Positions 1-34,152 of a stretch of 34,152 nt of DNA are shown one piece after another (within the stretch, counting starts at the first letter, position 1; each line of letters opens with the position of its first letter). The DNA is from a virus. Made by a program: the position numbers and the translations under genes. The notes under the pieces were generated by a model. It was not told the DNA's origin, searched no databases, and saw only the letters and a list, made by a program, of their open reading frames with translations. Location: positions 1 to 34,152 of IMG/VR virus record IMGVR_UViG_3300017746_002838; one strand, given 5' to 3'.

Positions 1-584
1 GTGATTAAGTTATAAATTTCTTGCCAATTAACAACTACATTTGCATTACCTGTGTAGTCCATATTGTGTCCGTGTTCTATCAAAATACCATTTAAACCTG
101 CGTCTATTCCAGCATTAAGATTCTCTGGCTTGTCTTCTATCCAGTAGTTGCCTTTATACTTTGCACCATATTCTGCAAGTATTTCATCTTTATCTGCACC
201 TGTATCTAAACACACCACTTCAATAAAAGCATCTCCAAACAGTTTTTTGAGATTTCTTTCTCTTAGTTCTTTTGCATAAGGATCTAAACTCAAACTAGTA
301 ATTGCTATAAACTTATACTGATGTTGCTCGTGCAACTTCTTAACAAAGTACTGTGCATCTCTAAGTGGAGGGAGGAACCCTATTGCCGCACTTTCGTTAA
401 ACACTTTTACCATTTGGGAACCTTGCTCTTTGCTGATACCATAACGGTCACCAACATTATACATAGTTTTATAGCCTTCAACAGTTGAATGTCCGTGATG
501 TTCCATCCAAACTGAGAAACCTTCTTCCCAATCTAAGACCACACCATCGCAGTCTGTTAATATAATTTTATCTTTATTCGTCAT
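1..584 (-). CDS. HAD-superfamily phosphatase / 5'-nucleotidase-like (partial, C-terminus off the left edge)
   Basis: This open frame starts at an ATG at 584 and runs off the window after 194 codons, so its C-terminus is missing. Haloacid dehalogenase motif I is present (DCDGVV, nucleophile D11 and D13), followed by a motif II-like ITS (residues 95-97) and a motif IV-like WIEDKPEN (residues 148-155). The spacing fits a small cytosolic deoxynucleotidase or phosphatase of the type common in T4-like marine phages, with a possible role in nucleotide salvage. The substrate cannot be read from sequence. A sigma70-like promoter (607-634) lies upstream, and AGGTAGG precedes the start by a few bases. 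The class call is firm; nucleotidase is only the likeliest subtype. Confidence 0.8.
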   Translation of the reverse strand, partial: MTNKDKIILTDCDGVVLDWEEGFSVWMEHHGHSTVEGYKTMYNVGDRYGISKEQGSQMVKVFNESAAIGFLPPLRDAQYFVKKLHEQHQYKFIAITSLSLDPYAKELRERNLKKLFGDAFIEVVCLDTGADKDEILAEYGAKYKGNYWIEDKPENLNAGIDAGLNGILIEHGHNMDYTGNANVVVNWQEIYNLI

Positions 585-606
585 AATTTACCTACCTACA
601 TTACTA

Positions 607-634
607 ATTATACAGATATATTCAAAAAAGTCAA
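607..634 (-). promoter_or_regulatory. sigma70-like promoter for the HAD gene
   Basis: On the minus strand this reads TTGACT (-35), a 16-nt spacer and TATAAT (-10). Transcription would begin near 600, leaving a leader of about 16 nt with an AGGT-type ribosome site before the ATG at 584. It is probably read by the host polymerase early in infection. Confidence 0.65.
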
Positions 635-653
635 GTGTTTTTGGCCCAATTTG

Positions 654-661
654 TATAAATA
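654..661 (+). promoter_or_regulatory. T4-type late promoter (exact TATAAATA)
   Basis: An exact match to the T4 late consensus TATAAATA on the plus strand. Initiation is expected near 667, about 100 nt upstream of the 39-codon gene at 769. The leader contains two direct copies of TTGTAACA (665-672, 676-683), an inverted GTTACA (700-705) and a TCCC/GGGA mini-hairpin (708-718). Confidence 0.7.
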
Positions 662-768
662 CTTTTGTAACACGATTGTAACATTAATTTAACACAAACG
701 TTACAGGTCCCATTGGGATAAAGTAATTGTTAAACTGTTGCATTGTGTACCAAATACAGGAGAATATT

Positions 769-888
769 ATGGCGAATCCATTAGGAATAGTAGCCAGATT
801 AACCCACACGGCATCTGATTACTTCACAAAACTAGACAAACTATTAATGGCAGGACGTTTTGATAACGTTGTCAATAAAGCATTCTAG
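769..888 (+). CDS. 39-residue protein of unknown function, isolated late mini-gene
   Basis: A 40-codon frame starting MANPLGIVARLTH and ending VVNKAF. I do not recognise it. The case for a real gene comes from its setting: an exact late promoter upstream (654-661), a strong AGGAGA ribosome site 7 nt before the ATG, and a GC-rich hairpin terminator just after the stop (906-927). The product is basic and looks like one or two short amphipathic helices; no signal peptide or strong membrane segment is visible. It is transcribed opposite to both neighbours. A late monocistronic unit suggests high expression late in infection (inference). Confidence 0.65.
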   Translation: MANPLGIVARLTHTASDYFTKLDKLLMAGRFDNVVNKAF

Positions 889-905
889 TAAAAAAATACT
901 AATAA

Positions 906-927
906 AAAGGGAGCAAATGCTCCCTTT
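906..927. terminator. Bidirectional intrinsic terminator between two convergent mini-genes
   Basis: AAAGGGAGC (906-914) pairs with GCTCCCTTT (919-927) around the loop AAAT. The A-rich 5' flank and T-rich 3' flank provide a U-tract in both directions. It would end the plus-strand 39-codon gene and the minus-strand 54-codon gene. Confidence 0.75.
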
Positions 928-933
928 ATTGCC

Positions 934-1098
934 TTAAGGATAAAACGGATTGTCTGTTATATACAGTGGCAATTCGCTATCATTTCTCTTTTGTTTTTCA
1001 ACGTGAGGGAATTGATACAACCTTGCTACAATTTTTTTATTCTTAAGAGTTCGTTTAATAGCACGTTTGAGTTGTGCTGTTTCCTGATACTTAGTCAT
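934..1098 (-). CDS. 54-residue basic protein of unknown function
   Basis: ATG at 1098, stop at 934-936. The product begins MTKYQETAQLKRAIKRTLKN and is strongly basic in its first half, suggesting nucleic-acid or ribosome contact (inference). A strong AGGAGAT ribosome site lies 4 nt before the ATG. The late element at 1251-1258 would give an unusually long leader of about 147 nt containing a 5' hairpin and a duplicated segment. Transcription would stop at the shared hairpin at 906-927. I do not recognise the family; it is real mainly by ribosome site, promoter and terminator. Confidence 0.65.
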   Translation of the reverse strand: MTKYQETAQLKRAIKRTLKNKKIVARLYQFPHVEKQKRNDSELPLYITDNPFYP

Positions 1099-1116
1099 TT
1101 AACATCTCCTATGTGA

Positions 1117-1203
1117 GATGCGTTCCTTCGGTATTATCACCTACTTCCGTCCTGTTAAGGATGAACGAAGATGCGTTCCTTCGTCTAACGACTACTTCCG
1201 TTC
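1117..1203. repeat. Duplicated segment in the leader of the 54-codon gene
   Basis: GATGCGTTCCTTCG occurs at 1117-1130 and again at 1170-1183. Each copy is followed 8-10 nt later by CTACTTCCGT (1141-1150 and 1191-1200), so the unit is about 52 nt. Between copies, ACGAAG (1165-1170) can pair with CTTCGT (1179-1184). The segment is richer in G and C than its surroundings. It is either a structured RNA leader on the minus strand or a tiny coding frame on the plus strand (see 1118-1222). Confidence 0.6.
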
Positions 1204-1222
1204 ACTGCTACATTTAGAGTGA
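1118..1222 (+). other. Candidate 34-residue micro-ORF opposite the leader (uncertain)
   Basis: A plus-strand frame from ATG 1118 to TGA 1220-1222 starting MRSFGIITYFRPVKDERR. Its codons (CGT, TCC, TTC, GGT, ATC, ACC, TAC) are of the highly-expressed type, unlike the A/T-ending codons elsewhere in the window. No convincing ribosome site or promoter is visible, and the opposite strand has a plausible role as a leader. It may be coding, or only a shadow of a repeated structured RNA. Confidence 0.25.
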
Positions 1223-1230
1223 ATGAACGA

Positions 1231-1246
1231 TGTAACTTGCGTTACA
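1231..1246 (-). other. 5'-terminal GNRA hairpin of the late leader
   Basis: On the minus strand TGTAAC-GCAA-GTTACA forms a perfect 6-bp stem with a GNRA (GCAA) tetraloop. It begins at the predicted late start (about 1245) set by the GATAAATA at 1251-1258. A 5'-end hairpin of this kind can stabilise an mRNA (general knowledge); that it does so here is inference. Confidence 0.5.
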
Positions 1247-1250
1247 CAAA

Positions 1251-1258
1251 TATTTATC
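1251..1258 (-). promoter_or_regulatory. T4-type late promoter (GATAAATA)
   Basis: GATAAATA on the minus strand, directly downstream of the terminator at 1263-1286. It would restart transcription toward the 54-codon gene after the virion operon has been terminated. Confidence 0.6.
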
Positions 1259-1262
1259 AAAA

Positions 1263-1286
1263 AAAAGCACTCCGAAGAGTGCTTTT
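1263..1286 (-). terminator. Intrinsic terminator with UUCG tetraloop ending the tail-fibre operon
   Basis: On the minus strand AAAAGCACTC pairs with GAGTGCTTTT around the loop TTCG, and a run of T residues follows. The C(UUCG)G loop is the most stable tetraloop class. The terminator lies about 30 nt past the stop of the gene at 1316-2962. Confidence 0.85.
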
Positions 1287-1315
1287 AAGTTTTTACTTTA
1301 TGTACTAACTAAGTA

Positions 1316-2962
1316 TTATACAAATTTGTATTCTACTTGTGCGTTCACAACTCCACCTGTTGGTGTAGCCGCTGTTGAACCATTTGCTTGAACAAATGCA
1401 ACTTGAATCGCCGCGTTCTTAGTTAATGCCGCAGAGTAATCAATATCGATAACGTATGTACCAACTGCAACATCATTTTCTGTTGCCGCCGCTAATGTGT
1501 TACCAGCACCTGCATTGTCTTTAACCAACATACCTGCTACTGATCCACCACTTACTGCTGTTGCAACGTTAAGGATAACTCTACTTGCGTAATAAGTTCT
1601 TCCTGATACGTTAGGAACTGTACCAATATTAAAAGTTGCGTCACTGCTGTTTGCTGTGAAACTTGCTCTTAATAAAAGTCCATCACCAGCATTATTGGCA
1701 ACGTAATCTACAACTGCCGCTGAAGTTGGGATAGTTGTATCATTATCGTTGTTACTAATTCCGTCTGCTTCATCAACAAACTTAGTTACTGCAATACTTT
1801 CACCACTGTCAGTTAATGTACCAAATGATACAACACCTGATGCAGTTACGTCAACACCTGCAAAATCACCACCTGTGATTGTAGCACCGTTACCGTCTGT
1901 TAAAGTTGCTGAAGTAACACTAGTTAAACCAGTTAAGGTTGCATCTAGACTTAATGTTGCTTGGTCGCCACTTACTGTTGAAGTAATGTTTGTTCCACCT
2001 GCGATAACTAATGTATCACCGGCATCAATTGCTGATGTAGTCGAGCCATCACTTACTGTCCAAGTTGTGCTAATAGCCGCTTCGCCAGCCGCTGTTAAAC
2101 GTCCTTGTTGGTCAACTGTAAATGTTGGGATAGCAGTTGTGCTACCATAACTCGCTGGAGTTACTGCTGTGTCATCAAGATCGACAGTAATTGTCTGTCC
2201 TGATGCTGAAGTAGTAATACCAGTATCACCTGCTACAGTAATAGACTGTGAGTCTAAGTTTACTGTGCCAGTTCCACTGTCACCTGCTATACCTAAATCA
2301 TCGTCCATATCTAAGCCATCGACGTATGCTTTTAAGTTTGTATTCGCTGTATCAACATATGCTTTTACTGATTGCTGTGTTGGTACTTTAGTTGCTGAGT
2401 CAGAAGACATATCGTCCTCATCTGCCCAAGTAACTGCTATGGTACCATCGTTAAATGCTGTACCTTTAATGTCTGCCGCTTCAAAGTCAGCGACTGCCAT
2501 TGTTAAAGCACCTGTACTAGAACCTGTGAAAGTTCCTGTTGCCGCTCTAACTCTATCTTCTGATTCGTCCCATCCAATAAACACGTTATTGCTATCACCA
2601 CGTTCGATTACTAAACCTACGTCGTTTGCTGGCGTACCAGTTGTGCCCGTTCCTAGTTCTAGTAACGAGTCTGCAATAGTTGTGTTAGTTGAAGAGACAG
2701 TAGTTGTACTACCATTGACTGTTAGGTCACCTGTGATTGTCGCATCACCTGAAATGCTAATTGCACTCGCTGTGATATCATCTGATAAAAGTGTACCTTG
2801 GACGTCTACGTTAGCCGCTCTAACTGCCGCTAATGTTGATCCGTCTGACTCATAGAATTCAAATCTAGTGTTACCACTTGACCATTTCGTTCTACCACCA
2901 CTTTTACCTAATTGTACGTCATCACCGATTCCTTTTAATCCAAAATTCTTGACATCGGCCAT
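1316..2962 (-). CDS. Tail-fibre-like virion structural protein
   Basis: 548 residues, very rich in Thr, Ser, Gly, Ala and Asp and almost free of Cys, with beta-repeat character. The N-terminus (MADVKNFGLKGIGDDVQLGK) is followed by the motif DLTVNGSTTTVSSTNT and an IERGDSNNVFIGWDE segment. I know this style from tail-fibre and adhesin proteins of T4-like marine phages. The middle repeats 'sATLTDGN' and 'sITVAGDTG'-type strands, and the end (QVEYKFV) is beta-like. A GGAGA ribosome site sits about 7 nt before the ATG. A late element (3073-3080) lies 110 nt upstream and a terminator follows. Fibre versus baseplate adhesin cannot be settled from sequence. Confidence 0.75.
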   Translation of the reverse strand: MADVKNFGLKGIGDDVQLGKSGGRTKWSSGNTRFEFYESDGSTLAAVRAANVDVQGTLLSDDITASAISISGDATITGDLTVNGSTTTVSSTNTTIADSLLELGTGTTGTPANDVGLVIERGDSNNVFIGWDESEDRVRAATGTFTGSSTGALTMAVADFEAADIKGTAFNDGTIAVTWADEDDMSSDSATKVPTQQSVKAYVDTANTNLKAYVDGLDMDDDLGIAGDSGTGTVNLDSQSITVAGDTGITTSASGQTITVDLDDTAVTPASYGSTTAIPTFTVDQQGRLTAAGEAAISTTWTVSDGSTTSAIDAGDTLVIAGGTNITSTVSGDQATLSLDATLTGLTSVTSATLTDGNGATITGGDFAGVDVTASGVVSFGTLTDSGESIAVTKFVDEADGISNNDNDTTIPTSAAVVDYVANNAGDGLLLRASFTANSSDATFNIGTVPNVSGRTYYASRVILNVATAVSGGSVAGMLVKDNAGAGNTLAAATENDVAVGTYVIDIDYSAALTKNAAIQVAFVQANGSTAATPTGGVVNAQVEYKFV

Positions 2963-3033
2963 TTTATTTTCTCCAATTAATTGTTGTTGTCTTTTACCTT
3001 CTGTAAGGTTAAATTTTAATTTTACTATATAGT

Positions 3034-3048
3034 ATTAGTTAAACTAAT
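3034..3048. repeat. 15-bp palindrome in the leader of the tail-fibre-like gene
   Basis: ATTAGTT-A-AACTAAT is a perfect odd-length palindrome between the late promoter (3073-3080) and the start at 2962. The central spacer is too short for a stable full hairpin, so a DNA operator or chance in AT-rich sequence are the alternatives. Confidence 0.3.
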
Positions 3049-3072
3049 CTTGTGTCTGTGTATTGTTCTTAA

Positions 3073-3080
3073 TATTTATC
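3073..3080 (-). promoter_or_regulatory. T4-type late promoter (GATAAATA)
   Basis: GATAAATA on the minus strand in the 147-bp gap upstream of the gene at 1316-2962. Initiation is expected near 3067, leaving a leader of about 105 nt. Confidence 0.6.
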
Positions 3081-3109
3081 TTATTTTAGGATAATTGCGT
3101 GATACCGCT

Positions 3110-5155
3110 TTAGATATACGTTACTTTGACTGTAACATTTCCGCCTGTTGCATTGAAGTGACTACATTTTGCTTTGAGTTGTAATTCGTCTGTTTCGCCT
3201 GTTGGATACAAGTATTCTGGATTTGCTAAGAACGTTCCTGCTTCTTCTAAGTCGAACTCATTAGCACCTGCAATCAAGTCTGGATCTCCTGTTGTGCCTA
3301 CTTCTATAATAGGTGTTCCGCCTGATTGTCCTGTAAATATGGTGTGTACTTCTACACTAACACTCTGTATTTTACCGCCTGGTGATATATTACCTAAGTC
3401 AGATGTGCTACTAGTACCAAAACCTCCTATTGGTGCTGTAAACGTTGTAGTGAGCGTCTGTGCGTCCGTATTAGCACTATCCTCATCGGATATCTTAACC
3501 CAACCACTTCCATCATACAAATACAATGCCCACTCACCGACACCGTTGTCTAACACATAAGCCTGGTCACCTGTTGCGGCTGTGCCTGCCGCGTCTCTGG
3601 CAGTAATGTTGTTGTAAACTGTAACTGTTGCTTGACGTATACCTTGCTCTATGTTTACTGCTATAGGATAAGATCCTGTGTGCGAACTGAATATACCGAC
3701 GTCGCCTGTGAATGCACCACTGTTATCAAACAGTAAAATCTCTCCACCGTCTGCTCTAGTAAGTTTTAGTTTCTGAGCAGTACTGGCTGATGTGGTAGCA
3801 ACTATACCTGAAGTATTAGCAGAGCCACCCACAAACGGATTACCATTTTTATCACTAGTAATAGGATAAATGTTTATTGCATTACCGTTTGCTTCTGTGA
3901 GACTGAAACTTGCTCCTGAGCCTGAGCCAATTGCTGTTGCTGTTAGATTAGGTATATTTGCGGCATTGATGTCTGTAACGAAATCTTCTGCTAGTGCAAT
4001 ACCTGTAAAACTTGCGGCTTGACCCGCTGTTGTAGTAGTAAATGTTATTGTGGTATTACCACTGCCACTTGATATGTTGGCTTGTGGAGCCGATCCACCG
4101 TCAACATAACTACCAATAACACCATAACTCAACCCACTTGCACCAGTCGAAGCCGTAACAGTTGTTGCATCAACTACTGTACTTGCTACTACACTTGTCG
4201 CTGATGTTTGGGCATTAAGTCCACTTTGAATTGTAGTAATATTAGCACCTGTGCTAAAAGTAATATCTATATTGTTCACGGCTACATTAGCCGAACCACT
4301 TAAAGTAGGATTACCAACTGAGCCTATTGCTGAACTAGATACAGCATCTTTAATTTTTAAGAATACAACTTTACCTGTATCTGTAGTAGTTAAATCTCCG
4401 TCTGTGTCTGCGTAAATGTAACTACCTGCGGTACCTGGTAATGCTGGATTGAAGTCAACAACTTTGTTAAACGGTTGTACAATAAACTGATTAGGTCCTG
4501 GGCCTGCCTCTGTAACTATACCAAATGTTTTACTTAAATTCAAACTGTTTGCTTTAACATATGATCCGTCATTTGCTACTGCAATCACATCTGATTTTGC
4601 AAAGCCGTGTGCTGTTTTGTCTAAAACGTAATTGTGTTGTGGATTTAGGTATTGGAATCTTCCCATTACATTTGGGTAAAAACTGTAACTTGCTATAGTG
4701 TCTGGAAATGGATCTAACATAGGTAAACCATCTTCGTTGATATTGAACACAACGGCATCACCGTTACCAAATACTCCAGTTCCACCTGAACTGTTAAATG
4801 TATTGTACCTTAACCAGTCTTCAACTTCACAAGTAACTGCACTTGATGTCTTTGAACTAATACCAACAATTTTTAAACACTTACCACCTGTAACGTCTGC
4901 TATCCAATCACCAACGGTGACATCTAATCCATTATATTGAAAATCATCTCTGGTTAAGTGAGAACCGTGTGCGGTTGCTGTAACAGTCATTGTGACTGTC
5001 CATTTATAAAACTTGGGAGAACTACCACTTTCCCACCATCTATCTCCTGCACCATCATTGTGAGGCCAATAAGTTGTACCAGTTACATTAGTTACTGATA
5101 CACTTAGTACTTTTGGGGGTATGTTTAATCCTATTCCGCTAGTCTTATACGTCAT
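3110..5155 (-). CDS. Large virion structural protein, probably tail or fibre associated
   Basis: 681 residues with a distinct N-terminal part (to about residue 150) rich in Trp, Tyr and Asp (for example YWPHNDGAGDRWW), followed by long Ser/Thr/Gly/Ala/Asn-rich beta-repeat sequence and a C-terminal domain (about 570-681) ending GNVTVKVTYI. The C-terminal part, with 'TFTAPIGGFGTSST' and 'VEVHTIFTGQSGG' stretches, looks like a compact beta domain. There is no signal peptide. It starts only 4 nt after the stop of the giant fibre gene and has no promoter of its own, so the two should be co-transcribed. Function is inferred from composition and context. Confidence 0.7.
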   Translation of the reverse strand: MTYKTSGIGLNIPPKVLSVSVTNVTGTTYWPHNDGAGDRWWESGSSPKFYKWTVTMTVTATAHGSHLTRDDFQYNGLDVTVGDWIADVTGGKCLKIVGISSKTSSAVTCEVEDWLRYNTFNSSGGTGVFGNGDAVVFNINEDGLPMLDPFPDTIASYSFYPNVMGRFQYLNPQHNYVLDKTAHGFAKSDVIAVANDGSYVKANSLNLSKTFGIVTEAGPGPNQFIVQPFNKVVDFNPALPGTAGSYIYADTDGDLTTTDTGKVVFLKIKDAVSSSAIGSVGNPTLSGSANVAVNNIDITFSTGANITTIQSGLNAQTSATSVVASTVVDATTVTASTGASGLSYGVIGSYVDGGSAPQANISSGSGNTTITFTTTTAGQAASFTGIALAEDFVTDINAANIPNLTATAIGSGSGASFSLTEANGNAINIYPITSDKNGNPFVGGSANTSGIVATTSASTAQKLKLTRADGGEILLFDNSGAFTGDVGIFSSHTGSYPIAVNIEQGIRQATVTVYNNITARDAAGTAATGDQAYVLDNGVGEWALYLYDGSGWVKISDEDSANTDAQTLTTTFTAPIGGFGTSSTSDLGNISPGGKIQSVSVEVHTIFTGQSGGTPIIEVGTTGDPDLIAGANEFDLEEAGTFLANPEYLYPTGETDELQLKAKCSHFNATGGNVTVKVTYI

Positions 5156-5159
5156 TCGC

Positions 5160-8100
5160 TTAGTCGCCCATTATAAATCTAACCCAAGTATGCGAAGCAA
5201 CTGCTGGTTGCCCAAAGCCACCTGGATCACGTTGTCCACCTGTATTGGTTAGATTTACATTAACTGTAATAGTCGTACTGCTGAAGTCTGTGAATGCTGT
5301 AGGAGATCCTGCTGATCCGTTACCTGCCACTTGGGCTCTGTTGTTTTGGTCACAATGAGTAACATAATACTTGTTGTTCTGAGCATCGTAACCATATAAT
5401 ACAATACTTAGTGGTGGTTGGTCATAACCTGTAAAGTCTATAGTAGCATCATATCCACTAAAAATAATACTGCTAATACCTGCAGAAACGTTTGCGTTAC
5501 CCGACACACTATTATCACCTGAATCATAATCTACTCTAAATTCTTCCCAATGTGTTGCTCTGGTAACACTACCACCGCCGCCACCAGATTGGTCAACCCA
5601 ACTTAGTCCGCCACTACCGTCTGTTTTTAAAACTTGGTCTGCATCACCATCATTGTTTGGTAATGTTAAAGTATAACTTGCCGCCGCACTATGTGGTGGT
5701 CCTTTAATTGTTATACCGTGTGAGTTATTCTCACAATTTAATTTAAACTGTCCTGCACCTTTTGTAGCATTACCTTTGAATACTACAACACCTGATCCGT
5801 TTGGATCTAAATCTATATCGCCGTTACTTGTGGAAACAATGTCTTGTCCATTAACATCTAATGCTCCACCTAGTTGCGGACTAGTATCATCTACTACATC
5901 AGACATACTACCACCGCCACCTGACTGTGCTACCCAGGCGTAGTCAGATCCATTCCAACTTAATACATACCCACTTGTTGGATTACTTTGATTTAAATGT
6001 GCGTCTACGTCTGCATTATCGTAATTACCTGCTACTAATAAACTTGTTAAGTCAACATTACCTGATTGTCCTGTTAAACTGATTACGTTGCCACTTATTG
6101 TTAAGTCTTGTGCATCAGTATCTGTTTTGCTGTATGGTGCCAACATAGTAGTTAAATCTACTGTGTCGTTGTTACCACTAATTGTAATAACGTTACCACT
6201 TGCACTTAATGTTTGGTCTACTGCACCTGCGGCTCCATCATTACCTGCATCACCTTGTGGTCCTTGAGCACCTGTTGGTCCTACTGGGCCTCTAACATTA
6301 CCTGCTGTAAGTACTGTTGAGTTACTTAGTGTTAAAGTTAAATTGTCGCCTGATAATGCCGCACTACTTACACTAACACCAGTTGCACCTTGTGGTCCTT
6401 GTGGTCCTGCTACAGTACTATCTGCACCATCGGCTCCGTCACTACCATTTGACCCTGCTGGTCCAGTTGCACCTACATTACCCTGTGGTCCTTGAATACC
6501 TTGTGGGCCTACTGGTCCTCTAACGTTTCCTAAATCTTGTACAGAACTGTTTGAATATGTTATAGTTAAATTACTGCTTACCAATGCTGTTGATGTAATG
6601 CCTATACCTGTTGTACCAGTGTCACCTGTATCACCTTGAGCACCTTGCGGTCCTTGAGCACCTGTATTACCTTGTGGACCAGTTGCACCAACACTTGTTA
6701 AGTCAATTGTTGTGCCATCGTATGTTAAGTCGTTACCACTTAATGTTATAGTAGGTCTGCTTGTTAAATCTGTAAATACACCACTTGTTGCCACTGTGGC
6801 TAATGTAGGTGTACCTGATAAATCACTGTACGCACCACTTGATGCTACTGTGTGTAATCCTAAATTGGTAACTGCATTAGACTTTTCAGAAGTGCTTAAA
6901 TTTTGATTGTTTACATCTATTCTTAATCTATTTCCTAAAGATGTAGTTGTTGTTGTAGCAAAGTTAGGATCATCGCCTAACGCCGCCGCTAATTCGTTTA
7001 ATGTATCTAATGTTGCTGGCGCACTATCTGTTATTTCTGCAATAATATTTGTTTTTGTATCAAATCCTTGTGCTGTTAAATAAGTTCCAACATCACTATC
7101 GCCATAACTTGATGTTTGTGCAACCCAGGCGTAATCACTGCCATTCCAACTTAATACATATCCTGAAGTTGGATTACTTTGGTTTAAGTGACTATCAACA
7201 TCTGTATTTGTAAATCCAGCATTGTCTACCCAAGCATAATCTGAGCCGTTCCAACTTAATACATATCCTGAAGTTGGATTACTTTGGTTAAGGTGTGCGT
7301 CTACATCTGCATTATCATAATTACCTGCTACTAATAAACTTGTTAAATCTACATTACCACTTTGTCCTGTTAGGCTAATAGTGTTTCCACTAATTGATAA
7401 AACCTGAGCATCAACATTATCTAATAAACTGCTTAAATCAACTGTATTACCACCTGAGATAGAAAGGTTACCTGTGCCTGAATCATATGTTAAAGCCTGA
7501 GCATCTGTTTGTGCTATCCAATCATAGTCAGATCCATTCCAACTTAATACTTCGCCTGATGCCGCAGTACTTTGATTTAGATGTGTATTAATACCTGCAT
7601 CTAATCCTGCTGTTGTTTGATATCCTGTTAAGTCTGCTGGAGCAAAAGTAAATGCACCAGTACTGTTATTGTATGATAAAGTTCCGCCGCCACTTGCACT
7701 TGCTGTAGTAACACTTAAATCTGTTAATGCTACTCCACCTGATTGTGCAACCCAGGCGTAATCACTCCCATTCCAACTTAATACTTGACTAGCACTTGCA
7801 CCACTTTGGTTTAAATGAGTATCGACATCTGCATCTGTGTACCCTGCGTTACTTACCCAAGCATAGTCACTGCCGTTCCAACTTAATACATAACCGCTTG
7901 TTGGGTTACTTTGATTTAAATGTGCATCTACATCTGAAGTTGTAAAACTGCCTGAACTGTTAAATGTAACACTATCGTTTGCATCGTCTGTGGTAATTGT
8001 CATACCAGTACCAGCAACAAATGTTACTGTGTCTGCTGATGCATCTGCAACGATTGTGGTTTGTCCACTTACAGCAATATTTTTAAATGCTTCAGTGGCT

Positions 8101-9476
8101 CCACCGCCACCGCCACCACCTGAGTTGGTGATTGTGATAGTGTCAGTTCCTTCATCGGTTGTAATTTGTATACCTGAGCCTGCCGCAAATGTAAGTCCGT
8201 CTGCACTACTGTCTGCACTAATAGTATTTTGTCCACTTACAAAAACGTGTTTGAACGCATTCTGCGGTGTAGCAGTACTATCAATTGTTAGTGTTTTAGT
8301 TCCAGCATTTATTGTTGCTGTGATATCATTTCCGCCTGTAATTGTAAACACATCATTTGTGTTTGCCGCGGACGCCGTGTTTGTGCCGTCTGTAAGTCTT
8401 ACAAATGAATTAGTTTGTGTTGCCCCACTCACTAATGCGTTTGCTTCTGCTTTACTATAGACACCTAAATTTGTTCTTGCCACTCCGGCATCAGTTAGAC
8501 CACTTAGGTTACTGGAATTTGTTGCCAATCCTAAAATGTAACTGTCATCTAATACTGTACCGTTAGTGTTGTTATATATTTGGATGGCTGTGTCAGCCTG
8601 TCCTTTGAAGTAGTTTGCGTGTACTTCATAAAATTGTCTTGTGGTTGAACCTATATCGTAACTGTTTGTTACTGTAGGTACACTTGTTTGGTCAAGTCTA
8701 ACAGTTTTTGCTAATATGCTTGATTCTGTAAAACTAGGTACTGTGATAGTTTTCCAATGTACAACACCGTTACCATATGTTGAAAGTACTTGGTCACTTG
8801 TACCGTCTGCTGTTGGCATTGTAAAACTGTTACCAATTTTTAATGCACCAGCACCTGTAATTTCTAAGTCTGGATTTGTTGTTAAACTGCCTTGAGCATA
8901 AAATTCAATATTAGTATTACTTCTTAGTTGGATATGTCCATCTGAATTTTGTGCTGTGGATAATATAAGTCCGTGTGCTGATGTTAATTCAACATCAACT
9001 AAATCGTTTGAACCTAATCTGAATCTTGTGTGTCCGTCAAAGGTTGTTGAATCACTATAAGTGCCGTAACTGTTACTGCTTTGCACACCTATAAACCCTG
9101 CAACATTGGCATTTGCTCCGTAGTTTTGTCCTTGTGCTACAAATACGTTTCCGTTATTATTGTGTAGTTGAAAAGGAGCAGTGGGTGAATATTGTGTGGC
9201 ATTAACTTTGATTAAGCCATTTGCTACATCTTCTGTTACTGTGGTATTTGTGCCTGGTGCAATGTTTTTAAATTTAAGAACTGAGCCGTCTTTTTCTTTA
9301 AAGACGCCAACTCCTGATGCTCCTACGTTGCTGGCACTAGCCACTGCCGCATTTGCGTTTGAACTTAAACTGTCTTGAGCAACAAAAATGCCTGATGACC
9401 CGTCATATACTAGTATCTGGTTATCCGAGATACTATCTATATTAAAGGTTAATTGGTCTCCTGTAATATTTGGCAT
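5160..9476 (-). CDS. Giant tail fibre with collagen-like tracts and internal repeats
   Basis: 1438 residues, by far the longest gene here. Six copies of a module of about 30 residues (core HLNQS...LSWNGSDYAWV) lie between about residues 510 and 1180. Three collagen-like Gly-X-Y tracts, with GPQGPQG and GATGPQG units, lie at about 927-954, 984-1031 and 1061-1085. Poly-Gly linkers and an ITI-rich beta region precede them, and a C-terminal domain of about 130 residues (from ATHWEEFRVDY) follows; this could be the receptor-binding tip. Collagen-like tracts in phage fibres are known to form trimeric rods. AGGA lies 8 nt before the ATG, and a late element sits at 9506-9513. It heads the operon 5160-1316. 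Confidence 0.85.
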   Translation of the reverse strand: MPNITGDQLTFNIDSISDNQILVYDGSSGIFVAQDSLSSNANAAVASASNVGASGVGVFKEKDGSVLKFKNIAPGTNTTVTEDVANGLIKVNATQYSPTAPFQLHNNNGNVFVAQGQNYGANANVAGFIGVQSSNSYGTYSDSTTFDGHTRFRLGSNDLVDVELTSAHGLILSTAQNSDGHIQLRSNTNIEFYAQGSLTTNPDLEITGAGALKIGNSFTMPTADGTSDQVLSTYGNGVVHWKTITVPSFTESSILAKTVRLDQTSVPTVTNSYDIGSTTRQFYEVHANYFKGQADTAIQIYNNTNGTVLDDSYILGLATNSSNLSGLTDAGVARTNLGVYSKAEANALVSGATQTNSFVRLTDGTNTASAANTNDVFTITGGNDITATINAGTKTLTIDSTATPQNAFKHVFVSGQNTISADSSADGLTFAAGSGIQITTDEGTDTITITNSGGGGGGGATEAFKNIAVSGQTTIVADASADTVTFVAGTGMTITTDDANDSVTFNSSGSFTTSDVDAHLNQSNPTSGYVLSWNGSDYAWVSNAGYTDADVDTHLNQSGASASQVLSWNGSDYAWVAQSGGVALTDLSVTTASASGGGTLSYNNSTGAFTFAPADLTGYQTTAGLDAGINTHLNQSTAASGEVLSWNGSDYDWIAQTDAQALTYDSGTGNLSISGGNTVDLSSLLDNVDAQVLSISGNTISLTGQSGNVDLTSLLVAGNYDNADVDAHLNQSNPTSGYVLSWNGSDYAWVDNAGFTNTDVDSHLNQSNPTSGYVLSWNGSDYAWVAQTSSYGDSDVGTYLTAQGFDTKTNIIAEITDSAPATLDTLNELAAALGDDPNFATTTTTSLGNRLRIDVNNQNLSTSEKSNAVTNLGLHTVASSGAYSDLSGTPTLATVATSGVFTDLTSRPTITLSGNDLTYDGTTIDLTSVGATGPQGNTGAQGPQGAQGDTGDTGTTGIGITSTALVSSNLTITYSNSSVQDLGNVRGPVGPQGIQGPQGNVGATGPAGSNGSDGADGADSTVAGPQGPQGATGVSVSSAALSGDNLTLTLSNSTVLTAGNVRGPVGPTGAQGPQGDAGNDGAAGAVDQTLSASGNVITISGNNDTVDLTTMLAPYSKTDTDAQDLTISGNVISLTGQSGNVDLTSLLVAGNYDNADVDAHLNQSNPTSGYVLSWNGSDYAWVAQSGGGGSMSDVVDDTSPQLGGALDVNGQDIVSTSNGDIDLDPNGSGVVVFKGNATKGAGQFKLNCENNSHGITIKGPPHSAAASYTLTLPNNDGDADQVLKTDGSGGLSWVDQSGGGGGSVTRATHWEEFRVDYDSGDNSVSGNANVSAGISSIIFSGYDATIDFTGYDQPPLSIVLYGYDAQNNKYYVTHCDQNNRAQVAGNGSAGSPTAFTDFSSTTITVNVNLTNTGGQRDPGGFGQPAVASHTWVRFIMGD
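5931..7937 (-). repeat. Six-copy module inside the giant fibre gene
   Basis: Copies of the HLNQS...NGSDYAWV module lie near 5931-6015, 7117-7200, 7226-7310, 7510-7590, 7745-7830 and 7855-7937. The segments 5931-6083 and 7226-7378 encode almost identical blocks of about 50 residues, while the DNA differs at many third codon positions. This indicates an older duplication kept at protein level rather than a recent copy. Confidence 0.8.
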
Positions 9477-9505
9477 AAAAAAATCCTATAGTAATACTTA
9501 ATAAC

Positions 9506-9513
9506 TATTTATC
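9506..9513 (-). promoter_or_regulatory. T4-type late promoter (GATAAATA)
   Basis: GATAAATA on the minus strand. Initiation near 9500 leaves a leader of about 24 nt with an AGGA ribosome site before the giant fibre start at 9476. Confidence 0.65.
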
Positions 9514-9537
9514 ATCTAATGCTTTAAAGGAAATTTT

Positions 9538-9915
9538 TTAATTGTTCAGTAGGACCCTGCCAATTGCACCATAACTAGAGTCATATGTACTGCCATCGCC
9601 AAGTGCTGAACGATCCATTATAACTCTAAGGTAAACATAGTTACCTGTGAACGTGTATGCTTCAGAAAGTGTAACTCCAGTTGTTCCTGAAACAGGTTTA
9701 GTTATTTCTCTAATTGTAAACCAATCTGTTTCTGCAGGATTTAAACTTAATGTGCCTTGAATTTTTAGTACGCCTCTAAAAGCGGAGTAGTTGACTGCAA
9801 CGGTGTGAATACCGTCAGTATAGCCGTAATAACTATCTGCTTTTACTTTCTCACCGGTTTTATTCATTTCTGAATTGGTGTTTTCTAAAATTTCTACTGA
9901 ATATCGTGCTGGCAT
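9538..9915 (-). CDS. Small virion-associated protein of unknown role
   Basis: 125 residues beginning MPARYSVEILENTNSEMNKT, with a predicted all-beta character (alternating hydrophobic strands such as HTVAVNYSAF and YVYLRVIMD). I think it is a conserved small structural protein of marine T4-like phages but cannot name it. It lies between lysozyme and the giant fibre and has its own late element (9921-9928) only 5 nt before the ATG. No Shine-Dalgarno motif is present, so a leaderless late mRNA is predicted. Confidence 0.65.
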   Translation of the reverse strand: MPARYSVEILENTNSEMNKTGEKVKADSYYGYTDGIHTVAVNYSAFRGVLKIQGTLSLNPAETDWFTIREITKPVSGTTGVTLSEAYTFTGNYVYLRVIMDRSALGDGSTYDSSYGAIGRVLLNN

Positions 9916-9920
9916 ACAAG

Positions 9921-9928
9921 TATTTATC
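9921..9928 (-). promoter_or_regulatory. T4-type late promoter placed for a leaderless mRNA
   Basis: The minus strand reads GATAAATA-CTTGT-ATG. With late initiation 6 nt past the element, the first transcribed base is the A of the start codon at 9915. Confidence 0.65.
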
Positions 9929-9932
9929 TAAC

Positions 9933-10403
9933 TTATACTTTCTCGAGACGTTCCATTAAACGTTCAGCACGGTTAGTTACCTGTTTGTGCCAACGGCTAT
10001 CTCTGCCTTCTACTGCGGCTGTATTCCAATCTTCTTCAATGATTGCGGCGTGCATTTTCTTAAATTTACTTAAACGTGTTCTGCCCATATTGAACATCAT
10101 ATTGACTAGGATTTGTTGTACTTCGTCTGGTAAATCTCCAAATACACCTTCTTCGTATAATAGTTCGCATTCTGCTATTGCTGTGTCTAAATCTTTTTCA
10201 AAGCATTCTTTAACTCTGTCTTCGTCCACAGGTGTACCAACTTCTTGTCCATATTCAGGATCTGATTCTAATACCAAATGCCCAACACCAAATGTTGGAT
10301 ATCCGAGGTGATCCAAGTATACTTCATTTACTACTCCTTCATCTATTTTTAATTGTTCAAAAACTGCTTCTCTATCCAGTTTTGTATCTTTTCTAAAAAA
10401 CAT
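9933..10403 (-). CDS. T4-type lysozyme (GH24 endolysin)
   Basis: 156 residues that align with T4 lysozyme over the whole length. The catalytic triad is intact with T4 spacing: E22 in KIDEGV, D31 in YLDHLGYP and T37 in TFGVGH (T4 E11, D20, T26). The C-terminal part keeps the ILVNMMFNMG helix and SRWHKQVTNRAERL (T4 SRWYNQTPNRAKR). It cleaves the peptidoglycan glycan backbone. There is no signal peptide, so release would need a holin, which I could not identify with certainty. A strong AAGGAG site precedes the ATG, which overlaps the previous stop as TAATG. A free endolysin is likelier than a gp5 tail lysozyme because no fused domains are present. Confidence 0.93.
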   Translation of the reverse strand: MFFRKDTKLDREAVFEQLKIDEGVVNEVYLDHLGYPTFGVGHLVLESDPEYGQEVGTPVDEDRVKECFEKDLDTAIAECELLYEEGVFGDLPDEVQQILVNMMFNMGRTRLSKFKKMHAAIIEEDWNTAAVEGRDSRWHKQVTNRAERLMERLEKV

Positions 10404-11134
10404 TATTTCTCCTTAAAATCTTCGTAAAGGACTGCCTTTGTTACTGACTTTACTTTTCCGCCTAAACTCAAAGTAACTATCCCTAAATCTTTTTTATCAT
10501 TCACATACAGAATTCTTTTTGTTCGCCAACCTCTATATGTGTCAGTGAAGTATTCTTTTTTACCACATCTACCACCTAATCTATTAAGCAGTGACTTGAA
10601 TTTTTGTTTGCTCTGTTCAGATAAATCTGTACGTTTAGCATAATATTCTGGTGTAAATTCTATTTTATATCTATATTTATTCAACCATAGGTTAGGACGT
10701 AGTGCAACCTCGGTATCTTGTAATACTTCTGCTTCTAAATCTTCTCTGGGTCCACAAATACGTTTAACGAACCTGTGGAACTGTTCCACAAAATCTTTAA
10801 GGTGGTCGGCATCAGTAAACCAAATAGTTCTGTCTTTTTCCCAACGTTGTCTAAAAACATCGTGTCTGTGTGTAAACCAGTAATCATTATTTGCGTGTCT
10901 CACTTCACCTAAGAATTTAGCAATTTTGTGATGTATAGTGGTTAACGTATGGTCCTCGTTGTCGTGCATAAATGAATCATAGTCTCCTTCTTCCTCGCCT
11001 GTAATACTGTTTATTATAATTCTACTGCCGTCTATAATAACTTTATATGGGTAATGCCCATACTCTTTTTTGTACATAGGCTCTACTGGAATAGAGTGTA
11101 ACACAAATCCTAATGCTTTAATTTGATTAGCCAA
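10403..11134 (-). CDS. Conserved-looking protein of unknown function, TTG start
   Basis: 243 residues, unrecognised. The sequence is charged and aromatic (for example NNDYWFTHRHDVFRQRW near residue 85) with a basic C-terminal domain rich in Lys and Arg and ending VLYEDFKEK. No signal peptide, membrane segment or catalytic motif is clear. The start is a TTG at 11134: GGAGAT lies 7 nt upstream, the frame overlaps the clpA stop by 8 nt, and the next Met is only at residue 20. It sits between clpA and lysozyme and is probably translationally coupled to clpA. Confidence 0.65.
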   Translation of the reverse strand: MANQIKALGFVLHSIPVEPMYKKEYGHYPYKVIIDGSRIIINSITGEEEGDYDSFMHDNEDHTLTTIHHKIAKFLGEVRHANNDYWFTHRHDVFRQRWEKDRTIWFTDADHLKDFVEQFHRFVKRICGPREDLEAEVLQDTEVALRPNLWLNKYRYKIEFTPEYYAKRTDLSEQSKQKFKSLLNRLGGRCGKKEYFTDTYRGWRTKRILYVNDKKDLGIVTLSLGGKVKSVTKAVLYEDFKEK

Positions 11135-13289
11135 TTACAAAATCTCCGTCTTTATAATCTATGACAAAGTCTTTGTGTTCTGCTTCTTCGTAAATAATCT
11201 TTTTACTTAAAGGCTTCTTAACCTTCTCTTCGAACACTCTTTTAAGGGGTCTAGCACCCATTGTAGGCTCGTATCCTGCTTTGGCTAGTTCTTCTGTAGC
11301 AAGTGGAGTAAACACAATTCTAATGTCTTTATCGTTGCCCTGTAGCAGTTCATTTGTTTCATCTATAAGCCTGTCTATAATCATATACATTTGATCCATA
11401 CCCAGTTTATTAAACTTGACTACTGAATCTATTCTGTTTCTAAACTCTGGAGTAAAGAAAGTTTTAACTGCTTTGACATCTGTATCTTTCTTCTTTTGTT
11501 CTCCGAAACCTACTTTGAGTTTTTCTGCATCAGCGGCACCTAAGTTACTTGTCATTAGCAATATCGCATTATTAAAGGAAACTGTTTTACCTGTACTACC
11601 TGTAAGTCTACCGTCGTCCATTATTTGTAACAACACATTTAATACTTCTGGTGCGGCTTTTTCTACTTCGTCTAGTAGTAAAATACAGTTAGGGTGTTTC
11701 TCAACTTCTGATAATAACAGTCCTTGTCCTAGTTCGCCTTCTGCGTGTCCTACATAACCAGGAGGAGCACCAATCAATTTACTTACACTATGCCTTTCCA
11801 TATACTCTGACATATCAAATCTTACCAACTCAACATCTAGACACTCTGAAAGTCGTTTTGCTGTTTCTGTTTTACCAACACCAGTTGGGCCTACTAATAA
11901 GAAACTACCAATGGGTTTATCGTGTTCCCTTAGTCCTGCTTTGCTAACAAGTATGCTTTCTACCATCTTATCTATTGCATCATCTTGTCCAAACACTTTG
12001 TCTTTTATTCTAGCATCTAATGTTTTATAACTGTCTTTCTGTGATACATCTAACATATCTTTACTTACTTTTGATATTTTAGCAACTTGCTGAAATACAT
12101 TTTCCATAGACACATTAGGTACTTTATCTAATTTACTAACTGCACCTGCTTGGTCTAGTACATCAATTGCTTTGTCTGGCAATGCTTTGTTTTTGATATA
12201 TTGTTCTGACAAAGTAACAATCTTTTCTATAGTGCCTTCATCATACATCACACCGTGGTAGTCTTCAAAGAGAGGTTGCAATCCTTTACACACTTCAATG
12301 GTGTCTGAAATATTCATTGCTTCAACTTCTAATCTTTGGAATCTACGCATTAATGCTCTGTCTTTTTCAAAACTGTTTGCAAATTCATCTGGAGTAGTTG
12401 CACCAATAGTTTGAAGTTTGCCTTTGCCCAGAACTGGCTTTAAAATATTAGCAACATCTAAACTGCTACTTCCTGCACTACCGGCACCCATAATCTGATG
12501 TATCTCATCTATAAACAATATGACATCATCTCTGCCTTCTAATCCTTCCAGCACATTCTTCATACGTTCTTCAAAGTCGCCTCTAAACTTAGTACCAGCA
12601 ACCATTGAGCCAATGTCTAAATTGTAAACTTGTTTGCCTTGTAATGCTTCAGGTATATCCTTGTTTACAATTCTGTAAGCAATACCTTCTGCAATAGCAG
12701 TTTTACCTGTGCCTGGTTCTCCAACTAACACACAATTATTTTTCTTACGTCTAGCAAGTACTTCTACTACTTCTCTGACTTCTTCGTGTCTGCCAATTAG
12801 CGGATCAACACCGCCGTCTATAACTTCTTGATTTAAGTTTTTGAGGAAACTTCCATCTAGTTCGCCGTTAGCATCTTCACTAACAACTGCATTTACTAGT
12901 ACTGTTCTGTTTACATTATTTGCTTGTAGGAAATAACTTGCTTGGCTTTCTTTTTCACTACACAAACTGATTAATACATCTAGTTCTGTAATTTCTTCTC
13001 TACCTGTGAATACAACTTGCGTAAATGCTCTTTGTAAAACTCTTTCTACAGATGTTGTGGGTCTAGGTGTGCCTGTGCTACCGCCCTCACTTTTAAGTCC
13101 GTTGTAATCTGTGTTATTTAAATATTCTTCTATATCAGAATCTAATGTTTTTAAGTCTCCACCGACACCTAAACATAACTGTCTAACTTGCTCATTTTTT
13201 AAAAGTATAAACAGAACGTGTTCCAAAGTGACATACTCGTGTCCTCTGTTAGATGCTTCTGTACTTGCTGATGATACTATGTGTTCCAT
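11127..13289 (-). CDS. clpA: ClpA-type AAA+ unfoldase of the Clp protease
   Basis: 720 residues, close to E. coli ClpA in length and order. The Clp N-domain (about 1-140, YVTLEHVLFILL) carries the adaptor and substrate surface. D1 has Walker A GEPGTGKT (190-197) and Walker B VILFIDEIH (256-264). D2 has Walker A GPTGVGKT (467-474), Walker B ILLLDEVEKA (536-545) and the TPEFRNR sensor region. There is no ClpB-type middle domain. KVGFGEQ (592-598) aligns with the ClpA IGL loop and fits the [LIV]-G-[FL] ClpP-docking consensus, so it should bind a ClpP; one is encoded at 32537-33139. The dnaJ stop lies 22 nt upstream. A late-type ATTAAATA sits exactly 5 nt before the ATG, suggesting both read-through and leaderless late expression. 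Confidence 0.93.
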   Translation of the reverse strand: MEHIVSSASTEASNRGHEYVTLEHVLFILLKNEQVRQLCLGVGGDLKTLDSDIEEYLNNTDYNGLKSEGGSTGTPRPTTSVERVLQRAFTQVVFTGREEITELDVLISLCSEKESQASYFLQANNVNRTVLVNAVVSEDANGELDGSFLKNLNQEVIDGGVDPLIGRHEEVREVVEVLARRKKNNCVLVGEPGTGKTAIAEGIAYRIVNKDIPEALQGKQVYNLDIGSMVAGTKFRGDFEERMKNVLEGLEGRDDVILFIDEIHQIMGAGSAGSSSLDVANILKPVLGKGKLQTIGATTPDEFANSFEKDRALMRRFQRLEVEAMNISDTIEVCKGLQPLFEDYHGVMYDEGTIEKIVTLSEQYIKNKALPDKAIDVLDQAGAVSKLDKVPNVSMENVFQQVAKISKVSKDMLDVSQKDSYKTLDARIKDKVFGQDDAIDKMVESILVSKAGLREHDKPIGSFLLVGPTGVGKTETAKRLSECLDVELVRFDMSEYMERHSVSKLIGAPPGYVGHAEGELGQGLLLSEVEKHPNCILLLDEVEKAAPEVLNVLLQIMDDGRLTGSTGKTVSFNNAILLMTSNLGAADAEKLKVGFGEQKKKDTDVKAVKTFFTPEFRNRIDSVVKFNKLGMDQMYMIIDRLIDETNELLQGNDKDIRIVFTPLATEELAKAGYEPTMGARPLKRVFEEKVKKPLSKKIIYEEAEHKDFVIDYKDGDFVIG

Positions 13290-13294
13290 AATAC

Positions 13295-13302
13295 TATTTA
13301 AT
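13295..13302 (-). promoter_or_regulatory. Late-promoter variant 5 nt before clpA
   Basis: The minus strand reads ATTAAATA-GTATT-ATG. The first base differs from TATAAATA, but the TAAATA core and the 5-nt spacing to ATG match those at 9915, 32051 and 33782. An AAGGAA further upstream could serve the longer dnaJ-clpA transcript. Confidence 0.45.
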
Positions 13303-13311
13303 TCCTTGTTG

Positions 13312-14085
13312 TTATTTGTATTCTTTAAACTGATTTCTATACTGTTCTAGTAATTGTCGTTGCTCTTGAGTGATGTTTTTGGGTATAGTAATATTTACTA
13401 TGATATACAAATCACCTACTCTTCCATTCTGTGGATTTACAAATCCTTTTTGAGATAATCTTATTCTGGAATCGTGTTGTGTTCCGACTGGTACTTTGAC
13501 TTCATAAACTTTGTTATCTAAATTTCTAATTTCTATTTTACCACCCAAAATGGCATCTATTACATCCACACTCATCCTAGCATACAAATCATCTCCGTCT
13601 CTAACAAAAGTGTCTGAACGTCTATAAGTAATTTGTACTAACAAATCACCACCTGGCTTAAACTCTGGAAAATTCAAACTTGCACCGTGTGGGAATCCTT
13701 GTGGTATATTCAGTTCTAATTCTTGCCCATCTACGTTTATAGTTTTAGTACAACCTAAGTATGCTTCTTGTATATCTATTTGTACTGTTATCTGAAAACG
13801 TTGTCTATAATTTCTTTGTTGACCTCTGCCCCCAAAAATATCACTAAATGCATCACTGAATATATCGCTGAAAGGATTACTTCCGCCACCGAATGGACTA
13901 GGGTTATCGTATTCTTGTTTCTTCTTTGGATCACTAACTGTGTCGTATGCTACTTGAATCTTTTTGAACTGTTCAGTATCGCCGCCTTTGTCAGGGTGGT
14001 GTTTACTCGCAAGTTTGCGATATGCTTGTTTAATCTCCTTTGGAGTGGCATTTTTAGATATGCCTAAAGTTTGATAGTGGTCCAT
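13312..14085 (-). CDS. CbpA-type DnaJ co-chaperone (J-domain protein without zinc finger)
   Basis: 257 residues. An N-terminal J domain (1-65) carries HPD (30-32), the motif that stimulates DnaK ATPase, followed by a Gly/Phe-rich linker (about 65-95, FGGGSNPFSDIF) and the two-part C-terminal substrate-binding region. The CxxCxGxG zinc-finger repeats of classical DnaJ are absent, so this is a class II (CbpA-like) J protein, somewhat shorter than E. coli CbpA (about 306). It should work with the host DnaK, as no phage DnaK is seen. A sigma70-like promoter (14092-14120) puts the transcription start at or next to the ATG, so the mRNA is predicted leaderless. It lies directly upstream of clpA. Confidence 0.92.
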   Translation of the reverse strand: MDHYQTLGISKNATPKEIKQAYRKLASKHHPDKGGDTEQFKKIQVAYDTVSDPKKKQEYDNPSPFGGGSNPFSDIFSDAFSDIFGGRGQQRNYRQRFQITVQIDIQEAYLGCTKTINVDGQELELNIPQGFPHGASLNFPEFKPGGDLLVQITYRRSDTFVRDGDDLYARMSVDVIDAILGGKIEIRNLDNKVYEVKVPVGTQHDSRIRLSQKGFVNPQNGRVGDLYIIVNITIPKNITQEQRQLLEQYRNQFKEYK

Positions 14086-14091
14086 TGGTTT

Positions 14092-14120
14092 ATTATAGCA
14101 ACTAATCTATGTAAAGTCAA
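14092..14120 (-). promoter_or_regulatory. sigma70-like promoter for the dnaJ-clpA unit
   Basis: TTGACT, a 17-nt spacer, then TATAAT on the minus strand. Six nucleotides separate TATAAT from the dnaJ ATG, so initiation would fall at the start codon. Confidence 0.75.
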
Positions 14121-14821
14121 GAATCATATGATTCTGATTGATCCATTACATTATGCCAACTGTAAGTAAGTTTGCCATTTTCAATCATACTATCTAATAT
14201 TTTTTGAGGTTTAAATTCTCCATATGTTAAACCCCAATAGTTGGTATGTTGAATTACAGGCAAATGAAACAGTATGTAATCTATATTTACTGCTACACCT
14301 TTTTTAATTAATACCAATTGATGATTACCTAAAATAAGTTTACGCCAATTTAAATTATCACGTATAAAAGCATCAACACCTTCTGTTACTTCGGGCCATA
14401 CTGAGTTCATATAATCGTCTATTACAATAATCTCTTCTGTAATTTTGCTGAACTTTCTTAATGTATTAAGTGTTGCACCTGATGTTTTGTCAGCATCTAA
14501 ATGTGTAAGTTTATATTTCTTTAAATCCTTTGGCTTTAATTCATCTGTGGATTTATCAACAAATGTTATCTTTTTATAGTCATCATCCAGTAATTGATCC
14601 AGTACTGCTTCTTTGGTCCATCCTTGTTGCCAGTTATCAACGATTGTGATATCATTTGAAAAATCCAACATAGGAAACGTACTACCTCCAGCACCAGCAC
14701 CTACATCACACATTGGTTCGTTTTTGTAATTTCTAATCAAACAGAAGAATATAAACCAGTCAACACCTGTTTTACCTGGTCTATTAATTTTGCTTTGTAA
14801 TTGCAGATTAGTATATTTCAT
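14117..14821 (-). CDS. Class I SAM-dependent methyltransferase-like protein
   Basis: 234 residues. DVGAGAGGSTFPML (39-52) is a Rossmann motif I-like glycine loop and is followed by ITIVDNW (58-64, an acidic residue after strand 2). HLDADKTSG (107-115) and IVIDDYMNSVWPEV (132-145) match the acidic strand-4 and strand-5 region of the Methyltransf_24 type, in which the second acidic pair can bind a metal. The substrate is unknown; small molecules, glycans or proteins are possible. A weak late-like TTTAAATA (14832-14839) lies upstream. The fold is likely; activity is inferred. Confidence 0.6.
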   Translation of the reverse strand: MKYTNLQLQSKINRPGKTGVDWFIFFCLIRNYKNEPMCDVGAGAGGSTFPMLDFSNDITIVDNWQQGWTKEAVLDQLLDDDYKKITFVDKSTDELKPKDLKKYKLTHLDADKTSGATLNTLRKFSKITEEIIVIDDYMNSVWPEVTEGVDAFIRDNLNWRKLILGNHQLVLIKKGVAVNIDYILFHLPVIQHTNYWGLTYGEFKPQKILDSMIENGKLTYSWHNVMDQSESYDS

Positions 14822-14845
14822 ATACTATACTTATTTAAAAAATTA

Positions 14846-15295
14846 CTAATCTTTCTTAGAATTGAAGTCCACTGGTTCGAACTCTGTGTCTGTAAAAGGC
14901 TTATCGCTTTTACTATTTTTTTGCTGTGACTTAGGCTCGTAATATTCTTTGTATGCTTTGAGTTGTGCTACTAGTCTAACAATTTGATTTCTAAGTTGCA
15001 CATTGTTCTTTTGTAACAATTCATAATCTTCATCTGTTAAAGAAAACAATACAGGATCTATGTTTGCTTTTTTAAGTTCTGCAAACACTTGTTCTTGATT
15101 ACCTTCTGTAATTACTTTCCAGTCTATTTGTTCTAATACTACAACTGGAGGAAGGTCTAAATCCAACCTCACACGTTCTACTTCAGTTGTCATAACTTGT
15201 AGACCTTTTGTTGTGCTACATCCACTAATAAGGAACGTAATCAGGATTGGCAATATTAGGGCATTCTGCATTAATTTGCGATTTCTTAGTTGCAT
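14846..15295 (-). CDS. Outer-membrane lipoprotein, probable o-spanin (Rz1-like)
   Basis: 149 residues with a lipoprotein signal: basic N-region (MQLRNRKLM), hydrophobic core (ALILPILITFLI) and lipobox LISGC, with lipidation predicted at C26. The mature part has an LDLPPVVVLEQIDWKV strand and a LTDEDYELLQKNN...IVRLVAQLKAYKEYY helix, a pattern I associate with spanin-type lipoproteins of tailed phages. A strong AGGAGG site before ATG 15295 fixes the start. The gene overlaps the 3' end of the membrane-anchored coiled-coil gene by 71 nt in another frame, as in Rz/Rz1 pairs. Its role would be outer-membrane disruption at lysis. Confidence 0.65.
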   Translation of the reverse strand: MQLRNRKLMQNALILPILITFLISGCSTTKGLQVMTTEVERVRLDLDLPPVVVLEQIDWKVITEGNQEQVFAELKKANIDPVLFSLTDEDYELLQKNNVQLRNQIVRLVAQLKAYKEYYEPKSQQKNSKSDKPFTDTEFEPVDFNSKKD

Positions 15296-15710
15296 TTAAT
15301 TCCTCCTCTGTTAGTGGCGAGCCTTGTGCTATTTCAAAACACCTTGCTCTTTGTTTTTCTCTTCTACCTTCTATAATCTCTACACTTCTAGGTTTACTTA
15401 CTGCTAAGTTACCAATGTCTCTTCTTTCACCTGAAGCATTTACTTTGTTGAACTTTTCATTAGCAACGTTTAAGTCTGCTGTGAGTTTTTGATTTTTTGC
15501 TTGTAGTTGTTTGTTGATATCTCTGATTTGTGCAATATCTTTTAATTGTTGCTCAATAACTTTTTTCTGTTCAGCAACAGCACCTTCTAATTTAGCATTG
15601 TTAAGTGTAAGAATTTCGTTTTCTGATTGTAAATGTTTGACATACATAAGTCCTCCCATTGCACCAAGGACTGCTATACCCATTATGATTAATTTAAGTT
15701 GACTGAACAT
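15225..15710 (-). CDS. Membrane-anchored coiled-coil protein, probable i-spanin (Rz-like)
   Basis: 161 residues: an N-terminal membrane segment (about 6-24, LIIMGIAVLGAMGGLMYV) followed by a long coiled coil (about 25-90, rich in Glu, Lys, Gln and Asn) and a C-terminal periplasmic tail with two Cys residues. This is the type II membrane topology of an i-spanin, which pairs with the overlapping lipoprotein gene to fuse the two membranes at lysis. The start overlaps the end of the acyl-carrier-like gene by 17 nt. The pairing rests on topology plus overlap, not on sequence identity to Rz. Confidence 0.65.
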   Translation of the reverse strand: MFSQLKLIIMGIAVLGAMGGLMYVKHLQSENEILTLNNAKLEGAVAEQKKVIEQQLKDIAQIRDINKQLQAKNQKLTADLNVANEKFNKVNASGERRDIGNLAVSKPRSVEIIEGRREKQRARCFEIAQGSPLTEEELNATKKSQINAECPNIANPDYVPY

Positions 15711-15921
15711 TGGACTCTACTAATTTAATAAGGTCGCCCACAGTCTTAATATCTAGAATTGCTTCTTCGTCTAAAGAAATGTTTAATTTTTCATCTAATA
15801 TGATGCTGACTTCAACTAAATCATATTCGTCTGCATTTAGTTCGTCTACAAGATTTGTGTTATCTTCTAATGTTTTATCACCGAAATGGTGTGTTAAAAC
15901 TTCTAGTACTGTGTCTCTCAT
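15694..15921 (-). CDS. Acyl-carrier-protein-like protein lacking the phosphopantetheine serine
   Basis: 75 residues, the usual size of an acyl carrier protein, and acidic like ACP. TNLVDELNADEYDLVEVSI aligns with the canonical ACP helix II start (FVEDLGADSLDTVELV), and the remaining helices fit (EEAILDIKTVGDLIKLVE). The Ser of the DSL motif that carries 4'-phosphopantetheine is replaced by Glu (DEY; a GAA codon in the DNA). It therefore cannot be a classical acyl carrier. It could act as an ACP mimic or a binding partner of host enzymes (inference). ATGA overlap with the gene upstream shows translational coupling. Confidence 0.75.
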   Translation of the reverse strand: MRDTVLEVLTHHFGDKTLEDNTNLVDELNADEYDLVEVSIILDEKLNISLDEEAILDIKTVGDLIKLVESNVQST

Positions 15922-16682
15922 CTTCTTCTCAAGGTTAATATATCATCGCAACCAGTTTTACTTATTGCCACAACATCTGTACTTAGTTTGTTAACGGACC
16001 AGTGTCTGCCCAAACTGTGCTGAAGTTTGTTATCTTCAATACTGTTTACTAAGATTGGTTTTTGTGCATACTCATCTAGAACTGCTTTACCAAAGTTAAG
16101 CATATCAAATTTCTGTACACCGTTAGAAGATGTAAATTCTAAAATTTTATCTTCCATTCCCAATTTGTTTATATAACTGTCTTTTATAAAGTTTACTACA
16201 TCTAATTTTTCTTTTTCCACTTTTTTACTTTCCTGTGCTTTTGTAAATTCTTCTTTGGTCATATACTGTGACGGATCTACTATAACAAATGAGCCTAATG
16301 CTGGATCACTGATACTGTATGACTCTTCTGCAAAGTAACTTTTAACTTTGTAATTATTTGACCCTACTAAGTTTTCAACATCTTCTACTATGCCTTTTAA
16401 TTTTTCCATAAAATCTTCATCTCTTTTCATTTCAATAAAGATTAAATGATTGCCGTCGTCATCTGGATTTGGAGATGTTTCTACATCTAACGTTTCGTAT
16501 GCTCCAGTTTCAATAAACTGTGTTAAATCTTCTGCTGGTGCTTTTTCAGACATATAAAAAGCAGTAACAATAACATCTTTTGCTTCGCCTGTCTTAGGAT
16601 TAAATTCATCAATACTAATTTTAGGGACTACTAAATCTTTTAGGTCACCGTGTTGTAAACTATATCTACTGTCCAATGGCAC
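15918..16682 (-). CDS. Probable virion-associated protein of unknown role
   Basis: 254 residues, not recognised with certainty. It starts MPLDSRYSLQHGDLKDLVVP, has an acidic middle and a predicted helical stretch (about 140-160, rich in Lys and Glu), and ends DDILTLRRR. There is no signal peptide or membrane segment. It overlaps both neighbours (17 nt with the 178-residue gene, ATGA with the ACP-like gene) and shares their late promoter. This is the style of T4-like structural or assembly genes. Confidence 0.6.
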   Translation of the reverse strand: MPLDSRYSLQHGDLKDLVVPKISIDEFNPKTGEAKDVIVTAFYMSEKAPAEDLTQFIETGAYETLDVETSPNPDDDGNHLIFIEMKRDEDFMEKLKGIVEDVENLVGSNNYKVKSYFAEESYSISDPALGSFVIVDPSQYMTKEEFTKAQESKKVEKEKLDVVNFIKDSYINKLGMEDKILEFTSSNGVQKFDMLNFGKAVLDEYAQKPILVNSIEDNKLQHSLGRHWSVNKLSTDVVAISKTGCDDILTLRRR

Positions 16683-17202
16683 CTGTATCTCCTTGTGGTT
16701 CTATAGTATCTTCTAATGCTGGAATATCATCTGCTCCAACGGCTTGACTCATTGAGTATTGAATGATATCTTCTTTGGTGTCCTCAATAAACTTACGTGG
16801 CATTCTAATATTTACTAACCAAATAGGACTTTCGTCAATTTTGCTTCTTCTAAATATTCTGCCATTCCTTGTAACTGTTTCAAAATCTTCAGGTGTTTTT
16901 ACACGTCTTGCAGATTTGAATACATCTTCTGTCCATTTGATTTTACAATCTTTTAACAGTAGTCTTTCCACAGCACTTGGATCTGGCATAGACTTCTTGT
17001 CATACATCAATGTAACGTCTACCCAGTACCTAGATGTGTTTGGTCCTTCTACAACTACACCTTTGCTCCAGTTCTTGTAAGCATATAGGTTAATTTTATC
17101 TAATACATCTTCAAACTCGATTAAAAGGTCTAACATTTTGTTATCTTCGTGCAAGTTCTTTACAGTATTGTTTAATAGTAAAGTGTTATATTCTTTAGGC
17201 AT
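16666..17202 (-). CDS. Probable conserved virion or assembly protein of marine T4-like phages
   Basis: 178 residues. A YWVDVTLMYDKKSMPDPSAV segment followed by RLLLKDCKIKWTEDVFKSAR and IWLVNIRMPRKFIED recalls a hypothetical protein family shared by T4-like cyanophages; I cannot name its function. The start is the ATG at 17202, not the in-frame ATG at 17217. The late element at 17221-17228 would begin the transcript near 17215, after the first ATG, and the GGAGA at 17211-17215 lies 8 nt before the second. It heads a late operon running down to about 14117. Confidence 0.65.
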   Translation of the reverse strand: MPKEYNTLLLNNTVKNLHEDNKMLDLLIEFEDVLDKINLYAYKNWSKGVVVEGPNTSRYWVDVTLMYDKKSMPDPSAVERLLLKDCKIKWTEDVFKSARRVKTPEDFETVTRNGRIFRRSKIDESPIWLVNIRMPRKFIEDTKEDIIQYSMSQAVGADDIPALEDTIEPQGDTGAIGQ

Positions 17203-17220
17203 AAGTTTTGTCTCCATAAG

Positions 17221-17228
17221 TATTTATC
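17221..17228 (-). promoter_or_regulatory. T4-type late promoter whose transcript begins at the ribosome site
   Basis: GATAAATA on the minus strand. Predicted initiation at about 17215 is the first G of GGAGA, giving a leader of only about 13 nt before ATG 17202. Confidence 0.65.
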
Positions 17229-17264
17229 TGTTTTTAACAGTAGTGTTAAATGACACGGAAAAGA

Positions 17265-17272
17265 AATAAATA
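17265..17272 (+). promoter_or_regulatory. Possible late-promoter variant upstream of phoH
   Basis: AATAAATA on the plus strand, one mismatch from TATAAATA. Initiation near 17278 gives a leader of about 110 nt containing the terminator-like hairpin at 17328-17364. Confidence 0.4.
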
Positions 17273-17327
17273 TTATTGTAGTGAAAAATAATTACATTAC
17301 AGTTTGTAAACACACAAATTTCTTAAT

Positions 17328-17364
17328 AACCGTGAAGAGAGACGCCTTTCTTAACGGTTTTTTT
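17328..17364 (+). terminator. Terminator-like hairpin in the phoH leader
   Basis: AACCGT (17328-17333) pairs with ACGGTT (17354-17359). After one G-A mismatch, AAGAGA pairs with TTTCTT around the loop GACGCC. A run of T follows to 17364. It stands between the candidate promoter and the phoH ribosome site (AAGGAG, 17376-17381), so it is either an attenuator or the 3' end of a small RNA of about 90 nt. Confidence 0.6.
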
Positions 17365-17387
17365 ATGGCGAAACAAAGGAGATTATT

Positions 17388-18155
17388 ATGTCCAGAAAAT
17401 CACGCAAGAACAGAGAATTCAAAAAAAGAGTTCGAAACTTTTATAACAACAACCAAGGAGATACTTTAAGTATGCAAAATTATAACCACGTAGCATTATC
17501 GACAGCGAATGTCGTAGTAGTACCAAAAACAATTACCCAAGATAAATTAGTAGCAGATATACAAGACACGGCAAAAGACATAGTGTTAGCAATTGGACCT
17601 GCGGGAACGGGTAAAACGTATTTGGCGACAAAGAGTGCTATAAAGGCGTTCGTGTCCAAGGAAGTTAGTAAAATAGTGATTACGAGACCAGCAGTCTCCG
17701 TAGATGAGCAACACGGATTCTTACCAGGCAATCTGGTAGAGAAAATGGCTCCGTGGACCAGACCAATATTCGATGTGTTCGAAGAACATTTCAATCTAAA
17801 AGAAATTGAATATATGCTAGAGATGGGCAAAATAGAAGTTGCACCATTGGCATATATGAGAGGTAGAACTTTTAAAAACACATTTATTATTGCTGATGAG
17901 ATGCAGAATGCAACACCTTCTCAATTTAAAATGCTTATGACAAGAATAGGTAACGGCAGTAAGATGATTGTTACTGGTGACTTAGAACAGCACGACAGAG
18001 GTTTTGAACAAAATGGTTTAAAAGACTTTTGTAATAGATTAAGAGGTTCAGCAACAAGTAAGATTAGTTTGATTGAATTTGATGCTAGAGATATTAAACG
18101 ACACCCTGTGATAGAAGATGTGCTTAGTCTGTATCACACAGAAGTCGTAGAATAA
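17388..18155 (+). CDS. phoH: PhoH-family P-loop ATPase
   Basis: 255 residues. Walker A is GPAGTGKT, Walker B FIIADEMQNATP, and the VTGDLEQHD sensor motif is typical of the PhoH/PhoL family, related to SF1 helicase cores and common in marine T4-like phages. The exact role in infection is unknown; RNA metabolism is often proposed. Two in-frame starts each have a ribosome site: ATG 17388 (AAGGAG, 6-nt spacing) and ATG 17472 (AAGGAG at 17455-17460, 11-nt spacing). The extra 28 residues of the long form are very basic (MSRKSRKNREFKKRVRNF). The 3' end overlaps the convergent small gene by 32 nt. Confidence 0.93.
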   Translation: MSRKSRKNREFKKRVRNFYNNNQGDTLSMQNYNHVALSTANVVVVPKTITQDKLVADIQDTAKDIVLAIGPAGTGKTYLATKSAIKAFVSKEVSKIVITRPAVSVDEQHGFLPGNLVEKMAPWTRPIFDVFEEHFNLKEIEYMLEMGKIEVAPLAYMRGRTFKNTFIIADEMQNATPSQFKMLMTRIGNGSKMIVTGDLEQHDRGFEQNGLKDFCNRLRGSATSKISLIEFDARDIKRHPVIEDVLSLYHTEVVE

Positions 18156-18339
18156 TATCACTTACAGGACGTACTTGATGTTGCTCTAAGTCGTATAGTT
18201 CGCTCATACGATCCACAGCACTTTTGATAGCCACTAAAGGCTCACTTTTGTTTTGCTTGATGTGGCTATGTACAAACCCTAATGGTTTAAACTCAGGTTC
18301 TGTACTTATTATTTCTTTTGCTATTGCTTCTAAATCCAT
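18124..18339 (-). CDS. 71-residue protein of unknown function, convergent with phoH
   Basis: A 72-codon minus-strand frame starting MDLEAIAKEIISTEPEF and ending LLCDTD. It is unrecognised, acidic at the start and looks helical. It fills the otherwise empty gap between phoH and the plus-strand oxygenase. Its ATG lies 7 nt downstream of a good late element (CATAAATA, 18347-18354), and no ribosome site is present, so leaderless expression is predicted. It could be a chance frame, but promoter placement favours a real gene. Confidence 0.55.
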   Translation of the reverse strand: MDLEAIAKEIISTEPEFKPLGFVHSHIKQNKSEPLVAIKSAVDRMSELYDLEQHQVRPVSDIILRLLCDTD

Positions 18340-18346
18340 TGTGTAG

Positions 18347-18354
18347 TATTTATG
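18347..18354 (-). promoter_or_regulatory. Late-type promoter (CATAAATA), left arm of a divergent pair
   Basis: CATAAATA on the minus strand, 7 nt before the ATG at 18339. It stands 5 bp from an opposing element at 18360-18367, so one small island would drive both directions. Confidence 0.5.
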
Positions 18355-18359
18355 TGGTG

Positions 18360-18367
18360 GCTAAATA
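18360..18367 (+). promoter_or_regulatory. Late-promoter variant (GCTAAATA), right arm of a divergent pair
   Basis: GCTAAATA on the plus strand, 7 nt before ATG 18375. The TAAATACTT extension is shared with the elements at 9921 and 17221. Confidence 0.45.
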
Positions 18368-18374
18368 CTTGGGA

Positions 18375-18920
18375 ATGATAAAAGAACTCAATAACAATAT
18401 AGACTGTGATAAGATAGTAGAAGCATACAAACTTATAGAAGACAAGTTTGATTTATCTAATCCTTTTCCAGCAGTAAGTATAACCAGTTTAGATGGCGAA
18501 GATGATTGGACATACTCCACACAAAAGACTGCTGACTTGTCTGTGCAAGAGTCCCAACTGAGTGTGTTGAACAATAGTCTTAAAGGAACTTATTACGAAG
18601 ATTTAATTTCACAATATCCAGAGTATTACAGATGGAGAGTATTGTGTATTCCGGGCAAACGTATATACAATGTACATCAAGATTCAAAGCCTAATCAAGG
18701 CAATGTGTCAAACATAAGAGTACATATACCTATGGTTACAAATGAACAATGTTTCTTTCAATTTTGGAATGGTAGACCTGAAGCAAATACACAAAGTATT
18801 GTTAGGTCATATCATATGGAAGTTGGGAAGGCATATGAAGTTAATACTTCAAATTATCATTCTGCTGTGAATTTTGGTACTGAGTTTAGATACCACTTGA
18901 TAGGTGTGAAATACGTTTAA
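18375..18920 (+). CDS. Aspartyl/asparaginyl beta-hydroxylase-like 2OG-Fe(II) oxygenase
   Basis: 181 residues from ATG 18375. The frame is open upstream to 18318, but that part overlaps the divergent promoter and does not look coding. The metal ligands fit the cupin-type oxygenase pattern: H101 and D103 in YNVHQDS, and H162 in SNYHSAVN. R172 (TEFRYHLIG) is placed for the 2-oxoglutarate carboxylate. HIPMVTNEQCFFQFW and EVGKAYEVN match the beta-hydroxylase core. The substrate is unknown. The 3' end overlaps the convergent sufE-like gene by 35 nt. Confidence 0.75.
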   Translation: MIKELNNNIDCDKIVEAYKLIEDKFDLSNPFPAVSITSLDGEDDWTYSTQKTADLSVQESQLSVLNNSLKGTYYEDLISQYPEYYRWRVLCIPGKRIYNVHQDSKPNQGNVSNIRVHIPMVTNEQCFFQFWNGRPEANTQSIVRSYHMEVGKAYEVNTSNYHSAVNFGTEFRYHLIGVKYV

Positions 18921-19275
18921 AAGCAGACTCCAAACCTGTTTGTCTTTGCATAGTAATCTTATTCCCAAAAGGCAATTGACTCATAAAAACGTCAAAGTCA
19001 TTTTCATTAAAAACTTTTTCATCTTGGAATCTTACTAGCAAAATATGTAGTAGTCCTCCTACTAATTTGCTTTCTGTAAAGAATGTAAACCGTTTAGATA
19101 TTTCATCTTTGTAACACCAAACTTTACTTTGACAGCCATACACTCTGTATTCGTCTGTACATCTAGTTTGGTCAAACTGAGGAAGACAATCTGACAAACT
19201 CATTATAAATTCGTACTTGTCTAAATCTTCCTCTAATATTTCTAACGTGTCTTTGATTTCTTCGAAGTTATTCAC
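18886..19275 (-). CDS. SufE-like sulfur-transfer protein for Fe-S assembly
   Basis: 129 residues, about the length of SufE (138). RTDEYRVYGCQSKVW is the SufE active-site region (E. coli VHGCQSQVW), with the sulfur-accepting cysteine at C48. The N-terminal helices, LPQFDQTRC, and the end (SFxxGLESAFKRI-like, TGLESAFKRI) also align. SufE takes persulfide sulfur from the SufS desulfurase and activates it; here a host desulfurase must be the partner because none is encoded. The start is a GTG at 19275, inside the stop region of the gene upstream. It fits with the A-type carrier (30327-30653) and the radical SAM pair. Confidence 0.87.
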   Translation of the reverse strand: MNNFEEIKDTLEILEEDLDKYEFIMSLSDCLPQFDQTRCTDEYRVYGCQSKVWCYKDEISKRFTFFTESKLVGGLLHILLVRFQDEKVFNENDFDVFMSQLPFGNKITMQRQTGLESAFKRISHLSSGI

Positions 19276-19483
19276 TGTTGGCGTTTTTATCCACCCATAC
19301 TATTTCAATGCCCCTACGTGCTAATTCGTTACGGCATTTCTGCTTGATTTTAGGCTTTTGCCCGTTGTTAATATATTCTATTAATTCTTCTTTGGAAGTA
19401 TTCTTAATATAAAAGTTTTGTGTAACAACTGTTTTTGTACCACGTGCTACTGTTTTTTGTGTTGCTGAAAATTTTGTTGGCAT
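19268..19483 (-). CDS. Small basic conserved phage protein
   Basis: 71 residues starting MPTKFSATQKTVARGTKTVV, with IKQKCRNELARRGIEIVWV near the end. I recall similar short proteins in T4-like cyanophages but know no function. It is strongly basic, which suggests nucleic-acid binding. GGGAGA precedes the ATG, overlapping the 3' end of the 56-residue gene. It is translationally linked to the sufE-like gene (8-nt overlap). Confidence 0.65.
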   Translation of the reverse strand: MPTKFSATQKTVARGTKTVVTQNFYIKNTSKEELIEYINNGQKPKIKQKCRNELARRGIEIVWVDKNANSE

Positions 19484-19485
19484 AG

Positions 19486-19656
19486 TTATCTCCCTTGTCC
19501 TCTATTAATTGCCATAGAGCGTTTTTTACTTTTGTTCATAGTAGACATTGCAATTTTTACTCTGCGTCCTCTACCACCAACACCAGTCGAAGAACACTTT
19601 CTTCCGTTGCCGTTAATTAATGATTTGTTTGCCTTTCTTCTACTTGCTTTTGCCAT
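19486..19656 (-). CDS. 56-residue highly basic protein
   Basis: A 57-codon frame, ATG at 19656 and stop at 19486-19488. The product starts MAKASRRKANKSLINGNGRK and is about one third Lys and Arg with several Gly, like a small ribosomal or nucleic-acid-packaging protein. The family is not known to me. AAGGAG lies 4 nt before the ATG, and a late-type element sits at 19678-19685. It is followed without a gap by the 71-residue basic gene. Confidence 0.65.
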   Translation of the reverse strand: MAKASRRKANKSLINGNGRKCSSTGVGGRGRRVKIAMSTMNKSKKRSMAINRGQGR

Positions 19657-19677
19657 TTTGCTCCTTGGTTGATGTTA

Positions 19678-19685
19678 TATTTATT
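19678..19685 (-). promoter_or_regulatory. Late-promoter variant (AATAAATA) for the small basic genes and sufE
   Basis: AATAAATA on the minus strand, overlapping the stop of the gene upstream. Initiation near 19672 leaves a short leader with AAGGAG. Confidence 0.5.
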
Positions 19686-20499
19686 ATTCGTCTCTTAAAT
19701 TGTTATTAGTTTTGATTGCCTTTTCTAGTAATTTTAGTTCTGCTTTTAACATTTTAGAATAGTGCAATAATGCTTTTGTGTCTTTTGGAAAACAATGTCC
19801 TCCAAATCCATATTTGCCATCAGGGCCTGGTACTTTCATATGACTGTTGCCCATACGTGGATCTCTAGTCAACATATCTGTAAATTGTTCCCAACTTGCT
19901 CTTGCACCACTTACATCATATAATTTTGCTAATTCATTAAACCAAATAACTTTGGTTGCTAACCAACTGTTAATAGTATACTTAATAAGACTTGCTGTGA
20001 TTAAGTCTACTTTAAAAGTAGGAACAACTTTTACATTGCTGTGCCTATGATATACTTTTTCAACAAAATCACAATCTTTCCATTTGCCACCTAACACTTG
20101 CATATTTGGATTTATAAAATCATCGTGTGCATTTGCTTCTGTGAGGAACTCTGGATTGTAAACTATACGCAATTTAAAGTCCTTTTTAAACGTTGTTAAG
20201 TGATGTGGTGTAATAGTACTCTTTATCACAACAACGCCTTTATACGACTGATTATGCAGTTCTACGAGTGTTTCTTGCACTATACTGACATCTACATCGT
20301 ATTGTTCATCACGTTGTGGAGTAGGCACACATACAAAAAGGAGTGGTGGATCAAAGTCATTGACAAGTTTATCAATTGTGTTGTCCTCTGAAATTTTAGG
20401 ATCCACCACAAACTGTTTAACGGTATCAGTATTAAACCCATTGGCTACTGCACCGCCTACGAAACCTTTTCCTATTATACCTATCTTAACATCAGTCAT
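19684..20499 (-). CDS. UDP-glucose/GDP-mannose dehydrogenase-like protein lacking the C-terminal domain
   Basis: 271 residues against about 390-430 for full enzymes. The NAD-binding Rossmann domain (GIIGKGFVGGAVANGF, 7-22) and the central domain are present. Key residues appear kept: YNPEFLTEANAHDDFINP (114-131), the catalytic-region K173 in SLIKYTINSW, and the nucleophilic C236 in FGGHCFPKD. The frame stops soon after, so the domain that completes UDP-sugar binding is missing. Such short forms are seen in marine phages. It would oxidise a nucleotide sugar to the uronic acid, if active; the acceptor is unknown. ATGA overlap with the downstream membrane-protein gene. Confidence 0.8.
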   Translation of the reverse strand: MTDVKIGIIGKGFVGGAVANGFNTDTVKQFVVDPKISEDNTIDKLVNDFDPPLLFVCVPTPQRDEQYDVDVSIVQETLVELHNQSYKGVVVIKSTITPHHLTTFKKDFKLRIVYNPEFLTEANAHDDFINPNMQVLGGKWKDCDFVEKVYHRHSNVKVVPTFKVDLITASLIKYTINSWLATKVIWFNELAKLYDVSGARASWEQFTDMLTRDPRMGNSHMKVPGPDGKYGFGGHCFPKDTKALLHYSKMLKAELKLLEKAIKTNNNLRDE

Positions 20500-20873
20500 C
20501 GTATAACCTCTGCTAAGTTCATTAATACTGCTGTGCCTGTTATTGCACTACCTATCATAATTGCTTTATCATTCCAACAATGACCGACATATACCCAAGC
20601 AATAGAACTGAGAGCATAAGCAACTTTACCTAGTGTTAAAAAATCTGCACTTTGTAAAAACACTCCTAATACAGCAAGTGTTGTTGCCAACCATTTGATA
20701 TAACTATCCAATCCGCCTGTTGGGGTACTTGGTGAGAATATATCAACTTGCTCTTGCAGTTCATCCATCTCTTTCTTAAGACGACTTCTTTCTGCATTTA
20801 GTTCCATCGCAAGACGTCCAGCCTTGCTCATAGGATCAAGTTTATTAACTTCTTCCTTAAATGACTTTTCCAT
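20496..20873 (-). CDS. Small membrane protein with N-terminal coiled coil (paralogue of the next gene)
   Basis: 125 residues. A charged N-terminal helix, likely a coiled coil (about 17-47, NAERSRLKKEMDELQEQ), is followed by about three hydrophobic segments (YIKWLATTLAVLGVF; LSSIAWVYVGHCW; MIGSAITGTAVLM). The pattern K-W...W...W-N-D-K-A is shared with the upstream gene at 20873-21178, so the two are paralogues. A holin is possible by size and topology but not supported by any motif. The start overlaps the previous stop by one base (TAATG). Confidence 0.65.
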   Translation of the reverse strand: MEKSFKEEVNKLDPMSKAGRLAMELNAERSRLKKEMDELQEQVDIFSPSTPTGGLDSYIKWLATTLAVLGVFLQSADFLTLGKVAYALSSIAWVYVGHCWNDKAIMIGSAITGTAVLMNLAEVIR

Positions 20874-21178
20874 TATATCATATACTCTGTGATAAGTGTT
20901 CTAATGAACAACACAATACCGACACCATTAAGTAATATTAATGCTCTGTCCTTCCATAACAAACCAACAATCATCCAACCTGTTACACCTATAAGACTTA
21001 ATACTGTGTCTAATAATTGTAAGTATGACGGTTCTGGAATACCTCTTATGCTCATACTTGCAAGTATAAAGCAACTGGCAGTCCATTTTACATACCAACT
21101 AAGGTCTTGTTTTGGAGTAGCACTTTTTTGAATACGTTTGCTATTCTTTATTTCGTCTGGATGAAAATCGTTTGTCAT
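20873..21178 (-). CDS. Small membrane protein (paralogue of its neighbour)
   Basis: 101 residues with a charged cytoplasmic-type N-terminus and three hydrophobic segments (WTASCFILASMSI; LSLIGVTGWMIVGLLW; LILLNGVGIVLFI). The WKDRA motif after the second segment matches WNDKA of the neighbour. Function unknown. A consensus sigma70 promoter (21186-21214) places the start of transcription one or two bases before the ATG, with no ribosome site. Confidence 0.65.
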   Translation of the reverse strand: MTNDFHPDEIKNSKRIQKSATPKQDLSWYVKWTASCFILASMSIRGIPEPSYLQLLDTVLSLIGVTGWMIVGLLWKDRALILLNGVGIVLFIRTLITEYMI

Positions 21179-21185
21179 AATTGGT

Positions 21186-21214
21186 ATTATACAGTAAAAT
21201 GTATCTTATGTCAA
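21186..21214 (-). promoter_or_regulatory. Exact consensus sigma70 promoter TTGACA-N17-TATAAT
   Basis: Both hexamers are exact, with a 17-nt spacer. TATAAT is followed by 7 nt and then ATG 21178, so the mRNA is predicted to be essentially leaderless. The -35 lies within the 3' end of the radical SAM gene. It would drive the two membrane proteins and the dehydrogenase-like gene early. Confidence 0.85.
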
Positions 21215-22657
21215 TAACCAATTTGACTTCTCTTTGATATATTTTTGCATCATTGTGTCCTGTGTGCCTTGGGCAAACATAATCATATTGTTATATTCTG
21301 CCCATTTCATATTTGGAATAAGTGCTTTCATACTGGATATTTCGTGTGCAGAATAAAGACTTGTTAGATTCTTTGAAAAATAGGCATTTATTTTGGAGTT
21401 TATATCCCTTGAGTGATTTCTATTAGTCCACTCGTTTTCCCAATAGTCACTGCCATACCCTAATTTTAAATCTTCGTAGTTTTGTTCATCAGGTAAAATA
21501 GTGTATCCGTATTTTTCAGGATCTTTATCAAACTCACTTTTAATTTCTTCGTTTTCTAACTTACTGTATAATCTCAATGTAAATGCACCAGCACTGGTTA
21601 AAAGTTGCTCGTTTACTATACGTTCTGCGTGATGCCAAATAGATTGTTCTGAGTCTCCACTTAACCCTATAATAAAGTTACCATATGTAAAAGCATCTGG
21701 CATTTCACGTTTTACTAATCTTAAGGTATCATAATTTTTTTCAGGCTTACCACCTTTACGAATCATCTTGGTAGCGGCAGGGTTCATACTTTCTATACCA
21801 AAATATAATCCGTGCAATCTGGATTCGTTCATTAGGTCTACTTGATGAGGTTTTGCACCAATAATATCCATACGAGCAAAACTCATAAGCCAAGGTTCAA
21901 ATGTCAACTGCCGTTTTGCATCTACAAGTAATTGTAATTTTGCATCTTCTTCGTTGATAGTGTCGTCTGCCAAAAAGAAGTTTGTTATGCCTGCTTTGTC
22001 ATAAGCCGTTTGCATTGTTTCAACCAATCTATCCACAGTATTCAGTTGTGGGTTTTTGTTGTTTCTATAATCGTATCCACAAAAACTGCAATTGAACTTG
22101 CACCCTAATGCAGTCTCTATTGTCATTAACTCCTGTGGTTGCCAAAAGTCGTTTTCTTCTATTACATTATAAACAGGGTCGTCCATTATTACGCCTGTTG
22201 GGTTTTTATAACAAGGTGGATTCTCAAATACTCGATAGTTGCTAATGTCTTTGCCTTGTAAATATGCTAACAATATGTTTGTGCATCTGCCTATCAGCAT
22301 TATATCTACCCAACTTTCATCACCTTGAGGTTCTCTAAATCCTCCCAACATAACTTTGAGTTGAGGTATATCTTTTTGTAATTCTTCTACAAGTTCTTTG
22401 TAATAGTCTCTGCCACTAGCATCAATACTGCCACTGTAACCAATCAAACATTCTTCCTCATCGCCGAACCAAGTCAACATAGATTTAACAAGTAAGTCCT
22501 TGGGCCAGGACAGGAAGTAATCTATGTTGGTAGCATCAATACCTAACTTTCTTGCTTCTTGAGTAACATAGTATGCACCAACGGCTCTGCTGTTATTTTT
22601 TATATCACCTGCTTTGGTATTCTTGATATGTAGGTCTGATAATACTAAAAATTTCAT
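21206..22657 (-). CDS. Radical SAM enzyme (second of a tandem pair)
   Basis: 483 residues. The cluster motif is C186-x3-C190-x2-C193 (GCKFNCSFCGYDY), which binds the [4Fe-4S] cluster that cleaves S-adenosylmethionine. The first 180 residues resemble a Rossmann-like, B12-binding-type domain (IGYSGSIDASG, KVMLGGF), but the B12 signature DxHxxG is not visible. ESMNPAATKMIRKGG and FIIGLSGDSE are typical radical SAM core strands. It is a close paralogue of the upstream gene, most alike in the first 200 residues and diverging toward the C-terminus. ATGA overlap ensures coupled translation. The reaction is unknown. Confidence 0.85.
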   Translation of the reverse strand: MKFLVLSDLHIKNTKAGDIKNNSRAVGAYYVTQEARKLGIDATNIDYFLSWPKDLLVKSMLTWFGDEEECLIGYSGSIDASGRDYYKELVEELQKDIPQLKVMLGGFREPQGDESWVDIMLIGRCTNILLAYLQGKDISNYRVFENPPCYKNPTGVIMDDPVYNVIEENDFWQPQELMTIETALGCKFNCSFCGYDYRNNKNPQLNTVDRLVETMQTAYDKAGITNFFLADDTINEEDAKLQLLVDAKRQLTFEPWLMSFARMDIIGAKPHQVDLMNESRLHGLYFGIESMNPAATKMIRKGGKPEKNYDTLRLVKREMPDAFTYGNFIIGLSGDSEQSIWHHAERIVNEQLLTSAGAFTLRLYSKLENEEIKSEFDKDPEKYGYTILPDEQNYEDLKLGYGSDYWENEWTNRNHSRDINSKINAYFSKNLTSLYSAHEISSMKALIPNMKWAEYNNMIMFAQGTQDTMMQKYIKEKSNWLLT

Positions 22658-24099
22658 AGCATACTCTTTGACTTGTTTGAGATGTATTGATTCATCATAC
22701 CATTTTGTACACCTTGTGCAAACATCATCATATGGTTATATTGTGGTATAGGAACATTTGGTATAAGTGTTTTCATCATTGCATAATCGTGAGCAGTATA
22801 GAGGCTTGGTAAGTTATCTCTATAATAAGCATCTACTTGATGATTTAAAATACTTGCATCTGTTCTATTGGTCCAATCATTTTGCCAATTATCACTTTCA
22901 TATCCTATATTATCCCAACTGATAGTTTTTTGTTCTAAAATTTCATATCCGTACTTGGCAGGATCTTTATCCATTTCACTTTTGATTTCATCGTTTTGTA
23001 ATTGGCTGTAAAGTCTCAAAGCAGTAGTACCTCCGGCAGTTAGCAGTTGTTCATCACAAATTAATTTTGCGGTATCCCAAATATCTTTTTCAGAGTCACC
23101 AGTTAATCCTATAATAAAGTTGCCATAAGTAAATGCTTCTGGAAATTCTTTTTTGACTAACCGCATAGTATCTATGTTACGTTCAGGCTTGCCGCCTTTT
23201 CTAATAATTTTTGTAATATTAGGATTTAAAGTTTCAATACCATAAAAATGACTGAGTATGTTTGCTTCTCTTAATAAATCTATTTGGTGAGTCTTTGCAC
23301 CCATTATGTCTATTCTAACAAATGCCATTAACCAAGGTTCAAACGTCAACTGTTTCTTGACTTCGCCTAGTAACAAAAGTTTATCATCAACTTCATTAAT
23401 TGTGTCGTCTGCCAAAAAGAAATTAGTAATACCAGCGACGTCGTATGCTGTTTGCATTGTTTCAACAAGTTTATCTATCCCATTAAGTGTTGGGTTTTTG
23501 TTGTTTCTGTAATCATATCCGCAAAAACTACAATTAAACTTACAACCCAATGCTGTTTCTATAGTTAATAATTCGTTGGGACTCCAAAAGTCATCTTCTC
23601 TAAGTATATTGTATACTGGAGGTTCTATAATAACTCCTGCAGGATTTTTATACCCTGGCGGATTATCAAACACTTGATATTTGCTAATGTCTTTGCCTTG
23701 CAGATAGTCTAACAGTATGTTTGTACACCTACCTATCAGCAATATGTCTACCCAATCACTATCGCCTTGTGGCTCTCTAAAACCACCTAGCATAACTTTC
23801 AACTGAGGTATGTCTTGCTGTAACTCTTTGACTAATTCTTTATAGAAGTCAGTACCACTAGCATCAATGCTACCGCTATAACCAATTAAACATTCTTTCT
23901 CGTCTTTGAAATAAGACAAAATACATTTGACTAATAAGTCTCTGGGCCAGTCTAAAAAATAGTCTATGTTACAACAATCAATGCCTATCTTTCTTGCTTC
24001 TTGAGTAACATAGTATGCTCCGACACCACGCCCGTTATTTTTAATCTTACCGGCGCGAGTTTCTCTCAAATGCAAATCTGACAATACTAGGAACTTCAT
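22654..24099 (-). CDS. Radical SAM enzyme (first of a tandem pair)
   Basis: 481 residues with the same architecture as the downstream copy: N-terminal Rossmann-like part, CxxxCxxC at C186/C190/C193, a radical SAM barrel (ETLNPNITKIIRKGG, FIIGLTGDSE) and a C-terminal extension of about 120 residues with conserved Tyr, Trp and Asn. The opening MKFLVLSDLH superficially resembles a metallophosphoesterase, but no further motif of that family follows. Both copies keep all cluster ligands, so both look active; divergence at the C-terminus suggests different substrates or a heterodimer (inference). A late-type CTAAATA lies 6 nt before the ATG. Confidence 0.85.
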   Translation of the reverse strand: MKFLVLSDLHLRETRAGKIKNNGRGVGAYYVTQEARKIGIDCCNIDYFLDWPRDLLVKCILSYFKDEKECLIGYSGSIDASGTDFYKELVKELQQDIPQLKVMLGGFREPQGDSDWVDILLIGRCTNILLDYLQGKDISKYQVFDNPPGYKNPAGVIIEPPVYNILREDDFWSPNELLTIETALGCKFNCSFCGYDYRNNKNPTLNGIDKLVETMQTAYDVAGITNFFLADDTINEVDDKLLLLGEVKKQLTFEPWLMAFVRIDIMGAKTHQIDLLREANILSHFYGIETLNPNITKIIRKGGKPERNIDTMRLVKKEFPEAFTYGNFIIGLTGDSEKDIWDTAKLICDEQLLTAGGTTALRLYSQLQNDEIKSEMDKDPAKYGYEILEQKTISWDNIGYESDNWQNDWTNRTDASILNHQVDAYYRDNLPSLYTAHDYAMMKTLIPNVPIPQYNHMMMFAQGVQNGMMNQYISNKSKSML

Positions 24100-24105
24100 A
24101 CTGTA

Positions 24106-24113
24106 TATTTAGT
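24106..24113 (-). promoter_or_regulatory. Late-promoter variant (ACTAAATA) before the radical SAM pair
   Basis: The minus strand reads ACTAAATA, then 6 nt, then ATG 24099. It fills the 14-bp gap between the clamp-loader stop and the radical SAM start, and would give a leaderless or nearly leaderless mRNA. Confidence 0.4.
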
Positions 24114-25040
24114 TTATGCTTCTGCTATCTGTGTAAGTTCTACAAGTGTTGCTGATAAATTTATTTCAGGATCTGCACAACTAACACTCTTAACTAAACC
24201 ATCTCTGATTGTTACTACTGCCTGCATCTGTTGTGCTTCTGTGTCTCCCCATAATTCCAAGTTGCGATACATAAATCTAAATATGTCCTCATACTCTTCG
24301 GGTCTTGCTTGTCCTACTATTAGTTCTCTTGCTTTCTTGTATTCTTTTGCTTTGAATAAGTCCACCATCTGTAAATGCCAATCGCTTTGTCCTGTATCGC
24401 TTTTGTCAGGCATAACAAGTTCGCCTGTTGTACTATTCATTTGCACCAAGTTAATACATTTTCTCATATCTGGGTATGTTGCATTTACATAAGTGTCTAA
24501 TGTTTCCAAATCAATCTTAACATTTTCCTGCACACAGATAGTTGCTATTCTTGAAGTGAACTCAGTCATATCTAACTTCTCAATGTGGAAGCCTTGACAT
24601 CTACTGTGTAGTGCTGGAATAATTCTTTGTGGATAGTTACAAGTAAAAATAAACCTTGCAGTAGTGTAATACATTTCTGTAACACCACGTAGGGCCGCCT
24701 GACCATTGGGACTGATATAGTCTGCCTCATCAAGTAATACATACTTGAACTCTCCAAAAGGCATTGTACTAACAAAGTTTGTTATCTTATCTCTGATAAC
24801 ATCTATGCCGTTTTCATTACTGGCATTTATCTCTAAAATATCACTACCGTCTACCCCCAGACTGTGTAGCAATAACTTTGCTAGAGTTGTTTTACCAGTC
24901 CCTGGTGCTCCGCTGAATAGTAAGTGCGGTAATGCACCTTCTTCTATCCAACTGCTTACTTGAACTTTTTGTGCTTCATCTCTAAACACATAATCGTTTA
25001 CATTGTTAGGTCTATACTTTTCTGTCCATATGTCTCTCAT
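24114..25040 (-). CDS. 44: Sliding-clamp loader large subunit (gp44-like AAA+ ATPase)
   Basis: 308 residues, like T4 gp44 (319). Walker A GAPGTGKTT (44-52), Walker B LLDEAD (102-107) and the SRC arginine-finger motif (146-148) identify an RFC-type clamp loader. The enzyme opens and loads the gp45-like clamp on primed DNA. The companion gp62 and gp45 genes were not found in the window. TAATG overlap with the 78-residue gene upstream; probably driven from the consensus promoter at 25282-25310. Confidence 0.93.
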   Translation of the reverse strand: MRDIWTEKYRPNNVNDYVFRDEAQKVQVSSWIEEGALPHLLFSGAPGTGKTTLAKLLLHSLGVDGSDILEINASNENGIDVIRDKITNFVSTMPFGEFKYVLLDEADYISPNGQAALRGVTEMYYTTARFIFTCNYPQRIIPALHSRCQGFHIEKLDMTEFTSRIATICVQENVKIDLETLDTYVNATYPDMRKCINLVQMNSTTGELVMPDKSDTGQSDWHLQMVDLFKAKEYKKARELIVGQARPEEYEDIFRFMYRNLELWGDTEAQQMQAVVTIRDGLVKSVSCADPEINLSATLVELTQIAEA

Positions 25041-25276
25041 TAAATGTCCTCAACCTTCTTTAAATTAGTAGGAAGTATCTCAGAGACCTCAACGTCAGTG
25101 TGGTTTTGTTCACTGCCTGTTACTGTTTGAAAAGTTCTAGATGTTGTTGTTATTTTAATATGTGTGCCTTCATTGTAATAAGATACTAACTTTTGTTTAA
25201 TAAGTTTATTATTAGGTTTAGTTTCTAATTCAAATTCGCCGAACATATCTGTTTGTTTTGTGTATATTTTATTCAT
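25040..25276 (-). CDS. 78-residue protein of unknown function
   Basis: Starts MNKIYTKQTDMFGEFELETK, and has a beta-like middle (HIKITTTSRTFQTVTGSEQ). It has no signal peptide. I do not recognise it; its place before gp44 suggests a replication-linked role, but it does not resemble gp62. The ATG lies 5 nt after TATAAT of a consensus promoter, so the transcript starts at or just inside the start codon. If initiation is a few bases later, translation would have to use the Met at residue 11. Confidence 0.6.
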   Translation of the reverse strand: MNKIYTKQTDMFGEFELETKPNNKLIKQKLVSYYNEGTHIKITTTSRTFQTVTGSEQNHTDVEVSEILPTNLKKVEDI

Positions 25277-25281
25277 CAGTT

Positions 25282-25310
25282 ATTATACCTTTTATTAATG
25301 TAAATGTCAA
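25282..25310 (-). promoter_or_regulatory. Exact consensus sigma70 promoter TTGACA-N17-TATAAT
   Basis: Exact hexamers with a 17-nt spacer on the minus strand. It should drive the 78-residue gene, gp44 and the radical SAM pair early in infection. Confidence 0.85.
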
Positions 25311-25314
25311 CCTT

Positions 25315-26445
25315 TTATTCATACCCAAGTGTAATATTAGGTGCGGTGTTTTCATTTACAAATTCAAATATTTTTTGTATGTGTTGTAAATCTTTTTCAC
25401 TTCTAAGACTGCATAGTTCGTTTGCAAAATGCAATTCTACATTGTGTTCTAATGCAAGTTTTAATATTTCTGCTCTGCGTTCTGCATCATCTGGTAAACA
25501 ATATATACTGCAAAGTACAATGGCATCTATACCATAACCTGTTATGAATTTTTCTAAACCAGGTAACCAATCTACATACTCATTCTCAAATTGGTAATCG
25601 TTTATTTTGATATTGTGTTTGTCGCAGTACTGACTTATAATAGCACGTTGCATTGGTAACGGCAAGTGTTCGCTCCACTTGGTGTTCCAACCTGCATAAG
25701 TAATCCATTTTTTAGTTGTGTCAATATCACGTTTGTCATCACGTTCACCTATAAATCTAAAGTAACCGCCTGGAAGTTTTCTGTGATAGTGTCCGCCTTT
25801 GGGTAATACTCTACCGTCCATACTCCAACGTGTTATGTCTGTGTCATTGTTAAAGTTACCGTGTATATGGTGTTGTTGGAACAAGTGTGCCTGCCCTGGC
25901 TCTAGTGTTACGGGCCAACAATGTTTTGCACATTCATTCTGTAACTCATCGTTACTCATTTTTTCATCGTAACATCTTTTTGTTAATTCGTCTGATTCGT
26001 CCCACCCCATAATCTGCATTGTGTTGTTGCCATAACATTTTGTAAAAGGTGTCCAAACAGTTCTCATACCCAAACCATTTCCTACCCAAATGCCTTGATG
26101 GAACTGTAGTAATCTACCTTCCTTACCTTGATTAGGTATTACCATTCTTATAGTAAAGAATCGTTGTAGCATCCATTCTTCGCCGTCAAGTAAGTCTGGA
26201 ATATACTCACTATAATATGCATCTACTTTTTCTATGAATCTTTCTTCACCACAAGTATTTTGTAAGTGGCGACCTAGTTCTACAACTTGCGTGGGGTCTA
26301 GTATTTTGTGTACTGTTTCTAATGATTCTATTTGAGGGAATTTTTCTTTTGCAATACCCAACCAAAACTCGGGCCAATTGTGTTTTTCTAAGTCATAGTT
26401 TAAAGTCTGATTATCCCATCGTGGGTCTAAATCCTGCAAACTCAT
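25315..26445 (-). CDS. Fusion of 2OG-Fe(II) oxygenase and LIC12192-type 'sporadic carbohydrate cluster' domains
   Basis: 376 residues. The N-terminal two thirds look like the 'sporadic carbohydrate cluster' 2OG-Fe(II) oxygenase family: FHQGIWVGNGLGMRTVWTPFT (shortened here to its core FHQGIWVGNG) supplies the first ligand region, and HLFQQHHIHGN with a downstream RW the second. From about residue 265 a second domain (HLPLPMQRAIISQYC, then DAIVLCSIYCLPDDAERRAE and VELHFANEL) matches the LIC12192-type partner family, which normally is a separate small protein in surface-glycan loci. I know both families only from bacterial carbohydrate clusters, where their role is unclear. Recognition was by eye, so a profile search should confirm it. 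Confidence 0.68.
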   Translation of the reverse strand: MSLQDLDPRWDNQTLNYDLEKHNWPEFWLGIAKEKFPQIESLETVHKILDPTQVVELGRHLQNTCGEERFIEKVDAYYSEYIPDLLDGEEWMLQRFFTIRMVIPNQGKEGRLLQFHQGIWVGNGLGMRTVWTPFTKCYGNNTMQIMGWDESDELTKRCYDEKMSNDELQNECAKHCWPVTLEPGQAHLFQQHHIHGNFNNDTDITRWSMDGRVLPKGGHYHRKLPGGYFRFIGERDDKRDIDTTKKWITYAGWNTKWSEHLPLPMQRAIISQYCDKHNIKINDYQFENEYVDWLPGLEKFITGYGIDAIVLCSIYCLPDDAERRAEILKLALEHNVELHFANELCSLRSEKDLQHIQKIFEFVNENTAPNITLGYE

Positions 26446-26446
26446 A

Positions 26447-26686
26447 TCAACCTCTTTTTAGTGCTTTGTAAAACTTTTTGCTTTTTTCTTCTTTGAGCCA
26501 TTCTTTTTCACCTGCATACTCGGGTGCTTTTTCTAATGCCTCTTTGGCTTGATAGTACACTTCATAAATCTTTTTCTTACAACCCCAACCATTAAAGCCA
26601 TCTATGTTTGGGTCGTGCATTACACCTTCCCATTGCCATAGTTGTTCTCTTATTGCTTTGTTACCTGTTTTTTCAATGTACGGCAC
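26447..26686 (-). CDS. 79-residue protein of unknown function, GTG start
   Basis: Begins VPYIEKTGNKAIREQLWQW (GTG read as Met) and has a helical, charged C-terminal half rich in Lys and Glu. Not recognised. I chose the GTG at 26686 because AGGAG (26692-26696) lies 5 nt upstream and it leaves a normal 14-nt overlap with the gene before it. A longer frame to a TTG at 26728 has no ribosome site and would overlap by 56 nt. The next gene starts 2 nt after its stop. Confidence 0.6.
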   Translation of the reverse strand: MPYIEKTGNKAIREQLWQWEGVMHDPNIDGFNGWGCKKKIYEVYYQAKEALEKAPEYAGEKEWLKEEKSKKFYKALKRG

Positions 26687-26933
26687 TTGCACTCCTGTTT
26701 TCTTTACTTTTAAAATAAACTCTAACAAAATATTTTCTAGTAATTGCTATTACTGTGAAAACAAATGTTTGCAGTATAACTAGTTGAATGTTTTCATTTG
26801 AATCAACTTGTACTATACCTATCCAGTTAGCAAAGGCTATTACACCAAACCCTATCGGTACATTCATTGCGAATGCTAATGCTGTGTCGCCTATTGATTC
26901 TTTAAGTGCTTGTTTGTCTACTCTATTCGCCAT
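26673..26933 (-). CDS. Small two-helix membrane protein
   Basis: 86 residues from ATG 26933, with two hydrophobic segments (ALAFAMNVPIGFGVIAFANWIGI; about residues 18-40, and LVILQTFVFTVIAI; about 52-66) followed by a basic tail (RKYFVRVYFKSK). The SIGDTALAF...R-Y-x-V-R pattern is typical of short phage membrane proteins of unknown role. An in-frame ATG 15 nt upstream (26948) is possible, but this start overlaps the previous stop in the usual way. Confidence 0.6.
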   Translation of the reverse strand: MANRVDKQALKESIGDTALAFAMNVPIGFGVIAFANWIGIVQVDSNENIQLVILQTFVFTVIAITRKYFVRVYFKSKENRSASAVH

Positions 26934-27309
26934 CGTCCCAAATTGCATTTGGGTCTCTTGTTAAAGAACCTGGATTAACTTTACTAGTGTCTTCGTTAAA
27001 CAATGAGTCACCGGTAGGTTCAACATCACTTACTAACCAACATTCTTTGTCATCGATAAGCCATATTGTTTCATCGATGCCATCGACTTTGAAGCCTTCA
27101 CTCCATCTACCATACGCAACATAAATCCATTGCCCTGGCTCTAACCAATCAATATCATCTCCAACACTATAAACCTGAAACCATCTTGGTGTAAGTCCTG
27201 TTGGCTTATCGCTTATGTCAGGTAGGTATATGCCACTTGCTGTTTTCTCAATGTGGAACTTTCCTTTTACTGCTAGTATTTTATTATTAATTGCTTGAAG
27301 TTTCGTCAT
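26923..27309 (-). CDS. GroES/gp31-like co-chaperonin
   Basis: 128 residues. LQAINNKILAVKG aligns with the first GroES strand (IRPLHDRVIVKR), and EKTASGIYLPD with the mobile loop that binds GroEL (KSAGGIVLTG). WFQVYSVGDDIDWLEPGQWIYVAYGRW matches the GEVLAVGNG...VGDIVIFNDGYG core in two parts, and WLIDDKECWLVSD matches the terminal strands. T4 gp31 is the known precedent for a phage GroES substitute needed for capsid protein folding with host GroEL. The acidic C-terminal tail of about 30 residues is extra. Neighbouring genes overlap at both ends. Confidence 0.72.
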   Translation of the reverse strand: MTKLQAINNKILAVKGKFHIEKTASGIYLPDISDKPTGLTPRWFQVYSVGDDIDWLEPGQWIYVAYGRWSEGFKVDGIDETIWLIDDKECWLVSDVEPTGDSLFNEDTSKVNPGSLTRDPNAIWDDGE

Positions 27310-27820
27310 CTTCCCATTCGTCTATTGGTATCATTTCGAAGTCACCATTAGGTAACTCCACTTCTTTAAATTTAGGTTCTTTTTTCTTTGGAGTAGTATC
27401 TATTGTTGTAGTCGCTTCTCTGTCTGCATACTGTGGTGCAGGAGTCTCTACTGTGTCAGGCTTGATTGATACTTCCTCTTTCTTTTGTTCTTTTTGTTTT
27501 CTTTCAACTGCTCTTTGTTCGGCTTCAGCAGTTTTGGCTGTCTTCGGTGTAGGGTCCAAATTGCTTGTACCTGGATCGAAGTCAACTTTTGTAGGTTGAT
27601 TTCCTTTTAGACTTACATTGTCCATTGTTTGTGCAGGAGGATTATTTTCATATTCTTCCCTCACTCTTTCTTCAGCAGTTTGAATTACTTGACCACCTGG
27701 GCCTAGTTTATCTCCTCTGGCGTTTACATTCATATTACCAACAGCAATGTTATCTTCTTGAGATTTAATCATTGCATCGATGTCTATTACTTTGCCTTTA
27801 CTTGTTCTTCTAACTGTCAT
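27287..27820 (-). CDS. Disordered, charged protein, probably virion or assembly associated
   Basis: 177 residues. A conserved-looking N-terminus (MTVRRTSKGKVIDIDAMIKS, then NVNARGDKLGPGGQV) recalls a hypothetical family in T4-like marine phages. The rest is low complexity, rich in Lys, Glu, Pro, Thr and Gln, with an acidic end (IDEWEDDETSSN), so probably disordered. No enzyme motif is present. ATGA overlap with the DnaE-like gene upstream and 23-nt overlap with the GroES-like gene. Confidence 0.6.
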   Translation of the reverse strand: MTVRRTSKGKVIDIDAMIKSQEDNIAVGNMNVNARGDKLGPGGQVIQTAEERVREEYENNPPAQTMDNVSLKGNQPTKVDFDPGTSNLDPTPKTAKTAEAEQRAVERKQKEQKKEEVSIKPDTVETPAPQYADREATTTIDTTPKKKEPKFKEVELPNGDFEMIPIDEWEDDETSSN

Positions 27821-28329
27821 TTAAAAAATTCCTTTAAGTCTATATTGTATTTAACACTATCGACCTTATGGACCCCCAATAAATAGAGCACATAACTTGC
27901 TACACTACTTCCTCTGCCAACACCCCAAACGATGTTGTGTTTTCTCATAGTGTCAATAATATATACCAAACATCTTAACATATCTAGTAGATTCCTGGCT
28001 TGATATTCGTATAGTTCTTTTGCAACTCTTTCTTGCTTTGTTTTGTCATTTGGACATAGTTTTGCAATGTATTCAACTATGTCTAATTCTTTATAGTGTT
28101 TAGGTATGTACCATTCACGTTGTCTTTGTGTGTCAAATAAATCTTTGTCTATTTCTTTGCCTAGTAATGGAAGTTCAAACAAGTCTAATTCTTCACAATG
28201 CAAGTTATACATCTTAACATCATCGGTTTCGACAAACTCATTGTCTTTCAACTCAACATTGTGTAATAGCATATTAATGCCATCTACTTCTGTTAGTAGT
28301 GGTCTGCTTAAACTATCTTTGGTTTCCAA
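27817..28329 (-). CDS. Stand-alone fragment resembling the DnaE (Pol III alpha) core
   Basis: 170 residues. The C-terminal part, GVGRGSSVASYVLYLLGVHK followed by VDSVKYNIDLKEFF, matches the DnaE palm-entry motif (GPGRGSAAGSLVAYALGIT, then DPLEYDLLFERF). The catalytic PDxDxDF motif that follows in real DnaE is absent, and the rest of a polymerase of about 1100 residues is missing, so it cannot be a polymerase. It may be a relic turned binding domain. The annotated start is a TTG at 28329 with only a distant AAGGA; an ATG at residue 20 is an alternative. Confidence 0.6.
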   Translation of the reverse strand: METKDSLSRPLLTEVDGINMLLHNVELKDNEFVETDDVKMYNLHCEELDLFELPLLGKEIDKDLFDTQRQREWYIPKHYKELDIVEYIAKLCPNDKTKQERVAKELYEYQARNLLDMLRCLVYIIDTMRKHNIVWGVGRGSSVASYVLYLLGVHKVDSVKYNIDLKEFFK

Positions 28330-29021
28330 CTTTTCTTTATGTCCTTAATGTTTACTATTTCTGCTTGTTCTGGTTTTTCTGTTTGTGGTAAAAATGTTTC
28401 TGCCATTGCTGTTTCTATCTCTCTCCAAGGCTTAGTTGCTTGTTCGCTTATGCCGTGTCCTCTTGCCAACTCCCTATCATCCTCATCTGCCGCAATACCA
28501 TCGAATGTTGATATGTCATCTCTAAACCACCACCACTCATCATTTATACTTAAATCACCTAATAAGAGATTCTGTTCAGGCAATCTATATTCACTTTCAA
28601 CATAATTATACTGCACATCTTGTGAAATGTCAAGTAAAGTTATGTGGTCTATTACACTTCCTGGTGTAATAGTATTGAGTTTTGCGTGTAATATCTCAGC
28701 AAACTGACTGTCTATAAAGTCAGGTACTAGTATAACTGGATTAATTAAATCAATCCAAACTTTTTGAGATTTAACCATATGGTCCACATTAACCATAAAT
28801 GAGTCGTGTAATATGTTTTCTATAAAAAATACTACTTTGTGAAAGTTTGTATTATGTGTAAAATAAGCATTTTCCAACTCAATGCCATCTTCTATTGTTG
28901 CTAGATTAACACTTAGTTTATAATTACTTGTAATCAATTCGTATGCATCGTTGTCAACTGGCATATATTTCACAACAGAAAAGTGTTTGTCTATTGTGCA
29001 AGAACTGTGCATTGGTATCAT
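28308..29021 (-). CDS. Conserved-looking phage protein of unknown function
   Basis: 237 residues starting MIPMHSSCTIDKHFSVVKYM. The first 150 residues look globular alpha/beta (IDLINPVILVPDFID). The C-terminal third is acidic and Glu-rich, with a basic end (IKKSWKPKIV). No known motif, signal or membrane segment. GGAGAA lies 5 nt before the ATG. It is linked by ATGA to the 86-residue gene upstream. Confidence 0.6.
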   Translation of the reverse strand: MIPMHSSCTIDKHFSVVKYMPVDNDAYELITSNYKLSVNLATIEDGIELENAYFTHNTNFHKVVFFIENILHDSFMVNVDHMVKSQKVWIDLINPVILVPDFIDSQFAEILHAKLNTITPGSVIDHITLLDISQDVQYNYVESEYRLPEQNLLLGDLSINDEWWWFRDDISTFDGIAADEDDRELARGHGISEQATKPWREIETAMAETFLPQTEKPEQAEIVNIKDIKKSWKPKIV

Positions 29022-29278
29022 TTTTTCTCCTTTTTATTTTTCTTTTTGTTTAATTCATCTTTAGGATCAAATATATCGCCAATATTTAAAACTTCATCTT
29101 CTGCTTTACCCATTCTGTATTTGACCATTCTTTCACTCCATTCCAAGTCCATCATCTCAATCATACTCTGTATTGAATTTGACATTCCGGAACCTGGTGG
29201 TAGACCCATTAGATTTTTAGTAAGGGATTGTCTCTTTTCTAATAGTTGGTCATCGGTATATTTACTAAAATCGTACAT
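29018..29278 (-). CDS. Small helical protein of unknown function
   Basis: 86 residues. Starts MYDFSKYTDDQLLEKRQSL and has a second helix (SNSIQSMIEMMDLEWSERM) and a Lys-rich tail (KKKNKKEKK). No family is recognised. It overlaps its neighbours by TAATG upstream and ATGA downstream, so it is translated as part of a coupled chain. Confidence 0.55.
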   Translation of the reverse strand: MYDFSKYTDDQLLEKRQSLTKNLMGLPPGSGMSNSIQSMIEMMDLEWSERMVKYRMGKAEDEVLNIGDIFDPKDELNKKKNKKEKK

Positions 29279-29541
29279 TACTTTCCATATTTTAATTTAA
29301 CAAAAGAATAAACATTATCGTTAACAAAAGCATATTCTCTATTTCTATTGACATAGTCTTTAAGTGGAACATAGTTATTTTTGTATAGATACTTTCTAAA
29401 ATCTTCATACTTTTCCTCGTCTATAATTACCTTGTTTCCACTATCCCATATATTATCAAATATTTCTTTTCTTTTATCTATTGTGTCTACATCTTCAACA
29501 CAATATTCGTCTTTAAGAAAACTTGGAATTGAATTTATCAT
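29278..29541 (-). CDS. 87-residue protein of unknown function
   Basis: Starts MINSIPSFLKDEYCVEDVDT; rich in Asp, Lys, Tyr and Asn, with short alternating helices and strands. No motif seen. It has no clear ribosome site, and its start lies 29 nt inside the 3' end of the upstream gene, so translation is probably coupled. Confidence 0.5.
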   Translation of the reverse strand: MINSIPSFLKDEYCVEDVDTIDKRKEIFDNIWDSGNKVIIDEEKYEDFRKYLYKNNYVPLKDYVNRNREYAFVNDNVYSFVKLKYGK

Positions 29542-30337
29542 AATTTAAATCTGATATGTCATTGTATTGTCTTCGTTCACTAAACACAAAGTTTACTCCA
29601 GGTAATGCTTTGTCTATTGCTGTTTCTAAAACATAATTCTTTCTTGAACCAGCGAGTGCTATTTTATAATTGTTAATTACACTTTCAGTCATATTCTCAT
29701 CTAGTTCATAATTAAAATTAAAGTTTACACCTGGGTCAACAAAATCTATATCCCTAAACACATATGAACTAATCAAGTCTCTAATATTTTCAACTCCTAA
29801 GTAAGTAGTACTTATTGAATTCTTATCGCTCTTAACAAATTTTATAAAACTTCTTTTGTTAGGACTTCTTAAAATTGCAGTAGTTTCTGTGCTTCTTGTT
29901 TCTTCAAACTTCCAATTGGTTTTGTAGTAGTCCAACGTTTCTGGATAATTTTTACATTCGTAAATTATACCATAAGTGTTTATGATACTAGACTTTTGTA
30001 AGTTTAATGTTATAGGCTGTGAGTAATTATCTGATACAACCTTTTCTAATTTACGTTCTCCAAGTATTGTTAATTCAAGTCCGTTTAAATCTATAATTTT
30101 TTCTTCTTGGTCTGGATCTTCACTTAAGAATCCAATGCCGTTTACTTCGCTTTCTACTCCAGGCAAGCCAGTTGCTAAAAATAAACTTCTGTTACACCCG
30201 TACCAGTTTTTATGTTCTTGTTCATTGTGCGAACTCAGTTTGGTAAAACCCATAGTTTCAAATTGAGTTGAAACAGAGTGGTGAACATTGTATTGATATT
30301 TTACAAAACAAAAATTGATTTCGTATTTAGGTTTCAT
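29513..30337 (-). CDS. Protein of unknown function, possibly glyoxalase (VOC) fold
   Basis: 274 residues from ATG 30337. The longer frame to 30364 lies inside the Fe-S carrier gene and reads through its cysteine-rich end, so it was not used. Two segments, NFCFVKYQYNVHHSVSTQF (about 5-23) and TYGIIYECKNYPETLDYY (about 120-137), are each followed by a strand and 'LRSPNKRSFIKF', recalling repeated beta-alpha-beta units of VOC proteins, but the metal ligands cannot be assigned. It overlaps the A-type carrier stop by 11 nt. Confidence 0.5.
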   Translation of the reverse strand: MKPKYEINFCFVKYQYNVHHSVSTQFETMGFTKLSSHNEQEHKNWYGCNRSLFLATGLPGVESEVNGIGFLSEDPDQEEKIIDLNGLELTILGERKLEKVVSDNYSQPITLNLQKSSIINTYGIIYECKNYPETLDYYKTNWKFEETRSTETTAILRSPNKRSFIKFVKSDKNSISTTYLGVENIRDLISSYVFRDIDFVDPGVNFNFNYELDENMTESVINNYKIALAGSRKNYVLETAIDKALPGVNFVFSERRQYNDISDLNYDKFNSKFS

Positions 30338-30653
30338 TGAACAACACACTCTCCCCACATCCACATTGCCCTACAACATTTGGATTTTCTAAAATAATTT
30401 CTTTGTTCAATCCATTGTCTTCAAGTTTTATGTGTGTACCTAACATCATTGACTTAAAGTCTCCGTCTACAATTAAATATCTGCTGTCTGCTAGTTTTAT
30501 AATTAGGTCACCATTGCTAGGAGCAACAAATTGCTCTTTGATAAATTCGTATTTGTATCCTGAGCATCCATCCTCGACTAACATAAGCCTAACGGTGTTT
30601 GTGTCGTCATCTAGTATCTGTAAGAAATGTTCAACAGCAGGTTGCGTAATCAT
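30327..30653 (-). CDS. A-type Fe-S carrier (IscA/SufA/ErpA family)
   Basis: 108 residues from ATG 30653. The three cluster ligands are in place: C30 in EDGCSGYKY, and C97 and C99 in GQCGCGES. The length equals IscA (107). The protein carries [2Fe-2S] or [4Fe-4S] clusters to client enzymes. The frame is open to an ATG at 30701, but its GAGAGG lies only 3 nt away, and it would add 16 residues not found in the family; the internal ATG gives a canonical N-terminus (MITQPAVEHF) with AGGA 10 nt upstream. With the SufE-like gene at 18886-19275 it suggests Fe-S supply for the radical SAM pair. Confidence 0.87.
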   Translation of the reverse strand: MITQPAVEHFLQILDDDTNTVRLMLVEDGCSGYKYEFIKEQFVAPSNGDLIIKLADSRYLIVDGDFKSMMLGTHIKLEDNGLNKEIILENPNVVGQCGCGESVLFNET

Positions 30654-30678
30654 AACTGCATCTTCCTGTTTAAAAACC

Positions 30679-31590
30679 TTAGGTTCCGTTGGACTTATCA
30701 TATTCCTCTCTAATTAATGTACTTAAACAAACCCTTGTAAAAGTATTTCCTCTATTTAATTCTTTATGCTCGAGTAAGTCTGATGATCCAAAAATTACAC
30801 ACTTGGTTGGTGCAACTTTTAGTCTATCACAGACTTTATTTGCTATACTTCTGTATTTACTCGAAATGTAATCTGGAGTAAAGTGTTCAACCAGTTTTGA
30901 CCCCACATAAGCACCAAATGTGTTTACAATGCCGTGTTGGTTAGCAAACACCACAGGATCATCTATTTCGTCTTTTGTAAATCTAACACCTGCCCTAAAG
31001 TTAATAATAGGAAATGTTTTCCCTAAACTGAATGTGACATCTTTAATACACTTTCTATTTAAATCTATTTGCAAATTATCACACATACCAAAGTATGCCA
31101 TATCAATCAATACTGGTATGTCTAACATATCACAAACATCTAATGCCTGTAACATCTCAGGGTGTTCTTGTCCAAAGTCACTAAACGGACAACTGACTAT
31201 CAGTGCATCACCTTTATCTATGTCATCTGCAGATTCGATCCAGTCCCAATTAAGTCCTGAAACATTACTTGCTACCTTGTGCATAATAAAGTCGCCTTTG
31301 AAAAATACAAACCTTTCTACAAAATTCATATACCTCATAAAGAACATTATAAATGCTTCGCTGGTGCCATTTGTTACAGTTGAATGTTTAAAGTGTGCCA
31401 GTCCTTCTACTTTGTTTAGTTCTGAACTTGCAATCCATTCACGCATTAGTTTAGGAAATGTTTTATGTAATTCAGTCATACCATCGTGTGACGAAAAATC
31501 ATCTATGTTTGTGTTGTATAGTAGTGTATTAATAAATGACTTTGTTAATTGGTCATCTATTGCATACCCACCTTTTAAAATATCGTTCAA
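30679..31590 (-). CDS. PLP-dependent aminotransferase-like protein (fold type I), TTG start
   Basis: 303 residues, shorter than usual (about 350-400). Landmarks of the class I/II fold: NGTSEA (74-79, cofactor phosphate loop), LIDMAYFG (161-168, D163 for the pyridine nitrogen and a Tyr), FSLGKTFPIINFRAGVRF (188-204) with the Schiff-base lysine K191 and R199. It does not look like a cysteine desulfurase, as the HK...C loop pattern is missing. The substrate is unknown. The start is a TTG overlapping the upstream stop as TTGA, with AAGGA 6 nt before; the first Met is only at residue 38. It lies between a GNAT and the Fe-S carrier. Confidence 0.7.
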   Translation of the reverse strand: MNDILKGGYAIDDQLTKSFINTLLYNTNIDDFSSHDGMTELHKTFPKLMREWIASSELNKVEGLAHFKHSTVTNGTSEAFIMFFMRYMNFVERFVFFKGDFIMHKVASNVSGLNWDWIESADDIDKGDALIVSCPFSDFGQEHPEMLQALDVCDMLDIPVLIDMAYFGMCDNLQIDLNRKCIKDVTFSLGKTFPIINFRAGVRFTKDEIDDPVVFANQHGIVNTFGAYVGSKLVEHFTPDYISSKYRSIANKVCDRLKVAPTKCVIFGSSDLLEHKELNRGNTFTRVCLSTLIREEYDKSNGT

Positions 31591-32051
31591 TCTAAATCCT
31601 TATAAACATAAATGTTGGGACCATATTCCATACCTTCGTCAAAGAAATCACCAACTGTGGTAAAGCCTGACTTCTTGTATGTACTTAATGCACTCTTTCT
31701 AGGAATGCTCCAGATCCATTCGCAGTCTCTATTAAATGCTTCTTCGCATAATATTTTTAAGAGTAAATTACCTACACCTTTTCTTCTAAAATCTGGGTGT
31801 ACCCATAAACCTCTACTTCTATAACCTTTATCTTCTGTTCTATGTCCGCTGTTTACTCCTACAATTTTATTATCTATTTCTATAGCATAAAAGGCAGGAA
31901 TATACTCGAATATTTCCATATCGTATGGGACTGTGTTAGTTAAGGGCCAGGTCATTGCACTATGAGTTTCTATTGCACTTTCTCTGTTAGGCCATAACTC
32001 CTTTTCCCAAATTTCTTTAATTTGTTCGAAAGTTAATGTTATAACTTGCAT
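31587..32051 (-). CDS. GNAT-family N-acetyltransferase
   Basis: 154 residues. The acetyl-CoA-binding motif A is clear: GLWVHPDFRRKGVGNLLLK (about 81-99, core RRKGVG). A following helix and strand (STYKKSGFTTVGDFFDEG) fit the end of the fold. The substrate is unknown; it may act with the neighbouring aminotransferase on an amino-sugar or amino acid (inference). A late-type ATTAAATA sits exactly 5 nt before the ATG and there is no ribosome site, so leaderless expression is predicted. Confidence 0.83.
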   Translation of the reverse strand: MQVITLTFEQIKEIWEKELWPNRESAIETHSAMTWPLTNTVPYDMEIFEYIPAFYAIEIDNKIVGVNSGHRTEDKGYRSRGLWVHPDFRRKGVGNLLLKILCEEAFNRDCEWIWSIPRKSALSTYKKSGFTTVGDFFDEGMEYGPNIYVYKDLD

Positions 32052-32056
32052 ACTAG

Positions 32057-32064
32057 TATTTAAT
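32057..32064 (-). promoter_or_regulatory. Late-promoter variant (ATTAAATA) placed for a leaderless mRNA
   Basis: The minus strand reads ATTAAATA-CTAGT-ATG (32051). Core and 5-nt spacing match those before clpA and the 125-residue virion gene. Confidence 0.5.
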
Positions 32065-32067
32065 AGA

Positions 32068-32550
32068 TTAAGTACGCCTGACTCTTAGATTCAGAACAAA
32101 CCTATGCCCTTGCTCCACAGTACTCACACTATGCTTTCTGTTGTAGTTATAGACTACTGCATCTCCTTGTTCTAGCAGTATTGGATCTTCCTCTAAATAT
32201 GGTGTTCCGCCTTTGTATTGCTCAGGGTCATTCAGTTGTACAATTATACTGTGATTGGAGTCTTGTTCTCCATAACTAGAATCTATGTGTGGGTTTATAC
32301 CACAACCTTTTTTATAAAACAGTATACGGGCAGTAACAAGTTCTGAGGCCCAAGGCATATTCTTTTGTACTTCTCCCCACAAGCCAACACATTCATTCAA
32401 ACTCATTTCACAAACTAGAAAATGTCCTATAGCACTAGGCTTAAATCTAAATGTTGGATCGGTTGTGTGATAAACTTGATTAGGAAACTTTTTAAATTTT
32501 TCTAATAAGTTTTCACATTGACTGGTCGATAATAAATTAGGAATCTTCAT
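32068..32550 (-). CDS. Prolyl-4-hydroxylase-like 2OG-Fe(II) oxygenase
   Basis: 160 residues. The HxD...H iron triad is H88 and D90 ([11 protein letters not shown]) and H140 (NRKHSVSTV), with R150 (GHRFVLNLR) for 2-oxoglutarate. [10 protein letters not shown] and [11 protein letters not shown] match the double-stranded beta-helix of the P4H type. The small size fits phage members of this family, whose substrates are mostly unknown. The start overlaps the clpP end by 14 nt. Confidence 0.85.
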
Positions 32551-33139
32551 CTGGACGTTTATCGATTATCTCATCTGCAAGTCCAAAGTCTAGTGCCTCC
32601 TGGGCATTCATAAAGTTATCTCTATCCATAGCACTTTCAAACTCTTCATAAGTTTTGCCTTTGCTATTGTGATGTACATAGATATCAGTGAGTTCAGTTT
32701 TCATACGCATAATTTCATTTGCACGAATTTGTATATCACTTGCTTGTCCACTTGCACCACCTAATGGTTGATGTATCATTGTTCTACTTCTTGGCAGTAA
32801 AAACCTTTTACCAGCCGCACCTGATTGTGCTAACAAACTACCCATACTAGCCGCTTGTCCCATTACAATAGTTGACACGTCAGGCTTAATGTATTGCATT
32901 GTGTCGTACATTGCCATACCACTTGTTACAGTTCCGCCTGGACTATTAATATAAAAACTAATGTCTGCTGTTGGATCTTCTGCTTCTAAGAAAAGTAACT
33001 GAGCACAAATACTATTTGATACTGGATCATTTACTTCACCATTTAAAAATACAATTCTTTCTTTTAAAAGTCTGCTGTAGATATCGTAACTACGTTCTCC
33101 GCCTGCTACTTTCTCTACTACATAAGGTACAAAATTCAT
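32537..33139 (-). CDS. clpP: ClpP serine peptidase
   Basis: 200 residues, full length. The catalytic triad is S98 (GQAASMGS), H123 (MIHQPLGG) and D174 (DRDNFM); D172 and R173 match the oligomerisation sensor of bacterial ClpP. The N-terminus (VPYVVEK, then [15 protein letters not shown]) matches the processed form, without a long propeptide. ClpP forms the proteolytic chamber that works with ClpA or ClpX, so it may pair with the phage ClpA or recruit host unfoldases. It has its own exact late promoter (33156-33163) and a GGAGAT ribosome site that starts at the predicted first base of the mRNA. Confidence 0.95.
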
Positions 33140-33155
33140 AAGTTATCTCCAAATA

Positions 33156-33163
33156 TATTTATA
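33156..33163 (-). promoter_or_regulatory. T4-type late promoter (exact TATAAATA) for clpP
   Basis: Exact TATAAATA on the minus strand. Initiation near 33150 coincides with the first G of GGAGAT, leaving a leader of about 11 nt. Confidence 0.75.
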
Positions 33164-33165
33164 GT

Positions 33166-33714
33166 TTACCATTCATTAATATTAAAATGTTTGAAACATT
33201 TCTGTACAGCCTTGGCTTGAACAACTGCATCTTCAACTGCTGAGTGATGTCCTTCTTGTACGCCATCTAAGTTTTTTCTAGGATCGCCTGGTACTAAGCC
33301 AAACAATGTTCTAGCATCTTGCTCTTGCCAATAAAACCAATTCTTGTGGTAACCAAACTGTGCATAAAAGTGTTCAAGTATACCATAATCGAATCTAGGA
33401 CCTTGTGCCCACTTCTTGTCGCATCCAACTAACCACTTAGTAAATGTTGTACAAAATTCTTCTACACTTACTCTGCCTTCTTCACAAAATGCTTCTTCTT
33501 GAATCTCTGCAGGTTGTGTTCCCCACCATTCTAATGTGCCTTCATCGACAACTCTGCCGTTAGCAGTTTGCTCGTCAATGTCAATAGCCATAAGAAATCT
33601 ATCATAAGGTTCTTTGTCAGTGTAAGGATCAAACTTAACTCCACCCACAGTCAGTATAACAGCATCTTCTTTTGTGCCTAATGTTTCTATGTCTACCATT
33701 GCGTGAATCGCCAT
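33166..33714 (-). CDS. DEDDh-family 3'-5' exonuclease
   Basis: 182 residues. The five acidic and histidine residues are visible: D8 and E10 (MVDIETLGT), D109 (GPRFDYGIL), H157 and D162 (GHHSAVEDAVVQ). This is the DnaQ-like DEDDh class. EWWGTQPAEIQEEAF resembles the T4 DexA / Rv2179c-type branch, so the substrate could be DNA or RNA ends. It is the first gene of the long minus-strand array and has a consensus sigma70 promoter and an AAGGTAGG ribosome site. Confidence 0.87.
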   Translation of the reverse strand: MAIHAMVDIETLGTKEDAVILTVGGVKFDPYTDKEPYDRFLMAIDIDEQTANGRVVDEGTLEWWGTQPAEIQEEAFCEEGRVSVEEFCTTFTKWLVGCDKKWAQGPRFDYGILEHFYAQFGYHKNWFYWQEQDARTLFGLVPGDPRKNLDGVQEGHHSAVEDAVVQAKAVQKCFKHFNINEW

Positions 33715-33741
33715 ACTACCTACCTTTTAATTTATAATCAT

Positions 33742-33770
33742 ATTATACACTATTATAGTATCAGTGTCAA
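33742..33770 (-). promoter_or_regulatory. Exact consensus sigma70 promoter TTGACA-N17-TATAAT
   Basis: Exact hexamers with a 17-nt spacer on the minus strand. Initiation near 33735 leaves a leader of about 20 nt with AAGGTAGG before the exonuclease ATG. The -35 end overlaps the opposing late-type element at 33769-33776. Confidence 0.85.
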
Positions 33771-33776
33771 TAAATA
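33769..33776 (+). promoter_or_regulatory. Late-promoter variant (AATAAATA) placed for a leaderless mRNA
   Basis: The plus strand reads AATAAATA-TGTGT-ATG (33782). It shares two bases with the -35 of the opposing early promoter, so polymerase bound at one may exclude the other. Confidence 0.45.
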
Positions 33777-33781
33777 TGTGT

Positions 33782-34152
33782 ATGAAAATATCCATTACTT
33801 CGTTCGGAGATAATACATTTGATTTAGTTGGCACAATCAATAGAGATTCTCACAATAATAGTGAAGAAGATAACATATTGAATGAGCCGTATAACACTCG
33901 CGGTCCTATAGAAGAAGCAAATGAGAATAACTTATTTGCTAGACCTGTGTACACAATCAATTACGGAGTGCCTATGGATGATCCTAATTTCATTTCAAGT
34001 TTCAGCAAACGTAACAGTTGGTATTGGGGTATTGTTAATCCATCATTTAAAATGTGTACAATATGTATTCACGATTTAATTTCGTTGCCTAACAGAAAAC
34101 AAATATTACAAACGTTGTGTGCGGCTTACGAAACAGTTATAATAAATGAAAC
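33782..34152 (+). CDS. Protein of unknown function (partial, C-terminus off the right edge)
   Basis: An open plus-strand frame of 123 full codons starting MKISITSFGDNTFDLVGTIN and rich in Asn, Ser and Ile, with no stop before the edge. Not recognised. ATG 33782 is preferred over the in-frame ATG 33776 because the late-type element at 33769-33776 would start the transcript at about 33782. No ribosome site is visible. It is the only gene seen on the plus strand in the right third of the window. Confidence 0.55.
   Translation, partial: MKISITSFGDNTFDLVGTINRDSHNNSEEDNILNEPYNTRGPIEEANENNLFARPVYTINYGVPMDDPNFISSFSKRNSWYWGIVNPSFKMCTICIHDLISLPNRKQILQTLCAAYETVIINE

Follow-up and report, generated by a model that had tools for sequence, protein, structure and literature searches.

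The DNA analyzed here, hereafter the window, is the whole of the viral record IMGVR_UViG_3300017746_002838 in IMG/VR (34,152 nucleotides, positions 1 to 34,152). It contains a short unit encoding a 39-residue protein on the + strand that converges with a second short unit on the − strand. The features of the two units, with the evidence for each, are as follows:

654–661, + strand: putative late promoter TATAAATA, T4-type by its sequence
665–672 and 676–683, + strand: two copies of TTGTAACA (sequence)
666–683, + strand: TGTAACA-N4-TGTAACA direct repeat where the mRNA is expected to begin (sequence and relatives)
670–748, + strand: leader RNA, one long irregular hairpin (covariation, match to RNA model R1 at 667–771, fold of the window)
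688–694 with 728–734, 700–704 with 723–727, and 707–711 with 715–719, + strand: leader helices in the predicted fold of the window
700–705, + strand: inverted GTTACA (sequence)
758–763, + strand: Shine-Dalgarno (SD) sequence AGGAGA (sequence; conserved in alignment A2)
769–888, + strand: 39-residue ORF MANPLGIVARLTHTASDYFTKLDKLLMAGRFDNVVNKAF, ATG at 769–771 and stop at 886–888 (sequence; relatives)
777–786, + strand: coding hairpin P4, 777–779 with 784–786, that is, ORF nt 9–11 with nt 16–18 (relatives show all four Watson-Crick pairs at nt 9:18)
789–823, + strand: predicted coding stem P5, 789–793 with 819–823 and 795–799 with 813–817 (folds; one-sided, G-U changes in type 1 ORFs)
811–885, + strand: small-peptide body, homologous to a separate gene B elsewhere (sequence comparison)
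905–927, terminator-like on the − strand: GC-rich hairpin between the two convergent units and common to both (terminator scan)
934–1098, − strand: facing 54-codon ORF (sequence; relatives in loci L031, L039 and L041)
1117–1231, − strand: two tandem glutamine riboswitches, RF01739, 62.1 and 61.5 bits (Rfam gathering scan)
1231–1246, no strand assigned: palindrome TGTAACTTGCGTTACA at the 5′ end of the facing transcript (sequence)
1251–1258, − strand: putative late promoter of the facing unit, GATAAATA (sequence)

The original prediction, made from the letters of the window, described a stand-alone late gene with its own promoter, TTGTAACA repeats, inverted GTTACA, AGGAGA site, 39-residue frame and terminator, and all of these elements are found in the sequence. 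The terminator needs qualification: the GC-rich hairpin is present, but it passed the terminator scan on the − strand only, and because its U tract is weak on the + strand, it may serve mainly the facing gene. The recurrence of TGTAAC/GTTACA in the facing unit is accounted for by the palindrome TGTAACTTGCGTTACA; before the matching gene in L039 and L041 this palindrome, TGTAAC-GCAA-GTTACA, becomes TGTAAT-GCAA-ATTACA, a paired change that keeps it palindromic. The two tandem riboswitches ahead of the facing ORF had gone unmentioned. They are the only hit in the gathering scan of the window, which leaves the 39-codon unit without a family; an E-value scan of 640–940 matched neither the glutamine nor the Downstream-peptide family (the best sub-threshold match falls on the hairpin at 894–940), and a known riboswitch in the leader was dropped as a candidate because it has no Rfam match. 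On the other side of the unit, a sigma-70-like site (TTGACT-16-TATAAT, 11/12; 607–634, − strand) lies ahead of a HAD/NT5C-like gene at 3–584.

Compared with shuffled sequence, the window is enriched neither in KATAAATA (7 seen, 6.85 expected) nor in TGTAACA (17 seen, 13.2 expected), so the promoter and repeat signals gain weight from relatives alone. Relatives were collected from IMG/VR with back-translated peptides (14 of 34 candidate stretches confirmed) and with a profile (19 of 25); this protein-found set comprises, with the window, 20 contigs and 15 distinct units. All 15 units have the same order of elements: an ATAAATA promoter core (as T/GATAAATA in 14 and as CATAAATA in L048), four bases, TGTAACA, four bases, TGTAACAT, the leader, the SD sequence and the ORF; in L032 the first repeat copy is CGTAACA instead of TGTAACA. 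Searches with DNA patterns extended the set, the pattern of the 5′ elements identifying 52 stretches and that of the coding start 66. The coding-start pattern also occurs in 50 of the 52 stretches; of the other two, L087 lies on a contig that is continued by L097, where the pattern is present, and L072 is without it, its ORF resembling the peptide body only. The frame is thus conserved in relatives, as the original prediction required, and the gene can be regarded as a real, stand-alone gene of late type.

The sequence NATAAATA is described as the late promoter of cyanomyoviruses (PMC2984593). Among the NATAAATA sites of the fetched loci, the TGTAACA repeat is restricted to this unit, apart from the palindromic version before the facing gene; we therefore dropped the idea that TGTAACA is a late element in general use. 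The unit resembles a T4-type late transcription unit in the sequence of its putative promoter, and the window encodes a T4-like clamp loader, but the other late promoters in the fetched loci have neither the repeat nor, as judged by R1, the leader.

Behind the promoter, RNAalifold and minimum-free-energy folds give one long irregular hairpin that extends from ~+1 to ~20 nt before the ATG; the whole-domain fold of the window has z = −2.05. In an alignment of 14 sequences (A3), 84.8% of the pair cells are standard pairs and 45 double changes occur, compared with at most 42.2% and 12 in slid controls. At E ≤0.01, model R1 has 61 matches in 64 sources (the sources without a match are L072, L087 and L097). 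In alignment A4, which was fitted to the R1 model and whose rows are related, so that the counts are not independent events, 86.7% of the cells are paired in 48 distinct rows, with 180 double changes (slid controls, ≤46.2% and 36); for the 34 distinct rows outside the set used to build R1, the values are 86.4% and 120 (slid controls, ≤45.3% and 30). These comparisons show covarying secondary structure in the leader.

Conserved bases next to a promoter could instead constitute a double-stranded DNA site for protein binding, recombination or packaging. The TGTAACA copies are 11 bp apart, and both have changed to TGTAAT in L094 (a record of 339,794 bases) and in L102 (a record of 216,820 bases), a parallel change as if the repeat were recognized; also, the sequence of the leader 5′ arm, with its TGTAACA copies, is kept more than pairing requires, which would fit a DNA-binding site as well. 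Such a site leaves unaccounted for the G-U pairs that are common in the leader helices (e.g., 22 of 48 rows at columns 13:94), the covariation of the pairing and the start of the domain at the promoter. We consider a DNA-level element very improbable as an account of the domain, although for the TGTAACA repeats alone that reading could still hold.

With its own promoter, the unit would produce a compact, stand-alone transcript, and by mechanical ORF calling it is opposite to both flanking ORFs in 38 of 49 distinct units (five have one same-strand neighbor, and six have no neighbor on one side). The best R1 hit is one per record in all 14 whole records (strong in 13, weak in the record of L072); further leader copies were considered and dropped because their hits were weak. 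The compact transcript and the opposed orientation, as well as the concentration of the strongest sequence conservation in a single block (GTAGCC and its flanks), might be expected of a dual-function or trans-acting RNA, that is, one in which the folded 5′ domain acts on a phage or host target by pairing or sequestration and the peptide is a second product. A start codon, an SD sequence and an open frame are present in 61 of 61 R1 matches, however, and a pure trans-acting RNA would need none of them; we judge this alternative unlikely.

The conservation does not end at the start codon. In 52 distinct ORFs, codon 8 is always GTA and codon 9 always GCC; at codon 2 (GCG/GTG), codon 5 (TTA/ATA/CTA) and codon 7 (ATA/GTA/ACA/GCA/AAA), the third base is fixed while the residue varies. 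Because the coding-start pattern itself fixes bases, the 10 ORFs from loci added solely by that pattern were left out, and the result was unchanged in the other 42. In neighboring genes, GCC and GCG represent 10% and 6% of the alanine codons, respectively. For the ORFs with a recognized body motif (38 of 52), the synonymous (pS) and non-synonymous (pN) differences over 130 pairs are 0.088 and 0.080 in codons 2–9 and 0.495 and 0.198 in 18 codons of the body. An ordinary conserved small protein, with an N-terminus kept for protein function, would agree with the purifying selection on the body, but in codons 2–9 of the type 1 ORFs (the type in the window) synonymous change is even less frequent than non-synonymous change (pS 0.042, pN 0.078; 189 pairs); the corresponding values for type 2 are 0.080 and 0.034 (152 pairs). 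That explanation, to which we give almost no credence for the unit as a whole, is already disfavored for the first nine codons and would hold for the body. As judged by these substitution patterns, the constraint on the first nine codons acts at the level of nucleic acid, not of protein.

Within this stretch, P4 can be examined by covariation. The nt 9:18 pair in 32 ORFs of the CCA class is U-A in 17, A-U in three, G-C in one and C-G in one, with no pair in 10; 22 pairs were reached in 11 of 100,000 permutations. In nine of the 10 ORFs without this pair, nt 9 is instead Watson-Crick complementary to nt 5, beside the start codon, as it is in none of the 22 with it; that is, 22 ORFs have only nt 9:18, nine have only nt 9:5, none has both and one has neither. 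In the 20 ORFs of the TCC class the corresponding pair is invariant and so uninformative. The choice between two partners for nt 9 might amount to a gate, as read from a difference between sequences rather than from a single molecule. Synonymous recoding of codons 2–26 yielded z below zero for all 46 distinct starts (mean −1.64, compared with −0.28 for 60 control starts), the value for the window being only −0.69. Stem P5 is predicted in most units; because its register differs between ORF types, it rests on folding and the one-sided changes in type 1, and the support for this modeled stem is weaker than that for P4 and the leader.

A less elaborate proposal is that the RNA is a plain mRNA stabilizer and translation enhancer, with hairpins that protect the message and keep the ribosome site open but do not regulate. 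The start of the hairpin at ~+1 and the accessibility of the SD sequence (mean unpaired probability 0.65, compared with 0.54 in 45 control starts) are what it predicts; for the AUG, the difference from control genes is not clear (0.46 and 0.41). It explains neither the fixed third bases at unpaired coding positions nor the two pairings of nt 9, and we regard it as improbable.

The proteins encoded behind the RNA domain differ. Type 1 and type 2 ORFs have 39–49 residues and mostly share a body, K-F/L-D-x-x-M-K-x-G-x-x-x-x-V/I, that is under purifying selection (dN/dS ~0.28). In other loci the same coding start opens gene A, which has a signal-peptide-like N-terminus (judged by eye) followed by two invariant cysteines in a protein of 99–124 residues; gene A is carried by L055, L061, L064, L076, L089 and L100, and in L052 a 55-residue membrane-like protein lies behind the same coding start. 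Of 11 such units whose downstream DNA is readable, 10 carry the peptide body as a separate gene, B, of 21–35 residues (L056 is without it), and in seven of the 10 it overlaps the stop codon of A as ATGA. Because B is a separate gene behind A elsewhere, the ORF in the window can be described as the start of A (~12 codons) joined to the body of B; this form probably arose through loss of A, with insertion of A as a possible alternative direction. The C-terminal peptide body is the product common to nearly all units. The original prediction took the complete signals for so short a product as a sign of selection; this stands for the body, which is selected as protein, but not for the signals as serving the 39-residue product as such, given that the first nine codons are RNA-constrained and the same leader precedes other proteins.

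Gene A belongs to no known family, and a structural model (mean pLDDT 74.4) had no Foldseek match at E ≤0.001 in PDB or BFVD, so an assignment of function from fold was abandoned; B as a cationic antimicrobial-like peptide was dropped by eye because the type 1 bodies have several acidic residues. A distant group (L119–L122) encodes A plus a B-like peptide of 21–35 residues (read from the DNA) with a different coding start. R1 scores L119–L121, whose late promoter is related, only weakly (18–24 bits) and does not match L122; behind the promoter, L119 and L120 have TGTGTCA/TGACACA and L121 has TGTTACA/TGTAACA.

Searches with the 39-residue protein of the window found no match among 50,697 deposited phage records (tblastn), in PHROGs or in Pfam, and tblastn with a type 2 ORF and with gene A found nothing in named phages. 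With blastn, the window region and the L055 unit gave short matches only, the terminator-like hairpin among them, and R1 found nothing convincing in PA5oct, 121Q, GAP32, SCTP-2, Atu_ph07 and P-SSM7 (best E 0.31). In GTDB genomes the protein profile identified 28 stretches, none confirmed, and the DNA pattern identified none; a cellular origin of the unit was dropped because both scans were empty of confirmed cases. Identity to the group of the Pseudomonas jumbo phage PA5oct is 55% for the clamp loader encoded in the window and 68.5% for the Gp23 capsid protein of the L048 record; because of these values, we take the carriers to be uncultured relatives of the PA5oct lineage. The window also encodes a ClpA-like ATPase (11127–13289, − strand) that is 48% identical to its counterpart in the Pseudomonas jumbo phage MIJ3. 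Glutamine riboswitches are known in marine myophages (PMC9004378), and from the adjoining riboswitches we suspect a marine origin of the carriers; the glnA RNA itself (RF01739) stands in tandem before the facing gene, and the 39-codon unit is unmatched by it.

The closest analogy is Downstream-peptide RNA (RF01704, yfr6), a relative of the glutamine riboswitch and likewise a structured 5′ RNA that serves short ORFs of no known family; these encode 17 to 100 residues in aquatic microbes (PMC2864571). In contrast, the 39-codon unit has no Rfam match and a different fold, and its conserved RNA continues through the start of the ORF. The unit would work like other cis-regulatory mRNA leaders, but the RNA extends unusually far into the coding sequence. 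Hairpins that stabilize mRNAs from the 5′ end, and hairpins around start codons, act in cis; here, the ribosome site lies between two folded blocks, which recur with different proteins. Literature searches covering open PMC papers found no description of this RNA.

Our preferred reading, to which we assign a probability of roughly 60%, is that the unit is a late mRNA that opens with an apparently undescribed, structured RNA domain of ~155 nt (the leader and approximately the first 18–23 codons), followed by the coding sequence of the tiny conserved peptide B. Comparison of relatives shows the leader hairpin, P4, the nucleic acid constraint on codons 2–9, the protein constraint on the body and the occurrence of different proteins behind a constant RNA domain; most likely, the domain is a cis-acting element for the translation or stability of the tiny late peptide. 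The unit would be transcribed late from its ATAAATA-type promoter; the domain would act in cis, the hairpin from ~+1 shielding the mRNA 5′ end and the SD sequence sitting in the gap between the two folded blocks, and hairpins within the first six codons (nt 9 with nt 18, or with nt 5 in a subgroup) may tune translation initiation. Against this reading count the CCA-class ORFs without the nt 9:18 pair, both z values of the window, an AUG that is not clearly more open, the over-conserved TGTAACA copies, the relatedness of the rows and the fitting of A4 to its model.

More tentatively, and in our estimation doubtful, the domain could represent a new class of phage RNA switch, with the start codon and the codons just after it inside the switch (nt 9 pairing with nt 18 or nt 5). 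It would gate a tiny peptide together with a secreted protein made late, and would have been kept while most of the gene that it first controlled was lost; the downstream genes give no hint of a metabolite ligand. An apparently undescribed RNA class in uncultured phages, in which a defined coding stretch is kept as RNA while its amino acids drift, would add to phage biology a family of late peptides of 21–49 residues that is absent from Pfam and PHROGs; also, it opens a direct test of whether a phage controls its late translation with an RNA domain that extends over the beginning of the reading frame.
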